A stretch of DNA of 58,472 bases, taken from NCBI GenBank assembly GCA_019240395.1, contig JAFAYM010000087.1, positions 1-58,472 on the forward strand, in the 5' to 3' direction. Source of the DNA: Acidisphaera sp. Lineage in GTDB: Bacteria; Pseudomonadota; Alphaproteobacteria; Acetobacterales; Acetobacteraceae. Shown piece by piece: positions 1 through 58,472 of this stretch. Each line of letters begins with the position of its first letter. Positions within the stretch are counted from its first letter, which is position 1. The notes beneath the pieces are model-generated. The model worked only from the letters and a program-made list of their open reading frames with translations, made no database searches and had not been told where the DNA came from. A program made the translations under genes and the position numbers.

Positions 1-139
1 GCATGAAGCCGTTGGTGCCCTCGGTGACACCAAGGTCGCGGTATTTGAAGTAGGCGCGGCGACCCGAAACATATTTCGCGTTGTCCTTGGTCGCGATCGC
101 AAGCTTCATCGCCGGCCTGGTCATGGTCTGATCGTTCAT
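1..139 (-). CDS. Partial gene, conserved hypothetical (possibly cupin-type), N-terminal 46 residues
   Basis: Only the first 46 codons lie in the window; the gene runs off the left edge. The start is ATG at 139, preceded on the minus strand by a strong AGGAGGAA ribosome site. A second in-frame ATG lies at 124. The peptide contains a basic, aromatic stretch (GRRAYFKYRDLGVTEGTNGF). From memory this resembles the N-terminus of small cupin-domain proteins common in alphaproteobacteria, but the cupin metal motifs would lie outside the window, so this is only a suggestion. It is read in the same direction as the aminopeptidase gene to its right, about 30 bases after that gene ends, so the two may be cotranscribed. 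Confidence 0.55.
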   Translation of the reverse strand, partial: MNDQTMTRPAMKLAIATKDNAKYVSGRRAYFKYRDLGVTEGTNGFM

Positions 140-168
140 CGCGTTCCTCCTGCTGCCAGCCTCGCTGT

Positions 169-975
169 TCAGTTTGCTTCGTAAGGCGGTTTGCTGTGGC
201 CGGCCGGCGATAGAGTGAAGATCTCGCAGCCGGTCTCCGTGACGCCGATCATGTGCTCGAATTGAGCAGACAGGCTGCGGTCCCGCGTCACGGCGGTCCA
301 ACCGTCGTCCAGCACCTTCACCTCGGGTCTTCCTGCATTCACCATCGGCTCGACGGTGAAGAACATGCCGGGGCGCAGCACCGGGCCTTCGCCGGCGCGC
401 CCGAAATGCAGGATGTTGGGCGCCTCGTGGAAGCGCCGGCCGATGCCGTGGCCGCAGAAATCGCGCACCACGCTGAAGCGATGGCTCTCGACGTAGCTCT
501 GGATGGCGTGGCCGATATCGCCGAGGGTGGCGCCGGGGCGCACCGCGGCGACGCCGCGCATCATCGCCTCGTAGGTCACCTCCATGAGCATGCGGGCGCG
601 GGTCGCCGGCGTGCCGGCGGCGTACATCCGGCTGCAGTCGCCGTGCCAGCCATCCAGCACCACGGTGACGTCGATGTTCAGGATGTCGCCTTCATCGAGT
701 CGCCGCTCGCCCGGGATGCCGTGGCAGACGACGTGGTTTATCGAGGTGCAGATGGATTTCGGAAAGCCGCGATAGTTCAGCGGCGCCGGCGCGGCGCCAT
801 GCGCCGTGATGAACTCGTGGCAGAGCCGGTCGAGCGTTCCCGTGGTCACGCCCGGGCGGATATGCGGGGTGATCATGTCGAGGGTCTCGGCCGCCAGCCG
901 GCCGGCCGCGCGCATCCCGGCGAAGTCCTCGGGCGCGTGGATGGTGATGCGTCTGGCGTCGGTCCCGCCGTCCAT
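169..975 (-). CDS. map: Methionine aminopeptidase, type I
   Basis: This cytosolic metalloprotease removes the initiator methionine from new proteins. The 268-residue protein has the whole pita-bread fold. All five metal ligands are visible: D102 (NIDVT), D113 (HGDCS), H176 (CGHGIG), E209 (TVEPM) and E240 (QFEHM). Their spacing matches E. coli MetAP shifted by five residues, and H81 in SINHVVCHGIP matches the substrate-site histidine. There is no N-terminal zinc-finger extension, so it is the plain bacterial type Ia form. The ATG at 975 has a GGAG sequence about ten bases upstream. The gene stands between the cupin-like partial gene and a D,D-carboxypeptidase gene, all on the minus strand. Confidence 0.95.
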   Translation of the reverse strand: MDGGTDARRITIHAPEDFAGMRAAGRLAAETLDMITPHIRPGVTTGTLDRLCHEFITAHGAAPAPLNYRGFPKSICTSINHVVCHGIPGERRLDEGDILNIDVTVVLDGWHGDCSRMYAAGTPATRARMLMEVTYEAMMRGVAAVRPGATLGDIGHAIQSYVESHRFSVVRDFCGHGIGRRFHEAPNILHFGRAGEGPVLRPGMFFTVEPMVNAGRPEVKVLDDGWTAVTRDRSLSAQFEHMIGVTETGCEIFTLSPAGHSKPPYEAN

Positions 976-1084
976 TGCTCGCTCCGTCCGGGGGTGCGGC
1001 CCCGCAGGGCCGGCCCAGGCCGAAACATGCGCAAGCCACCGGCATGACGCAAGGGAGCAGGTCGGCGAAGCGCCGGCGCTCGGC

Positions 1085-2371
1085 TCAGCGGCTGGCGATC
1101 TGACCCTGCTCGGTGCGGACCACGAAGCAGGCGGCTCCGGTGCGGGCGATGGAGGCGCAGGCGGCCTGCGCCTCCTGCTGGGTCAGGCCGGAGAGCTGGG
1201 CGCGCCAGGCGGGCTTGCCGTGCAGGCGATTCGGCTCGAGCCGGGGCTCGCCGCCGCCCGCGCCATGGCGGGCGATCACCGCCGCCCGCGAGGCCGCGGC
1301 GGGGTTGCCGAAGCTGCCGACCTGCACGGCCCAGCGCCCCGCGGCGCCGGGAACCCGGCCGCGCGGCATTTCCGCGATCCGGCCATGGGCCGTGGCCGGG
1401 ACCGGGAGCGTTGCCGCCTGCGCGGCGGCGACCAGTCCGGGCAAGCGGGCCGTCAGCGGCATTTCGCGATGCGGCACGATCGGCACGTCTTCCCGCTCGA
1501 AGCCGTCATCGAGGAGCGCCGCCATGTGGATGTCGCGCTCGGGGTTGCTGGCCGCCCCAAGCACCACCCCGACCAGCCGGACATCGCCGCGCACGGCGCT
1601 GGTCGCGATATTGTGGCCGGAAGCCCGGATGAAGCCGGTCTTGATCCCATCCGCACCGGGATAGGTCTGCAGCATCCGATCGTGGTTGAGGATGACGCGC
1701 CGGCGGAACACGAAGCTCGGCGTGCTGAAATAACGGTACTCCGTCGGAAAATCGAGGATGAGGTGGCGCGCCAGCAGCGCCAGGTCGCGCGCCGTGCTGA
1801 CCTGGTCCAGGTCCGGCAGGCCGGAGGCGTTGCGGAAGGTGGTGCGGCTCATGCCAAGGGCCCGGGCGCGCAGCGTCATCATCTGCGCGAAGCGGTCCTC
1901 GTCGCCGGCCAGCAGCTCCCCGAGCGCCGCCGCCGCGTCATTGGCGGACAGGGTGACCAGGGCGAGCACCGCCTGCTCGACGGTGATCGGCATGCCCGGC
2001 ACCAGGCCGAGCTTCTCCGGTTCCATGGAGGCGGCATGCGCCGACACCGGCACCATGTCGTCGAGGCTGATCCGGCGGTCGCGCAGCGCCTCGAAGAGCA
2101 TGTAGAGGGTCATCATCTTGGTCAGGCTGGCGGGATAGCGGGGCTCGTCGGGGTTGACGGCTTCGAGCACCTCGCCGGTGCGGGCGTCGATGACGATGGA
2201 GCTGTAGCGGTCCGAGCCGATCTGCGCCCGGGCCGGCGCGCCGAACAGCAGGAGGGCGAGGACGCCGAGGAGCGCGGCGCAGAGCCGGCCGCCGAGACAA
2301 GGGCCCTGTGGGTGGGCCGGCGGCTTGCCAAGCGTCTCGAAAGGCCTGCGGCGACGCGCTCCTGCACCCAT
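1085..2371 (-). CDS. D-alanyl-D-alanine carboxypeptidase (S11 family) with C-terminal SPOR domain
   Basis: An exported penicillin-binding protein that trims the terminal D-Ala from peptidoglycan stem peptides. The 428-residue product has an arginine-rich N-terminus and a hydrophobic signal segment (about residues 28-49, ending APARA). The three catalytic motifs follow: S82-L-T-K85, S142-A-N144 and K244-T-G246. The last 85 or so residues form a SPOR domain (GRWAVQVGSFGNPAAA onward), which in this family binds denuded glycan strands at the division septum. I chose the ATG at 2371 because it directly precedes the signal peptide and has GAGAGG upstream; the reading frame stays open to 2596 but would then cover the divergent phasin promoter. 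The combination of S11 peptidase and SPOR is typical of alphaproteobacteria. Confidence 0.92.
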   Translation of the reverse strand: MGAGARRRRPFETLGKPPAHPQGPCLGGRLCAALLGVLALLLFGAPARAQIGSDRYSSIVIDARTGEVLEAVNPDEPRYPASLTKMMTLYMLFEALRDRRISLDDMVPVSAHAASMEPEKLGLVPGMPITVEQAVLALVTLSANDAAAALGELLAGDEDRFAQMMTLRARALGMSRTTFRNASGLPDLDQVSTARDLALLARHLILDFPTEYRYFSTPSFVFRRRVILNHDRMLQTYPGADGIKTGFIRASGHNIATSAVRGDVRLVGVVLGAASNPERDIHMAALLDDGFEREDVPIVPHREMPLTARLPGLVAAAQAATLPVPATAHGRIAEMPRGRVPGAAGRWAVQVGSFGNPAAASRAAVIARHGAGGGEPRLEPNRLHGKPAWRAQLSGLTQQEAQAACASIARTGAACFVVRTEQGQIASR

Positions 2372-2546
2372 TCTCAACCGCCTCTCGTCAGTCCGGGCGG
2401 CGACTGTACGGAGGGTTGGCGCGCCTGTCCAGCGAAACGGAGCCAAAATGAGAGGCTTAAGGACCGCTGTTACATCAAGCGCGCGGGGCCTTTGCACAGC
2501 ACATGGCAGCCCAGCGCATTCTTCGCTGCAACGCACAAATTTTGCC

Positions 2547-2575
2547 TTGACCGCGCCCGGCGGCACGCTTAGGTT
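2547..2575 (+). promoter_or_regulatory. Probable sigma-70 promoter of the phasin gene
   Basis: TTGACC at 2547-2552 and TAGGTT at 2570-2575 are separated by exactly 17 bases. The predicted transcription start falls near 2582, about 100 bases upstream of the phasin ATG at 2686. The region 2372-2685 is otherwise free of genes and separates two divergent genes. The -35 box matches the consensus well and the -10 box matches moderately. Confidence 0.55.
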
Positions 2576-2580
2576 GCGCT

Positions 2581-2595
2581 TGCTGCACCGCAGCA
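2581..2595. promoter_or_regulatory. Candidate PhaR operator overlapping the phasin transcription start
   Basis: The sequence TGCTGCACCGCAGCA is a perfect inverted repeat (TGCTGC, three bases, GCAGCA). PhaR repressors of PHB-accumulating alphaproteobacteria are known to bind CTGC-N3-4-GCAG sites in front of phaP. Its position just after the promoter at 2547-2575 would block initiation. Assignment to PhaR is inferred from the motif and the neighbouring phasin gene; no phaR gene is in the window. Confidence 0.5.
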
Positions 2596-2685
2596 TAAGG
2601 TTCGCTGGACGAAGGGTGGATGGCCGTTTCGCATCCCTACGTTTTGCCCACTGTCGCGCGAGCCAAACCAGACAGGAGAGGCGAA

Positions 2686-3237
2686 ATGAATATCCAGACC
2701 AGCAAGATCAAGACCATCGAGACGATCGACGCGGCGGCCGAGGCCGCCAAGTCGGCGCAGCGTGAGGCCGGCCGGGCAACGGAGCAGAACTTCGACCAGG
2801 CTGTCTCCGCGGTGAAGACCGGGGTGGCGGGCGCTGCCGCCGGGTTCGAGCAGACCCAGACCCAGCTGAAGGAGCAGATGCAGAAGGCGATGAAGACCGC
2901 CGAAGAGCTGGTCGCGTTCGGCCAGGGCAATCTCGAAGCCCTGCTGAAGTCCGGCCAGATCTGGGTCGCCGGGGTGCAGGATCTCTCGCGCCTGTTCGCG
3001 GCCAATGCCCAGGTGACCATGGATCACACCATGTCCACCTTCAAGGCGATGGCGGCGGTCCGCTCCCTGAAGGACGCGGTCGACCTGCAGACCAACCTCG
3101 CCCGCTCCACGATGGAGAAGGCGGTGAGCGAGAGCGGCCGCCTGACCGACGCCTCGGTGAAGCTGGCCGAGCAGGCGATGGCCCCGATTGCCGCCCGCGT
3201 GTCGCTGGCGGTGGAGAAGTTCTCCAAGGCCGCCTGA
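2686..3237 (+). CDS. Phasin family protein (PHB granule-associated)
   Basis: The 183-residue protein is almost wholly alpha-helical, alanine- and glutamine-rich, and lacks signal or membrane segments, as expected for the phasin_2 type of granule coat protein. The central part contains [23 protein letters not shown], followed by a helix with an [17 protein letters not shown] core, a pattern typical of alphaproteobacterial phasins. Phasins coat polyhydroxyalkanoate granules and limit their size. I chose the ATG at 2686, which has GACAGGAGAGG just upstream, over an in-frame ATG at 2620 lacking such a site. A strong hairpin terminator follows at 3287. The 3-hydroxybutyrate dehydrogenase gene at 56453 fits a PHB-storing host. 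Confidence 0.88.
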
Positions 3238-3286
3238 CACCGGTTCGCGGCACTCCGGCCTGCGCCGGAGCGCCGATGACCATGAG

Positions 3287-3320
3287 AGCCCGGGGCGCGG
3301 ATGCGTGCCCCGGGCTTTGT
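3287..3320 (+). terminator. Rho-independent terminator after the phasin gene
   Basis: AGCCCGGGGC (3287-3296) pairs perfectly with GCCCCGGGCT (3307-3316) across a 10-base loop and is followed by TTTGT and a further T run. It lies 50 bases after the phasin stop codon. A second, weaker GC inverted repeat (CTCCGG...CCGGAG) lies near 3253-3270. Confidence 0.85.
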
Positions 3321-3530
3321 CGTTTGGCGCTTTCTCGTTCGGGCGTTCTCGTCTGTCGAACCGGTTTGCCGGTCCCGGCTCGCCCGGAAAACACGGGAAT
3401 GGCCGGTATGGACTTTTCCCGCCACGCCGGCTTCCGATATTGTCGCCGGGACGGAGCACGGTCGGCCGGACGAAGTCGGGGCTATCGGTCCCGTGGACAC
3501 AGGCAGGCGCGCGCTGGGGTAAGCGGAGCG

Positions 3531-3857
3531 ATGAGCGACAACGACAAGCGCGGCGGCGATGGTCCCAACACAGGCGTCGTGGTCAAGACACGGCCGAAGA
3601 CCCGCAAGCCCGCCATGTACAAAGTTCTGATGCTGAACGACGACTACACGCCGATGGAGTTCGTCGTGCATGTGCTGGAGCGCTTCTTCCAGAAGTCGCG
3701 GGAGGAGGCGACGCGCATCATGATGCACGTCCACCGGCGCGGTGTCGGGGTGTGCGGCGTCTATACCTATGAAGTGGCGGAGACCAAGGTAACCCAGGTG
3801 ATGGACCTGGCGCGGCAGAACCAGCATCCCCTCCAGTGCACCATCGAGAAGGAGTGA
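3531..3857 (+). CDS. clpS: ClpS, adaptor of the ClpAP protease
   Basis: ClpS binds N-degron substrates (N-terminal Leu, Phe, Tyr, Trp) and delivers them to ClpA. The 108-residue protein has a flexible N-terminus (about residues 1-25) and the conserved core: [21 protein letters not shown] (including the Asn-Asp-Asp of the N-end pocket), FF at 52-53, and the conserved [23 protein letters not shown] segment. The length and order match the family. The ATG at 3531 follows GCGGAGCG; a longer in-frame opening upstream is unlikely because it begins inside the phasin terminator region. The clpA gene follows 326 bases downstream, the usual gene order. Confidence 0.95.
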
Positions 3858-4183
3858 GCCTCGCCAAGGCGTGACCGCTCGTTCGCGCCAAGCAGGCCGC
3901 CGCTCGGCCCGTGCAAAAGATTTCTCGTGCGCAGGGGCCCTTGCGGGGAGAAGAATGCTGCCTTGCGAACCAAAGGGAAAGAATAGGGGTGCAGACTGTC
4001 CGCGGTGTCACCAGATTGGCTTTCAGTTCCCTTAGCCAGCCGGGGCGCAACCCGCAGGCTGTGGCCGTGGTTGAGGCTGCGCGTGGGTCGCGGCTCGGGC
4101 CGCCGGGACGATCTGCGGGCGGGCGATGTGGGCCAGGACGGTCCGGCTGCCGGAATTCGCACTGAAGGAGCGGTGCCCTAGCG
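3858..4183 (+). other. clpS-clpA intergenic region, no gene recognised
   Basis: This stretch of 326 bases holds no convincing gene. A short open frame inside it lacks a plausible ribosome site and its product resembles nothing I know. GAAGGAG at 4164-4170 is the only purine-rich site before the clpA ATG, though it is 13 bases away, longer than usual. TTGCGA at 3963 has no well-spaced -10 partner, so I assign no promoter, although the length suggests clpA has its own. Confidence 0.4.
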
Positions 4184-6538
4184 ATGCTTTCACGTAATCT
4201 CGAACAGACGCTTCACCGCGCCCTCTCGCTGGCCAGCGAACGCCGTCACGAATACGCGACCCTGGAGCATTTGCTGCTCGGCCTGGCCGACGACAGCGAC
4301 GCGGCGACCGTGCTGCGCGCCTGCGGGGTCGACCTCGACAAGCTCCGCACCGACCTGACGGAGTTCCTGGACAAGGACCTGTCCGGCCTGGCGACCGATC
4401 GCCCCGGCGACCCCAAGCCGACCGCCGGATTTCAACGCGTGGTGCAGCGGGCGGCCATCCACGTGCAGTCCTCCGGGCGTGACGAGGTGACCGGCGCCAA
4501 CGTGCTGGTCGCCCTGTTCAGCGAGCGGGAGAGCCATGCCGTCTATTTCCTGCAGCTGCAGGACATGACGCGACTCGACGCGGTGAATTTCATCAGCCAC
4601 GGCATCGCCAAGGCGCCCGGCCGCTCCGCCCAGCGCCCGGTGCAGGGCAGCTCGGGCGGCAGCTCGGACAGCCCGGCCGAGCCGGAGCGCGAGGAGAAGC
4701 CCGGCCGACGCAACCAGGATGCGCTGAGCAATTACTGCGTCAACCTCAACAAGAAGGCGATGGCCGGCAAGATCGACCCGCTGATCGGGCGCGAGAGCGA
4801 GATCGAGCGCACCATCCAGATCCTCTGCCGCCGCACCAAGAACAACCCGCTCTATGTCGGCGAGCCCGGCGTCGGCATGACCGCCATCGCCGAGGGCCTG
4901 GCCAAGCGCATCGTCGAGGGCGACGTGCCCGAGGTGCTGGCCAAATCGACCATCTTTGCGCTCGACATGGGCGCGCTGCTCGCCGGCACCCGCTATCGCG
5001 GCGATTTCGAGGAGCGGCTGAAGGCGGTGGTGAGCGAGCTCGAGAACCAGCCCGGCGCCGTACTGTTCATCGACGAGATCCACACGGTGATCGGCGCCGG
5101 GGCGACGAGCGGCGGGGCGATGGACGCCTCCAACCTGCTGAAGCCCGCCCTGGCCTCCGGCAATCTGCGCTGCATCGGCAGCACCACCTACAAGGAGTTC
5201 CGCAACTACTTCGAGAAGGACCGGGCGCTGGTCCGCCGCTTCCAGAAGATCGACGTCAACGAGCCCTCGGTCGAGGACACGGTCAAGATCCTGCGCGGCC
5301 TGAAGACCAATTACGAAAAGCACCACAAGGTGCGCTACACCGAGGAGGCGATCCGCGCCGCCGTCGAGCTCTCGGCCAAATACATCAACGACCGCAAGCT
5401 GCCGGACAAGGCGATCGACGTCATCGACGAGGTCGGCGCCAGCCGCATGCTGCTGCCCGAGCACAAGCGCCGCAAGACCGTCACCCTGCGTGACGTCGAG
5501 GAGATCGTCGCCAAGATCGCGCGCATTCCGCCCAAGAGCGTCTCGGCCGACGACAAGGAGACGCTGCGCAACCTGGAGCGCGACCTGAAGGCGATGGTGT
5601 TCGGCCAGGACCGCGCCATCGATGCGCTGGCCGCCGCGATAAAACTGTCGCGTGCCGGGCTGCGCGAGCCGGAAAAGCCGATCGGCAATTACCTGTTCTC
5701 CGGCCCGACCGGCGTCGGCAAGACCGAGGTGGCGCGCCAGCTTGCCGCCACGCTGGGCATCGAGCTGATCCGCTTCGACATGAGCGAGTATATGGAGCGG
5801 CACAGCGTCAGCCGGCTGATCGGCGCGCCGCCGGGCTATGTCGGCTTCGACCAGGGCGGGTTGCTGACCGACGCGATCGACCAGCATCCGCATTCCGTGC
5901 TGCTGCTCGACGAGATCGAGAAGGCGCATCCCGACCTGTTCAACATCCTGCTGCAGGTGATGGATCACGGGAAGCTGACCGACCACAACGGCAAGACCGT
6001 CGATTTCCGCAACGTCATCCTGATCATGACGACCAATGCCGGGGCCTCGGATCTGGCGAAAGAGGCGATCGGCTTCGGCCGCGAGGTGCGGGTGGGCGAG
6101 GACGAGGAGGCGATCAAGCGCCTGTTCACGCCGGAATTCCGCAATCGCCTCGACGCGACGATCGCCTTCGCCGGGCTGACGCCGGAGATCGTCGGCCGGG
6201 TGGTGGAAAAATTCGTCATGCAGCTGGAGGCGCAGCTCGCCGACCGCAACGTGACCATCGAGCTGTCCTCGGCGGCCAAGGAGTGGCTGGCCGAGCGCGG
6301 CTACGACCGGCTCTACGGCGCGCGGCCGCTGTCGCGGGTGATCCAGGAGCACATCAAGAAGAAGCTCGCGGAGGAGCTGCTGTTCGGCAAGCTGGCCAAG
6401 GGCGGTGCGGTCAAGGTGACGATGAAGGAAGGCGCTCTCGACTTCGAGTTCATCGAAGCCGCCTTGCCGATGCTGCCCAAGCCCGAAGGCGACAGCGACG
6501 AAGGCGGCACCGAGCGAGAGCCGGAGGTCGCGGAGTAG
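4184..6538 (+). CDS. clpA: ClpA, ATPase subunit of ClpAP, with altered first Walker A motif
   Basis: A hexameric AAA+ unfoldase that feeds proteins into ClpP. The 784-residue protein has a Clp N-domain (residues 1-145), a linker, D1 (about 185-430) and D2 (about 465-765). D2 is complete: GPTGVGKT (507-514, K513), Walker B LLLDE (D576, E577) and an IGFG loop (629-632) for docking ClpP. D1 has a normal Walker B (FIDE, D297-E298), pore-loop region YRGDFEER and sensor region. However its Walker A reads GEPGVGMT (226-233), so the nucleotide-binding lysine is Met232, codon ATG at 4877-4879. A lysine there is otherwise nearly invariant, so D1 may bind ATP poorly, or this is a sequence error. clpS lies upstream. 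Confidence 0.95.
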
Positions 6539-6567
6539 GCTTCGGGGCTCGTCCCCGGCGGGTTGCC

Positions 6568-7473
6568 ATGATACGCTTGCATCGGCGGGGCCTGCTGCAG
6601 CTGGCGGCCGCCGCCGCCCTGCCGATGGCTGCGGAGGCGCAGGGGGCGCTGCTGAGCCGCCCGATCCCGCATTCCGGCGAGTCCCTTCCCGTCATCGGAC
6701 TGGGCACCGTCGGAGCGTTCGACATCGGCGAGGCGGCGGGGCCGCGCGCGGCGTGCGCCGAGGTGGTCCGCACCCTGGTGGGCGGCGGCGGCAAGCTGAT
6801 CGACACCGCGCCGTCCTATGGACGAGCAGAAGCGGTCGTCGGCGATCTCGTCGCGGCGACCGGGCTGGGCGGCCGGGTTTTTCTCGCGACGAAACTGGAA
6901 GAATACGACCGTCGCAGCGGACCCGATTCGCTGCGCGCCTCGCTCCGGCGCTTGCGCGTCGACCGCCTCGATCTGATGCAGCTGCACAACGTCGATGATC
7001 CGAACCAGGATCTCGGGATGCTGCGCGAGTGGAAGGCGCAAGGCCTGTGCCGCTATTACGGCATCACCACCTCCTATCGCGGCGCGTTCCCGGCCGTGGA
7101 GGCGGTGCTGCGGCGCGAGAAGCCGGATTTCCTGCAGGTGAACTACTCGCTCGGCGATCGTCAGGCCGAGCAGCGCGTCATCCCCGCCGCCGCGGCGGCA
7201 GGGGCGGCGGTGCTGACCGATCTGCCGTTCGGCCGCAACCGGCTGTTCGCCGCGGTGCGGGGGCGCCAGCTGCCGGACTGGGCGCAGGAGTTCGCGGCGA
7301 GCTGGGGTCAGTTCTTCCTGAAATACCTGATCGGCAACCCAGCGGTGACCGCGGTCATCCCCGGCACCGCCAGTGCGGCGCACATGGCGGACAATCTCGG
7401 CGCCGGGCGCGGCCGCCTGCCCGACGAGGCGGAGCGGCGGCGGATGGTGGAGTTCTTCGCCGCGCTGGGCTGA
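6568..7473 (+). CDS. Aldo/keto reductase with twin-arginine leader
   Basis: The 301-residue protein begins with a Tat-like leader (LHRRGLLQLAAAAALPMAAEA), so it is probably exported in folded form with its cofactor. An AKR barrel follows. The catalytic tetrad is visible: D79, Y84 (DTAPSYG), K109 (LATK) and H140 (MQLHN), which supports NADPH-dependent carbonyl reduction. The substrate cannot be read from sequence. The ATG at 6568 lies 29 bases after clpA and fits the start of the leader. The stop codon abuts the stop codon of the convergent dehydrogenase gene without any spacer (TGA then TCA). Confidence 0.85.
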   Translation: MIRLHRRGLLQLAAAAALPMAAEAQGALLSRPIPHSGESLPVIGLGTVGAFDIGEAAGPRAACAEVVRTLVGGGGKLIDTAPSYGRAEAVVGDLVAATGLGGRVFLATKLEEYDRRSGPDSLRASLRRLRVDRLDLMQLHNVDDPNQDLGMLREWKAQGLCRYYGITTSYRGAFPAVEAVLRREKPDFLQVNYSLGDRQAEQRVIPAAAAAGAAVLTDLPFGRNRLFAAVRGRQLPDWAQEFAASWGQFFLKYLIGNPAVTAVIPGTASAAHMADNLGAGRGRLPDEAERRRMVEFFAALG

Positions 7474-8229
7474 TCACTCCGCGCGCTTGATCGTCAGTGG
7501 CCCGTTGGCCTGGCAGGTGGGCATCATCTCCAGGCGGTTGACGTTGACGTGCGGGGGCAGGCCGATGATCCAGGCGATGGCCTCGGCGATATCGTCGGCA
7601 GAAAGCGGCTGGGTCCCGGCGTAGACTTTCGCCGCCCTCTCCGCGTCGCCGCCGAAGCGCACCCGGCTGAACTCGGTGCCGCCGACCAGGCCCGGTTCCA
7701 GATCGGTGACGCGCACATTGGAACCCACGAGGTCGGCGCGCAGGTTGAGGCTGAACTGCTTCACGAAGGCTTTCGACGCGCCGTACACGTGGCCGCCGGG
7801 ATAGGGATAGGTGCCGGCGGTGCTGCCGAGATTGACGATGTGGCCGCGATCGCGGGCCACCATGCCGGGAAGCAGCGCGTGGGTCATGTGCATCAGGCCG
7901 GAGACGTTGGTGGCCACCATGCGGTCCCAGTCGGTGAGCTTGGCGCGCTGGGCAGGGTCCATGCCGAGCGCGAGCCCGGCGTTGTTGACCAGCACGTCGA
8001 CCTCCTGCCAGCCGGTCGGCAGGGTGGCGGGCAGCCCGGCGATGCTCGGCGCATCGGTGACGTCGAGCGGGAAGGGCAGCAAGCGTTCGCCGAGCTCGGC
8101 GCGCAGCGCGTCGAGCCGCTCTCGCCGGCGGGCCGCCGCGATCACGCGATGTCCGTCACGGATGAAGCGCCGCGTCATGGCCTCGCCGAAGCCGGCCGTC
8201 GCGCCGGTGACCAGGATGGTGAGGCTCAT
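7474..8229 (-). CDS. Short-chain dehydrogenase, YdfG type (3-hydroxy acid dehydrogenase)
   Basis: The 251-residue classical SDR has the nucleotide-binding TGATAGFG (residues 8-15), NNAG (82-85) and the catalytic triad S136, Y149 and K153 (Y-G-A-S-K). Blocks such as STAGTYPYPGGHVYGASKAF and VRVTDLEPGLVGGTEFS match E. coli YdfG, an NADP-dependent enzyme that oxidises serine and 3-hydroxy acids and reduces malonic semialdehyde. That physiological role is inferred from similarity recalled from memory. A stop codon at 7474 meets the aldo/keto reductase stop end to end. The next gene upstream (8268-9137) ends 38 bases away on the same strand. Confidence 0.88.
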   Translation of the reverse strand: MSLTILVTGATAGFGEAMTRRFIRDGHRVIAAARRRERLDALRAELGERLLPFPLDVTDAPSIAGLPATLPTGWQEVDVLVNNAGLALGMDPAQRAKLTDWDRMVATNVSGLMHMTHALLPGMVARDRGHIVNLGSTAGTYPYPGGHVYGASKAFVKQFSLNLRADLVGSNVRVTDLEPGLVGGTEFSRVRFGGDAERAAKVYAGTQPLSADDIAEAIAWIIGLPPHVNVNRLEMMPTCQANGPLTIKRAE

Positions 8230-8267
8230 GCGGGTCTCCTGTTATCGCGTGCGTGCCGTCGGGGGCA

Positions 8268-9137
8268 TCAGGGCGGCAGGGTGAAGTCGACCGAGACCGG
8301 GCAGTGGTCGGAGAGGCGCTCCTTCCACGCGGGGTCGGTCTCCCGGTAGACCAGCACGCGCAGCGTTTGCGGCTGCATCCAGGTGCGGGCCGGCCCGCCG
8401 GCCAGGATGTGGTCGATGAACTGGCCGCCGCCCCAGCACGGGTCCTCGCGGCCTTCCGTGGCGCGGGCCAGCGGCGCGGCTCGACGCAGCGCCGCGAGCA
8501 GCTGGTCGTTGCCGTCCATCCACCGATTGAAATCGCCCATGACGACGAACGGCACCCCTTCGGCGCGGCGCTGGGCGATCCAGCCCTGCAGCGGGGCGAC
8601 CTGCTCGCCGAGGGTTTCGCAAGCGCGACGGGTGCTGCGGGTGAGCGGGTCTTCCCGGCAGCCCGTCTTCAGATGCACGGCCAGCACGCGCAGCTTGTTC
8701 CCATCGGGCAGGTCCAGGGTGATATCGGCGCCGCTGCGCAGCTGGAACTTCGCCTGCGGGGGATAGACATCGAGCGAAGTGAGATCCGGGTTGGCGGTGA
8801 AGTGCAGGCTGCGGCGGATCGCCAGCCCGGTGCGCTGCACGACCTGGTCGGCGGTGACGTGCAGGGCGTAGCGGTCCGGCGCGAACACCCGGGCGGCAGT
8901 GTCCGGTCCATCGACCTCCTCGAAGGCGACGACGTCGGCATCGAGGATTTCGGCGTAGCGACGGAGCAGCGCGAGGTCCTCCGGCCGCTTCGGATTCACG
9001 TCGTGCGGCAGGGCGGGATCGCCGGCAGGGCGCAAGGTCAGCCACTCGATGTTCCAGGTGGCGAGCTTGAGCTCCGTCCCCCGCGCCGCTGTCGAGAGCA
9101 GGAGGGCGGCCAGCAGGGTGAGGCGGGCGAGCGTCAT
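8268..9137 (-). CDS. Exported endonuclease/exonuclease/phosphatase family protein
   Basis: A 289-residue protein with a cleavable signal peptide (about residues 1-20, ending STAARG). It carries the motifs of the DNase I-like phosphodiesterase fold: ATWNIEW near the N-terminus, FEEVDG for the metal-binding glutamate, AVHLKTGC, MGDFNRW, a DHILAGG segment and a terminal SDHCPV. It therefore probably hydrolyses phosphodiester bonds of nucleic acids, or a related phosphoester, in the periplasm. The start at 9137 overlaps the stop of the EamA transporter gene (ATGA arrangement), so the two are translationally coupled. Confidence 0.85.
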   Translation of the reverse strand: MTLARLTLLAALLLSTAARGTELKLATWNIEWLTLRPAGDPALPHDVNPKRPEDLALLRRYAEILDADVVAFEEVDGPDTAARVFAPDRYALHVTADQVVQRTGLAIRRSLHFTANPDLTSLDVYPPQAKFQLRSGADITLDLPDGNKLRVLAVHLKTGCREDPLTRSTRRACETLGEQVAPLQGWIAQRRAEGVPFVVMGDFNRWMDGNDQLLAALRRAAPLARATEGREDPCWGGGQFIDHILAGGPARTWMQPQTLRVLVYRETDPAWKERLSDHCPVSVDFTLPP

Positions 9138-10036
9138 GACCGGGCCGCGAGGCCGACGCCGGCGAGGGTGAGCCCGAGCGCGCCGATCTGCCGCCCGCCG
9201 AGCGGCTCGCCGAGCAGCAGGACGGCGCCGAACACGCCGACCACCGGCACGATCAAGGTGCCGATGGCGGCGGTGGATGCCGGCAGACGGCGTAGCGCGG
9301 CGAACCAGGCGAGGTAGGCCACGCACATCCCGACCAGGCCGAGATAGCTGATGCCCGCCCAGACATGCGCCGGCAGCGCATGCCAGCGCCGGAATTCGAA
9401 CAACGCCGGGACGGCGAGCGGTGTCGAGCCGATCCCGACCTGCCAGCCGACGCTGGCGATGGGCGGCAGCGTCACCGGCGAGCGCTTGGCCAGGACGGTG
9501 CCCAGGGCGAACATCCAGGACCCCACGAAGATGATCGCGAAGCCCGGCATCTTGGCCCAGGAGGCTTCGAGCGGCTCGCCTCCCATCAGCACGACGATGC
9601 CGGTGAAGCCGACCGCCAGCCCCAGCATGCGCTGCGGCTGCGGCCGCTCGCCGAGCACCGGCCAGGCGATCAGCGCGGTCCAGAGCGGCAGGGTGTAGGC
9701 CATGATCACCGACTCCGAAGCGGACAGCCAGAGCAGGCCAAGGGTGGACATCGTCATGAAGGAGGTGAAGTTCAGCACCGAGGAGACGATCAGCGGCCAC
9801 CACTGGCTGCGTGGCGGCCGGAGCCGCTCGCCCGAGCAGTAGGCGACGGTGAGGGCGGTCCCGGCGCCGATCAGCCCGGCGAGCGTGCGCATGGTGAAGG
9901 GCGGCACGACGGTCAGCAGGTACTTCAGCAGCGGCCAGTTCAGCCCCCAGCTGACCGTGGTGATCAGCAGCAAGGCGAAGCCGGCGGCCCGGCCGCTGAA
10001 GGGGCGGGACGTGGCGGGGATGCCGATTGCGGACAT
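9134..10036 (-). CDS. EamA/DMT-family transporter
   Basis: A 300-residue inner-membrane protein with about ten hydrophobic segments arranged as two repeated EamA halves. The first half has SWGLNWPLLKYLL, the second has MCVAYLAWFAALRRLPAS and PVVGVFGAVLLLGEPLGG, a signature of drug/metabolite exporters of the RhaT/EamA group. The substrate is unknown; relatives export amino acids and other metabolites. The stop codon overlaps the start of the downstream nuclease gene by four bases. Confidence 0.88.
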   Translation of the reverse strand: MSAIGIPATSRPFSGRAAGFALLLITTVSWGLNWPLLKYLLTVVPPFTMRTLAGLIGAGTALTVAYCSGERLRPPRSQWWPLIVSSVLNFTSFMTMSTLGLLWLSASESVIMAYTLPLWTALIAWPVLGERPQPQRMLGLAVGFTGIVVLMGGEPLEASWAKMPGFAIIFVGSWMFALGTVLAKRSPVTLPPIASVGWQVGIGSTPLAVPALFEFRRWHALPAHVWAGISYLGLVGMCVAYLAWFAALRRLPASTAAIGTLIVPVVGVFGAVLLLGEPLGGRQIGALGLTLAGVGLAARS

Positions 10037-10082
10037 GCCGGCATAGGGCGCGCAGCCGCGGCGGCTGTCAAAGAAGTTGCCT

Positions 10083-10167
10083 CAAGTAAAATGGGGTCTG
10101 GGGACGGCGGTCCCCAGCGGGGTCCCAATTTCTCAGCCTTGGGGGCGGAGCCCCCTGGCCTTACTTG
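10083..10167. repeat. 85-bp GC-rich palindromic element at the end of the FAD oxidoreductase gene
   Basis: The element is bounded by CAAGTAA (10083-10089) and TTACTTG (10161-10167). Inside are two hairpins, CTGGGGACGGCGGTCCCCAG and GGGGGCGGAGCCCCC. Bases 10090-10126, read on the minus strand, match 35391-35427 at 32 of 37 positions, so this is a member of the same repeat family as the one joining the glycosyltransferases. The right arm supplies the TAA stop codon of the neighbouring gene. Confidence 0.7.
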
Positions 10168-11480
10168 CTTGCTATCCGATCGACGCGGTCGAGCAGGCGA
10201 TACCATCCGCCGATCGCCGGCAGAAACCAGGGATTGCCGGAATAGAGCGGATGATCGGGAAACTCCGGGGCGTCGAAGCTGCAATGGTAATTGGCAATCC
10301 CGGCGATCTTCCGGGCGGTCTGCGTGCCGAGATAGGTCATCATGGCGACACCGCTGCCGTTGCAGCCCATGAGGTAGTGCATGCCGTCCTGGCGGCCCAT
10401 GTGCGGCAGGGCGTCGAGCGTGAAGGCGACGTTGCCGGTCCAGGCGTGGGTCACCTTCGCGTCGCGCAATTGCGGAAAGCGATCGGTCATGAAGCGGTGC
10501 AGGATCGGCGCGCTGGTTTCCGGGCCGACCTGGGTGAAGCGGGCGCGACCGCCGAAGATCATGCGCCGTCCGTCGGGCGACATCCGGTAGTAGCAGAGCA
10601 CGCGACGCGTGTCGGCGAGCGTGCGCCGCTTCGGGATCAGGCTGCGCGCCAAATCCTCCGGCAGTTCCTCGGTGGCGATGATGTGGCTGGCGAGCGGCAC
10701 GAGGCGGCGCTTGAGCTGCGGCGTGACGTCGCCGGTGTAGCCGTTGGTGGCGATCACCACCTCGTCGGCCTCGATCTCGCCGCGCTCCGTCGCGACGCTC
10801 CAGCCTCTGTCGTGCGGGCTGATGCGCGTCACCGGCGCACGTGCACAGACGGGAGTGTCGCGGCGGCGCACCGCGTCCAGCAGTCCCTTGTAGTACAGCG
10901 CGGGATGCAGATTGGCGGACCGCTCGACGACCATGCCGCCGTAGTAATAGTCGCTGGCGATCTCCTCGCGCTGGCGTTCGCGCGGCAGCATGTACGCGCC
11001 GGATTGCGCGGCCTCGTTCAGCTTGGCGAGCCGCGCCTCCTGGCTGCGATAGTGCTTCGGCGTCCACGCGCCGACGAAGCGGCCCGTCCTGTTCCAGAAG
11101 CAGGCGATGTTTTCCTCGGCGATCAGCCGCTCGATGGTGCTGAACGCGTCCGCCCCGTCGGAGAGCAGCGCGTCGACCCGTGCCGGCTCGACGGGGATGG
11201 TCCGGCCGCTGAAGCTCTTGCCGATATTGACGCCGCCGCTGACGCCGCCGCCGTTGCGCGTGCTGGCGCCGAAGCCGAGTTCCTTGGCCTCGAGCACCAC
11301 GGCGTCGATGCCCTGCTTGGCCAGTTCGAGCGCCGTGGAAAGCCCGGCGTAGCCGCCGCCGACGATGGCGACGCGCACACGCCGGGGCAGATCCAGCGGA
11401 TCCTCGGCGGTCGGGCGATAGGCCTCCCACCAATAGGGCATGCTCTTGAAATCGGCATGGAAGATGGCGCTTCGCTGCAT
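10161..11480 (-). CDS. FAD-dependent amine/amino-acid oxidoreductase (DadA/PuuB-like)
   Basis: The 439-residue protein has a Rossmann FAD site, VAIVGGGYAGLSTALELAKQG (about residues 37-57), with the acidic ribose contact VVLEAKE after it. A central substrate domain and a C-terminal FAD-contacting segment (MGCNGSGVAMMTYLG) follow. This layout matches DAO-family oxidases such as gamma-glutamylputrescine oxidase and D-amino-acid dehydrogenase, which oxidise a C-N bond to an imine. It is the last gene of the seven-gene operon that includes a polyamine-type importer, so an imported amine is a likely substrate. The exact substrate is unknown. Confidence 0.85.
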   Translation of the reverse strand: MQRSAIFHADFKSMPYWWEAYRPTAEDPLDLPRRVRVAIVGGGYAGLSTALELAKQGIDAVVLEAKELGFGASTRNGGGVSGGVNIGKSFSGRTIPVEPARVDALLSDGADAFSTIERLIAEENIACFWNRTGRFVGAWTPKHYRSQEARLAKLNEAAQSGAYMLPRERQREEIASDYYYGGMVVERSANLHPALYYKGLLDAVRRRDTPVCARAPVTRISPHDRGWSVATERGEIEADEVVIATNGYTGDVTPQLKRRLVPLASHIIATEELPEDLARSLIPKRRTLADTRRVLCYYRMSPDGRRMIFGGRARFTQVGPETSAPILHRFMTDRFPQLRDAKVTHAWTGNVAFTLDALPHMGRQDGMHYLMGCNGSGVAMMTYLGTQTARKIAGIANYHCSFDAPEFPDHPLYSGNPWFLPAIGGWYRLLDRVDRIASK

Positions 11481-11489
11481 GGGTGCCGC

Positions 11490-11879
11490 CTATTTCGGTC
11501 GGACCGAGATCATCACCGCGCGGGCGACCAGCTCGGGCGGATCGCAGATCACGTTGGGCGCGCCGTCGTCGCGCTCCGGCGCGCGGATGTGGCGCAGCGC
11601 CCGGAGCGCGATGCGCCGCGAGCGGTTGCCGCGGCTGGCGACCCGCGCCTGGATTTCAAGGTAGTCGCCGACGCGGAGAACCTGCAGGAATTCGGCGTTC
11701 TCGTAGGCCGCCAGCAGGCCGGGATGGCCGGTCTCGCGCAGGCCGATCTCCGTCGAGCAGTCCGCGAACAGACGCAGCACGGTCGCCGCGGGGATCAGGT
11801 GATTGCGATAGTGCGTGTCGCCGGTGCCGAGGCGCACGCGCAAGGTAGCGTCGGGAGTGGCGGGATCGGCATGGCTCAT
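11490..11879 (-). CDS. Hotdog-fold 3-aminoacyl-CoA ammonia-lyase-like protein
   Basis: The 129-residue protein has the pattern of the small hotdog enzymes 3-aminobutyryl-CoA ammonia-lyase (Kal) and beta-alanyl-CoA ammonia-lyase. The shared features are DTHYRNHLIPAATVLRLFADCSTE near the N-terminus (Kal: DAHYGGNLVDGARML), AYENAEFLQVLRVGDYLEI in the middle and CDPPELVARAV near the end. Such enzymes eliminate ammonia from a beta-aminoacyl-CoA to give an enoyl-CoA. The likeness is recalled from memory, and a thioesterase role cannot be excluded. It lies between a permease gene (16-base gap) and the FAD oxidoreductase gene (9-base gap), in an operon that also encodes a CoA ligase able to make the CoA substrate. 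Confidence 0.7.
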   Translation of the reverse strand: MSHADPATPDATLRVRLGTGDTHYRNHLIPAATVLRLFADCSTEIGLRETGHPGLLAAYENAEFLQVLRVGDYLEIQARVASRGNRSRRIALRALRHIRAPERDDGAPNVICDPPELVARAVMISVRPK

Positions 11880-11895
11880 CGGTGTCTCCCCGGGA

Positions 11896-12687
11896 TCATG
11901 GCAAGGCCCTGACGACGCTGCGCCGCTTCATCCATTCGGAGAGGCCGAACACCAACGCGGCGAGCAGCAGCAGCAGAGTGGAGACCGCGGCGATCACCGG
12001 ATTGATCTCGGTGCGCAGGAAGGAGAACATGCGCAGCGGCAGGGTGGTGCCGGCGCTGCCGCCGATGAACAGCATCAGGATCACCTCGTCCCAGGAGGTG
12101 ATGAAGGCGAACACCGCAGCCGCGAACAGGCTGGGCCGCACGATCGGGAAGGTGACTTTCAGGAAGGTGCGCGCGGCGGACGCCCCCATCGTGTAGGAGG
12201 CTTCCTCGAGGCGCCGGTCCACCCGCTGCAGGCCGGCGACCATCAGCACCACGGCGAAAGGCAGCGCCAGGATGGTGTGGGCCAGCACGATGCCCCAGAA
12301 GCTGCCGACCAGGTGCAGGCGCACATAGACGCTGTAGACGGCGATCGCCAGCACGATCGACGGCACGACGAGCGGCATCATCAGGATCGCCCGCAGCAGG
12401 CCGATGCCGGGAAACGGTAGGCGCACCAGGGCGAGTGCGGCGGCGCTGCCGAGCGTGACAGAGAGCAGGACGGTGACCGCGGCGACCCGCAGGCTCAGCC
12501 AGGTCGCGTCGAGCCATTGCGGATCGCTGAAATACATGCGGTACCAGCGCAGCGACCAGCCCGGCGGGGGGAATTGCAGATAGGCGCCGGCGCTGAAGGA
12601 GACGGGCACGACGATCAGCAGCGGCAGGATGAGAAAGCCGAACACGCCGACGCAATACAGCACGAGCAGCAGCCGCAGGAGGCGCAT
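11896..12687 (-). CDS. ABC transporter permease, polyamine type (PotC-like)
   Basis: A 263-residue inner-membrane permease with six predicted transmembrane segments. The coupling motif EEASYTMGASAARTFLKVTFPIVRPS (EAA loop) contacts the ATPase. The order and sequence resemble PotC, the second permease of spermidine/putrescine importers. The ATG at 12687 shares its first base with the last codon of the upstream permease gene (TGATG), which marks translational coupling and excludes longer in-frame starts. Confidence 0.88.
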   Translation of the reverse strand: MRLLRLLLVLYCVGVFGFLILPLLIVVPVSFSAGAYLQFPPPGWSLRWYRMYFSDPQWLDATWLSLRVAAVTVLLSVTLGSAAALALVRLPFPGIGLLRAILMMPLVVPSIVLAIAVYSVYVRLHLVGSFWGIVLAHTILALPFAVVLMVAGLQRVDRRLEEASYTMGASAARTFLKVTFPIVRPSLFAAAVFAFITSWDEVILMLFIGGSAGTTLPLRMFSFLRTEINPVIAAVSTLLLLLAALVFGLSEWMKRRSVVRALP

Positions 12688-13565
12688 CAGCTCGGGCCCA
12701 GGGCCAGCAACCGGTTGAAGCCGAGCAGCCGGTCGTAGAGGACGAAGAGCGCGCCGATGATGGCGATCAGCACCACGGCCATGGCGGTGCCGTCGGCCCA
12801 GTTCAGCAGCTCGATCTGCTGCTGGATGTAGACGGCGATGGTGGTGTCCTGCGGGCTGCCGAGGAGCGCGGGCGTGATGTAGAAGCCCATCGACAGGATG
12901 AACACCAGCAGGCACCCCGCATAGACGCCTGGCATCGAGAGCGGCAGGTAGATACGAAAGAAGGTCTGCGGTAGCGATGAGCCCATGGTGCCGGCCGCCT
13001 CGAGCAGCGAGCGATCGATGCTGAGCATGGTGGAATAGAGCGAGAGCACCATGAAGGGCAGCATGTAGTGGCTCATGCCGATCAGCACGGCGAAGCGGTT
13101 ATAGAGCAGCGGCAACGGGTGTGCGAGCAGGCCGGAGCCGACCAGCGCCTCGTTGATCACCCCATGGCTGCCGAGCAGCACCATCCAGGCGTACATGCGC
13201 ACGAGAAGGCTGGTCCAGAACGGCAGCAAAACGAGCAGCAGCAGCCGGTTCGCCCAACGCCGCGGCATCCGGCTCAGCAGGAAGCCGAGGGGATAGGCCA
13301 GCAGCAGGGTCAGCGCCGTGCATTCTGCCGCCACCACCAGCGTCGTCCTGATGATCAGCCAGAGCGTCGGGTCCTGCAGGACGCTGCGGTAGCTGTCGAG
13401 GTTGGGCTCGGGATCGGTCACGCTCTGCACGACGAGGCGCAGGAGCGGATAGGCGAACAGCGCGAGGATCAGCGCCACGCCAGGCAACAGCAGCAACAGC
13501 GGAGCCGCGACCAGCAGTCCGGGCAGGCGCGCCGGCGACAGCGTCCGCGTTGCGGCGACGGTCAT
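12687..13565 (-). CDS. ABC transporter permease, polyamine type (PotB-like)
   Basis: The 292-residue protein has an N-terminal membrane segment, a periplasmic stretch with VTDPEPNLDSYRSVL, and further membrane segments around the EAA loop (LEAAGTMGSSLPQTFFRIYLPLSMPG). This is the first permease of a PotB/PotC pair. It is separated from the binding-protein gene by 147 bases that contain a 120-bp dispersed repeat (13577-13696), and it overlaps the second permease gene by one base. Confidence 0.88.
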   Translation of the reverse strand: MTVAATRTLSPARLPGLLVAAPLLLLLPGVALILALFAYPLLRLVVQSVTDPEPNLDSYRSVLQDPTLWLIIRTTLVVAAECTALTLLLAYPLGFLLSRMPRRWANRLLLLVLLPFWTSLLVRMYAWMVLLGSHGVINEALVGSGLLAHPLPLLYNRFAVLIGMSHYMLPFMVLSLYSTMLSIDRSLLEAAGTMGSSLPQTFFRIYLPLSMPGVYAGCLLVFILSMGFYITPALLGSPQDTTIAVYIQQQIELLNWADGTAMAVVLIAIIGALFVLYDRLLGFNRLLALGPS

Positions 13566-13576
13566 CGACTAAGACC

Positions 13577-13696
13577 AGTTCTCGGGCGCGCCGACTCATG
13601 GCCGTCATTCCCGCGAAAGCGGGAATCCATGTGCCGCGTCGACCCGCGCTTTCGCGGGGGTGACGACAATGGGCGGCGCTCTGTGGGACCTCGTAT
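13577..13696. repeat. 120-bp dispersed palindromic repeat, copy A
   Basis: Two hairpins are present: ATTCCCGCGAAAGCGGGAAT and CCCGCGCTTTCGCGGG. The whole 120-base unit matches 34148-34267 in the same orientation at about 108 of 120 positions, without gaps. The core looks like the widespread ATTCCCGCGAAAGCGGGAAT type of intergenic repeat. It lies between the binding-protein and permease genes of an ABC importer, a place where such hairpins can protect the upstream mRNA. Confidence 0.8.
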
Positions 13697-13712
13697 AATG
13701 TTCACTGGCGGC

Positions 13713-14756
13713 TCATTGGCCGATCACCCAGGAGGTGAAGCGGCGCTCGGCGGCCACGGCATTGGCGTCCCACCACTCGTCATTGGCGGAGACGCTGACG
13801 CCGACATGCGCCGGCGTGGTGGCGAGGAAGTCGCGCACATTCTCCGGCAGGTAATCGGCGTCGTGGCTGTTGCCGCCGGCATAGCCGGATTCCTTGGCGC
13901 TGGCCGCCTGGCGCTGCGGGTCCTGCATGAAGGCGATCAGCTTGAGCGCGGCGTCGGAATGCTTGGCCCCCTTCGGGATCACCCACCACGCCATGTGCAG
14001 CACCGCATCCTCCCAGGCGACACCGAGATGCGCGCCGTCACGCACCACCAGCTGGTAGGGCCGGCCGTTCCAGGCGGTGCCCATGACGCAGTCCCGGTTG
14101 ACCAGGACCTGCACGGATTGCGCGCCGGTGGTCCACCAGACCGCGACGTTGGGCTTGAGCTTGTCGAGCTCCTTGTAGGCCTTGTCCTGGTCGACGGGAT
14201 AGACGCCGTTGCGCGGCACGCCGGCATGCAGGGCGCCGAACTCGATATTGTCGATCGCGTCCTTGCGGATGCAGCGCGGGCCCGGGAAGTCCTGCTGGTT
14301 CCAGAGGTCCATCAGCGACGTCGGATGCTTGCCGGTGAGCGGCCAGATGTCGGTGTTCCAGGTCAGGATGGTGGAATAGGGGCCATCCCAGACGCCGTAG
14401 TCGTTGAACGAGCCTTCCACCATGTCCTTGGTCGGGAGTTGCTGGAGATCGAGCTTCTGCAGCAATCCCTGCTTGATGCCGCGGGGGAAATCGCCGCCGT
14501 CGATCTCGGTGACGTCCCACTCGGTGTTGCCGCTGAGCACCATGGCGCGCAGCTTGGCATTGTCGACCGGCGCGCTGTTGATGACGCGGATGCCGGTCGC
14601 CTTGGTGAAGGGATCCCAATCCACCTTGCGGAACACGTCGTCCAGCACGCCGCCGGAGGAGTTGATATAGACGACGTCGGATTGCGCGCGCGCCCGCTGC
14701 ATGCCGGAGAACGCGAGCAGGGACGCGGCGGCGAGAAGCAGCATTCGGTTCAGCAT
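13713..14756 (-). CDS. ABC transporter substrate-binding protein, polyamine type (PotD-like)
   Basis: A 347-residue periplasmic binding protein. The signal peptide (about residues 1-24) ends ARAQ. The mature part starts SDVVYINSSGGVLDDVFRKVDWDPF and contains the acidic segment EWDVTEIDGGDFPRG and the tryptophan-containing segment AVWWTTGAQSVQ, as in the spermidine/putrescine and related amine-binding proteins. The precise ligand is not predictable. The gene starts 7 bases inside the end of the ATPase gene, so it is cotranscribed and probably coupled. Confidence 0.87.
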   Translation of the reverse strand: MLNRMLLLAAASLLAFSGMQRARAQSDVVYINSSGGVLDDVFRKVDWDPFTKATGIRVINSAPVDNAKLRAMVLSGNTEWDVTEIDGGDFPRGIKQGLLQKLDLQQLPTKDMVEGSFNDYGVWDGPYSTILTWNTDIWPLTGKHPTSLMDLWNQQDFPGPRCIRKDAIDNIEFGALHAGVPRNGVYPVDQDKAYKELDKLKPNVAVWWTTGAQSVQVLVNRDCVMGTAWNGRPYQLVVRDGAHLGVAWEDAVLHMAWWVIPKGAKHSDAALKLIAFMQDPQRQAASAKESGYAGGNSHDADYLPENVRDFLATTPAHVGVSVSANDEWWDANAVAAERRFTSWVIGQ

Positions 14757-15871
14757 GTCGGTTCCTCGCTCTGGCGGAAATCGGTGTCCGGAAAGATCGT
14801 CGCGTCGTCGCGGCGCCAGCCGATGCGCACGGCCTGGCCCGGGTGCAGCCCGTCGGCGCGGTGTGCCGGCAGCTCGGCGCGCAGGCTTTCGCCGCTGTCC
14901 AGCCGGCAGCTGACATCGAGGAGATTGCCGACGAAGGTGACGGTGTCGATCCGGGCGGGCAGCACGATGTCGCAGCCGGGCTCGTCGATGCGGATGGTCT
15001 CCGGACGCAGCGAGACGAGGCAGGCGGCCCGGTCGGCTTGGATCGGGAGGAGGGCGCCGCCGGCGGTGATCCAGGCGCCCGAGCCGGCATCGCGGGTGCA
15101 GCGCAGCAGGTTGGTGACGCCGACGAAATCGGCGACGAAGGCATCACCGGGATGGCGATAGACGGTGACCGGATCGCCGACCTGCAGGATGCGGCCGTCG
15201 CGCATCACGGCGATGCGATCCGACATGGTCAGCGCCTCTTCCTGGTCGTGCGTGACATAGATGCAGGTGATGCCGAGGGATTGCTGCAGCTGGCGCAGCT
15301 CGATCTGCATGTGGCGGCGCAGCTTGCGGTCGAGCGCGCCCAGCGGCTCGTCCATCAGCAGCACCGCCGGCTCATAGATCAGCGCGCGGGCGACGGCGAC
15401 ACGCTGCTGCTGGCCGCCGCTGAGCTGTGCCGGGCGCCGCTGGCCGAGCCCCACCAGGTTCACCCGCGCCAGCACGCGCTCGACGAGCGGCGTGATCTCG
15501 GAGGTCGGCATGCGGCGGATGCGCAGGGGATAGGCGATGTTCTCGAACACCGTCAAATGCGGGAACAGCGCGTAGTTCTGGAAGACGAAGCCGACGCCGC
15601 GCTTCTGCGGGGGCAGACGGGATACGTCGCGGCCGGCGATGTGCACGCGCCCGGTGCTCGGCCGGGTAAGGCCGGCGATGATGCGCAGCAAGGTGGACTT
15701 CCCGGAGCCGCTTGGGCCGAGCAGGGTGCAGAAGCTGCCGCGCGCCACCGCGAGGCTCACCTCGGCGAGCGCGGTGAAATCGCCGAAGCGGTGGGTGACG
15801 CTCTCCAGGCGCACCGCCGCGGGCGCGGTCGGCGCCTCGGCGGCGCGTGGTGCGGCGAGGACCTCCCCCAT
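14750..15871 (-). CDS. ABC transporter ATPase, polyamine type (PotA-like)
   Basis: A 373-residue ATPase with an N-terminal nucleotide-binding domain and a C-terminal TOBE domain. Walker A is GPSGSGKST (52-60, K58), the Q-loop is in FVFQNYALFPHLTV, the signature is QLSGGQQQR, Walker B is LLMDEPLGALD and the switch histidine is in VTHDQEEAL. These are hallmarks of the MalK/PotA class. The ATG at 15871 lies 2 bases after the CoA ligase stop codon; the open frame extends further upstream but would overlap that gene. Confidence 0.9.
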   Translation of the reverse strand: MGEVLAAPRAAEAPTAPAAVRLESVTHRFGDFTALAEVSLAVARGSFCTLLGPSGSGKSTLLRIIAGLTRPSTGRVHIAGRDVSRLPPQKRGVGFVFQNYALFPHLTVFENIAYPLRIRRMPTSEITPLVERVLARVNLVGLGQRRPAQLSGGQQQRVAVARALIYEPAVLLMDEPLGALDRKLRRHMQIELRQLQQSLGITCIYVTHDQEEALTMSDRIAVMRDGRILQVGDPVTVYRHPGDAFVADFVGVTNLLRCTRDAGSGAWITAGGALLPIQADRAACLVSLRPETIRIDEPGCDIVLPARIDTVTFVGNLLDVSCRLDSGESLRAELPAHRADGLHPGQAVRIGWRRDDATIFPDTDFRQSEEPTC

Positions 15872-15873
15872 CG

Positions 15874-17508
15874 TCAGCGCCAGTTCCCCTCGACACGATC
15901 GTAGCTGCCGACGCGCAGATCGGCGGCACCGCCGACCAGCTGGCCCTTGGCGATCTTGCCGGAGGCCGTCTTCGGCAGCTCGGCAGCGTAGGCGATGTAG
16001 CGCGGCAGCTTGAAGGGCGCGAGGTGCTGCGCGCAATGGGCGACGATGCGCTCGGGCGGCACGCCGGCCCGCGTGTGGTCGGGCTGCAGCACCACGTAGA
16101 TCTTCACCTCCTCCCCGCGCGTGGGATCGGGCACCGGCACGGCAGCGGCCTCCAGCACCTCGGGGAGGGCGGCGACCACTGCCTCGACTTCGCGTGCCGC
16201 GATGTTCTCTCCGGCTCGGCGGATCATGTCTTTCACCCGGCCGACGATGGTGTAATAGCCGCCGGCGTCGCGGCGGAACAGGTCGCCCGTGCGGAACCAG
16301 TCGCCGTGGAACGCCGCCGCGGTTGCCTCCGGCTTGTTGTAGTAGCCGCGCAGCAGGCCGGGGCCGCGGATCAGCAGCTCGCCGATGCTGCCGTCCGGCA
16401 AGTTGTTGCCGGCGTCATCGGCGATACGCGCCTCGCGGAACGGCGAGGGCAGGCCGCAGGAGCCGGAGCCCACCATCTCCGCCGCCTCCAGCGGCACGGA
16501 GAGGCCGGAGCCGATCTCGGTCATGCCGAAGGCCTCGCGCGCGCAGAGGTCGAAGCGCTCTTCCAGCTCGGCGTGGCGCGCGCGGTCGAAGCCGTAAACG
16601 TTAGCGCGGATCACGTCGTTGTCGCGATCCTGCGGCGTCGGCGGCTGTTTCAGCACGATGCCGGGCAGCATGCAGAACTGGATGCGATAGCGGCGCACCC
16701 ACTCCATGAAGCGGCTGGCGCTCTGCCGGCGCGCGACGAACAGCGTGGCGCGATGGTGCAGCGCCATCAGCAGATGCCATTGCGGGTCCATGTAGAAGAA
16801 CGGCGTCGCCGAGAGGATCCGTTCGTAGCGCCGGGCATCGCGATGCGCCGCCACCCGGCCGATGGTGAGCCAGTAGCGGTGCGACAGCATGCAGCCCTTG
16901 GGAAAGCCGGTCGTGCCGCTGGTGTACTGGATGTTCAGCAGGTCATCGAGATCGGGCGGCGGCGGTTCGAAGCGCGCATCGCCGTCCTGCAGCATGCCGT
17001 CCCAGGACCGCCGGCCGGTTTGCGGTGGCCCCAGCACGATGACACGCCGGTCGTCGAGTTGCGGCGGCCGGCGGTCCAGCGCCTCCAGCGCCGGCAGGCA
17101 GGCCTGGTCGATGACGAGGTGCTCGACGTCACCGTCCTCCAGCACGTAGAGCAGCTCGCGCGCGGTATAGGCGATGTTGAGCGGCACCATCACCGCGCCG
17201 AGCCGAGCCAGCGCCAGCCAGGTCAGCGGCAGCGCCGCGACATTGGGCAGCATGACGCCGACATGGCTGCCGGAACCGATGCCGGCCTGCGACAGGCCCG
17301 AGGCGAGCCGCCGCACGGTGTCGCGCAAGCCGGCATAGGTGATGGTCTCGCCGCTTTCGAAGAAATTCCAGGCGAGCGCGTCCGGCGCCGCGTCCGCCGC
17401 CGCATCCAGCAGCGCCATCAGATTTCCCGGCAGCCTCTCCTGCTCGATGCGGCGGCGACGCTCCTCGGGCGATGGCACGGCGGCGGCGAGCACGCTCTGT
17501 CGGGACAT
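15874..17508 (-). CDS. AMP-dependent acyl-CoA synthetase/ligase
   Basis: A 544-residue adenylate-forming enzyme that joins a carboxylic acid to CoA with ATP. The P-loop-like motif YTSGTTGFPKG spans residues 195-205. Further motifs are AFGMTE, YTIVGRVKDMIRRAGENI and the C-terminal lysine motif PKTASGKIAK. The first gene of the operon, it is followed by the importer ATPase after 2 bases. I chose the ATG at 17508 because the family begins near here; the open frame extends to 17790 only through the divergent promoter region. With the ammonia-lyase-like gene downstream, a beta-amino acid is a reasonable guess for its substrate, but carnitine- or crotonobetaine-type substrates are also possible. 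Confidence 0.88.
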   Translation of the reverse strand: MSRQSVLAAAVPSPEERRRRIEQERLPGNLMALLDAAADAAPDALAWNFFESGETITYAGLRDTVRRLASGLSQAGIGSGSHVGVMLPNVAALPLTWLALARLGAVMVPLNIAYTARELLYVLEDGDVEHLVIDQACLPALEALDRRPPQLDDRRVIVLGPPQTGRRSWDGMLQDGDARFEPPPPDLDDLLNIQYTSGTTGFPKGCMLSHRYWLTIGRVAAHRDARRYERILSATPFFYMDPQWHLLMALHHRATLFVARRQSASRFMEWVRRYRIQFCMLPGIVLKQPPTPQDRDNDVIRANVYGFDRARHAELEERFDLCAREAFGMTEIGSGLSVPLEAAEMVGSGSCGLPSPFREARIADDAGNNLPDGSIGELLIRGPGLLRGYYNKPEATAAAFHGDWFRTGDLFRRDAGGYYTIVGRVKDMIRRAGENIAAREVEAVVAALPEVLEAAAVPVPDPTRGEEVKIYVVLQPDHTRAGVPPERIVAHCAQHLAPFKLPRYIAYAAELPKTASGKIAKGQLVGGAADLRVGSYDRVEGNWR

Positions 17509-17782
17509 CGTCGCCCGATCAGCAGAGCGCCGAGGCGCCGGCGGGGCGGTACCGTTGCATCGTCGATCCTTCCCTCCGGCCAGCGCGGCTGTCAACCGCG
17601 CGGGAATACCAGGCATGATCCTCTTCGGGATGATAGGCTCGTCCGGGAGCAGGCGAGGGGCTGTGCCCGCATCCGAAGACAGGGTAGAGCCGGCTGCTTG
17701 AGCGTACGGACGCGTGGAGGCAGGCGTGGACGAGATCGTGATCGAAGCCGAGGCAGAAGCGGCGTTCGCGGAGGAGCTTGCC
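17509..17782. promoter_or_regulatory. Divergent intergenic region between two amino-compound gene sets
   Basis: These 274 bases must hold the promoters for the leftward CoA ligase-importer operon and for the rightward molybdoenzyme gene. I cannot single out a -35/-10 pair with confidence in either direction. GGAGGAG at 17770-17776 is the ribosome site of the rightward gene. Confidence 0.4.
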
Positions 17783-20125
17783 GTGGGCAACGCCAGGCCA
17801 CGCTACACCGCCTCGCATTGGGGCATTTACGAGGTCGCGGCGCGGCAGGGCGAAGCGCCGTCGCTGCAGCCGTTCGCGCGCGATCCGGACCCGTCGCCGA
17901 TCGGCCTGCACCAGACCAGCGCCGAAGTGGCGAGGCTGCGGGTGCGGCGTCCGGCGGTGCGGCGGAGCTGGCTGGAACACGGCCCGGCGCGGGGTTGCGA
18001 TCATCATGGCCGGCAGCGCGGTCGGGAGGCTTTCGTCGAGGTCGATTGGCAGACGGCGGAACGTCTGGTCGCCGACGAGATCGATCGCGTGCGCAAGACA
18101 TTCGGCAACGCCGCGATCTTCGGCGGTTCCTATGGCTGGGGCAGCGCCGGACGCTTCCACCACGCGCAGAGCCAGGTGCATCGTTTCCTCAACGCGACCG
18201 GCGGCTATGTCCGCCACCTCGACAGCTACAGCCTCGGCGCCGGGCGCGTGCTGATGCCGCATGTCGTCGCGAGCATGGATGAGCTGAACGCCTCGCACAC
18301 CTCGTGGGACGTGCTGTCGGCGCACACGCGACTGTTCGTCGGCTTCGGTGGCGTGCCGCTCAAGAACACGCAGATCTCTTCCGGCGGCGCCGGCGACCAC
18401 CGCGTGCGGGCGGGCCTGCGCGCCATGGCGCGGGCCGGCACGCGGTTCGTCAACATCAGCCCGGTGCGCGACAATTTCGAGACCGGCGCCGACGTCGAGT
18501 GGATCCCCATCCGGCCTAACACCGACACCGCGCTGATGCTGGCCGTTGCCTTCGTGCTGCATGCCGAGGGCCGCGCCGATCGCGGCTTTCTCGATCGCTG
18601 CTGCACCGGCTACGACGCCTTCGTGCCATACCTCACCGGCGCGTCGGACGGCATTGCCAAAAACCCGGATTGGGCCGCGGCGATCACCGGCGTACCGGCG
18701 GCGCGCATCACCGCACTGGCGCGCGACATGGCCGGGACGCGCACCATGCTGAACGCCGCCTATTCCCTGCAGCGCGCCGCGCATGGCGAGCAGCCGTTCT
18801 GGATGCTGGTCACGCTCGCCGCCATGCTCGGGCAGATCGGGCTGCCCGGCGGCGGCTTCGGCGTCGGTTATGGCGCGATGAACGCGCAGGGCAGCGCGCA
18901 TCCGCGCTTTTCCGGTCCCTCACTGCCGCAGGGCCGCAATGCGGTGGAGGCCTTCATCCCGGTCGCGCGCATCGCCGACATGCTGCTGCATCCGCGCGAG
19001 CGCTTTGCGTACAACGGCGGCGTCCACGCCTATCCCGACATCAGGCTGATCTACTGGGCCGGCGGCAATCCATTCCACCACCACCAGGATCTGAACCGGC
19101 TGCTGCGCGCCTGGCGGGAGAAGCCGGAGACGATCGTGGTCCACGAGCAATACTGGACGCCGACCGCCAAGCTCGCCGACATCGTGCTGCCGGCGACCAC
19201 CACGCTGGAGCGCAACGACATTGGCGCCAGCACGCTCGAAGGCTTCCTGGTGGCGATGACGAAATCGGCCGAACCGCCCGGCGAGGCGCGCGACGATTTC
19301 ACGACGTTCTCGGCGATCGCGCGAAGGCTCGGCTGTGCGGAGATCTTTACCGAAGGCCGGGACGAGCGGCAGTGGCTGGAGGCGATCTACGGGGAGTCCG
19401 CTCGCCGCGCCCGCGAGGCCGGGGTTGCGCTGCCCGATTTCGCGACCTTCTGGCGCGAGGGGCTGGTCGATCTCTCGCCGCAGGACCGTCCGGTGACGAT
19501 GCTCGAGGCGTTCCGCCGCGCCCCCGAGGCGCATCCGCTGAAGACGCCATCTGGGCGGATCGAGATCTTTTCCGAGCGCATCGCCGGCTTCGGCCTGGCG
19601 GAGTGTGCGGGCCATCCCGTCTGGCTGACGCCCTTCGAGTGGCTCGGCGACACGCGCGCCCGGCGCTATCCCCTGCACCTGCTGTCCGACCAGCCCTCCC
19701 GCCGGCTGCACAGCCAGCTCGATCACAGCCCGCACAGCCTGGCCGGCAAGGTCGCCGGACGCGAGGCGGTGTTCCTCAACCGCGAGGACGCCGCCGTGCG
19801 CGGCATCGCGGCCGGCGATCTTGTCGAACTGTTCAACGATCGCGGACGCTGCCTCGCCGGCGCCGTCGTCACCGACGACCTGATGCCGGGGGTGGCGCGC
19901 CTGGCGACCGGGGCGTGGTTCGATCCCGGCGAGGAGCTCGAGAAGCACGGCAATCCGAACGTGCTGACGCTCGATCGGGGCTCGTCGGGCCTGGCGCAGG
20001 GGTGCAGCGCGCAGACCTGCCTCATCGAGGCGGGGCGCTATGCCGGGGAGCCGCCGCCGGTGACCGCGCACGCGCCGCCCGAGCTGATCTCGTCGCAACC
20101 GGCGGTGGATGTTGCGGCCGTCTGA
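17783..20125 (+). CDS. Molybdopterin guanine dinucleotide-dependent oxidoreductase, BisC/TorZ type
   Basis: A 780-residue enzyme of the DMSO reductase family without a [4Fe-4S] binding motif or an export signal, as in biotin sulfoxide reductase. It reduces an S-oxide or N-oxide. RYTASHWGIYEV starts the domain. GGSYGWGSAGRFHHAQSQ (about 114-131) includes S116, at the position of the molybdenum-ligating serine. NAQGSAHPRFSGPSLPQG and WTPTAKLADIVLPATTTLERND belong to the cofactor and substrate domains, and the C-terminal domain starts near RRYPLHLLSDQPSRRLHS. I chose the GTG at 17783, which has GGAGGAG six bases upstream and gives a normal-length N-terminus; GTG at 17714 or 17726 would add 23 or 19 residues. 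The stop codon lies inside the next gene. Confidence 0.85.
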   Translation: MGNARPRYTASHWGIYEVAARQGEAPSLQPFARDPDPSPIGLHQTSAEVARLRVRRPAVRRSWLEHGPARGCDHHGRQRGREAFVEVDWQTAERLVADEIDRVRKTFGNAAIFGGSYGWGSAGRFHHAQSQVHRFLNATGGYVRHLDSYSLGAGRVLMPHVVASMDELNASHTSWDVLSAHTRLFVGFGGVPLKNTQISSGGAGDHRVRAGLRAMARAGTRFVNISPVRDNFETGADVEWIPIRPNTDTALMLAVAFVLHAEGRADRGFLDRCCTGYDAFVPYLTGASDGIAKNPDWAAAITGVPAARITALARDMAGTRTMLNAAYSLQRAAHGEQPFWMLVTLAAMLGQIGLPGGGFGVGYGAMNAQGSAHPRFSGPSLPQGRNAVEAFIPVARIADMLLHPRERFAYNGGVHAYPDIRLIYWAGGNPFHHHQDLNRLLRAWREKPETIVVHEQYWTPTAKLADIVLPATTTLERNDIGASTLEGFLVAMTKSAEPPGEARDDFTTFSAIARRLGCAEIFTEGRDERQWLEAIYGESARRAREAGVALPDFATFWREGLVDLSPQDRPVTMLEAFRRAPEAHPLKTPSGRIEIFSERIAGFGLAECAGHPVWLTPFEWLGDTRARRYPLHLLSDQPSRRLHSQLDHSPHSLAGKVAGREAVFLNREDAAVRGIAAGDLVELFNDRGRCLAGAVVTDDLMPGVARLATGAWFDPGEELEKHGNPNVLTLDRGSSGLAQGCSAQTCLIEAGRYAGEPPPVTAHAPPELISSQPAVDVAAV

Positions 20126-21158
20126 CGAGGCCGAGGCACCCGCCGCGCTGCTGCGCCGCTGCCGGGTCCACGCGCCCACGCCGCTGCTCGCCTTGCCGGG
20201 GCTGGCACGGGCGCTGGGCGTCGCCGCGGTGCTCGCCAAGGACGAAGGACAGCGGCCGCTCGGCAGCTTCAAGGCGCTGGGCGGCGTGTACGCCGGTCTA
20301 CGCGCGCTCGCCCGCAGCTGCGGCGTGCCGGTTGCGGCGCTGCTCGATCCGGCGCGGCGGCACCCGGCGCTGCCGGCTTTGGTCTGTGCGAGCGACGGCA
20401 ATCACGGCCTGGCGGTCGCCGCCGCGGCGCGACTGGCGGGTGCTCCGGCGCGCGTGTTCCTGCCGGCATCGGTGCCGGGCGCGCGGGCGGCGCGCATCGC
20501 GGCCAAGGGCGCCGAGATCGTCCGCATCGCCGGGACCTATGATGACGCGGTCCGCGCGGCGGCCGCGGCGGCCGGCACCGGGAGGGCCCTGCTGGTGGCC
20601 GACACCGGCACCGACCCGGACGATCCGGTGATCGGCGACGTGATGGCCGGCTACGGGGTCATCGCCGAGGAGATCCGGGCGCAGCTCGCCGAAAGCGGGC
20701 AGCCGCCGCCCACCCACTTGTTCGTGCAGGCCGGCGTGGGCGGGCTTGCCGCTGCGATGGCCGAGGGGCTGCACGGGATGATGGCGCCGCCCGGCCGCAT
20801 CGTCGTCGTCGAGCCGGCGCGAACGGCCTGCGTCGGCGCGGCGCTCGCCGCCGGGCGGCCCGTCGCGGTGCCTGGTGCGTTGGACACGGTGGCGGAGATG
20901 CTGTCCTGCGGCGAGGCCTCGGCGCCGGCCTTTGCCGTCCTGCGCCGGCACGGGGCGGTAGCGGTGGCGGTGGAGGAAGCGGAGCTGGCCGAGGCGCCCG
21001 GCTACCTGCTGGGGATGGGCGGCCCGGCGACGACGCCCTCCGGCGCGGCTGGACTCGCCGGGCTGCGCGCCGCGCTCGCCGACCCGCGTTGCGGCCTGGG
21101 CGGGGCCAGCCGGATCATGCTGCTGATCACCGAAGCGCCGTTATACCAACGGCCATAA
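20109..21158 (+). CDS. PLP-dependent diaminopropionate ammonia-lyase-like enzyme
   Basis: A 349-residue fold-type II PLP enzyme. The Schiff-base lysine is K55 in LGSFKALGG, and the phosphate/substrate loop is ASDGNHGLAVA (94-104). The segments VADTGTDPDDPVIGDVMAGYG and FVQAGVGGLAAAMAEG resemble diaminopropionate ammonia-lyase (DpaL/YgeX), which splits 2,3-diaminopropionate to pyruvate and two ammonias. It is a little shorter than E. coli DpaL (about 400 residues), so its substrate may differ. The gene overlaps the molybdoenzyme gene by 17 bases, and they are surely cotranscribed. Its stop codon lies inside a hairpin at 21145-21173. Confidence 0.78.
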   Translation: MLRPSDEAEAPAALLRRCRVHAPTPLLALPGLARALGVAAVLAKDEGQRPLGSFKALGGVYAGLRALARSCGVPVAALLDPARRHPALPALVCASDGNHGLAVAAAARLAGAPARVFLPASVPGARAARIAAKGAEIVRIAGTYDDAVRAAAAAAGTGRALLVADTGTDPDDPVIGDVMAGYGVIAEEIRAQLAESGQPPPTHLFVQAGVGGLAAAMAEGLHGMMAPPGRIVVVEPARTACVGAALAAGRPVAVPGALDTVAEMLSCGEASAPAFAVLRRHGAVAVAVEEAELAEAPGYLLGMGGPATTPSGAAGLAGLRAALADPRCGLGGASRIMLLITEAPLYQRP

Positions 21159-21173
21159 AGAATGACCGTTGGT
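21145..21173 (+). terminator. Hairpin overlapping the lyase stop codon
   Basis: ACCAACGG (21145-21152) pairs with CCGTTGGT (21166-21173). The stem is extended by CAT/ATG across one mismatch, leaving a short AAAGA loop that includes the last base of the TAA stop. There is no clear T run on the plus strand, so it may be a weak terminator or an mRNA-stabilising hairpin. Confidence 0.4.
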
Positions 21174-21218
21174 TAACGCCTTTATTTGGCGCGCCGCCGC
21201 CCTCCAACCCGGCGCGCG

Positions 21219-21269
21219 ATACCAGCCGGCGGGAGCGTTGGAAGAGTCAACGCTTCCGCCGGCTGGTAT
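21219..21269. terminator. 22-bp-stem hairpin between convergent genes
   Basis: Bases 21219-21240 pair with 21248-21269. All 22 positions pair except one G-T, with a 7-base GAAGAGT loop. The stem begins ATACCAGCCGGCGG and ends AGCGTTG. It sits between the lyase gene and the convergent DNA ligase gene; its last base overlaps the ligase stop codon. It is probably a bidirectional terminator, or a dispersed palindromic element used as one. Confidence 0.6.
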
Positions 21270-22285
21270 TACCTGAGTGAAGGCGCCCCGGACCTTTCGA
21301 TCTGCTGCATCGTGCACTGCCGGGGTGCCTTGTCCGGCCGGAACCGCAGCAGGGTCGTGCCGTGGCGGAACCGCTCGCCCGAGACGTGGTCGTATTGCAC
21401 CTCGACGACCAGTACCGGCCGCAACGGCTGCCAATCGTGGGTCTTGCCGGAACTCCACCGGCTCGGCCCGCCCGGTGCCTTGCCGGTGAAACCCGGCGGT
21501 TCCACCAGCTTCTCCAGCCTGTCCGTCAGGGCGGGCCGGTCCTCGCGCCGGATGGTCGCGGTGAAGCCGACATGGTTGAGCAGCCCGGCGCCGTCGTAGA
21601 GCCCGAGCAGCAGCGAGCCGACCTGGCGCTCGCGCTGGAGATAGCGGAAGCCGCCGACCACGCAATCCGCCGAGCGGATCAGCTTGACCTTGACCACGGC
21701 GTCGCGGTGCCCCGAGCGATAGGGCTTGTCGAGGCGCTTGGCGACGACGCCGTCCCGCCCGGTGCCGAGGGTCTGCATCCATTGCCGTGCCTCGGCCGCA
21801 TCGCGGCTCACCGGCGAGAGCGCGAGGCGCTCGTTGACGTGCGGCGCCATCAGCGATTCCAGCGCGGCCCGGCGTCGCTGAAGGGGCAGGGCGGTGAGAT
21901 CCCGGCCGGTGTCGTCGACCAGGAGATCGAACAGCATGTAGCGGGCGGGATGGGCGGCAGCCAGCTTGCGCACCCGGCTGGCGGCGGGATGCAGGCGCAT
22001 CTGCAGCTCCTCGAAGTCGGGCACGCCGTCGACCGGCACGACGATCTCGCCGTCGAGCACGCAGCGTGGCACTGCCAGCTCGCTCAGCGCTGCGAGCAGT
22101 TCGGGGAAATAGCGGCCGAGCGGCTGGCCGGACTTCGACCGCAGATCGACCGAGGACGCATCGCGGAAGGCCAGGCAGCGGAAGCCGTCCCATTTCGGCT
22201 CGTACTGCCACTCCGGCCCATCCGGAAGGCTCGGCACGCTCTCGGCTTCCATCGGGGGATAGGCGGTATCGAGGGGCAGGGCCAT
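21269..22285 (-). CDS. ATP-dependent DNA ligase (LigC/LigD ligase-domain type)
   Basis: A 338-residue stand-alone ligase with an adenylation domain and an OB domain. Motif I is EPKWDGFR with nucleophilic lysine K31. Motif III is YMLFDLL, motif IV is DGVVAKRLD and motif V is VVKVK. The OB domain ends in RPVLVVEVQYDHVSGERFRHGTTLLRFRPDK. There is no polymerase or phosphoesterase domain, so it is not a full LigD. Such proteins work in Ku-dependent end joining or base excision repair; no ku gene is in this window. Confidence 0.88.
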   Translation of the reverse strand: MALPLDTAYPPMEAESVPSLPDGPEWQYEPKWDGFRCLAFRDASSVDLRSKSGQPLGRYFPELLAALSELAVPRCVLDGEIVVPVDGVPDFEELQMRLHPAASRVRKLAAAHPARYMLFDLLVDDTGRDLTALPLQRRRAALESLMAPHVNERLALSPVSRDAAEARQWMQTLGTGRDGVVAKRLDKPYRSGHRDAVVKVKLIRSADCVVGGFRYLQRERQVGSLLLGLYDGAGLLNHVGFTATIRREDRPALTDRLEKLVEPPGFTGKAPGGPSRWSSGKTHDWQPLRPVLVVEVQYDHVSGERFRHGTTLLRFRPDKAPRQCTMQQIERSGAPSLR

Positions 22286-22427
22286 GCCGGGGCAACGGCG
22301 GGGCGCCGGGCCGGTTGCCGCACCTCGCCCGCCTCCGCCGGGGTCGCAAAGCGATTCCGGTGAGGCCGATATTGCTTTAGGGTTGAGTACGGCGCCGCTG
22401 CGCCCGGAGCCTCCCAGCCGCGCCCGT

Positions 22428-23675
22428 ATGAGCCAAGCCTCCCCCGACGACGAGCATGACCGGATGCAGGCGGCGCAGATCGCCGGTATCGAGGCGATCC
22501 TGGCGCAGCTGCCCGACGATCACGTCGAGGTGCCGTTCCTACAGGCGCGGCTGCACGCCGGCAGGGGCGACATCGACGCCGCTCAGCGGGTTCTCGCCGC
22601 CGGCATATACCGCAACTTCCCCGTCATCGCCGCCGATCGGGTGCTGCTGGAGAAGGCGCTGGCGGCGCTGTTCCTGGGCCGCTGCTTCGACCTGATGAGC
22701 AGCCTGATCGCCGCCACCCACGGGCAGCACATCCTGGTCGACGCCTCCGATCCTCAGCCTGACATCAATCTGGCCAGCGTCGTGCGCTGGCAGGTTGCCG
22801 GGGATGGCGCGACCGCGTTCCGCTTCCATGACGCGATCTTCCGGCATGGGTTCATGGAGACGCTGGTCCAGCGATGGGTCTCGGTCCTGCGCCTCTTCCT
22901 CCCGCATTTGCAGGCGCGCGACATCCCGAGCGGCGAGGTCATGCTCAACCTCGAGGATCGCGGCGTGCTGCCGGGACTGGCGTTCTGCGACAACCGGCCG
23001 GAGTTCTTCCTGATCCCCGACGCGACCTTTGCCGGGCTCGACGGCTATGCCGAGGTGAAGCGCCACTTCGTCGATCACGGCGTGCCGTGGGAGCAGCGGC
23101 GCCCGGTGGCGTTCTGGCGCGGCGCGACGACGGGCTGGCACACGGCCGCGGGAACGCCGGTGGCGGATTGGCGGGAGCTGCCGCGCATCAAGCTGTGCGC
23201 GCTGGCCCAGGCGCCGGTCGCGCGCGAGCTGCTGGATGCGGCGATCACCGGCGTCGTGCAGATCGACGACCCGCAAGCGGCCGCCGAGATCGAACGCTGC
23301 GGCTATCTGCGGCCGTACGCGCCCAACACCGATGTGCAGAACTACAAGTTCAACATCGATATCGACGGCAACACCAATTCCTGGCCCGGCCTGTTCAGCA
23401 AGCTCTGCGCCGGCAGTCCGGTGCTGAAGGTGCAGTCGGCCGGCGGCTTTCGCCAGTGGTATTACGAGCGCCTGACCCCCTGGGAGAATTTCGTCCCGGT
23501 GCAGGCCGACATGTCCGATCTGATCGAGAAGGTCGCCTGGCTCGCCTGTCACGACGAGATCGCCTGCCAGATCGGGCGCAACGGCGCGCAGTTGGCCTAC
23601 GCCATGACGGTGCAGAGCGAGGCACTGGCTGTCGGTCCGACGATCCGCGCCGCCTTTAGATGGGCAGGCGGGTGA
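22428..23675 (+). CDS. Glycosyltransferase family 90 (LpsA/CAP10-like)
   Basis: A 415-residue protein with no signal or membrane segment. The first 100 residues are helical and TPR-like in character (FLQARLHAGRGDIDAAQRVLAAGI). The C-terminal half carries the GT90 motifs: VAFWRGATTG, then NYKFNIDIDGNTNSWPGLFSKLCAGS, then QWYYERLTPWENFVPV. GT90 enzymes transfer xylose, glucose or similar sugars; bacterial members modify lipopolysaccharide or capsule. The ATG at 22428 has no strong ribosome site, and 22464 is an alternative. The last 20 bases overlap the end of the convergent Wzz-like gene, so both may be part of a surface-polysaccharide function. Confidence 0.82.
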   Translation: MSQASPDDEHDRMQAAQIAGIEAILAQLPDDHVEVPFLQARLHAGRGDIDAAQRVLAAGIYRNFPVIAADRVLLEKALAALFLGRCFDLMSSLIAATHGQHILVDASDPQPDINLASVVRWQVAGDGATAFRFHDAIFRHGFMETLVQRWVSVLRLFLPHLQARDIPSGEVMLNLEDRGVLPGLAFCDNRPEFFLIPDATFAGLDGYAEVKRHFVDHGVPWEQRRPVAFWRGATTGWHTAAGTPVADWRELPRIKLCALAQAPVARELLDAAITGVVQIDDPQAAAEIERCGYLRPYAPNTDVQNYKFNIDIDGNTNSWPGLFSKLCAGSPVLKVQSAGGFRQWYYERLTPWENFVPVQADMSDLIEKVAWLACHDEIACQIGRNGAQLAYAMTVQSEALAVGPTIRAAFRWAGG

Positions 23676-25233
23676 GCGCCGGCGCCGCGAGAGCGGACGA
23701 TTCGGGCACGCTGGCCAGTACCGGGATGCGCAGCGTGCGCTCCAGGCGTTCGGCCGAGATGAAGCCGCTGCGGGCGAAATCCGCGAGCATTGCGGTCGCG
23801 GCGCCGGCCATGGCGCTGAGCAGTACGCCCGCGAGCAGGATCAGCCCGGCCAGCGAGCCCGGCCGGACCGGCACCCGGGCCGGCTGGACGACGCGGACGT
23901 TCGCCGCGCGCCGGGCGGCGACGTCCTCGATCACCACGCGGTCCTGCAGCAGCCTGGCGGTGGTGCGGTAGTTGTCCTCGGCGACCTCGAGCTGGCGGGT
24001 GAGCCGCTGCAGCGCCGGCTCGTTCTCGTCCAGGCGATGCAGGCCGGCATCGACGTCGGCGAGCTGCGCGGCCAGCACCTGCCGGCGCGCCTGGGCGGCC
24101 TGCAGCTCGACGCCGACCCGGTCGCGATCCAGGTCGAGGGCGTCGTAGGTGGCGTTGCGGCCGATGCGCGAGGCGGATACCGACGCGTCGCCGCGCAGCC
24201 GGTCGAACTCGGCCTGCCGCGCGGCGATCTCGTCGCGCAGCTCGGTGACCGGGCGGCTCTCCGGCAGATAGTGCGCCAGCAGCCCGTCACGCCTGCCCTG
24301 CAGCTCCTGGATGCTGTTGCGCAGGGTGGCCAGGCGGGCGTCGCTGTCGGTGTCGGTGTACTGGGTGATGGTGGGCGGCATGGCGGCGAGCTGCGCCTTC
24401 AGGGCGGCCAGCCGGCCGGTGGCCTGGGCGACCGCGTCGTCCGCCTCGTGCAGCGCCACGGCCAGCTCGTCGCGCTGGTGCAGCAGCATGCCGCGCTCGG
24501 CAGCGAAATCGACGATGCCGTGGCCGGTCTTGAACTCCGTGAGCTGCTTCGTCGCGGCGTCGAGCTGGCCGCGCACCGCCGCCATCTGGTCGCGCAGCAT
24601 CGCCGATTGGGTGTCGACATAGACGGCCTGGCGGCGCTGCAGGTAGAGCGTCACCAGGGTGTTCACCGCGGCCGCCGCCAGCTCGGGGTCCTGGTGGCGG
24701 AAGCTGACATCGACGATGGAGCCGTCCTTCACCGGCACGATGTCGAGCGCGTCGTCGAAGCGGGTCAGCGCCAGATCGAGCGCCTCGGGGGTCGGGCGCC
24801 TGACGATGTCGAGCCCGAGCGCCAGCTGCGCCTGGTCGATCAGGTCGCGCAGCGCGGCGCGGGCTTGCGCGAGACGTCCGGGGGGCTGCAGCAGGCGCGG
24901 GTAGAGCCGGCCGACCCCGATGCTGCTGATCACCGCGAGGTGCAAATCGTCACTGCCGAGGATGCCGATTTCCGACTTCAGGATCTGCTCGCGGTCGAGC
25001 GCGTCGTTGACCAGGGTCTGGCTCCCGGCCTCTGGTCGGACCGTATATTCCGAGCCGAGCAGCACCAGCAGGGTGGATCTGGCGGTGTAGCGGGCGGGCA
25101 GGGCGAAGGCCAGCAGGCAGGCCGCCAGGAACGTCAGCGCGGCGGCGGCGAGGATCTTCCAGCGGTCGCGGTGCAGCGACGCGAGGATTTCCCGCAGCGA
25201 GGCGCGCGGTCGCGGGTGGACGGCGATCTCCAT
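23656..25233 (-). CDS. Wzz/GumC-type polysaccharide chain-length or export protein
   Basis: A 525-residue polysaccharide co-polymerase. One transmembrane segment lies at about residues 28-47 (ILAAAALTFLAACLLAFALP) and one near 455-480. Between them is a long periplasmic region rich in heptad-like helices (about 200-440), including LDAATKQLTEFKTGHGIVDF. No Walker motifs of a tyrosine kinase follow the second membrane segment, so this is the separate GumC-like form. It would act with a Wza-like outer membrane channel in exopolysaccharide assembly; neither that channel nor a polymerase is in the window. It meets the GT90 gene tail to tail with a 20-base overlap. Confidence 0.85.
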   Translation of the reverse strand: MEIAVHPRPRASLREILASLHRDRWKILAAAALTFLAACLLAFALPARYTARSTLLVLLGSEYTVRPEAGSQTLVNDALDREQILKSEIGILGSDDLHLAVISSIGVGRLYPRLLQPPGRLAQARAALRDLIDQAQLALGLDIVRRPTPEALDLALTRFDDALDIVPVKDGSIVDVSFRHQDPELAAAAVNTLVTLYLQRRQAVYVDTQSAMLRDQMAAVRGQLDAATKQLTEFKTGHGIVDFAAERGMLLHQRDELAVALHEADDAVAQATGRLAALKAQLAAMPPTITQYTDTDSDARLATLRNSIQELQGRRDGLLAHYLPESRPVTELRDEIAARQAEFDRLRGDASVSASRIGRNATYDALDLDRDRVGVELQAAQARRQVLAAQLADVDAGLHRLDENEPALQRLTRQLEVAEDNYRTTARLLQDRVVIEDVAARRAANVRVVQPARVPVRPGSLAGLILLAGVLLSAMAGAATAMLADFARSGFISAERLERTLRIPVLASVPESSALAAPALTRLPI

Positions 25234-25296
25234 GATGGCGGTCCATCAACCCGGGATTGAACTACCCCTCATAACACGCTTGCGGCGGAAGGGAAG

Positions 25297-28200
25297 CTAG
25301 CTCCGCGGCCTGGCGAGCAGCCCTAGCAGGCGCTCGGCAGTGTCGAGGTATTGCGCAGGTGTTCGGCTTTGCCGGTGCAGCAGCAGGCGCTCGCGGCTGG
25401 CCTGCAGGGGGGCGCGGGCGGACGGGGCGGGCCCTCGGAAGGTAGCGGCGGCAGCAGTCGGCCCAACCTCCAGCCGAGCGACGCCGAGGCGGCGGCAGCG
25501 GGCGCGCAGGCCGACCAGCGCGAGCAAGGTCTCGACCGGCTCCGGCATCGGCCCGAACCGGTCCTCGATCTCCTCGGTGATCGCGCCGAGCGCGCCCGCT
25601 CCGTCCTGGCGCAGCACCTCGCCCAGGCGCAGGAACAGTTCGATCCGCAGCGCCTCGTCCGGCACGTAGTCGGGCGGCACGTAGGCCGGAACGGCGATGG
25701 ACAGCGCCGGCGTCCACTCCTCGTCCGGCGTCTCGCCGCGGGCTATGCACAGCGCCTGCTCCAGCAGGTGCTGGTAGAGCGCGATGCCGATCAGCTTCAC
25801 ATGCCCGGCCTGCGTCTCGCCGAGCAGATCGCCGGCGCCGCGCAGATCCATGTCGCGGGCGCTGATGGCAAATCCGGCGCCCACCCGGTCGAGCGCCTCC
25901 AGCGTGTCCAGCCGCTTGCTCGCGGCGGGCGTGGGCGGGCGGGCCGGATCGGTCAGCAGATAGACCGAGCCGCGTGCCCGCCCACGCCCCACCCGGCCGC
26001 GCAGCTGGTGCAACTGCGCCAGTCCGAAGCGGTCGGCATTGCACACCAGCATGGTGTTGGCGCGCGGCACGTCGAGGCCGGTCTCGACGATGTCGGTGGA
26101 GAGCAGCACATCGGCGCCGCCGTCGGCGAAGCGCACCATCGCCTCGTCGACCCGCTCCGCCGGCATCGCGCCATGCGCCTCGATGAGCGAGAGCTCCGGG
26201 ACCAGCCGGCGCAGGCTGTCGTGCAGCGCCCCGATATCCTCGATGCGCGGGCAGACGACGAAACTCTGGCCGCCGCGACGCGCCTCGCGCCGCAAGGCCT
26301 GCTGCACGAGCGCCTCGTCGAATGGCGCCTGCAGGGTGCGGATCGGCTGGCGCCGCGCCGGGGGCGTGGCGATCACGCTCAGCGCCTGCATGCCGACCAG
26401 CGCCGTCTGCAGGGTGCGGGGGATCGGCGTCGCGGTGAGCGTCAGCACATGCACGCCGGCGCCGAGACGGCGCAGCTGGGTCTTCTGCCGCGTGCCGAAG
26501 CGCTGCTCCTCGTCGATCACCACGAGGGCCAGATCCTTGAACCGGACGCTCTTGGCGGCGAGCGCGTGTGTGCCGATGGCGATCCGCACGCTGCCATCGG
26601 CGAGCCCGGCCCGGGTGGCGCGCGCCTCGGCCGGGGTGGAGAGGCGCGACAGCCCCTCGATGCGCAACCCGGTGCCGGCGAAGCGCCGGCGAAAGGTGCC
26701 GAGATGCTGGCGAACCAGCACCGTGGTCGGCGCGAGGACCGCCACCTGCTTGCCGGCGAACGCCGCGACGGCCGCGGCGCGCAGCGCCACCTCCGTCTTG
26801 CCGAAGCCGACATCGCCGCAGACCAGCCGGTCCATCGGCCGGCCGGCGGCCAGGTCTTCCAGCACCGCCTCGATGGCCGCCGCCTGGTCCTGGGTCGGCG
26901 CGTGCGGGAAGCGGTTGGCGAAGCGCTCGTAGGCGTGGCGCGGCGGCCGGAGCACCGGCGCCGCGCTGGCTTCCCGCTTCCGCGCCAAAGCGAGGAGGGC
27001 CTGCGCCGTGCCTGCCAGTTCCTTCTTCACTGCCTCGCGCCGGTTCTGCCAGGCCTCGCCATCGAGGCGGTCGAGGCTGACGGTCTCGGCTTGCGCGCCG
27101 TAGCGCCAGAGTCGGTCGATCTCGTCGAGCGGCACCAGCAGCCTCGTCTGGCCGTGATATTCGAGGCGCAGGCAGTCGGCCCGGGCGTCGCCGAGCTCGA
27201 TCGGCTCGATGCCGCGCAGTGCCGCCAGGCCGCGGTCGAGATGGATCACCGCGTCCCCGGGCCGCAAGCCGGTTTCACCGATCGGCAGGCTCGGCCGGGT
27301 GCTGGCGGAGCGTGCCCGGGTGGAACGGATCTCGGCCGCGGTGACGATGGTGGCGTCGGGGCCGATGAAGCCGCCGTCCAAGGCTGCCTCCATGATGGCG
27401 AAGCTGCCGGCGGGCAACCGCCGGAGCGCCGGCCAGTCCGCCACCGCCGGGGCTTCGACATCCAGCTGTCGTGCAACCCGCCGGGCCAGGTCGCGCGCCT
27501 GCCGACCGGTTCCGGCAAGAGCGACGCGCCGTCCGGCTTCGCGCTGATCCAGCAGGAATGCGACGAAGGCGTGCTCGGGGTCGCTGGCCGTGTCGAAGCG
27601 GGGCAGGGCGCCTTCCGGCGACTCGGGCGATGGCTCCAGGAGCACCCGCTCACGCCCAGCCAACGCGGCCGTCCAGCCGGCCTCGTCGAGATAGAGCCGG
27701 ACCGGCTCGGGCGGCTGCCGGCCCGCCTCACCGGTCGTCCCGCCGGCGCCCGCGCCGTATAGCGCCAGCCGGGCCTTGAAGGCGTCGGCGATCTCGGCCC
27801 GGCGCTCCACGGCCAGCTCGGGCACCTCCGCGTCGAGCACCAGCCCGGCCCGCGGCAGCAGCGCGAACAGCGTCGTGAGGTCCGGGAAGAAATCCGGCAG
27901 GGCGTGCTCGAGCCCCGGCGCGTGCTGCGCCGTCGCGGTCTCCGGGAGCACCAGCTCGGAGGCCGGGCCCAGGGTCAGCGTGGTGATCTCGTCCAGGCTG
28001 CGCTGGCTGACCGGGTCGAAGCGGTGCAGCTCGACGATCAGGCCGCCCTCGTGGCGGACGCGGCAGGCCAGGCGGTCGGTCGGTGGGAAGACGTCGAGGA
28101 CGGCGCCGCGCAGCGCCACCTCGCCCGGGGCGTCGACGCGCTCATCCCTGAGATAGCCAAGGCGCAGCAATTGCTCCTCCAGCCCGGCGGGATCGATCGG

Positions 28201-28578
28201 TCCGCCGGCCTGCAGGTGCAGGAACCACAGGCTCGCCGGCGGCGGCAGGCGCTGCAGCGCCGCCTCGATCCCGGCGACCACCAGGCAGGGTGTCGCCTGC
28301 CCCTTGCTCAGGGCGTGGAGGGTCGCCATCCGCCTCCCCATGATGTCGCGGCCCGGTGAGGCCCGGTCGTACGGGAGGCAATCCCAGGCCGGGAGGAGGA
28401 GCACCGGCAGCCCCGGGACCAGCGCCGCCGCCGCGCGGTGCAGCCGAGCGGCCCGAGTCTCACTGCGGGCGATCAGGATCAGACCCGAATCGCCGGCCGC
28501 GATGGCCCGTTCGGTCAGCGAGGCGGCCAGCAATCCCTCGGGCCCATCCGGCAGGGCACGGGGCTGTCTTTTGCTCAT
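25297..28578 (-). CDS. mfd: Mfd-family transcription-repair coupling factor, divergent
   Basis: A 1093-residue protein with the Mfd architecture: a UvrB-like N-terminal part (about 1-330), an RNA polymerase-interacting domain (about 437-500, GDAVIHLDRGLAALRGIEPI), translocase domains (from 550) and a TRCF C-terminal domain. Walker A is GDVGFGKT (588-595) and the helicase box is DEEQ (689-692), where Mfd usually has DEEH. LTLTATPIPRTLQ, DIVETGLDVPRANT and LAQLHQLRGRVGRG are conserved. Mfd removes stalled RNA polymerase and recruits UvrA. The usual HVDHG-like text in the polymerase-binding domain is altered, so it may be a paralogue of a second canonical Mfd elsewhere. The gene is alone on its strand. 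Confidence 0.85.
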   Translation of the reverse strand: MSKRQPRALPDGPEGLLAASLTERAIAAGDSGLILIARSETRAARLHRAAAALVPGLPVLLLPAWDCLPYDRASPGRDIMGRRMATLHALSKGQATPCLVVAGIEAALQRLPPPASLWFLHLQAGGPIDPAGLEEQLLRLGYLRDERVDAPGEVALRGAVLDVFPPTDRLACRVRHEGGLIVELHRFDPVSQRSLDEITTLTLGPASELVLPETATAQHAPGLEHALPDFFPDLTTLFALLPRAGLVLDAEVPELAVERRAEIADAFKARLALYGAGAGGTTGEAGRQPPEPVRLYLDEAGWTAALAGRERVLLEPSPESPEGALPRFDTASDPEHAFVAFLLDQREAGRRVALAGTGRQARDLARRVARQLDVEAPAVADWPALRRLPAGSFAIMEAALDGGFIGPDATIVTAAEIRSTRARSASTRPSLPIGETGLRPGDAVIHLDRGLAALRGIEPIELGDARADCLRLEYHGQTRLLVPLDEIDRLWRYGAQAETVSLDRLDGEAWQNRREAVKKELAGTAQALLALARKREASAAPVLRPPRHAYERFANRFPHAPTQDQAAAIEAVLEDLAAGRPMDRLVCGDVGFGKTEVALRAAAVAAFAGKQVAVLAPTTVLVRQHLGTFRRRFAGTGLRIEGLSRLSTPAEARATRAGLADGSVRIAIGTHALAAKSVRFKDLALVVIDEEQRFGTRQKTQLRRLGAGVHVLTLTATPIPRTLQTALVGMQALSVIATPPARRQPIRTLQAPFDEALVQQALRREARRGGQSFVVCPRIEDIGALHDSLRRLVPELSLIEAHGAMPAERVDEAMVRFADGGADVLLSTDIVETGLDVPRANTMLVCNADRFGLAQLHQLRGRVGRGRARGSVYLLTDPARPPTPAASKRLDTLEALDRVGAGFAISARDMDLRGAGDLLGETQAGHVKLIGIALYQHLLEQALCIARGETPDEEWTPALSIAVPAYVPPDYVPDEALRIELFLRLGEVLRQDGAGALGAITEEIEDRFGPMPEPVETLLALVGLRARCRRLGVARLEVGPTAAAATFRGPAPSARAPLQASRERLLLHRQSRTPAQYLDTAERLLGLLARPRS

Positions 28579-28748
28579 TCACGAAATCCGTTCCAAGACT
28601 GATACACAGAGAATGCCGGCTGAGACGGGGGGGCCGATTCTGGTGGCCTTAACGCGTTAACCCGTTCTTCACGATTAGGCGGCGTGATCGGAGTTGATTG
28701 CTTGATAGAGAGTTGATGGGTGCCGCGGGCGAAGGAGGGGCCGTCCGG

Positions 28749-29129
28749 ATGACCGTGCTGAATTTCCCGACACCGCATCGTGCGCGGTCGGAGGATGCGG
28801 CGGGCGGTGGGCTCAGCGACAATGACTGCTTCGCGATCGCCGCGGCCGCCAGTCGCCTGCCGGGAGGCTGGCTGGCCCAGCGCGACGAGGATGCGCGGGG
28901 TCACGCCTCGATGATGCTGTTTCCCGCGGTGGCGGACGGGGAGATTCTTGCCGACACGCCCACGCTGATCATCTGGCGGGTGGGCGAGGAGCTGCAGGTG
29001 GTGCTCGGACGAGTGTCCGGCCTGATCAAGCTCGGCTCCTGCCGCCGTGCCGAGGAAGCGATGCGGCTGGCCGGCGCCGCCCTGGCCGCCGCCAGCATGC
29101 GAGGGGAGACGGCATGCTGGGCCGAGTGA
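28749..29129 (+). CDS. Hypothetical protein, 126 residues
   Basis: I do not recognise this protein. It has no signal peptide or membrane segment. A mixed N-terminal part is followed by a strand-rich core (TLIIWRVGEELQVVLGRVSG) and a C-terminal alanine-rich helix. The ATG at 28749 follows an AAGGAGGGG ribosome site by about ten bases; an in-frame ATG at 28716 lacks one. The last 16 bases overlap the start of the GlcG-like gene, so the two are probably coupled. The upstream region also serves the divergent mfd gene. Confidence 0.6.
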   Translation: MTVLNFPTPHRARSEDAAGGGLSDNDCFAIAAAASRLPGGWLAQRDEDARGHASMMLFPAVADGEILADTPTLIIWRVGEELQVVLGRVSGLIKLGSCRRAEEAMRLAGAALAAASMRGETACWAE

Positions 29130-29737
29130 TCGTGCTGGTCGGCGTGCTCGCCGCGGGCACGGCTGACGCCCAGACCGGTGGCCACGGCGGGGCGCAGACT
29201 GGCGGCGCCCAGACTGGTGGCACCCAGACTGGCGGCACCCAGACGGGCGGCACCCAGACGGGCGGCACCCAGACGGGCGGACAGGCGGGCGCCCAGCCCG
29301 GTGCCCAGGCGGGCGCCCAGCCCGGTGCGCCGTCCAGCATGGTCCGGCGGCCCACCCTGACATTGGACGGCGCGCGGAAGGTGCTCAGCGCCGCGGAAGC
29401 TTCGGCGCAGCTGCTGCAGTCGCCCTCCTCGATTGCGGTGGTCGACGCGGAGGGCGTGCTGCTCGCCTTCGAGCGGATGGATGGCGGGCGGGTCGCCGGC
29501 AACCGGCTGGCGATCGGCGAGGCGCGGAGTGCCGCGCGCTATGAGCGTCCGACCGAGGACATCGAGCAGGCGATCAACGGCGGCCGACTGGCGGCGATCA
29601 CTGCCGGCGGCGTGCAACTGCAGGGCGGCGTGCCGATCCGGCTCGACGGCGTCGTGATCGGCGCCATCGGCGTGAGCGGTTTCGACAAGGTGAACGACGT
29701 GCAGGCTGCCGAGGCCGGCGCCGCGGCGATCAGGTAG
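29114..29737 (+). CDS. Exported GlcG/HbpS-family protein with glycine-glutamine-threonine repeats
   Basis: The 207-residue product begins with a signal peptide (about residues 1-19, ending TADA). Residues about 20-72 are low-complexity, made of AQTGG/TQTGG pentapeptides followed by AQPGAQAG units. The rest is a GlcG/HbpS (DUF336) domain: LTLDGARKVLSAAEA, SIAVVDAEGVLLAFERMDG, and GGVPIRLDGVVIGAIGVSG. Members of this family bind haem or degrade small molecules as octamers; HbpS is an extracellular haem sensor. The repeats probably form a flexible tether between the signal peptide and the domain. Confidence 0.82.
   Translation: MLGRVIVLVGVLAAGTADAQTGGHGGAQTGGAQTGGTQTGGTQTGGTQTGGTQTGGQAGAQPGAQAGAQPGAPSSMVRRPTLTLDGARKVLSAAEASAQLLQSPSSIAVVDAEGVLLAFERMDGGRVAGNRLAIGEARSAARYERPTEDIEQAINGGRLAAITAGGVQLQGGVPIRLDGVVIGAIGVSGFDKVNDVQAAEAGAAAIR
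29169..29330 (+). repeat. In-frame 15-bp tandem repeats in the GlcG-like gene
   Basis: About seven imperfect copies of the 15-base unit CAGACTGGCGGCACC (coding Q-T-G-G-T) run from 29172 to about 29282. They are followed by degenerate CAGGCGGGCGCCCAG-type units to about 29330. The unit is a multiple of three, so copy-number change would lengthen or shorten the linker without breaking the frame. Confidence 0.8.
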
Positions 29738-30063
29738 CTTCGCGACTCGGCGTTTTCCCGGGAGCGGGTTTTCTTACCACATTTGGTCGAAGCGCTGTCC
29801 GGGATAGTGGGCGGCTAGACCCGAAACGACGTTCCGCTGTCCTGGCAGGCGGCCTGGGCTCTCGGCAAAGCATCCGCCGGCACGATGACTGCCCATGTCG
29901 TCGATACTCCTTGGTCTGCTATCCGCGGCACCGGGCTCTATTGGCCGCAGGTCGCCGAAGCCGGCCACTGGTCTTTGCGTCCGCCCCGAGGTCGCGCGAT
30001 CGTGCGGAAGAGGTTACAAACCGCCCTCCGCCGGCTATGTCCGGTTGACCAGCGGGGGGTTCC
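29738..30063 (+). other. Gene-poor region between GlcG-like and small anchored protein genes
   Basis: I see no convincing gene in these 326 bases. Open frames here have no ribosome site, and the proteins they would encode look like random GC-rich translation. GGGGGGTT at 30053-30060 is the probable ribosome site of the gene at 30064. Confidence 0.4.
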
Positions 30064-30372
30064 ATGAAAGTTCTGCTCGTCCTGATCCTGATCGTCGGCG
30101 CCTTCTGCCTCGGCGCCTGGACCGATCATGTCTTCTACATCCCGCTCGGCTCATCCCCCAGCCCGGCCAGTCTCGACACCACGCCGACGCCGCAGGCGGC
30201 GCAGCCGCAATATCAGCCGCCGCAGCAGCAACAGCAGGCAGGACAGGCGCAGGCGCCCGCGCCGGCAACCAGCAGCGCACCCGATCTGCGCTCCTGCCTG
30301 GCAGAAGCGCGCAGCCGTCATCTGGAGGCCGATTACGCACAGCGCATGTGCCGCGAGATCGTCAACGACTGA
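30064..30372 (+). CDS. Small membrane-anchored or secreted hypothetical protein
   Basis: A 102-residue protein. Residues 1-18 form a hydrophobic signal or anchor segment (MKVLLVLILIVGAFCLGAW). A proline-glutamine-rich linker runs from about 30 to 70 (including QYQPPQQQQQAG). A compact C-terminal segment carries two cysteines (SCLAEA and RMCREIVND) that could form a disulfide in the periplasm. I do not recognise the family. The purine-rich GGGGGG just upstream of the ATG supports the start. The role is unknown; it lies before the sugar cluster but 238 bases away. Confidence 0.6.
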   Translation: MKVLLVLILIVGAFCLGAWTDHVFYIPLGSSPSPASLDTTPTPQAAQPQYQPPQQQQQAGQAQAPAPATSSAPDLRSCLAEARSRHLEADYAQRMCREIVND

Positions 30373-30610
30373 TCGCGCCACTGCTGCGCGAACCGTTGTA
30401 CCCGAGCAATGCCACGCGCGACGGCGCGGGCGCGCACAGCGCGTCCGGCAAGCGGCGGAACGGCGGCAGCGGTTGCACGTTGCAGCCTCCGCCTGCATGT
30501 TGTTCATTGAACCCTGCGGTGCCCCAGGCTCGGCGCGAGTCTGGATTCGCCCAGCCTCGACGATCCGACCGCGATGATCCAAACCTCGACGATGCAGCGA
30601 AGGGGCTTGA

Positions 30611-31723
30611 ATGACTGAACGGGTACTCGTCACCGGTGGCGCCGGGTTCATCGGCTGCCACGTGGTCCGGGCGCTGCTGACGCGAGGCGACGAGGTCAGG
30701 GTGGTCGACAGCCTCATCGAGCAGGTGCATAGCGGCGACGGCGAGCGGGATCGGATACTCGATGAGGTCGAGTTCCTGCACGGCGACGTGCGCGACCGCG
30801 ACCTCATGCAGCGCGCCGTCGCGCGCGTCGACAAGGTGATCCATCTCGCTGCCGAGGTGGGCGTCGGCCAGAGCATGTACGCCATCGACCGCTATGTGTC
30901 GGTGAATGATCACGGCTCGGCCATCCTGTTCCAGGCGCTGATCGACCGGCCGGTGGCGCGTATCGTCGTCGCGTCCTCGATGAGCATCTATGGCGAGGGC
31001 CTTTACCGGACGCGCGAGGGCGAGGTGCTGCAGCAGGTGGTGCGGCCGGCGCAGCGCGCAGCAAGCGGCTGGGATCCGACATCGGAGTCGGGCGCACCGC
31101 TCATCCCGGTGCCGACTCCGGAATGGAAGCGTCCCAACCTGGCCTCCGTCTATGCCCTGACAAAATACGTGCAGGAGACGCTGACGCTGACCGTGGCGCC
31201 GGCCTACGGCATGGAAGCCGTCGCCCTGCGGCTGTTCAACGTCTATGGCCCGGGACAGGCGCTTTCCAATCCGTATACCGGCGTGCTCGCCATCTTCGCC
31301 TCGCGGCTGCTGCACGGCCAGCGGCCGCTGGTCTTCGAGGATGGCGAGCAGCGTCGCGACTTCGTCCATGTCGAGGACGTGGCGCGGGCCTTCTTGCGGG
31401 CGCTCGATCTGCCGCAGGCGAGCGGCGGCGTGTTCAACATCGGCAGCGGCCGCGACGTCAGCATCAACGAGGTCGCGAGCGAACTCGCCGCCGCGATGGG
31501 ACGGCGCCAGCTGACGCCCGAACTGGCGGGCAAGGCGCGCACCGGCGACATCCGGCATTGCTTCGCCGACATCTCGCTGGCCCAGGAACGGCTCGGCTTT
31601 CATCCCCGGCGCAGCTTCGACGACAGCCTCGACGAGCTGGTGGAGTGGGTGCGCCGCCAGCAGCCGGTGGATCGCGTTCCGGAAGCGCGGCGCGAGCTGG
31701 AATCGCGAGGGCTGGTCGCGTGA
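30611..31723 (+). CDS. NAD-dependent epimerase/dehydratase (extended SDR)
   Basis: A 370-residue nucleotide-sugar enzyme. The NAD site is TGGAGFIG (residues 8-15). The SSMSIYG segment (122-128) and the YxxxK pair Y181/K185 (SVYALTKYV) form the active site. The sequence LRLFNVYGPGQALSNPYTGVLAIFASRLL, with RRDFVHVEDVA after it, is typical of UDP-glucose epimerase-like enzymes. An insertion of about 30 residues lies between the SSMSIYG strand and the YxxxK helix. The exact sugar is unknown. It is the first gene of a tight cluster; the next gene starts within its stop codon (GTGA). Confidence 0.88.
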   Translation: MTERVLVTGGAGFIGCHVVRALLTRGDEVRVVDSLIEQVHSGDGERDRILDEVEFLHGDVRDRDLMQRAVARVDKVIHLAAEVGVGQSMYAIDRYVSVNDHGSAILFQALIDRPVARIVVASSMSIYGEGLYRTREGEVLQQVVRPAQRAASGWDPTSESGAPLIPVPTPEWKRPNLASVYALTKYVQETLTLTVAPAYGMEAVALRLFNVYGPGQALSNPYTGVLAIFASRLLHGQRPLVFEDGEQRRDFVHVEDVARAFLRALDLPQASGGVFNIGSGRDVSINEVASELAAAMGRRQLTPELAGKARTGDIRHCFADISLAQERLGFHPRRSFDDSLDELVEWVRRQQPVDRVPEARRELESRGLVA

Positions 31724-32802
31724 ACCGGCCGACGCCCGGCAACACGCGGCCGGTGCTGATCACCGGCGGCGCCGGCTTCATCGGCAGCAACCTCGCCGAC
31801 CGCCTCGCCGCCGACGGTCACCACGTGCTGATCTACGACGCGCTCCTGCGCCCGGGTGTTGAGGAGAATCTGGCCTGGCTGAAGCAGCGTTACCCCGCGC
31901 GCGTGTCGGCGATCGTGGAGGATCTGCGCAACGAGGCGGCGCTGCGCGAAGCGGCGTCGCAGGCCTGCGCGGTGTTCCATTTCGCCGCGCAGGTCGCGGT
32001 GACCACCAGCCTGCTCGATCCGCTAGAGGATTTCGACGTCAATCTGCGCGGCACGATGGTTCTGCTCGAGGCGCTGCGGCGGCGCCGGGAGAAGCCGCCG
32101 CTGATCTTCGCCAGCACCAACAAGGTGTATGGCGATCTCGCAGACGTCACGCTGATCATGGAAGGCGCGGGCTATCGGCCGCGCGATCCGGCCCTGCACG
32201 CGCACGGCATCGGCGAGGACCGGCCGCTCAGCTTTCACACGCCGTACGGCTGCTCGAAGGGTGCGGCCGATCAGTATGTCCTCGACTACGCCCGCAGCTT
32301 CGGCGTGCCGACGGCGGTGCTGCGCATGAGCTGCATCTATGGCCGCCGGCAGAAGGGCACCGAGGATCAGGGCTGGCTCGCGCATTTCATGCTGCAGGCA
32401 CTCGCCGGCGAGCCGATCAGGCTGTACGGGGACGGCAGGCAGGTGCGCGACGTTCTGGCGATCGACGATGCGCTCGACGCCTATGTCGGGGCGTGGCGGC
32501 GCATCGCCGCGATCTCCGGGCGGGCGTTCAATCTCGGCGGCGGTCCCGGCAACGCGGTGAGTCTTCTGCAGGTGATCGGCGAGATCGAAGCGATCCTCGG
32601 GCGGCCGGTCGAGCGGCAGATCGCGGCATGGCGACCCGGCGACCAGCGCTGGTTCGTCGCCGATGCGCGTCAGGCGAGCGCCGCGCTCGGCCTGCGCCCG
32701 CCTCTGGGGTGGCGCCAGGGGCTGGAGCAGCTCGCGGCGGAACTCGCCGCCGAGCGGCCGGGCGGGCGGCAGCGCGCCCTGGCGGCCAGCGAGGCGACAT
32801 GA
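31720..32802 (+). CDS. CDP-paratose 2-epimerase-like extended SDR
   Basis: A 360-residue enzyme with TGGAGFIG (15-22), FASTNKVYG (130-138) and the catalytic Y176/K180 in TPYGCSKGAAD. The text MSCIYGRRQKGTEDQGWLAHF and the NLGGGPGNAVSL segment recall RfbE-type CDP-paratose 2-epimerases, which epimerise C2 of CDP-linked dideoxyhexoses. This substrate is inferred only. Translation starts at a GTG (31720) that overlaps the previous stop codon by four bases. The stop overlaps the ATG of the radical SAM gene, so the three genes are translationally coupled. Confidence 0.85.
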   Translation: MNRPTPGNTRPVLITGGAGFIGSNLADRLAADGHHVLIYDALLRPGVEENLAWLKQRYPARVSAIVEDLRNEAALREAASQACAVFHFAAQVAVTTSLLDPLEDFDVNLRGTMVLLEALRRRREKPPLIFASTNKVYGDLADVTLIMEGAGYRPRDPALHAHGIGEDRPLSFHTPYGCSKGAADQYVLDYARSFGVPTAVLRMSCIYGRRQKGTEDQGWLAHFMLQALAGEPIRLYGDGRQVRDVLAIDDALDAYVGAWRRIAAISGRAFNLGGGPGNAVSLLQVIGEIEAILGRPVERQIAAWRPGDQRWFVADARQASAALGLRPPLGWRQGLEQLAAELAAERPGGRQRALAASEAT

Positions 32803-34091
32803 AGGTCGCGCTGCTCAATCCGCCATGGCGCTTCGACCAGAGCATCTATTTCGGCTGCCGCGAGCCGCATCTGCCGCTCGAACTCGGCTACACGAGGGCG
32901 CTGCTGCTGGCCGCCGGCCACGACGTGTTGCTGCTGGACGGGCATCTCTGCGGCCGCGATGCCGCCTCGTTGGCGGACGAGGTCGCCGCCTATGCGCCCG
33001 ACATCACCGTCGTCACCACCGCGCCGAGCTACCTGTTCTGGCGCTGCGCGCCGCCGGAGCTGCGGGTGCCGCGCGAGATGTTTGCGGCGCTCGCCGGGCG
33101 GGGCGGCATGACGGTTGCCGTCGGGCCGCACGGCTCCTCGACACCAGGCGCCGTGCTCCGCAAGCTCGGCGTGGATGTGGTGGTGCGCGGCGAGTGCGAG
33201 GAGGTGCTGGTGGCGCTCGCCGCCGGCACGCCGCCCGCCGACATCGCGGGCTGCGCCGTGCTGGACAATGGTGTGCTGCGGGTGAACGGGCCGCCGCAGG
33301 CCGCGACCTTCACCGACCTTCCGGCGCTGCGCTGGCCCGACGCATGGGTGCGCCGCCATCGCCACCACCACCACCGTTTCGATGCCGTGCCGGACTGTCC
33401 TGGCGCCGAGGTGGAAGCGTCTCGCGGCTGTCCGTATTCCTGCACGTTCTGCGCCAAGATCGATTTTCGCGACGGCTACCGCCGGCGCCTTCTGCCGCTG
33501 CTGCTCGAGGAGATCGACGGGCTGCGTGAGCAGGGCGTCGGCTATCTCTATTTCATCGACGAGATTTTCCTGCCGAACCGTCCGTTGCTGGAGGCGCTGG
33601 TCGGGCGCGGGATGCAGTTCGGCGTGCAGACCCGGATCGACCTCTGGAAGCCGGAGATGATCGCGCTGCTCGGCCGCGCCGGCTGCGTATCCATCGAGGC
33701 GGGCGTCGAGAGCCTGACCGAGGATGGACGGGCGGCGCTCGACAAGCGCTGCAAGCTCACCACCGACGAGCTCGCCGACCTGCTGATCCTGGCGCGGCGG
33801 CACGTGCCGTTCGTGCAGGCCAATCTCATCGAGAGCACGGGCGATGATGCCGCCATGGTGGCCCGCTGGCGCGAGCGGCTGCAGGCGCAGGGCGTGTGGG
33901 CCAACGATCCGGTGCCGCTCTACCCCTACCCCAGCTCGCCCGACTATCGCCGCCTCTGGGGCGAACCCGACGAAGCCGCGTGGGAACGCGCGCACGCCCA
34001 CTACCTCGCGCAGTTCGCGCGGTTCAGCGACATCCAGGAGAACGCCCCGCTGCCGCTCGCGGCACTCGAGGCGGCATGCCTGCCGGCCTAG
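32799..34091 (+). CDS. B12-binding-type radical SAM protein of the sugar cluster
   Basis: A 430-residue protein. The N-terminal Rossmann-like domain starts KVALLNPPWRFDQSIYFGC and contains D47-G-H49-L-C-G52, which has the DxHxxG spacing of cobalamin-binding proteins. The radical SAM domain follows, with the cluster motif C211-PYS-C215-TF-C218. A histidine cluster, RRHRHHHHRF (185-194), precedes it. Such enzymes carry out methylations or carbon-skeleton changes; genes of this type occur near oligosaccharide genes. The ATG at 32799 overlaps the previous stop (ATGA), and the TAG stop is the first part of a repeat element (34090-34146). Confidence 0.85.
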   Translation: MKVALLNPPWRFDQSIYFGCREPHLPLELGYTRALLLAAGHDVLLLDGHLCGRDAASLADEVAAYAPDITVVTTAPSYLFWRCAPPELRVPREMFAALAGRGGMTVAVGPHGSSTPGAVLRKLGVDVVVRGECEEVLVALAAGTPPADIAGCAVLDNGVLRVNGPPQAATFTDLPALRWPDAWVRRHRHHHHRFDAVPDCPGAEVEASRGCPYSCTFCAKIDFRDGYRRRLLPLLLEEIDGLREQGVGYLYFIDEIFLPNRPLLEALVGRGMQFGVQTRIDLWKPEMIALLGRAGCVSIEAGVESLTEDGRAALDKRCKLTTDELADLLILARRHVPFVQANLIESTGDDAAMVARWRERLQAQGVWANDPVPLYPYPSSPDYRRLWGEPDEAAWERAHAHYLAQFARFSDIQENAPLPLAALEAACLPA

Positions 34092-34146
34092 AGCGTGATG
34101 ACCGAAGGTGGAATCACCGCAGGTCTGAATCATGCTCTCGAACAAC
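34090..34146. repeat. GAGCGTGAT-type palindromic repeat, copy 1
   Basis: The unit starts in the TAG stop codon of the radical SAM gene. Its ends, GAGCGTGAT (34091-34099) and ATCATGCTC (34129-34137), form an inverted repeat with one mismatch. Bases CCGAAGGTGGAATC onward match 53035-53079 in the same orientation with few differences. Similar elements are known in alphaproteobacteria. Confidence 0.75.
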
Positions 34147-34147
34147 G

Positions 34148-34267
34148 AGTTCTCGGGCGCGCCGATTTACGGCCGTCATATCAGCGAAAGCGGGAATCGA
34201 TGTGCCGCGTGGACCCCCGCTTTCGCGGGGGTGACGACAATGGGTGGCACTCCGTGGGACCTCGTAT
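34148..34267. repeat. 120-bp dispersed palindromic repeat, copy B
   Basis: This unit is about 90 percent identical to 13577-13696 in the same orientation, with equal length. The first hairpin is damaged (ATATCAGCGAAAGCGGGAAT), the second is strong (CCCCGCTTTCGCGGGG). It directly follows the repeat at 34090-34146, so two different repeat families are joined in the 214-base gap before the glycosyltransferase fusion. Confidence 0.8.
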
Positions 34268-34305
34268 CACATGACTTCGTCTATGGAAGTCATCACGCTC
34301 TGACG

Positions 34306-36591
34306 GTGGAATTTCCGAGACGCGTGCTGCTCAGCGCCGATGCGGTCGGCGGGGTGTGGCGCTATGCGCTGGAGCTGGCGGACGGGCTGGCGGGGCAGGG
34401 GATCGAGACCGTGCTGGCCGTGCTCGGCCCGGCGCCCTCGCCGGCGCAAGCGCGCGAGGCGCAGGCCGTTCCGGGGTTGCAGCTCTGTTCGACCGGGCTG
34501 GCGCTGGACTGGACCGCCGCCGATGCCGAGGCGCTGGCCGCGGCAGGGGACGGACTGGTTGCGCTCGCCGCCTCGCGGCAGGTCGACATCGTGCATCTGC
34601 ACGCGCCGGCGCTGGCGGCCTGGACGCGGTTCGCAATGCCCGTCGTGGTGGTCGCGCATTCCTGCGTCGGCACCTGGTGGCGCGCGGTGCGCGGCGGTCC
34701 GCTGCCCGCCGACCTGGCGTGGCGCGCCGAGCCGACGGCGCGCGGACTGCGTGCCGCCGATGCGGTGATCGCACCAAGCCGCAGCTTCGCCGCGGCTCTG
34801 CGTGCGGAATACGGCGAGCTGGCGATCGACGTCGTGCATAACGGGCGCACCCCGTTGGCGGTGCCGGAGATTCCGCGGGAGCGCGCCGTGCTGACCGCCG
34901 GGCGCCTGTGGGACGAGGCGAAGAACGTGGCGCTGCTGGATGCCGCGGCGGCACGGCTGGACGTGCCGGTCTATGCCGCGGGGCCTGTCGCGTTCGAGAA
35001 CGGCGCGCAGCTGCAGAGCCGATCCCTGCAACTGCTCGGCGTTGTCGATGACGCGGCGCTGCGGCGCCGGATGGCCGGCACCGCCGTATTCGCCTCGGTG
35101 TCGCGCTACGAGCCGTTCGGCCTCGCGGTGCTGGAAGCGGCGCAGGCCGGCATGGCCCTGGTGCTGTCCGACATCCCGACGTTTCGCGAGCTGTGGGACG
35201 GCGCCGCGCTGTTCGTTTCCGATGACGTGGAGGCCCTTGCGGAGGCGCTGCGTCGCGTGCTCGACGATGGCGAGAGCTGGGCACGCGCGGCGCGAGTGCG
35301 ATCGGGCTGCTTTGGTGCAGCGGACATGGTGCGGGGGACGCTCGCCGTCTTAAGGAAGGCGAGGGGCGCTGCCCCCGTCCCTTCAAGCACGGGACCCCGC
35401 TGGAATCCGTCGGCCCCAGACCCCATTCCCTTAAGTAACGGGTTCGAAGGGCATTGCCCTTCGTGGGCGTCGAGGGGGCGAAGCCCCTCGCCTTCCTTCC
35501 TTTACTTCACCCACTCCCTGATCTCGTGCTGGAACCACGGCAACGCGCATTTTCTGCGCGGCGTGCTGCGCGAGCTGCAGGCGCGGGGCCACGCGCTGCG
35601 CGTGCTCGAACCGGCGGACGGCTGGAGCCGGGCCCATCTGCTGGCCGAGCAGGGCGCCGCAGCGACGGACGATTTCGCCGCGGCGTTTCCCGGCCTGGCC
35701 TCGCAGACCTACGGCGAGGATCTCGACATCGCGGCGGCAGTCGATGGCGTCGATGTGGTGATCGTGCATGAGTGGAACCCGCCCTGGCTGATCGCCGCGC
35801 TCGGCCGGCACCGCCGTGAGGGCGGCCGCTTCCTGCTGCTGTTCCACGATACGCACCATCGCGGGGTCAGCGATCCCGCGGCGCTGCGGGCGCTCGATCT
35901 CTCCGGTTATGACGGCGTGCTGGCCTTCGGCGAGGCGCTGGCCGCGGTCTATCGCAGCTGGGGCTGGGGCGGGCGCGTCTTCGTCTGGCACGAGGCGGCC
36001 GACATCGCGCTGTTCCATCCGCCGGCTCAGGAGCGCCCGAGGGCGGGACTCGTCTGGGTCGGCAACTGGGGCGACGACGAACGCACCGCCGAGCTCGGCA
36101 CCTTTCTGTTCGAGCCGGCTTCGGCGCTCCGCCTGCCGCTCGACGTGTATGGCGTGCGCTATCCGCCCGAGGCGCTGGCGACGCTCGCCGCGCATGGCGC
36201 GACGTATCGCGGCTGGCTGGCGAACGCGAAAGTGCCGGAGGTGTTCGCGCGCCATCTCGCGACGGTGCATGTGCCGCGCCGCTTCTACGCCTCGGTCCTG
36301 CCGGGAATTCCGACGATCCGGGTCTTCGAGGCGCTGGCCTGCGGCATCCCGCTGGTCTGCGCGCCGTGGGACGATGCCGAAGGCCTGTTCCGGCCGGGGC
36401 GCGACTACCTCGTCGCCCGCACCGGGGCGGAGATGCGGGGGCACTTGAACGCGCTCGTGCACGATCCGGGGTTGCGCGCTTCGCTGGCGGCATCGGGGCT
36501 GGAAACGATCCGCGCCCGCCACACCTGCGCCCATCGCGTGGACGAGCTGCTCGGCGTCATCGCCGCAATGCGCTCCGCGGTCACGGCGTAG
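34306..36591 (+). CDS. Fused double glycosyltransferase (GT4-like plus CgeB-like)
   Basis: One frame encodes two enzymes. Residues 1-348 (RRVLLSADAVGGVWRYALELA onward) form a GT4-like transferase with the E-x7-E motif in YEPFGLAVLEA. Residues about 399-761 (FLYFTHSLISCWNHGNAHFLRG onward) form a CgeB-like transferase with PTIRVFEALACGIPLVCAPW. Between them, 49 codons come from the inverted-repeat element at 35352-35498. The second half has no ATG, GTG or TTG of its own near its natural N-terminus, so it must be translated as a fusion. I chose GTG at 34306 because it directly precedes the conserved start; an upstream ATG (34132) would translate repeat DNA. The TAG stop overlaps the next GTG start by one base. 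Confidence 0.78.
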   Translation: MEFPRRVLLSADAVGGVWRYALELADGLAGQGIETVLAVLGPAPSPAQAREAQAVPGLQLCSTGLALDWTAADAEALAAAGDGLVALAASRQVDIVHLHAPALAAWTRFAMPVVVVAHSCVGTWWRAVRGGPLPADLAWRAEPTARGLRAADAVIAPSRSFAAALRAEYGELAIDVVHNGRTPLAVPEIPRERAVLTAGRLWDEAKNVALLDAAAARLDVPVYAAGPVAFENGAQLQSRSLQLLGVVDDAALRRRMAGTAVFASVSRYEPFGLAVLEAAQAGMALVLSDIPTFRELWDGAALFVSDDVEALAEALRRVLDDGESWARAARVRSGCFGAADMVRGTLAVLRKARGAAPVPSSTGPRWNPSAPDPIPLSNGFEGHCPSWASRGRSPSPSFLYFTHSLISCWNHGNAHFLRGVLRELQARGHALRVLEPADGWSRAHLLAEQGAAATDDFAAAFPGLASQTYGEDLDIAAAVDGVDVVIVHEWNPPWLIAALGRHRREGGRFLLLFHDTHHRGVSDPAALRALDLSGYDGVLAFGEALAAVYRSWGWGGRVFVWHEAADIALFHPPAQERPRAGLVWVGNWGDDERTAELGTFLFEPASALRLPLDVYGVRYPPEALATLAAHGATYRGWLANAKVPEVFARHLATVHVPRRFYASVLPGIPTIRVFEALACGIPLVCAPWDDAEGLFRPGRDYLVARTGAEMRGHLNALVHDPGLRASLAASGLETIRARHTCAHRVDELLGVIAAMRSAVTA
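35352..35498. mobile_element. 147-bp MITE-like element inside the glycosyltransferase fusion
   Basis: The ends are a perfect 16-bp inverted repeat: AAGGAAGGCGAGGGGC (35352-35367) and its complement (35483-35498). The inside has a hairpin CGAAGGGC-ATT-GCCCTTCG (35445-35463) and a block, 35391-35427, shared with the element at 10083-10167. The length is exactly 49 codons and the frame is open throughout. It encodes no transposase, and no clear target duplication is seen. Confidence 0.75.
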
Positions 36592-37670
36592 TGGACATCG
36601 CCTTCTACGGATCGAGCCTGCTCTCGTCGTACTGGAATGGTGCGGCGACCTATTATCGCGGCCTGCTTTCCGCGCTGGCCCGGCACGGCCACCGCGTCAC
36701 CTTCTACGAGCCGGATGCGTTCGAGCGGCAGCAGCACCGTGACATCGCCCCGCCGTCATGGGCCGCGGTGCGGGTGTACGACGCGACGCTGCCGGCGCTT
36801 GCCGACGTGATCGCCGAGGCGGCGCGGGCGGACGTGGTGATCAAGGCGAGCGGCGTCGGCGTGTTCGACGACGAGCTGCTCGCCGGCACGCTCGCCGCGG
36901 CGCGCGCCGATGCGGTCCGCGTGTTTCTCGACGTGGATGCGCCGGCGACGCTGGCCGCGATGCGGGCGGATCCGCGGCACGCGCTGCACGCGGCGCTGCC
37001 GGCGCTCGACATGGTGCTCACCTATGGCGGCGGGCCGCCGGTGGTGGCGGCCTACACGGAGTTCGGCGCGGCGCTGTGCGTGCCGATCTACAACGCGCTC
37101 GATCCGGCGGAGCACCACCCGGCGACACCGGAGCCGCGTTTCGCCGCCGATCTGGCGTTCCTCGCCAACCGGCTGCCGGATCGCGAGGCGCGTGTCGAGG
37201 CGTTCTTCTTCGAGGCGGCCCGGCTCCTGCCGGATCGGCGCTTCCTGCTCGGCGGCAATGGCTGGGGCGACAAGCCGATGCCGGCGAATGTGCGCGCCAT
37301 CGGCCATGTCTCCACCAACGACCACAACGCTTTCAACGCCTCGGCGCTGGCCGTGCTGAATGTCGCGCGCGACAGCATGGCGAGTATCGGCTATTCGCCG
37401 GCGACGCGTGTGTTCGAGGCGGCCGGGGCCGGCGCCTGCCTGATCACCGATGCCTGGGAGGGCATCGAGGTTTTCCTGGAGCCGGGCGAGGAGATCCTGG
37501 TGGCGCGTAACGGGGCCGAAGTCGCCGGCCACCTGGCGGCGCTGACGCCGGAGCGCGCCAGGCGGATCGGCGAACGGGCGCGGGCGCGGGTGCTGGCGGA
37601 GCACACCTATGACCGGCGCGCGGCGAGCGTGGATCGGCTATTGCGCGAGGCGCTGGGCATGCGGCGCTGA
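36591..37670 (+). CDS. CgeB-like glycosyltransferase
   Basis: A 359-residue transferase that appears related to the second half of the upstream fusion: both start with a strand and then WNG/WNHG, an RGLL/RGVL helix and GHRVTFYEPD/GHALRVLEPA. The C-terminal domain contains YSPATRVFEAAGAGACLITDAWEGIEVFLEPGEEI, the CgeB nucleotide-sugar region. The acceptor is unknown. The start is GTG at 36591, whose G is the last base of the preceding stop codon. A convergent small-gene set begins 3 bases after its stop codon. Confidence 0.85.
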   Translation: MDIAFYGSSLLSSYWNGAATYYRGLLSALARHGHRVTFYEPDAFERQQHRDIAPPSWAAVRVYDATLPALADVIAEAARADVVIKASGVGVFDDELLAGTLAAARADAVRVFLDVDAPATLAAMRADPRHALHAALPALDMVLTYGGGPPVVAAYTEFGAALCVPIYNALDPAEHHPATPEPRFAADLAFLANRLPDREARVEAFFFEAARLLPDRRFLLGGNGWGDKPMPANVRAIGHVSTNDHNAFNASALAVLNVARDSMASIGYSPATRVFEAAGAGACLITDAWEGIEVFLEPGEEILVARNGAEVAGHLAALTPERARRIGERARARVLAEHTYDRRAASVDRLLREALGMRR

Positions 37671-37672
37671 AT

Positions 37673-38041
37673 TCAGCGGCCGCGCACCCCGCGATAGAAG
37701 TGATTATCGGCGCCGCGTGACAGGAGCGTCGGCTCCGGGCCCGGCACGAGCTGACGCCAGGAGACCTCATTGTGCGCGCCGGTGACCTCGATGACGCCGT
37801 GCGGGACGATGTCCACGCTGATCTCGTTGTTGTTGCCGGTGACGGTGATCCGTGTGCAGCCGCCGACCAGTGTCAGATTGGTGCGGCTGCCGTCCAGCGC
37901 GATCGGCGTGCCGGTGCACTGGATGATCCGCGTGATGTCGGAATAGTCGTAATGCAGCAGGTGATTGGCCATCACCTGGGCCCGGCCGGTGGCGGGCAGG
38001 AGCCAGATCGCCGCGGCGCCGGCGAGCAGCAGAGCGCGCAC
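37673..38041 (-). CDS. Secreted DUF3060-type protein
   Basis: A 122-residue protein with a signal peptide (about residues 1-21, ending TGRA). The rest is a short right-handed beta-helix-like repeat: CTGTPIALDGSRTNLTLVGGCTRITVTGNNNEISVDIV, then VIEVTGAHNEVSW. This pattern of alternating GN/GS turns is typical of the DUF3060 family, with two cysteines that probably form a disulfide. The function is unknown. The gene starts 2 bases after the small gene at 38044-38220, so both are in one operon with the gene at 38275-38847. Confidence 0.75.
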   Translation of the reverse strand: MRALLLAGAAAIWLLPATGRAQVMANHLLHYDYSDITRIIQCTGTPIALDGSRTNLTLVGGCTRITVTGNNNEISVDIVPHGVIEVTGAHNEVSWRQLVPGPEPTLLSRGADNHFYRGVRGR

Positions 38042-38043
38042 GG

Positions 38044-38220
38044 CTACTTCCGCTGCGGCTTGGGCCGTTGCGCGGCGGTTTCCGTCTGCTGCCGGTCGGA
38101 ATCGGGGCCCGCTGTCGGCTCCTCGGCGCCGTGCTCCGGCGAACCGACCCCGTGCGGGTCCTTCTTTTCCTGTTCCCTCGCCGGCCTGGCGGCCGGGTCG
38201 GTCTGCGGGTGTTTTGCCAT
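38044..38220 (-). CDS. Small hydrophilic hypothetical protein, 58 residues
   Basis: The ATG at 38220 is preceded on the minus strand by GGGGAG. The 58-residue product is charged and disordered in character: it starts MAKHPQTDPAARPAREQEKK, has SPEHGAEEPTAGPDSD in the middle and ends in QRPKPQRK. No hydrophobic segment or cysteine is present. It fits neatly between two secreted-protein genes on the same strand, with a 2-base gap to the downstream gene. I do not recognise the family. Confidence 0.55.
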   Translation of the reverse strand: MAKHPQTDPAARPAREQEKKDPHGVGSPEHGAEEPTAGPDSDRQQTETAAQRPKPQRK

Positions 38221-38274
38221 GCCCGTTGCGTCTCCCCGGCCGAGTTCAGCACGTCGGCCGGGGCCTGGCCAGTC

Positions 38275-38847
38275 TTACCCGCGGATGCGCTGGGCCGGAT
38301 GCGCGGGGTGCTTATAGTCCACCTGGATGAGCCGGCTGCCCGGGGCGACGGGCTGGGGCAGGGCGGCGGGCAGGCCGCTGCGCGGTGTGATTGCCGGGCC
38401 GCAGGCATCGCCGACCTGGCGGACCACGACCTGCGGTCGGTCGCCGGTGCCGGGATAGGAATAGGTGATGGTCCGGCTGCAGCCGCGATCGCCGGAGGTG
38501 AAGGAGCTGACGACCACCGCCGTCCCGCCCGCCGGCAGCGTCTCGAGCCCGGAGGGGAGCGACTGCATCGCCTGGTCGACCTGCCGCATCATCGCCGCCT
38601 GCTCGGCGAACAGCGAGGCGGGATCGGGCAGCATCGCCTCCATGTCGCGGATCATGCGCAGCAGCGGATCATCGACCGGCGCTGCTTGCGCCACCGGCAT
38701 GGACGACAGCGGCACCAGGACCCCGAGCGGGTGGCCGGCGGCGTCGTAGACGACCATTCCCGGGGTGGGCGGCTCGGCTGCTCCGGCCATGGTGAGGGGA
38801 AGCGCCGCCAGGACAGCCCCGAGCAGCGCCGCAGACAGTTTGCGCAT
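38275..38847 (-). CDS. Secreted hypothetical protein, 190 residues
   Basis: The signal peptide covers about residues 1-23 (LLGAVLAALPLTMAGAA). The mature part has a methionine-rich helical stretch (LLRMIRDMEAMLPDPASLFAEQAAMMRQVDQAM) and a strand-rich C-terminal domain with two cysteines (DRGCSRTITYSYPG and GDACGPAIT). It is probably periplasmic. I do not recognise the family. It is the first of three leftward genes (38847 to 37673). Confidence 0.65.
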   Translation of the reverse strand: MRKLSAALLGAVLAALPLTMAGAAEPPTPGMVVYDAAGHPLGVLVPLSSMPVAQAAPVDDPLLRMIRDMEAMLPDPASLFAEQAAMMRQVDQAMQSLPSGLETLPAGGTAVVVSSFTSGDRGCSRTITYSYPGTGDRPQVVVRQVGDACGPAITPRSGLPAALPQPVAPGSRLIQVDYKHPAHPAQRIRG

Positions 38848-39016
38848 GGCTTGCCTCCAACAAGAGTTGCTCGACCGCTGCCATTTTGGGGCGATCGAGG
38901 GGCAGTTTCACCTGTCGAAAGATGAAACGTCGTTTAGCTTCCGCGGTCTAGGCAGCGGGCGCCAGGGTTGCGCAAGCGCTTCAGCAGGGCTAGGAAACTG
39001 CCGCCGCGGGACCGGC

Positions 39017-39091
39017 GGGCGCGTAGCTCAGCGGGAGAGCACCACCTTGACACGGTGGGGGTCAGAGGTTCGATCCCTCTCGCGCCCACCA
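39017..39091 (+). tRNA. tRNA-Val (anticodon GAC)
   Basis: A complete 75-base cloverleaf. The acceptor stem GGGCGCG (39017-39023) pairs with CGCGCCC (39081-39087). The D arm is GCTC...GAGC, the anticodon stem CCACC/GGTGG encloses loop TTGACAC with anticodon GAC at 39049-39051, and the T arm is AGAGG-TTCGATC-CCTCT. The CCA end is encoded (39089-39091). It reads GUC and GUU valine codons. Confidence 0.96.
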
Positions 39092-39150
39092 CATCCCCAC
39101 GCTCGTCGACCGGAACGCTCACGGCGCGCGCTGCCAGCGACGGTCGCTGA

Positions 39151-39552
39151 TCAGTGCGGCGACGGTGCCGGGGCTGGCTGGGGATGACCCTGCTGATATT
39201 CCGCGACGGTCGTGCGGATGATGTCCCTGGTAGAGACCCCAATCCCGAACCACGCTTGCCCATAGGCCAGAATCCCGATCACGGCAGCGATGACCGCCAG
39301 CCCGGTTGGTAGCACCGTCACGATGATCGTCGTCTTAATGCCTGCCGTGGCCTTCTCGACGCCATCCAGCCGCGCCTCGATCGTACTTAGCTTGGCCTGG
39401 AGCTCGCCGCGCAGCGAAGCGAAACCGGCATCCATCCGGCCAATGAGTTCGGCAAACTTGGTGTCCGAACGTCCAATCGCCGCGGCGAGTTTCGCGTCGC
39501 CGCGAGCGTCGGAAAGCTCGATCTTCAGGTCAAGGTCATCGGACGGTGGCAT
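39151..39552 (-). CDS. Membrane-anchored coiled-coil hypothetical protein
   Basis: A 133-residue protein. Residues about 1-72 are a charged helical, coiled-coil-like region (DTKFAELIGRMDAGFASLRGELQAKLSTIEARLDGVEK), followed by one transmembrane segment (about 74-97, TIIVTVLPTGLAVIAAVIGILAYG) and a proline-rich C-terminus. Small proteins of this layout are common in alphaproteobacteria, but their role is unknown. It converges on the tRNA-Val gene and is separated from it by 59 bases. Confidence 0.6.
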   Translation of the reverse strand: MPPSDDLDLKIELSDARGDAKLAAAIGRSDTKFAELIGRMDAGFASLRGELQAKLSTIEARLDGVEKATAGIKTTIIVTVLPTGLAVIAAVIGILAYGQAWFGIGVSTRDIIRTTVAEYQQGHPQPAPAPSPH

Positions 39553-39659
39553 GTCAAGATGATGTGCTTCGGCTGGCTCTGCTGCAAGCCGATGCTGCTC
39601 CTCGACATGCGCCAGCTATCAAGCGGTTGCGCCGGGCGCAACATGTCCCGGCGCTCCCC

Positions 39660-40892
39660 TTATTGGGCGTTTCGGGCAGTGTCCCCGCCTGACTTTTCCG
39701 TAAGAATGGATTCCGCGGCGGTGGCGAGGACCTGGCAGCCCAGCACGATGTCCGGGTCGGCCGTGTTCTCATCGTAGTGGTGGCTGATGCCGCCGATGCT
39801 CGGGATGAATAGCATGGCGGCGGGCAGGCGCCGCGCCAGGTTCTGCGCGTCGTGGCCGGCGCCGCTCGGCATGCGGATGTGCGCGCCCGCGGCGTGGTGC
39901 TCGGCGGCCTGCTCCAGCGCCAGCTGCAGCCTCGGGTCCATCAGGGTCGGCATCGAGGCGGACAGCCGCTCCAGCTGCACGCGGCAGGGGCCGGCATCGG
40001 CCTCGGCGACCAGCCGCTCCAGCTCCCCCTCCAGGCTGGCCAGCCGGTCCGGGTCGGCATCGCGGATCTGGAACAGCATCTGGGCGCTGCCCGGCACGAC
40101 CGAGGGCGCGCCCGGGTGCAGCACGATGCGCCCGGTGGTCCAGACGGTGCGCGGGCCGGCAATCTCGGGGAAGCGCCGGTCGATCGCCGCGGCCAGGCGG
40201 ACCAGTGCCACGCCGGCGTCGCGGCGGATCGCCATGCGGGTCGTGCCGGCGTGGTTCTGCATCCCCTCGAAGCGGATGCGGTACTGCCAGATGCCGACGA
40301 TGCTGGTCACCACCCCGACACGCAGCCCGGAGGTGTCGAGCTCGTCGCCCTGCTCGATATGCGCCTCGAGATAGCCGAGGTAGCGTTCGGCCTCGAGCTG
40401 CGCCCGGGGGCGGTCGGCGAGGCCGGCGCGGGCCAGCGCGGCTCGCAGCGGCGTGCCGTCGTCGCGGTTGACGCAGGCCTCGATGTCCGCCTCGCTCAGC
40501 GCGCCGATGAACGAGCGGCTGCCGGGCATCGAGGCGTAGTGGCCTTCCTCGTCGGCCCAGGCGGCGACGTCGATGCCGCGGCCCAGGGTGCGGGCGACTT
40601 CCAGGCCGTAGATCACGCCGAGCGCGCCGTCGAGCCAACCGGCGTGCGGCTGCGTCTCGACGTGGCTGCCGAGCAGCAGCACCGGCCCGGCCTCGCGGGT
40701 GCGGCCGATGACGTTGCCGATGCCGTCGATCGAAGCGTCGAGCCCGGCCTCCTCCAGGCGGGCGAGCAGCCAGTGGCGCGCCCGCATGTCGTCGGGCGAA
40801 AAGGTCGGGCGGTGCACTCCGGTCCTGTAGGCGCCGATGGCGGCCAGCGCCCGCAGGTCGCCAAGCAGCCGCTCGGCGTCGATCTCCGGCAT
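39660..40892 (-). CDS. M20-type Zn-dependent amidohydrolase (AllC/HyuC family)
   Basis: A 410-residue hydrolase of the allantoate amidohydrolase / N-carbamoyl-amino-acid hydrolase family. Metal-site motifs are GSHVETQPHAGWLDGALG (H77, D88), ADEEGHYAS (E115/E116) and EAHIEQGDEL; the dimerisation domain has GMQNHAGTTRM, and GAGHDAQ and a late ISHHYDE follow. Residue 79 is Glu where many relatives have Asp (HxDT). The family removes carbamoyl groups or cleaves allantoate; the substrate here is unknown. The ATG at 40892 is six bases after GGAGAGG, a better start than the ATG at 40898, which touches that site. Confidence 0.87.
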   Translation of the reverse strand: MPEIDAERLLGDLRALAAIGAYRTGVHRPTFSPDDMRARHWLLARLEEAGLDASIDGIGNVIGRTREAGPVLLLGSHVETQPHAGWLDGALGVIYGLEVARTLGRGIDVAAWADEEGHYASMPGSRSFIGALSEADIEACVNRDDGTPLRAALARAGLADRPRAQLEAERYLGYLEAHIEQGDELDTSGLRVGVVTSIVGIWQYRIRFEGMQNHAGTTRMAIRRDAGVALVRLAAAIDRRFPEIAGPRTVWTTGRIVLHPGAPSVVPGSAQMLFQIRDADPDRLASLEGELERLVAEADAGPCRVQLERLSASMPTLMDPRLQLALEQAAEHHAAGAHIRMPSGAGHDAQNLARRLPAAMLFIPSIGGISHHYDENTADPDIVLGCQVLATAAESILTEKSGGDTARNAQ

Positions 40893-41062
40893 GGTCATCC
40901 TCTCCGGGAAGTCCAGGCGGGCAGTGATAGCGCGCGGCGAGGCCGGAGGCGACGGGCTGGCCGATGCCGGGCGATGCCTGATCTGCGTCGCCGAAAGGGT
41001 GATTTCCCCACCGCGCCGACCGATCTAACCTGCCGCATCACCAGCACGGAAGGATTGGACCC

Positions 41063-41707
41063 ATGACGATACAGCTTGGGCAGGTCGCCCCGGATTTCGA
41101 GCAGGACAGCACCGCCGGACCCATCCGCTTCCATGAGTGGCTCGGCGATTCTTGGGGCGTGCTGTTCAGCCACCCCAAGGACTACACGCCGGTCTGCACC
41201 ACGGAGCTCGCCGAGACCGCCCGGCTGAAGCCGGAATGGGACAAGCGCAACGTCAAGGTGATCGGGCTCTCCGTCGATTCCGGCGAGAACCACAAGGGCT
41301 GGGAGCGCGACATCGAGGAGACGCAGGGCCAGGCGCTGAACTTCCCGGTGCTGGCCGATGTCGACCGGAAGGTCTCCGACCTCTACGGCATGGTGCATCC
41401 GGAGGCCGATCCGGCGCTGACCGTGCGCAGCGTGTTCGTCATCGATCCCGCCAAGAAGGTCCGGCTGATGCTGACCTACCCGCCGAGCACCGGCCGGAAT
41501 TTCCTGGAGATCCTGCGCACCATCGACAGTCTGCAGCTCACCGACAGCCAGAAGGTGGCGACGCCGGTGAACTGGCAGAAGGGCGAGCCGGTGATCATCG
41601 TGCCGAGCCTGTCGAACGAGGATGCGAAGCAGCGATTCCCCCAGGGGTGGAAGGAGTTGCGCCCCTATCTTCGCATCGTGGAGCTGCCGGACCAGCCTGC
41701 CGGATAA
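41063..41707 (+). CDS. 1-Cys peroxiredoxin (Prx6 type)
   Basis: A 214-residue cytosolic peroxidase. The peroxidatic Cys45 lies in HPKDYTPVCTTELA, and there is no second conserved resolving cysteine, as in the Prx6 group. The long C-terminal domain (PVNWQKGEPVIIVPSLSNEDA onward) is typical of that group and mediates dimerisation. It reduces hydrogen and alkyl peroxides with a thiol donor. AAGGATTGGACCC precedes the ATG. It is followed by the Pho-controlled pst operon, and the gene itself shows no Pho box. Confidence 0.92.
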   Translation: MTIQLGQVAPDFEQDSTAGPIRFHEWLGDSWGVLFSHPKDYTPVCTTELAETARLKPEWDKRNVKVIGLSVDSGENHKGWERDIEETQGQALNFPVLADVDRKVSDLYGMVHPEADPALTVRSVFVIDPAKKVRLMLTYPPSTGRNFLEILRTIDSLQLTDSQKVATPVNWQKGEPVIIVPSLSNEDAKQRFPQGWKELRPYLRIVELPDQPAG

Positions 41708-41725
41708 AGCTACTGGGGTCGGCGG

Positions 41726-41759
41726 CTGTCATGGAAGCTTCATCGAAGTGAAATATGAC
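41726..41759 (+). promoter_or_regulatory. Pho box and promoter of the pst operon
   Basis: CTGTCATGGAAGCTTCAT (41726-41743) has two seven-base units, CTGTCAT and GCTTCAT, spaced 11 bases apart, as PhoB requires. TATGAC (41754-41759) starts ten bases after it, the usual -10 position of Pho promoters, which lack a normal -35 box. The pstS ATG lies about 70 bases downstream. The first unit is a perfect match; the second matches the TCAT half. Confidence 0.7.
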
Positions 41760-41832
41760 GGTCGCCGTGCCTCCCTAGGGTCCGCCGCGACGGCAGCCGG
41801 GGTGGTCCCCGGCGCGCCGCTGAGGAGTTCCC

Positions 41833-42864
41833 ATGAAGCGTGTCACCACCGTCCTCGCCGTGTCGCTCGCCGGACTTTCCGCGGCCTTTCTGCCGCACGC
41901 GGCGCGGGCACAGCAGATCACCGGCGCCGGCTCCACCTTCGCGGCGCCGATCTATGCCAAGTGGGGCGAGGCGGCGCATGACGCGACGGGCGTCACCTTG
42001 AACTACCAGGCCATCGGCTCGGGCGCCGGGCAGAACCAGATCTTCAATCGCACGGTGGATTTCGGCGCCTCGGACGCGCCGGTAGCCGGCGACAAGCTCC
42101 GCGAGCAGCATTTGCTGCAGTTCCCGACGGTGATGGGCGGCGTCGACGTGATCGTCAACCTCGCCGGCGTCGCGGCGGACCAGCTGAAGCTGGACGGCCC
42201 GATCCTCGCCGACATCTATCTCGGCAAGATCACCAAGTGGAACGATCCGCGCATCGCCAAGCTGAACGACGGGGTCAAGCTGCCGAGCGAGGCGATCGCG
42301 CCGGTCTATCGCGCCGACGGCTCGGGCACCACCTACGTGTTCACCGACTATCTCTCGATGGTCAGCCCGGAGTGGAAGAGCCAGGTCGGCGCCAACACCA
42401 GCATCAAGTGGCCCGCCGGCGCCGGGGCGCGCGGCAGCGACGGGGTTTCCGGCACGGTGCACAACATCCGCGGCGGCATCGGCTATGTCGAGAGCGCCTA
42501 CGCCACGCAGAACAAGCTGACCACGGTGATGCTGCAGAACAAAGCCGGCAAATTCGTCGCCCCCAGCATGGCGGCCTTTCAGGCTACGGCGGCGAATGCC
42601 GACTGGTCGAAGGTGCAGGATTTCGCCGTCGACCTGAATGACCAGCCCGGCGATGCCAGCTGGCCCATCGAGTCGGCGACCTTCGTGCTGCTGCCGACCA
42701 ACCCCGCGAAGCCGCAGCAGGCGCAGGCCGTCATCAAGTTCTTCGACTGGGGCTTCTCGCACGGCAACGACATCGCCACCCAGCTGCAATACGTCCCCTT
42801 GCCGGCAGCGGTGCAGGATGCGGTGCGCAAGGCGTGGCAGGCCGGCCTCAAGGTGAACGGCTGA
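41833..42864 (+). CDS. pstS: PstS, periplasmic phosphate-binding protein
   Basis: A 343-residue protein with a signal peptide (about residues 1-26, ending ARAQ). Phosphate-binding segments are ITGAGSTFAAPIYAKW, AIGSGAGQNQIFNRTVDFGASDAP and YRADGSGTTYVFTDYL. It delivers phosphate to the PstCAB importer. It is the first gene of the operon, behind a Pho box, so it should be induced by phosphate starvation. Confidence 0.96.
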   Translation: MKRVTTVLAVSLAGLSAAFLPHAARAQQITGAGSTFAAPIYAKWGEAAHDATGVTLNYQAIGSGAGQNQIFNRTVDFGASDAPVAGDKLREQHLLQFPTVMGGVDVIVNLAGVAADQLKLDGPILADIYLGKITKWNDPRIAKLNDGVKLPSEAIAPVYRADGSGTTYVFTDYLSMVSPEWKSQVGANTSIKWPAGAGARGSDGVSGTVHNIRGGIGYVESAYATQNKLTTVMLQNKAGKFVAPSMAAFQATAANADWSKVQDFAVDLNDQPGDASWPIESATFVLLPTNPAKPQQAQAVIKFFDWGFSHGNDIATQLQYVPLPAAVQDAVRKAWQAGLKVNG

Positions 42865-42893
42865 ACCGCGCATCGGAACCGGGATAGGCGCGC

Positions 42894-43871
42894 GTGTCGC
42901 AAGCCGTCATCACACCGGCGATTGCGCCCGCGCCGAGCCGGCCGCGGCCCGGCACCTCCCGGCTCGGCGACCGGGTGTTCGCGGGAATGGCCGGCGGCGC
43001 CGGGATCTTCGTGCTGGTGCTGCTCGGCGCCATCATCGTCATGCTGTTCATCGGCGGGCTGCCGGCGTTTCGCGCCTTCGGTCCGGGGTTCCTGGTCTCC
43101 ACGGATTGGGACCCGGTGCGGCAGGTGTTCGGCGCCGCGGTGCCGATCTACGGCACCGTGGTCACCTCGCTGCTGGCGCTCATCCTCGCCGTGCCGCTGG
43201 CTTTCGGCATCGCCTATACGCTGACCGAGCTGGCACCGATGTGGCTGCGGCGGCCGGTCGGCACCGCGGTCGAGCTGCTGGCGGCGATCCCCTCGATAAT
43301 CTACGGCATGTGGGGCTTTTTCGTCATCGTGCCGATCATGTCCCAGCACCTCCAGCCGGCGGTGATCGATACGTTCGACGGCATTCCGGTGCTGCAGGAT
43401 TTGTTCGCCGGCCCGCCTTTCGGGACCGGGCTGCTGACCGCCGCGCTGATCCTGGCTGTCATGGTGATCCCGTTCATCGCCGCCACCATGCGCGACGTCT
43501 TCCTGACGGTGCCGGCGGTCTACAAGGAATCCGCCTACGGCGTCGGCTGCACCACCTGGGAGGTGATGCGCTCCATCGTACTGCCGTACACGCGGACTTC
43601 GGTGGTCGGCGGCGTCATGCTCGGGCTCGGCCGGGCGCTGGGCGAGACGATGGCGGTGACCTTCGTCATCGGCAACAGCGACCGCATCGCCACCAGCCTG
43701 TTCGGGCCGGGCAACACGATTTCCTCCCTGGTCGCGCTGGAATTCCCGGAGAGCCCGGCCGGCAGCCTGAAACTGGCGTCGCTGCTGGCCCTCGGCTTCA
43801 TCCTGTTCGTCATCGCCTTCATCGTGCTGGCGATCTCCCGGTTGTTGCTCCGCCCCAGGTTGCATGCATGA
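42894..43871 (+). CDS. pstC: PstC, phosphate ABC transporter permease
   Basis: A 325-residue permease with six membrane segments. Conserved features are [19 protein letters not shown] and the coupling loop [30 protein letters not shown], then [17 protein letters not shown]. The start is GTG at 42894. The pstA gene overlaps or directly follows. Confidence 0.95.
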
Positions 43872-43881
43872 GGCTGCAGGC

Positions 43882-44784
43882 ATGAGCGACATGCCGATGG
43901 CGACAGCGGGGACGCCGCGGCCAGCGCATGACCGCGATGCGAACGTCGCGGTCCGGCTGGGACGGCGCCGGCGGCGGATCGACCGCGTGCTGGCCGGGTT
44001 TTGCTGGCTCGCCATGCTGATCGCCCTGGCGGCGCTGGCCTCGATTCTGGTGACGCTGGTCTGGAACGGACTGGGCGGCATGCGCCTGTCCGTGCTGACC
44101 GAGGTGACCAAGCCGCCGGGATCGCACGGCGGCCTGCTGAACGCCATCGTCGGCAGCCTGATGCAATCCGCCATCGGCACGCTGATCGGCACGCCGATCG
44201 GCCTGCTGGTCGGCACCTACCTCTCGGAATATGCGGCGGGATCGGCGCTCGGCAATGCGGTGCGCTTCGTCTCCGACGTGCTGCTCTCCGCGCCGTCCAT
44301 CCTGATCGGCCTGTTCATCTACGTGCTGGTGGTCGAGCCCTCCGGCGGGTTTTCCGGCATTGCCGGATGCCTAGCGCTGGCCGTGCTGGTGATCCCGATC
44401 GTGGTGCGCACGACCGAGGACATGCTGCGTCTGATCCCGACCAGCCTGCGCGAGGCGGCGATGGCGCTCGGCGCGCCGAAATGGAAGACCATCGTGTTCG
44501 TCTGCTACCGTGCGGCGCGCGACGGCATCGTCACCGGCATCCTGCTGGCAATCGCGCGGGTGGCCGGGGAGACCGCGCCGCTGCTGTTCACCAGCCTTGG
44601 CAATCTCAACTGGTCGCTCGATCTGACCAAGCCGATGTCGAGCCTGCCGGTGACCATCTACCAGTATGCCGGGTCGGCGTTCGAGGACTGGGTGCAGCTG
44701 GCCTGGGTGGGGGCGCTGCTGATCACGGCCGGCGTGCTGGCGCTCAACATCCTCGCCCGCTCGGCATTGCGCCGCCGCACATGA
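43882..44784 (+). CDS. pstA: PstA, phosphate ABC transporter permease
   Basis: A 300-residue partner permease. It has an N-terminal basic segment ([15 protein letters not shown]), then [42 protein letters not shown] and the coupling loop [26 protein letters not shown] at 43882 is eight bases after GAGG; the in-frame ATG at 43864 lies before the pstC stop codon and would add six residues. Confidence 0.94.
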
Positions 44785-44797
44785 GGGAGCAAAGCCG

Positions 44798-45616
44798 ATG
44801 AGCGTGACGGCGCGACAGGCGGACCAGCCGGGGTCGGCATCGGCGGCAGCCATGCCGCAACCGGCGGCGCGCATCGCCATACGCAATCTGGACTTCTTCT
44901 ACGGCAGCAACCAGGCGCTCAAGCACATCACGCTGGACCTGCCGGAGCGGCAGGTCACCGGAATGATCGGTCCTTCGGGCTGCGGCAAGTCGACGCTGCT
45001 GCGGGTGCTGAACCGGATGTACGACCTCTATCCCGGCCAGCGCGCCGCCGGCGAGGTGCTGATGGACGGGGAGAACATCCTCGACGCCGACGTCGACATC
45101 AATCGCCTGCGGAGCCGGATCGGCATGGTGTTCCAGAAGCCGACGCCGTTTCCGATGTCGGTGTACGACAACATCGCTTTCGGCGTGAAGCTGCACGAGC
45201 GGCTGTCGAAATCCGACATGGACGAGCGCGTGGAGTGGTCGCTGGCGCGGGCGGCGCTCTGGGGGGAAGTGAAGGACCGGCTTAGCGGCCCGGCGATGGG
45301 GCTCTCGGGGGGCCAGCAGCAGCGGCTCTGCATCGCCCGGACCATCGCGGTGCGGCCGGAGGTGATCCTGCTCGACGAGCCGACCAGCGCGCTCGATCCG
45401 ATCAGCACGCTGAAGGTGGAAGAGCTGATCGATGAGCTGAAACGCGATTTCACCATCGCCGTGGTCACCCACAACATGCAGCAGGCGGCACGCTGCGCCG
45501 ACCGCGTCGCCTTCTTCTATCTCGGCGAGATGGTCGAGGTCGGGGACGCCGTGCAGATGTTCACCGCGCCGAAGCAGCGGCGCACCCAGGAATACATCAC
45601 CGGCCGGTTCGGCTGA
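44798..45616 (+). CDS. pstB: PstB, phosphate ABC transporter ATPase
   Basis: A 272-residue ATPase with Walker [10 protein letters not shown] (58-66, K64), the PstB-type Q-loop [15 protein letters not shown], signature [16 protein letters not shown] and Walker [15 protein letters not shown] ribosome site GAGGGAGC precedes the ATG. Ten bases separate it from phoU. Confidence 0.96.
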
Positions 45617-45626
45617 GGAGGCGAGG

Positions 45627-46346
45627 ATGGCGGAGGTGGCGGGCCACATCGTCAAGAGTTACGAGCAGGAGCTGAAGCGGCTGCGCGACCTGATCACCGA
45701 AATGGGCGGCATCGTCGAGAACCAGGTGGCGCTGGCGGCGCAGGCGGTGGTGCACAAGGACGGCGCCGCCGCCACCCGCGCCGTCGAGGAGGATCCGCGG
45801 GTCGACGGGCTGGAGCGCCAGGTGGAGCAGTTCGTCATCCGCCTGCTCGCGCTGCGCCAGCCGATGGCCATGGATCTGCGCCATATCGTCGCCGCCCTGA
45901 AGATCACCGGCGATCTCGAGCGGATCGGCGACTACGCCGCCAACGTCGCCAAGCGCAGCATCGTGCTCGCCGAGTTCACCCTTCCGTACAGCCTGACCGG
46001 CATCGGCCACATGGCGCGCATGGTGCAGGAAGGCCTGAAGACGGTGATCGATGCGGTCGGCGACAACGACGCCGAGAAGGCGGTGGAAGTCTGGCGCTCC
46101 GACGAGGTGGTGGACGACATCTACACCGCCATCTTCCGCGAGCTGGTGACCTACATGATGGAAGATCCGCGCAACATCACGCCGTGCACGCACCTGCTGT
46201 TCATCGCCAAGAACCTCGAGCGGATCGGCGACCATGCGACCAACATCGCCGAGACCGTGCACTACGCGGTGACCGGCGAGACCCTGCCGGAGACGCGGCC
46301 GAAGGGTGACAGCTCGGCCTATGCCGTGATCCGGCCGCGGGAATGA
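45627..46346 (+). CDS. phoU: PhoU, phosphate signalling regulator
   Basis: A 239-residue all-helical protein made of two PhoU repeats, each with an ERIGD motif (DLERIGDYAANVAKR near 93-107; NLERIGDHATNIAE near 196-209) that binds metal. It links PstSCAB activity to the sensor kinase so that the regulon is off when phosphate is plentiful. It lies in the usual place, after pstB and before phoB. Confidence 0.96.
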   Translation: MAEVAGHIVKSYEQELKRLRDLITEMGGIVENQVALAAQAVVHKDGAAATRAVEEDPRVDGLERQVEQFVIRLLALRQPMAMDLRHIVAALKITGDLERIGDYAANVAKRSIVLAEFTLPYSLTGIGHMARMVQEGLKTVIDAVGDNDAEKAVEVWRSDEVVDDIYTAIFRELVTYMMEDPRNITPCTHLLFIAKNLERIGDHATNIAETVHYAVTGETLPETRPKGDSSAYAVIRPRE

Positions 46347-46356
46347 AGAGGTCTGC

Positions 46357-47070
46357 ATGCCCGACGGAGTGAGCCCGCTCAAGCCGCTGGTGCTGGTGGT
46401 GGAGGACGAGGCGGCGCTGGCGACGATGCTGCGCTACAACCTGGAGAAACAGGGTTTCCGCGTCGAGGAGGCGAGCGACGGACAGGAGGCGCTGACCCGG
46501 ATCGCCGAGGTGCAGCCCGATCTCGTACTGCTGGACTGGATGCTGCCGGTGATGTCGGGCATCGAGGTATGCCGGCAGATCCGCCGTCGGCCGGCCACGC
46601 GCGACCTTCCGGTCATCATGGTCACCGCCCGCACCGACGACCAGGACGCGGTGCGCGGGCTGAACACCGGCGCCGATGATTACGTGACCAAGCCGTTCAG
46701 CCTGGAGGGGCTGCTGGCGCGCATGCGTGCCCTGCTGCGGCGCAGCAGCGCGGTTCCCGCCAAGGGCCGGCTGATGTTCCACGACATCGCCATGGACCTG
46801 GCGGCGCACCGGGTGCAGCGCAACACCCGCCCGGTGCATCTCGGGCCGACGGAGTTCCGGCTTCTGGAGTTCCTGATGCAGCATCCGCGCCGGGTGTTCT
46901 CGCGCGAGGAGCTGCTTGACGCGGTGTGGGGGCCGGACATTCATGTCGAGCCGCGCACCGTCGATGTGCACATCAGGCGGCTGCGCAAGTCGATCAATGG
47001 CGAGGGCGAACTCGATGTCGTCCGCACCGTCCGCGCCGCCGGCTACGCGCTCGATACCGAGCCGGTCTGA
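46357..47070 (+). CDS. phoB: PhoB, phosphate-regulon response regulator
   Basis: A 237-residue OmpR-class regulator. Receiver residues are E16-D17, the phospho-acceptor D60 (LVLLDWMLP), T90 and K112 (VTKPF). The C-terminal winged-helix domain contains LGPTEFRLLEFLMQHPRRVFSREELLDAVWG and RTVDVHIRRLRKSI. It should bind the Pho box at 41726. The partner kinase gene phoR is not in the window. Eleven bases separate it from phoU, so it is part of the operon it activates. Confidence 0.95.
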   Translation: MPDGVSPLKPLVLVVEDEAALATMLRYNLEKQGFRVEEASDGQEALTRIAEVQPDLVLLDWMLPVMSGIEVCRQIRRRPATRDLPVIMVTARTDDQDAVRGLNTGADDYVTKPFSLEGLLARMRALLRRSSAVPAKGRLMFHDIAMDLAAHRVQRNTRPVHLGPTEFRLLEFLMQHPRRVFSREELLDAVWGPDIHVEPRTVDVHIRRLRKSINGEGELDVVRTVRAAGYALDTEPV

Positions 47071-47202
47071 GTAACCGTCCAGGGCATCGGCCCCCGGCAG
47101 GGTCCGGGCAGCGCCCGAGATGCTTCCTTTGCACACGCTTGTGAGGTGCGCTAAGCGCTGAAGCGCGCATTTTCTGTGCCAGCATTCGTGCGAGGTGTTC
47201 CG

Positions 47203-47811
47203 ATGAAGCCAGGTCTTACCAGGCGCGGCCTGATCGGCCGGAGCGTGGCGACGGCCGGCGGCCTGGCCGCGGTGCCGCTGGTTACCCCGGCCGAGGCCGC
47301 CATTCCCGCGGCGCCCGCGCCGGTTCGCACCCCGGAGATGGTGGACATCGTGCTGCAGGTGAACGGGCGGCGCCTGCCGCTGACCATCGAGCCGCGGGTG
47401 TCGCTGCTGGATGCGCTGCGCGAGCAGGCCGGGCTGACCGGCACCAAGAAGGGGTGCGACCGCGGGTCCTGCGGCGCCTGCACGGTGCATGTGGACGGCA
47501 GGCGGGTGAATTCCTGCCTCACGCTCGCCATCCGCTGCCAGGGCCGGGCGGTGACCACCATCGAGGGCTTGGCTGAGGGTGACGAGCTGCATCCCGTGCA
47601 GGCGGCGTTCATCCGGCACGACGCGTTCCAGTGCGGCTATTGCACACCCGGGCAGATCATGGCGGCAACCGCGCTGCTCGATGAGGGCCACGCCGGCTCA
47701 GATGCCGAGATCCGCGAATACATGGCTGGCAACATCTGTCGCTGCGGTGCCTACAACCACATCGTCGATGCGATCCGCGACGTGGCGTCGCAGGCGGCGG
47801 GGAAGGGCTGA
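47203..47811 (+). CDS. paoA: Periplasmic aldehyde oxidoreductase, [2Fe-2S] subunit (PaoA-like)
   Basis: A 202-residue iron-sulfur subunit of a xanthine-oxidase-family enzyme. The Tat leader (LTRRGLIGRSVATAGGLAAV) indicates export. The plant-type cluster ligands are C85, C90, C93 and C105 (KGCDRGSCGAC...NSC), and the second cluster has C144, C147, C179 and C181 (FQCGYCTPG...ICRCGAY). The subunit passes electrons from the molybdenum site to the FAD subunit. The gene order matches E. coli paoABC. ATG at 47203 starts the Tat signal; a GAGG lies upstream. Confidence 0.9.
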   Translation: MKPGLTRRGLIGRSVATAGGLAAVPLVTPAEAAIPAAPAPVRTPEMVDIVLQVNGRRLPLTIEPRVSLLDALREQAGLTGTKKGCDRGSCGACTVHVDGRRVNSCLTLAIRCQGRAVTTIEGLAEGDELHPVQAAFIRHDAFQCGYCTPGQIMAATALLDEGHAGSDAEIREYMAGNICRCGAYNHIVDAIRDVASQAAGKG

Positions 47812-47814
47812 GCC

Positions 47815-48792
47815 ATGCAATCCTTCGGTTATCTGGACCCCGCCGACGCCGATGCCGCAATCGCCGCCGCCGCGGCGCCGGGCGGAAAGTTCATCGCCGG
47901 CGGCACCGATCTGATGCAGCTGATGAAGGACGACGTCGAGGCGCCGACGCGCATCGTCGACGTCGAGAAGCTGCCCTATGGCGCCATCGAGGCGAACGGC
48001 TCGGGCCTGCGGCTGGGCGCGCTGGCGCGGATGAGCGACGTCGCCGCGCACCCGGCCGTGCAGCGCGACTATCCCGTGATCGCGCAGGCGCTGCTGGCGT
48101 CCGCCTCGCCGCAGCTGCGCAACATGGCGACGATGGGCGGCAACATGCTGCAGCGCACGCGCTGCCATTATTTCCGCGACACCGGCTTCCCCTGCAACAA
48201 GCGCAACCCCGGTTCCGGCTGTCCGGCGATACACGGCGAGAATCGGCTGCTGGCGATCCTCGGGGGTAGCGAGCATTGCATCGCCACGCACCCGTCGGAT
48301 CTTGCCGTGGCGCTCGTGGCGTTGGACACGTCGGTGGAGCTGCAGGGGGTCGGCGGTGCCAGGCGCACGGTGGCGCTCGGCGACTTCCACAGGCTGCCCG
48401 GGGACACGCCGCAGATCGAGACCGTGCTGCAGCCGGGCGAGCTGATCACGGCGCTGGTGGTGCCGCCGTCGGCGGCGGCGCGACGCTCGGCCTATCTCAA
48501 GGTGCGCGATCGCGCCTCCTTCGAATTTGCGCTGGTGTCGGCGGCGGTGGCGCTGGAGATGCAGGGCAACACGATCGCCGATGCGCGGATCGCCATGGGT
48601 GGGGTCGGCACCAAGCCGTGGCGCCTGCCGGCGGTGGAGGCGGCGCTGCGGGGCCAGGCTGCGACGCCTGAAAACTTCACCGCCGCCGCCGGCCTGGCGG
48701 TGGAAGGCGCCATGCCGGCCGGCAAGAACGATTTCAAGGTCAAGCTGATGCAACGCACGCTGGTGCGCGCGCTGAGCACCGTTGCGGCATAG
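47815..48792 (+). CDS. paoB: Periplasmic aldehyde oxidoreductase, FAD subunit (PaoB-like)
   Basis: A 325-residue subunit. The FAD-binding segments are KFIAGGTDLMQLMK (25-38) and SPQLRNMATMGGNMLQRTRC. The insert RCHYFRDTGFPCNKRNPGSGC carries C117, C127 and C136, where PaoB-type subunits bind an additional [4Fe-4S] cluster. I see only three cysteines there, so a fourth ligand is not identified. No signal peptide is present; related subunits are exported together with the Tat-bearing subunit. A 3-base gap separates it from paoA. Confidence 0.9.
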   Translation: MQSFGYLDPADADAAIAAAAAPGGKFIAGGTDLMQLMKDDVEAPTRIVDVEKLPYGAIEANGSGLRLGALARMSDVAAHPAVQRDYPVIAQALLASASPQLRNMATMGGNMLQRTRCHYFRDTGFPCNKRNPGSGCPAIHGENRLLAILGGSEHCIATHPSDLAVALVALDTSVELQGVGGARRTVALGDFHRLPGDTPQIETVLQPGELITALVVPPSAAARRSAYLKVRDRASFEFALVSAAVALEMQGNTIADARIAMGGVGTKPWRLPAVEAALRGQAATPENFTAAAGLAVEGAMPAGKNDFKVKLMQRTLVRALSTVAA

Positions 48793-48802
48793 GGGCGGGG
48801 AT

Positions 48803-50995
48803 ATGGACGCGATCGTCGGACAGCCTCTGGACCGAGTGGACGGGCGGCTCAAGGTGACGGGCGGCGCCAGATACGCCGCCGAGTTTCCGGTTCCCGGCGT
48901 GGTTCACGCCGTGCTCGTGCAGAGCAGCGTCGCCGCCGGGGAGATCGTCGCGATCGACACCAGCGCCGCCGAGGGCATGCCCGGCGTTCTGGCGGTGATC
49001 ACGCCCGAGAACGCCGAGAAGCTGCAGGCCGACAAGGGCGGTGAACAGGTGGTCAGCCGGCCGACCCTGCAGGACATGCAGGTGCTCTACAACGGTCAGC
49101 ATGTCGCGATCGTGGTTGCCGACACGCTCGATCGGGCGCAGGCGGCGGCGAGCGCCCTCAAGCTCACCTACAAGCAGGACGAGGCCGTCACCACGATGGA
49201 CTCGGCGCTGAACACGGCCTATCGGCCGAAGCATTTCCGCGGCGGCGCGCGCTCGCCGGATTCCAACCGCGGGGATGCCGACGCCGCGTTCGACGCCGCC
49301 GCCGTCAAGGTCGATGCGACCTACCGCACGCCGATCGAGCACCATAATCCGATGGAGCCGCACGCGACCATCGCCCGCTGGGACGGCGATCGGGTGACGG
49401 TGTGGACGGCGACGCAGGGCATTTCCGGCGCGCAGCATACGCTCGCCACGCTGTTCGGCATTCCGCCGGCAAACGTGCGGGTGATCTGTCCCTATGTCGG
49501 CGGCGGCTTCGGCTGCAAGGGCAGCACCTGGCCGCCGGCGACGCTGACCGCCATGGCGGCGCGCAAGGTCGGGCGGCCGGTGAAGCTCAGCCTGACGCGC
49601 CGGCAGATGTTCACCTCCAACGGCTATCGCCCGCGCACCGTGCAGAAGGTGAAGCTGGCCGCCGACGCCGGCGGCAAGCTGGTGGCAATCCGGCACGACG
49701 GGATGTCGCAGATGTCGATGCCCTCGCTCGGCGAGTTCGCCGAGCCGGTCGGACTGGCCACCGAGATGCTGTATTCCTGTCCGAACGTCGCGGTGACGCA
49801 CCGGCTCGTGGGCGTGAATGCGCCGCTGCCGACCTATATGCGCGCGCCCGGCGAGGCGAGCGGCGTATTCGCCCTGGAATCCGCCATGGACGAACTGGCT
49901 GTGGCGCTGCGGATCGACCCCGTCGAGCTGCGGCTGCGCAACTACGCCGATGGCGACGAGCACGAGGACAAGCCGTTCTCCCTGAAGAACCTGCGCGAAT
50001 GCTACCGGCAGGGCGCCGAGGCGTTCGGCTGGTCGCAGCGCAACCCGGCGCCGCGCTCGATGCGCGACGGCCGCGTGCTGATCGGCTGGGGCATGGCGAC
50101 ATCGACCTATCCGGCCAACCGCCGGCCGGCGGAGGCTCTGGTGCGCCTGCAGGCCGACGGCAGCGTGGTGGCGGGCTCCGGCACGCAGGATCTCGGCACC
50201 GGCACCTACACCGTAATGACGCAGGTGATCGCCGACGAGCTCGGCGTCTCGCCGAGGCGGGTGCGGTTCGTGCTCGGCGACAGCACGCTGCCGCCCGCCC
50301 CGGGGTCTGGCGGCTCGACGACGGTTGCCAGCGTCAGCCCGGCGGTGCAGGCGGCGTGCGCGGCGGCGCGCCAGAAGCTGTTTTCCCTGATACTCGCTGA
50401 CCCGCAAGCGGCCGGATTGACCTCGGCGGATCTGCGGCTCGCGAACGGGGTGGTGCTGGCGCCGGCAAGGCGGTTCCCGTTGAGCCAGGTGCTGGCCCGC
50501 GCCGGGCTGGAATACATCGAGGGTCGCGGCAAGACCGAGGGCCCGCCGGGGGGCCATTCCCTGCATTCCTTCGGCGCGCAATTCGCCGAGGTGCGGGTGG
50601 ATCCCGATCTCGGCGAAATCCGCGTCAGCCGCTATGTCGGCGCCTTCGATGCGGGACGCATCCTCAACGCGAAGACCGGCCGCAGCCAGTTGATCGGCGG
50701 CATCACCTACGGCATCGGCATGGCGCTGCTGGAGGAGACCGCGACCGACGCCGAGACCGGGCGCTATGTGAATGCCGATCTGGCGGAGTACCTGGTTCCC
50801 GTGCATCCCGACGTGCCGTTGATCCGCACCATCTTCGTGGCGGGGGAGGACCCGGTGCTCGATCCGCTTGGCGCGCGCGGCATCGGCGAGCTGCCGATGG
50901 TCGGGGTGGCGCCGGCGATCGCCAACGCGGTCTATCACGCCACCGGCGTGCGGGTGCGCGACCTGCCGATCCGCATCGAGGATGTGCTGGGCTGA
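48803..50995 (+). CDS. paoC: Periplasmic aldehyde oxidoreductase, molybdenum subunit (PaoC-like)
   Basis: The 730-residue catalytic subunit. It begins VGQPLDRVDGRLKVTGGARYAAEF, typical of the family. The cofactor segments are GGGFGCKGSTWPPATL, TYMRAPGEASGVFALESAMDELA and GSGTQDLGTGTYTVMTQV. The catalytic glutamate lies in LGARGIGELPMVGVAPAIANAV near the C-terminus. It should oxidise aldehydes to acids with water as oxygen donor. ATG at 48803 follows AGGGGCGGGG. A paoD-like cofactor chaperone is not next to it. Confidence 0.92.
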   Translation: MDAIVGQPLDRVDGRLKVTGGARYAAEFPVPGVVHAVLVQSSVAAGEIVAIDTSAAEGMPGVLAVITPENAEKLQADKGGEQVVSRPTLQDMQVLYNGQHVAIVVADTLDRAQAAASALKLTYKQDEAVTTMDSALNTAYRPKHFRGGARSPDSNRGDADAAFDAAAVKVDATYRTPIEHHNPMEPHATIARWDGDRVTVWTATQGISGAQHTLATLFGIPPANVRVICPYVGGGFGCKGSTWPPATLTAMAARKVGRPVKLSLTRRQMFTSNGYRPRTVQKVKLAADAGGKLVAIRHDGMSQMSMPSLGEFAEPVGLATEMLYSCPNVAVTHRLVGVNAPLPTYMRAPGEASGVFALESAMDELAVALRIDPVELRLRNYADGDEHEDKPFSLKNLRECYRQGAEAFGWSQRNPAPRSMRDGRVLIGWGMATSTYPANRRPAEALVRLQADGSVVAGSGTQDLGTGTYTVMTQVIADELGVSPRRVRFVLGDSTLPPAPGSGGSTTVASVSPAVQAACAAARQKLFSLILADPQAAGLTSADLRLANGVVLAPARRFPLSQVLARAGLEYIEGRGKTEGPPGGHSLHSFGAQFAEVRVDPDLGEIRVSRYVGAFDAGRILNAKTGRSQLIGGITYGIGMALLEETATDAETGRYVNADLAEYLVPVHPDVPLIRTIFVAGEDPVLDPLGARGIGELPMVGVAPAIANAVYHATGVRVRDLPIRIEDVLG

Positions 50996-51137
50996 ACGGC
51001 GTCACGACGTAAGCCGCCGCGGTCGACAGGGCGGGCGAGCCGCCCTATCCTGACGGTCAGTCCGCACACGGCCGCGTCCCGCCGAGGGTGCGATCGTGGC
51101 GAAGCGCGCAGAGCTTTTCTGGAACAAGGAACGCGTT

Positions 51138-52571
51138 ATGTACCCGAACACATCGCTGTACATCGACGGCGGCTGGCGCGGCAGCGCCGCCGGCAGGACG
51201 CTCGAGATCCTCAATCCCGCGACCGCCGAGCCGATCGGCACGGTGGCACATGCGGGGACCGACGATCTCGATCGAGCGTTGGAAGCGGCGGAGCGAGGTT
51301 TCCAGACGTGGCGGCAGGTTTCCGCGTTCGACCGCGCCAAGGTGATGCGTCGGGCGGCCGCGCTGATGCGCGAACGCGGCGACAACACGGCGCGCCTGAT
51401 GACGATGGAGCAGGGCAAGCCGCTGGTCGAAGCGAAGGGCGAGACGCTTGCCGCGGCCGACGTCATCGAATGGTTCGCTGAGGAAGCCCGGCGCACCTAT
51501 GGCCAGGTGATCCCGGCCCGCGCACCGGGTGTGTACCAGCTGGTGCTCAAGGAGCCGGTCGGGCCGGTGGCCGCGTTCACCCCCTGGAACTTTCCGATCA
51601 ACCAGGCCGTGCGGAAGATTTCGCTGGCCCTGGCCGCGGGGTGCTCGATCATCGTCAAGGGGCCGGAGGAAACGCCGGCATCCTGCGCCGAGCTGGTGCG
51701 CGCCTATGCCGATGCCGGAGTGCCGGCCGGGGTGATCAATCTGGTGTTCGGCGTGCCCTCGGAGATTTCGGAATACCTCATTCCGCACCCGACCATCCGC
51801 AAAGTCTCGTTCACCGGCTCGACGCCGGTCGGCAAGCACCTGGCGATGCTGGCGGGCCAGCACATGAAGCGCATCACCATGGAACTGGGCGGACACGCGC
51901 CGGCGATCGTGTTCGACGACGCCGACGTCGATCACGCCAGCAAGATCCTGTCCGCCAACAAGTTCCGCAACGCCGGTCAGGTCTGCGTCTCGCCGACGCG
52001 CTTCCTGGTGCAGCAGAAGGTGTACGACAGCTTCGTCGACAAGTTCGTGGCCGCGGCCAAGGCGGTCAAGGTCGGCGACGGACTGGAGGAGGGCACGACG
52101 ATGGGCCCGCTCGCCCATGCCAGGCGCGTGCAGGCTATCGAGGGCTTCGTGCAGGACGCGGTGCAGAAAGGCGCGACGATCCGCACCGGCGGCAATCGCA
52201 TCGGCAACAAGGGGTATTTCTTCGAGCCCACCGTGCTGACCGAGGTTTCCAAGGAAGCGCGGGTGATGAACGAGGAGCCGTTCGGTCCGCTGGCGCTGAT
52301 CGCGCCGTTCCGCGATTTCGAGGAGGCGGTTTCGGAAGCCAACCGGCTGCCGTTCGGGCTCGCCTCGTATGCGTATACGCGATCGGCGAAGACGGCGAAC
52401 GCGGTGGCGGCGGCGGTGGAGGCCGGCATGATGTCGATCAACCATCACGGTCTGGCGCTGCCGGAAGTGCCGTTCGGCGGCGTCAAGGATTCCGGCTTCG
52501 GCTCGGAAGGCGGACCGGAGGCGATCGAGGGCTACCTCAACACCAAGTTCGTTTCGCAGGCGGGACTATAG
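51138..52571 (+). CDS. NAD(P)-dependent aldehyde dehydrogenase (succinate-semialdehyde type)
   Basis: A 477-residue aldehyde dehydrogenase. Catalytic residues are C283 ([10 protein letters not shown]), E249 (MELGGHAP), N151 (PWNFPI) and K174 (IVKGPEE). Relatives of this sequence oxidise succinate semialdehyde or similar aldehydes; the exact substrate is unknown. The ATG at 51138 gives the usual start ([16 protein letters not shown]) and has AAGGAACG upstream; a GTG at 51096 is an alternative. It follows paoABC by 142 bases, which suggests a joint role in aldehyde removal. Confidence 0.9.
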
Positions 52572-52672
52572 GACGCCGGGCGATCGAATAAGGGCTCAGG
52601 CCAAGATCGGCGTGCAGCGACACAGATCATGATCCTGAGCGTCATCGCGCCGAAATATCGGGTGGCGAAAAC

Positions 52673-52699
52673 GCCGGCGTCCGTCTAAAAGACGCCGGC
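52673..52699 (-). terminator. Hairpin with T run on the minus strand, upstream of the HU gene
   Basis: GCCGGCGTC (52673-52681) pairs perfectly with GACGCCGGC (52691-52699) over a 9-base loop. Read on the minus strand it is followed by GTTTTCGCC, like an intrinsic terminator. No leftward gene ends here, except parE read-through after 53091. It may also fold in the 5' leader of HU mRNA. Confidence 0.45.
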
Positions 52700-52760
52700 C
52701 ATGCCGGGAGCGATTCGTATCCGGCACGATCGCAGTCGTGCGCGCAGAACAGGGGAACGC

Positions 52761-53030
52761 ATGTCAAAAGCCTTCATCGCCCAGGTCATCCAGGACTCGA
52801 CCGACCTGACCGGTACCGCTTCCAACCGCGCCGCCGCCGATCTGATGGCGGCGATCATCAAGGAACTCAAGAAGAACGGCCGCTTCACCCTGCCCAGCTT
52901 CGGCACTTTCATCGTGCGCAAGACCAAGGCCCGCAAGGGGCTCAATCCGCGGACCGGCGAGTCGATCCGGGTGAAGGCGGGCAAGACGGTTCGCTTCAAG
53001 GCTTCACCCAGCTTGAAGAAGACGGTGTAG
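52761..53030 (+). CDS. HU-family DNA-binding protein
   Basis: An 89-residue nucleoid protein. N-terminal dimerisation helices are followed by the beta arm: GRFTLPSFGTFIVRKTKARKGLNPRTGESI, with the arm-tip NPRTGE in place of the usual NPxTG sequence. It bends DNA. The ATG at 52761 has AGGGGAA just upstream. The C-terminus (KASPSLKKTV) is typical. The TAG stop codon is also the start of a repeat element. Confidence 0.92.
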   Translation: MSKAFIAQVIQDSTDLTGTASNRAAADLMAAIIKELKKNGRFTLPSFGTFIVRKTKARKGLNPRTGESIRVKAGKTVRFKASPSLKKTV

Positions 53031-53079
53031 AGCGCCGAAGGTGGAATCGCCGCAGGTCTGAATCACGCTCTCAAACAAC
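53030..53079. repeat. GAGCG-type palindromic repeat, copy 2
   Basis: Related to 34090-34146 in the same orientation. It lacks six bases (TGATGA) of the left arm, so its inverted repeat is damaged. Like the first copy it starts in the TAG stop codon of the upstream gene. It fills most of the 60-base gap between HU and the convergent parE gene. Confidence 0.7.
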
Positions 53080-53090
53080 CATGAACAGGC

Positions 53091-55073
53091 CTATACATCG
53101 ACGTCCGAAACGGTCCGCGCCCGCTCCTGGATGAACTGAAAGCGCAGCTCCGGCCGCCGCCCCATCAGGCTCTCCACCAGTTCGCTGGTCCGCGCCCGCT
53201 CCTCGGATGGGGCGACGACCTTGAGCAGGGTGCGCTTGCCCGGGTCCATCGTGGTCTCGCGCAGGGCGGCGGGCGGCATCTCCCCGAGACCCTTGAAGCG
53301 GCTGACCTCGACGCGGGCACTGCCCTTGAACGCCGCGCGGGTCTGCCGCTCGCGATCGGCATCGTCCATGGCGTAGACCGACTTGGCGCCCTGGGTCAGC
53401 CGATAAAGCGGGGGCTGCGCGAGATAGACGTGACCGCGTCGCACCAGCTCGGGCAGCTCGCGGTAGAAGAAGGTCATCAGCAGCGAGGCGATGTGCGCCC
53501 CGTCGACATCGGCATCGGTCATGATGATGATGCGGCCGTAGCGCAGGCGGGCGATGTCGAAGCGGTCGCCGACGCCGCAGCCGAGCGCCTCGATGAGGTC
53601 CTTCAGCTCCTGGTTCTGCCGCAGCTTGTCGGCCGAGGCGCTGGCGACATTGAGGATCTTGCCGCGCAGCGGCAGCACCGCCTGCGTCTCGCGGTTGCGC
53701 GCCTGCTTGGCCGACCCGCCGGCGCTGTCACCTTCGACCAGGAAGATCTCCGTGCTGTCGGCGTTCTCGCGCGTGCAGTCCGCCAGCTTGCCGGGCAGGC
53801 GCAGGCGACGCGTGGCGCTCTTGCGCGGCGTGTCCTTCGCCTCGCGCCGGCGCAGCCGGTCCTCGGCGCGCTCGATGAGGTAGGCGAGGAGATTGTCGGC
53901 CTGCGCGGGATCGCCGGCGAGAAAATGGTCGAAGCGGTCGCGAAGCGCCGTCTCGACGAGGCGTGCGGAGTCGGCACTGGTGAGCCGTTCCTTGGTCTGG
54001 CCCTGGAAGTGCGGATCGCGCAGGAAAACCGAGAGCTTGGCGGCCAGACCGGCGAGAACATCCTCGGCGGTGATCTGCGCCGCGCGCCGGTTGCTGCGCT
54101 GCTCGCCCCAGGCGCGGACGCCCTTGAGGAGGGCGGCGCGGAAGCCGGCCTCGTGCGTGCCGCCGAGCGGCGTCGGCACGGTGTTGCAGTAGGAGTGCAG
54201 GAAGCCGTCCGCGGCGTCGAGCCAGGTGAGCGCCCATTCCACACGTCCGCCGGTCTGGCCCTCGGCAGTGCGCGGGAAGTCGGCCTCGCCGGCCCAGATC
54301 GGCGCGATGGCGCGCGTCGCATCGCCGATCTCGGCCTGCAGGCTGTCCCGCAGGCCGCCGGGAAAGTGCAGCACCGCCTCGGTCGGGGTGTCCTCTCCTT
54401 TGAGCAGGGATTTGTCGCAGGACCAGCGGATCTGCACGCCGCGGAACAGGTAGGCCTTGGAGCGGCAGAGGCGGTAGAGCCGTGCCGGGCTGAACTGCAG
54501 CGCGCCGAAGATCTGCGGGTCGGGGCGGAAGCGGATGGAGGTGCCGCGCCGGTTCTGCACCGGACCGGCATCGAGCAGTTTGGTCACCGGCTTGCCGCGG
54601 GCGTAGCTCTGTCGCCAGAGCACGCGGTCGCGCGCCACCTCCACCTCCAGCTTCTCGGAGAGCGCGTTGACCACCGAGCTGCCGACGCCGTGCAGGCCGC
54701 CCGAAGTGGCGTAGGCCTTGCCGCCGAATTTGCCGCCGGAATGCAGGGTGGTGAGGATCACCTCTAGCGCGCTGAGCGGCTTGAACTTGGGGTGCGGATC
54801 GACGGGAATGCCGCGGCCGTTGTCGCGCACGGTGAGCCAGTTGCCGGTCGCGAGCTCGACCTCGATGAAGCTGGCGTGGCCGGCCACCGCCTCGTCCATC
54901 GCGTTGTCGAGGATTTCCGCGGCGAGGTGGTGGAGCGCGGTCTCGTCGGTGCCGCCGATATACATGCCGGGCCGGCGACGCACCGGCTCCAGCCCCTCCA
55001 GCACCTCGATATCGCGGGCGGAGTAGCCGGAGTCGCGGCCTGACCTGGGCGCTGTGCCGAACAGATCGTTCAT
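53091..55073 (-). CDS. parE: ParE, topoisomerase IV subunit B
   Basis: The 660-residue ATPase subunit that separates daughter chromosomes with ParC. The GHKL ATP site includes E53/N57 (AAEILDNAMDEAV), DNGRGIPV and GGLHGVGSSVVNAL. The TOPRIM domain has EGDSAGGSAKQARNRETQAVLPLRGKILNV and DADVDGAHIASLL. The large insertion seen in Gram-negative GyrB is absent and the length fits ParE. The C-terminus ends ELRFQFIQERARTVSDVDV. The partner parC gene is not in the window. Confidence 0.94.
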   Translation of the reverse strand: MNDLFGTAPRSGRDSGYSARDIEVLEGLEPVRRRPGMYIGGTDETALHHLAAEILDNAMDEAVAGHASFIEVELATGNWLTVRDNGRGIPVDPHPKFKPLSALEVILTTLHSGGKFGGKAYATSGGLHGVGSSVVNALSEKLEVEVARDRVLWRQSYARGKPVTKLLDAGPVQNRRGTSIRFRPDPQIFGALQFSPARLYRLCRSKAYLFRGVQIRWSCDKSLLKGEDTPTEAVLHFPGGLRDSLQAEIGDATRAIAPIWAGEADFPRTAEGQTGGRVEWALTWLDAADGFLHSYCNTVPTPLGGTHEAGFRAALLKGVRAWGEQRSNRRAAQITAEDVLAGLAAKLSVFLRDPHFQGQTKERLTSADSARLVETALRDRFDHFLAGDPAQADNLLAYLIERAEDRLRRREAKDTPRKSATRRLRLPGKLADCTRENADSTEIFLVEGDSAGGSAKQARNRETQAVLPLRGKILNVASASADKLRQNQELKDLIEALGCGVGDRFDIARLRYGRIIIMTDADVDGAHIASLLMTFFYRELPELVRRGHVYLAQPPLYRLTQGAKSVYAMDDADRERQTRAAFKGSARVEVSRFKGLGEMPPAALRETTMDPGKRTLLKVVAPSEERARTSELVESLMGRRPELRFQFIQERARTVSDVDV

Positions 55074-55154
55074 GCTGTGTTCCCGTCGCTGTCCCGCACC
55101 CTATCCGCTCGGGGCCGCGTTGGGCAAGACACTCGACCGAAGTTAATCCGGGGG

Positions 55155-56303
55155 TTAGCCGTCGTTCTTGCCGGCAAGTTCGAGAGAAGCGGCATCTTCT
55201 CGGTGCACGTCGTGCGTGACGATGCCGTGGCCGCCGGGCTGCATCTTCAGCCAGCTCTCGTGGCGAAGCGTGTCGCGGGCGTCGCGGTAGCCGTTCTCCC
55301 AATGCGCGTGCATCGAAGTCGCGCTGAAATCATAGTCGCTGGCGAAGCCCTCATAGGCGGCCTGCCGATAGATCAGGTGCAGGATGGTGATCTCGGGCAG
55401 ATGCGCCAGGCGTCGCTTGAGAGCGCGCTCCCGATCGTTCAGCGCCTTCTCCGGCAGCTTTTCCAGCAGCGCGTGCAGCAGCTCATTCTGCTCGTGCATG
55501 CGCTGATAGACGTCGGTGACGAGGCGGGTGCGGCTGGAATACAGGATGTCCTTCTGGCGGTTCAGCACGTCCAGCATGTCGCGCGGCACCGGACCGACGG
55601 CGCTGAACAGATCGACCTGGAAGATCAGCGTGTTCTGGCTGACCGTGTGCTCGAGCACATGCTGCAGCGGCGTGTTGGAGACGATCCCGCCGTCCCAGTA
55701 GAGCTCTCCGTCGACCGGCACCATCGGCAGGGCCGGCGGGAGGGCGCCGCTGGCCATCACATGCTCCGGCCCGATGGTGGTCCCGGCATTGTCGAAATAG
55801 GCGAAATTGCCGGTCTGCACCTGCACGGAACCCGCGGCGTAGCGGATCGTGCGGTCGTTGAGCCGGTCGAAGTCGACGAGCTCCAGGAGCAGGGCGCGCA
55901 GCGGCGCGCTGTCGTAGAAGCTCGTCGCGCCCGCTGCACCGGGCGGCGTGAGCCACGGTCCCGGCTGGTAGGGCGTGAAGAAATTGGGCTGGCCGAACAC
56001 CGTGGTCAGCAGCGATGACCAGGCGCTGTAGAGCTTGCGGCCGAACTCGTCGTGCGGCCTGACCGGCCAGACCGGGCGCTCGGTGATGGTCTCCCAGAAC
56101 CGGCGCAGCCGCGCGACGCGCAGCTCCGGCGGGTTGCCGGCGATGATCGCGCCGTTGATGCCGCCGATCGAGACGCCGGCGACCCAGTCCGGCTCGAGGC
56201 CGGCCTCGTGCAGGGCCTGATAGGCGCCGCCCTGATAGGCGCCGAGCGCGCCGCCGCCCTGCAGCACCAGCGCGAGCCGATCGCATCCTTCGGGTTTCAT
56301 CAT
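55155..56303 (-). CDS. Patatin-like phospholipase with DUF3734-type C-terminus
   Basis: A 382-residue serine hydrolase. The oxyanion loop is LQGGGALGAYQGG (near residue 15), the nucleophile elbow is GVSIGGINGA (G-x-S-x-G) and the catalytic aspartate lies in WDGGIVSNTP. The C-terminal 130 residues (SSRTRLVTDVYQRMHEQNELLHALLEKLP onward, with SATSMHAHWENGYRDARDTL) form the extra domain found in many alphaproteobacterial patatins. It probably cleaves lipids or other acyl esters. ATG at 56303 is chosen; ATG 56300 directly follows. There is no strong ribosome site, and a repeat element lies just upstream. Confidence 0.87.
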   Translation of the reverse strand: MMKPEGCDRLALVLQGGGALGAYQGGAYQALHEAGLEPDWVAGVSIGGINGAIIAGNPPELRVARLRRFWETITERPVWPVRPHDEFGRKLYSAWSSLLTTVFGQPNFFTPYQPGPWLTPPGAAGATSFYDSAPLRALLLELVDFDRLNDRTIRYAAGSVQVQTGNFAYFDNAGTTIGPEHVMASGALPPALPMVPVDGELYWDGGIVSNTPLQHVLEHTVSQNTLIFQVDLFSAVGPVPRDMLDVLNRQKDILYSSRTRLVTDVYQRMHEQNELLHALLEKLPEKALNDRERALKRRLAHLPEITILHLIYRQAAYEGFASDYDFSATSMHAHWENGYRDARDTLRHESWLKMQPGGHGIVTHDVHREDAASLELAGKNDG

Positions 56304-56326
56304 GCGTGTGTACGCGCAAGGGAGGA

Positions 56327-56408
56327 GCAAGGCGAGGGGCTTTGCCCTCCTTGGTCACGCGGTCGGGGGACGCTGCCCCGGCGGATTGAGATGGAGCCCT
56401 CGCCTTGC
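56327..56408. repeat. 82-bp GC-rich inverted-repeat element between patatin and bdhA genes
   Basis: GCAAGGCGAGGG (56327-56338) and CCCTCGCCTTGC (56397-56408) are perfect 12-base inverted repeats. The arm AAGGCGAGGGGC is the same text as the inner part of the inverted repeat at 35352, so it belongs to that family. It lies in the promoter area of two divergent genes. Confidence 0.7.
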
Positions 56409-56452
56409 TTCCGATCCCCCTCTAGGCTCAAACCCGAAGCGAGGAGAGCGGC

Positions 56453-57235
56453 ATGAGCCTGAAGGGGAAGGTTGCCCTGGTCACCGGCTCGACCAGCGGG
56501 ATCGGCCTGGGCATTGCAGAGGCCTTGGCCCGGCAGGGCGCGGACATCATGGTCAACGGTTTCGGCGATACGCCGGTGATCGAGAACGTCCTCGGCGATA
56601 TCGGCAAGCTTGGCGTGCGGACCGCCTACTGCGGCGCCGACGTCGGCAAGCCCGCGCAGATCGCCGAGATGGTGGCGCAGGCGCAGCAGGAGCTCGGCTC
56701 GCTCGACATCCTCGTCAACAATGCCGGCATCCAGCACACCGCGCCGATCGAGGAGTTTCCCGACGATCGGTGGGACGCCATCATCGCCATCAATCTCTCG
56801 AGCGCCTTTCATGCGATGAAGGCGGCGATACCGGCGATGAGGCAGCGCGGCTGGGGGCGCATCATCAACATCGCCTCGGCGCACGGCCTGGTGGCGAGCC
56901 CGCTCAAATCGGCCTATGTCGCGGCCAAGCACGGCATCGTCGGCCTGACCAAGACGGCGGCGATCGAGCTGGCCAATAGCGGCGTCACGGCGAACGCGAT
57001 CTGCCCGGGCTGGGTGCACACGCCGCTGGTGGAGAGGCAGCTGCAGGCGCGCGCCGAGAGCGAGGGCAGCGACGTTGCGGCGGTGACGCGGGCCTTTCTC
57101 ACGGAGAAGCAGCCGATGGAGGCTTTCTCGACGCCGGCGCAGATCGGCGCGCTGGCGGTGTTCCTGTGCTCGGACGCGGCCTGCACGATCACCGGCGCGC
57201 CGCTCTCCATCGATGGCGGCTGGGTGGCGCAGTAG
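56453..57235 (+). CDS. bdhA: D-3-hydroxybutyrate dehydrogenase
   Basis: A 260-residue classical SDR that oxidises D-3-hydroxybutyrate to acetoacetate with NAD, a step in PHB use. The nucleotide site is TGSTSGIG (11-18). The catalytic residues are S142, Y155 and K159, the same numbers as in well-studied bacterial enzymes. Substrate-binding features include NAGIQH (Q94, H95) and AHGLVASPLKSAYVAAKHG. GCGAGGAGAG precedes the ATG. The phasin gene at 2686 supports PHB metabolism in this organism. It ends 5 bases before the gmhA start. Confidence 0.93.
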   Translation: MSLKGKVALVTGSTSGIGLGIAEALARQGADIMVNGFGDTPVIENVLGDIGKLGVRTAYCGADVGKPAQIAEMVAQAQQELGSLDILVNNAGIQHTAPIEEFPDDRWDAIIAINLSSAFHAMKAAIPAMRQRGWGRIINIASAHGLVASPLKSAYVAAKHGIVGLTKTAAIELANSGVTANAICPGWVHTPLVERQLQARAESEGSDVAAVTRAFLTEKQPMEAFSTPAQIGALAVFLCSDAACTITGAPLSIDGGWVAQ

Positions 57236-57240
57236 CCGGC

Positions 57241-57831
57241 ATGGACGAGAGAACCCGCTTCGTCGCAATGATGGAACGCTCCGCGGCGCTGAAGCGGCGG
57301 GTCGCCGGCGAGGTTGCGGAGACGCTGCTGGCGGTCGTCGATGCCTGCGAGAGCAGCCTGCGCTCCGGCGGCAAGCTGATGTTCTGCGGCAATGGCGGTT
57401 CGGCGGCGGACAGCCAGCATCTGGCGACCGAGCTGCTGGTGCGGCTGCGCCCGAAAGTCGAGCGCAATGCCTGGCCGGCGCTGGCGCTGACGCTGGATCC
57501 GGCGCTGCTGACGGCGGGGGGCAATGATTACGGTTTCGAGCGGGTGTTCGAGCGGCCGCTGCGCGGGTTGGGGCGTGCCGGCGACGTGCTGTTCGGCATC
57601 ACCACGTCCGGCCGCTCGCCCAATGTGATTCGGGCATTGCAGGCGGCCCGCGAGATGGGGATCGTCACCGTCGGCCTGCTCGGCGGCAGCGGTGAGCCGG
57701 CGCGCGCGGCGTGCGACCTGGCGCTGCTCGTTCCGGACGAGGAGACGACGCGCATCCAGGAATGCCACATCACGCTGGGCCACGCGGTGGTGGAACTGCT
57801 CGAGGATCGGCTGATTGCCCGGCCGATCTGA
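57241..57831 (+). CDS. gmhA: Phosphoheptose isomerase (SIS domain)
   Basis: A 196-residue isomerase that converts sedoheptulose 7-phosphate to D-glycero-manno-heptose 7-phosphate for the lipopolysaccharide core. Typical motifs are FCGNGGSAADSQHLATEL, LLTAGGNDYGFERVF, TTSGRSPNVIRAL and IQECHITLGHAVVELLE. ATG at 57241 is six bases after the bdhA stop codon. The following gene also handles nucleotide sugars. Confidence 0.9.
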   Translation: MDERTRFVAMMERSAALKRRVAGEVAETLLAVVDACESSLRSGGKLMFCGNGGSAADSQHLATELLVRLRPKVERNAWPALALTLDPALLTAGGNDYGFERVFERPLRGLGRAGDVLFGITTSGRSPNVIRALQAAREMGIVTVGLLGGSGEPARAACDLALLVPDEETTRIQECHITLGHAVVELLEDRLIARPI

Positions 57832-57995
57832 GAAACCGTTCGACGATGCTACTACGGCGGCCATCCGGCACGCCTTTCTGCGCTTCCGGTGCTCACGGCC
57901 CCGAACGGCCGCTCCGCTCCGGTTCTCGAAAGCCGCGCCAGCTGACTCACCGTAGCGCATTCTCAAACGGTCTCTGAAATCCGCAGGAGCGTCCG

Positions 57996-58472
57996 ATGGC
58001 GGTGTTGCTGACCGGTGCGGCAGGCTTCATCGGCTATCACGTCGCCACGGCGCTTTTGGCGCGCGGCGAGCAGGTGATCGGCATCGATGACCTCAACGCC
58101 TATTACGACCCGCGCCTGAAGCAGGCGCGTCTCGATCGCCTGCTGCCGCAGTCCGGATTCGCCTTCCATCGGCTCGACATTGCCGATCGCGGCGCCGTGC
58201 ACGGGCTGATCGAGGCGCGCCCGGATGTCGATCGCATCGTGCATCTCGCCGCGCAGGCCGGCGTCCGCCACTCGCTGGCGGACCCCTACTCCTACGTCAC
58301 GGCGAACGTGATGGGGCACCTCGTCATCCTGGAAGCCGCGCGGCGGATGCCGGGATTGCGGCACCTCGTCTATGCGAGCTCGTCGTCGGTTTACGGCGCC
58401 AATGACGTGCCGTTCGCGGAGACCGACCGGGTGGACACGCCGCTGTCGATCTACGCCGCGAGCAAGCGGGCG
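57996..58472 (+). CDS. Partial NAD-dependent epimerase, UDP-glucuronate 4-epimerase-like
   Basis: The first 159 codons are in the window, and the frame is open to its right edge. The NAD site is LTGAAGFIGYHVA. The text IDDLNAYYDPRLKQARLDRL and HLAAQAGVRHSLADPYSYVTANVMGHL is typical of CapI/LpsL-type UDP-glucuronate 4-epimerases. The catalytic serine is in YASSSSVYG, and the YxxxK motif (SIYAASKRA) lies at the cut. AGGAG lies six bases before the ATG. It follows gmhA by 164 bases and probably serves surface polysaccharide synthesis. Confidence 0.85.
   Translation, partial: MAVLLTGAAGFIGYHVATALLARGEQVIGIDDLNAYYDPRLKQARLDRLLPQSGFAFHRLDIADRGAVHGLIEARPDVDRIVHLAAQAGVRHSLADPYSYVTANVMGHLVILEAARRMPGLRHLVYASSSSVYGANDVPFAETDRVDTPLSIYAASKRA

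Follow-up and report, generated by a model that had tools for sequence, protein, structure and literature searches.

The window analysed here, the whole 58,472-nucleotide stretch of an Acidisphaera sp. contig (JAFAYM010000087.1), contains one open frame that runs from a GTG at 34306 to a stop at 36589-36591, with no internal stop in the ORF reading of the window. This frame spans two glycosyltransferases and an inverted-repeat element between them, and its 761 stop-free codons bear out the initial annotation, which had described the frame as staying open through the element. Upstream of the fused gene are encoded a protein of the sugar epimerase type and a radical SAM protein that has a B12-binding-like region, and the locus appears to be a polysaccharide or glycoconjugate gene cluster. 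An NCBIfam search of the locus proteins returned no name above the cut-offs. The features of the region are as follows:

34306 to 36591, plus strand: fused gene of 761 codons and a stop (GTG start, TAG stop), encoding a GT4-type enzyme, a repeat-encoded linker and a CgeB-like/GT4 enzyme
34306 to 35351, plus strand: first enzyme (Pfam Glyco_transf_4 and Glyco_trans_1_4), about 8-22 residues shorter than its relatives at the C-terminus
35352 to 35498, no strand assigned: dispersed inverted-repeat element of 147 bp, encoding residues 350-398 (RKARGAAPVPSSTGPRWNPSAPDPIPLSNGFEGHCPSWASRGRSPSPSF), disordered by prediction at 357-392
35352 to 35367, plus strand: left terminal inverted repeat AAGGAAGGCGAGGGGC, with the conserved core AAGGCGAGGGGC
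35483 to 35498, minus strand: right terminal inverted repeat
35474 to 35505, plus strand: terminator-like hairpin followed by a T-rich tail, at the element's right end (consensus match only)
35500 to 36588, plus strand: second enzyme (Pfam Glyco_trans_1_2, PF13524), with element sequence in place of its start codon and the two codons after it
36591 to 37670, plus strand: next gene of the operon, a separate PF13524 glycosyltransferase that shares 1 nt with the TAG of the fusion

The 16-bp arms of the element are perfect inverted copies of each other, and the match stretches to 25 bp at 88%. The element begins on the third base of a codon (TT/A AGG, the slash marking its edge) and thus overlaps 50 codons, not exactly 49 as first described. 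As RNA it folds very stably into one long hairpin (about -87 kcal/mol, with z-scores of -3.5 to -9.1). A search of Rfam found no family for it, giving one sub-threshold miRNA match that lies outside the element, and a search of a plasmid collection found no DNA similar to it.

The element is not a chance palindrome, because it belongs to a repeat family in the same genome. We obtained 43 blast matches to it there and 61 exact matches to a diagnostic pattern (against 0 for the reversed control), and 79 copies, found by a profile search of fetched stretches of the genome, were checked; they lie on many contigs and on both strands. The search for further copies that the initial annotation had proposed was therefore successful, and its description of a dispersed, non-autonomous-looking repeat holds. 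Full copies measure approximately 120-150 bp, contain several internal hairpins and share conserved ends with the core AAGGCGAGGGGC...CCCTCGCCTT. In having terminal inverted repeats, a length insufficient for a transposase gene and many dispersed copies, the family resembles miniature inverted-repeat elements (MITEs). At about 120-150 bp, the element falls outside the 20-40 bp of REP/BIME sequences, whose palindromes are GTAG- or CGTC-tagged and associated with a RAYT transposase (definition partly after PMC3733652). Of 150 genomes from the same family (Acetobacteraceae), 44 contain weaker relatives of the element.

We rejected a family-wide maintenance of matching outer bases in the inverted repeat (observed run 0.77, shuffled 0.69). 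Since the outer four bases are not maintained as matching arms across copies, the figure of 16 bp, accurate for the copy at 35352-35498, represents a family core of only about 12 bp plus a chance extension. This copy is identical to no other that was found; its nearest counterpart in the genome is 88% identical by blast. Its flanks (GTCTT and TACTT) display no visible target duplication, the nearest relatives of the locus having only about 55-70% protein identity. A special loss of a TGA from the fusion frame by this copy was also considered and is weakened, as the same TCA variant occurs in two other copies with one mismatch and in a third with two.

Other repeats lie in the same window. A partial minus-strand copy of the family is found at 10080-10166, where its edge AAGTAAGG gives the adjoining gene its in-frame stop, and positions 56325-56410, a span of 86 bp, are bounded by inverted ends like the terminal repeat and may be a short diverged copy. 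An unrelated repeat with a 13-bp perfect terminal inverted repeat (AGAGCGTGATGAC) occupies 34090-34301, just upstream of the fused gene, whose GTG lies 4 nt past it. Its inner part (about 34145-34267) is present in some 40 copies at 84-93% in the same genome, and its composite form recurs at contig C42, which suggests a nested insertion.

The residues that follow the element match Glyco_trans_1_2 (PF13524) and also Glyco_transf_4 in Pfam. In the alignment, relatives of the second enzyme begin M-K/R-x-V-YFTHS, whereas the fusion reads P-S-F-L-YFTHS at this point. A scan of the fusion frame for ATG, GTG or TTG found none between GTG 35329, which sits within enzyme 1, and GTG 35563, which sits within enzyme 2 past its conserved N-terminal motif. 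The initial annotation was thus correct that the second enzyme has no start codon at its beginning, and for this reason the fusion is now the sole ordinary route to it. Two products might nevertheless be made, enzyme 1 within the long frame and enzyme 2 additionally from an internal start at ATG 35326 or GTG 35329, inside the end of enzyme 1, with a repeat-encoded N-terminal extension. An ATG GTG does stand in frame at 35326-35331, and coupled translation of the ancestral genes is probable; however, the stretch upstream of 35326 (GCTGCTTTGGTGCAGCGGAC) shows no convincing Shine-Dalgarno sequence, and an internal start would in any case leave the fused frame in place. We consider such a second product quite improbable.

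Comparison with relatives established what the arrangement had been. We assembled 114 loci, comprising 8 first relatives, 80 from named genomes and 26 more of the same family, with some species represented twice. Both halves are adjacent and in the same order in 112 of these, and in none of the 112 are they fused: as the initial annotation had suggested might be seen in relatives, the two enzymes are separate genes throughout, and the fusion is therefore derived. Stop and start overlap as NTGA in 92 of the 112 loci and as TGATG in 8. Given that -4 and -1 overlaps couple translation according to the cited portion of PMC10666635, ancestral translation was probably coupled. Among 397 genomes of the family, a match spanning both halves was found only in the fusion's own genome, and by these sequences the fusion is so far unique. 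Neither half had a match at the survey threshold in the one same-genus genome, which is 72% complete. Numbered genomes share gene names and junction sequences with named records (for example L183 with L119, Belnapia, and L186 with L122, Roseicella), which suggests Acetobacteraceae as the family. At seven loci (L105 and L107-L112), both glycosyltransferase genes lie in one frame with a single stop between them, none being fused; the protein alignment was anchored on loci with both genes in one frame. An uncultured Acetobacteraceae locus (L103:2501-4702) carries an in-frame TAG at codon 306 of its first glycosyltransferase, perhaps an error or a broken gene.

The relatives also revealed how much of the junction has gone. 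Their first enzyme continues for 8-22 residues beyond the valine homologous to window 35347-35349, so the proposal that the element comes directly after enzyme 1's natural C-terminus does not hold. From that valine to the fourth codon of gene 2 there are 35-71 nt in most of the relatives' loci measured, and gene 2 has its start codon, in every relative locus, 9 nt ahead of the residue that corresponds to window 35500. In the fusion, only TT separates the valine from the element, which extends to CTTTACTTC and takes the place of the M-K/R-x of gene 2. As originally claimed, enzyme 1 has lost its stop and enzyme 2 its start. With the tail of enzyme 1 and two further codons of gene 2 also lost, this was a replacement and not a simple insertion: a dispersed repeat does lie at the junction of two formerly separate genes, but the site does not look like that of a clean insertion, and the loss may have accompanied the insertion or followed it.

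The other copies in the genome indicate how exceptional this outcome is. Thirty of the 79 copies lie between same-strand genes, and only the 35352-35498 copy is crossed in frame. At 45 of 68 gene-to-element junctions, the stop falls within -9 to +6 of the element edge, at 16 the frame ends deep inside the element, and at one, the fusion, it reads through into another coding gene; gene calls around the copies were made with a simple score of codon usage, for which the window served as training set, and single cases may be wrong. The stop codon overlaps the element edge at 28 of the 68 junctions (e.g., AAGTAAGGCG and tAAGAAGG, in own-genome copies L047-L085 and L209-L248), thus the upstream gene often owes its stop to the repeat. 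A preference of the element for stop codons as targets was considered and is weakened, as an unrelated repeat of the same genome likewise lies near stops (8 of 11), and the proximity therefore probably reflects compact gene spacing. In copies of at least 125 nt about 38% of frames are open, and about a third of these copies have a length divisible by three. We estimate a chance of roughly one in eight that an event replacing a junction joins the frames. With open frames this common in the element, a single fusion could plausibly have arisen by accident in a genome so rich in repeats.

The same data bear on whether the open frame is genuine. An indel of 1-2 nt in or near the repeat could make the frame appear open, the assembly is a fragmented draft of 303 contigs, and a shifted frame would end enzyme 1 at TAA 35351-35353, in keeping with the upstream stops often seen at the edge of other copies. 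Such an error would still leave enzyme 2 without a start codon, however, and a copy that matches no other exactly argues against it. A mis-join is countered by the order and strand of the halves, which are those of the 112 relatives' loci. We therefore judge a sequencing or assembly error to be highly unlikely.

Both halves of the fused gene appear intact. With conservation in 93% or more of the sequences as the threshold for a column, the N half retains 55 of 58 conserved positions and the C half 145 of 147, and the terminal branches of the two halves are not the longest in their trees (rank 28 of 86 and 25 of 87, respectively). AlphaFold2 predicted two confident domains, with pLDDT mostly 80-98 in both; the mean pLDDT of the prediction was 86.9 and its pTM 0.56. 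Stretches of at least three residues with pLDDT below 50 occur only at 357-392, consistent with a disordered linker of 36 residues. In this model, residues encoded by the element complete the helix that closes domain 1 (338-355) and begin strand 1 of domain 2 (397-401), so the ends of the repeat fit both folds. The product would be a protein of about 80 kDa whose two domains are joined by a flexible linker encoded by the repeat, and from this linker peptides such as GAAPVPSSTGPR and WNPSAPDPIPLSNGFEGHCPSWASR are predicted. Predicted structure and conservation support tolerance of the fusion, short of proof of activity; both domains may be active.

Alternatively, the locus may be decaying, the insertion having broken the coupling and left an accidental open frame, with one or both domains inactive or expression blocked by an mRNA hairpin. 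The very stable fold, the terminator-like end of the element and the rate at which element frames are open by chance would all suit this explanation. Yet neither half contains stops or frameshifts, conserved residues are retained on branches of no unusual length, and the copy has diverged to 88% from its nearest counterpart, so that the insertion is probably not very recent. Decay thus seems unlikely to us.

The account that we favour, and hold to be probable, is that a coupled gene pair received a repeat, lost its junction and came to be read through the element as a single two-domain protein. In the ancestor, the two glycosyltransferase genes would have been coupled in translation, their stop and start overlapping as NTGA. 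A copy of the genome-wide MITE-like inverted-repeat element would then have arrived where gene 1 ends at its 3' side, and the junction, which measures about 35-70 bp in relatives, would have been lost. Gone with it would be the final residues and stop codon of gene 1, together with the start codon of gene 2 and the two codons that follow. What was left would read in frame through the element, giving one mRNA for the two-domain protein of about 80 kDa. We infer the order of these events, the insertion mechanism and expression. More tentatively, the mobile palindromic repeat may have served as a ready-made linker, converting the coupled pair into a functional bifunctional glycosyltransferase and keeping the two activities co-expressed once the coupling signal had been lost; this is possible, although we lean slightly away from it.

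Among known repeats, the initial annotation had likened the element to the Rickettsia palindromic elements (RPEs), which are inserted in frame within genes of Rickettsia (Ogata 2000 and 2002, reviewed in the cited passages of PMC10969869 and PMC2229807). The likeness holds for the outcome, a palindrome of about 150 bp with terminal inverted repeats, translated in frame within a host protein. It fails for the habit: RPEs often lie inside genes, with nearly half of the copies in R. conorii doing so (PMC10969869, same passages), and encode a conserved peptide, whereas here 1 of 79 copies was crossed in frame with coding sequence on both sides. Furthermore, RPEs sit inside one gene, while the 35352-35498 element bridges two.

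Parallels at the 3' end of a gene are found in other repeats. An ERIC / RU-1 sequence at the 3' end of the ECA3499 amidase removed the stop and made the protein longer than its conserved domain (PMC2759123, in the part cited). As in the fusion, a repeat at a gene's 3' end abolished the normal stop, but there the frame ends in the repeat, whereas here it continues into the next enzyme. In one Coxiella burnetii strain QMITE2 adds 33 C-terminal residues to EnhC, while in another the enhC stop immediately precedes QMITE2 (both from the cited section of PMC5896051). This too is a MITE at a gene's 3' end, and the stop directly before the element recalls many copies in the present genome; the case differs in that no second gene is joined, and the element is gammaproteobacterial and likened here by its description. 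Gene fusions born of deletion, in which loss of DNA between reading frames yields a new fused gene (PMC12803068), share that loss but unite fragments of distant genes, whereas here the genes were adjacent and the repeat was left as the linker.

A search limited to the open-access literature found no earlier two-enzyme case of genes joined by a repeat. The fusion is best described as a MITE-like coding insertion that bridges two genes; gene lengthening by repeats is known, and the joining of two enzymes is unusual. For annotators, it indicates that a long fused gene in a repeat-rich genome can be real and not an error. The repeats in the reports that we found extend or interrupt single genes, and the joining of two enzymes would offer a concrete route from operon to multidomain protein, in which a repeat inserts where a coupled stop and start meet, both signals disappear and an open frame rescues the pair.
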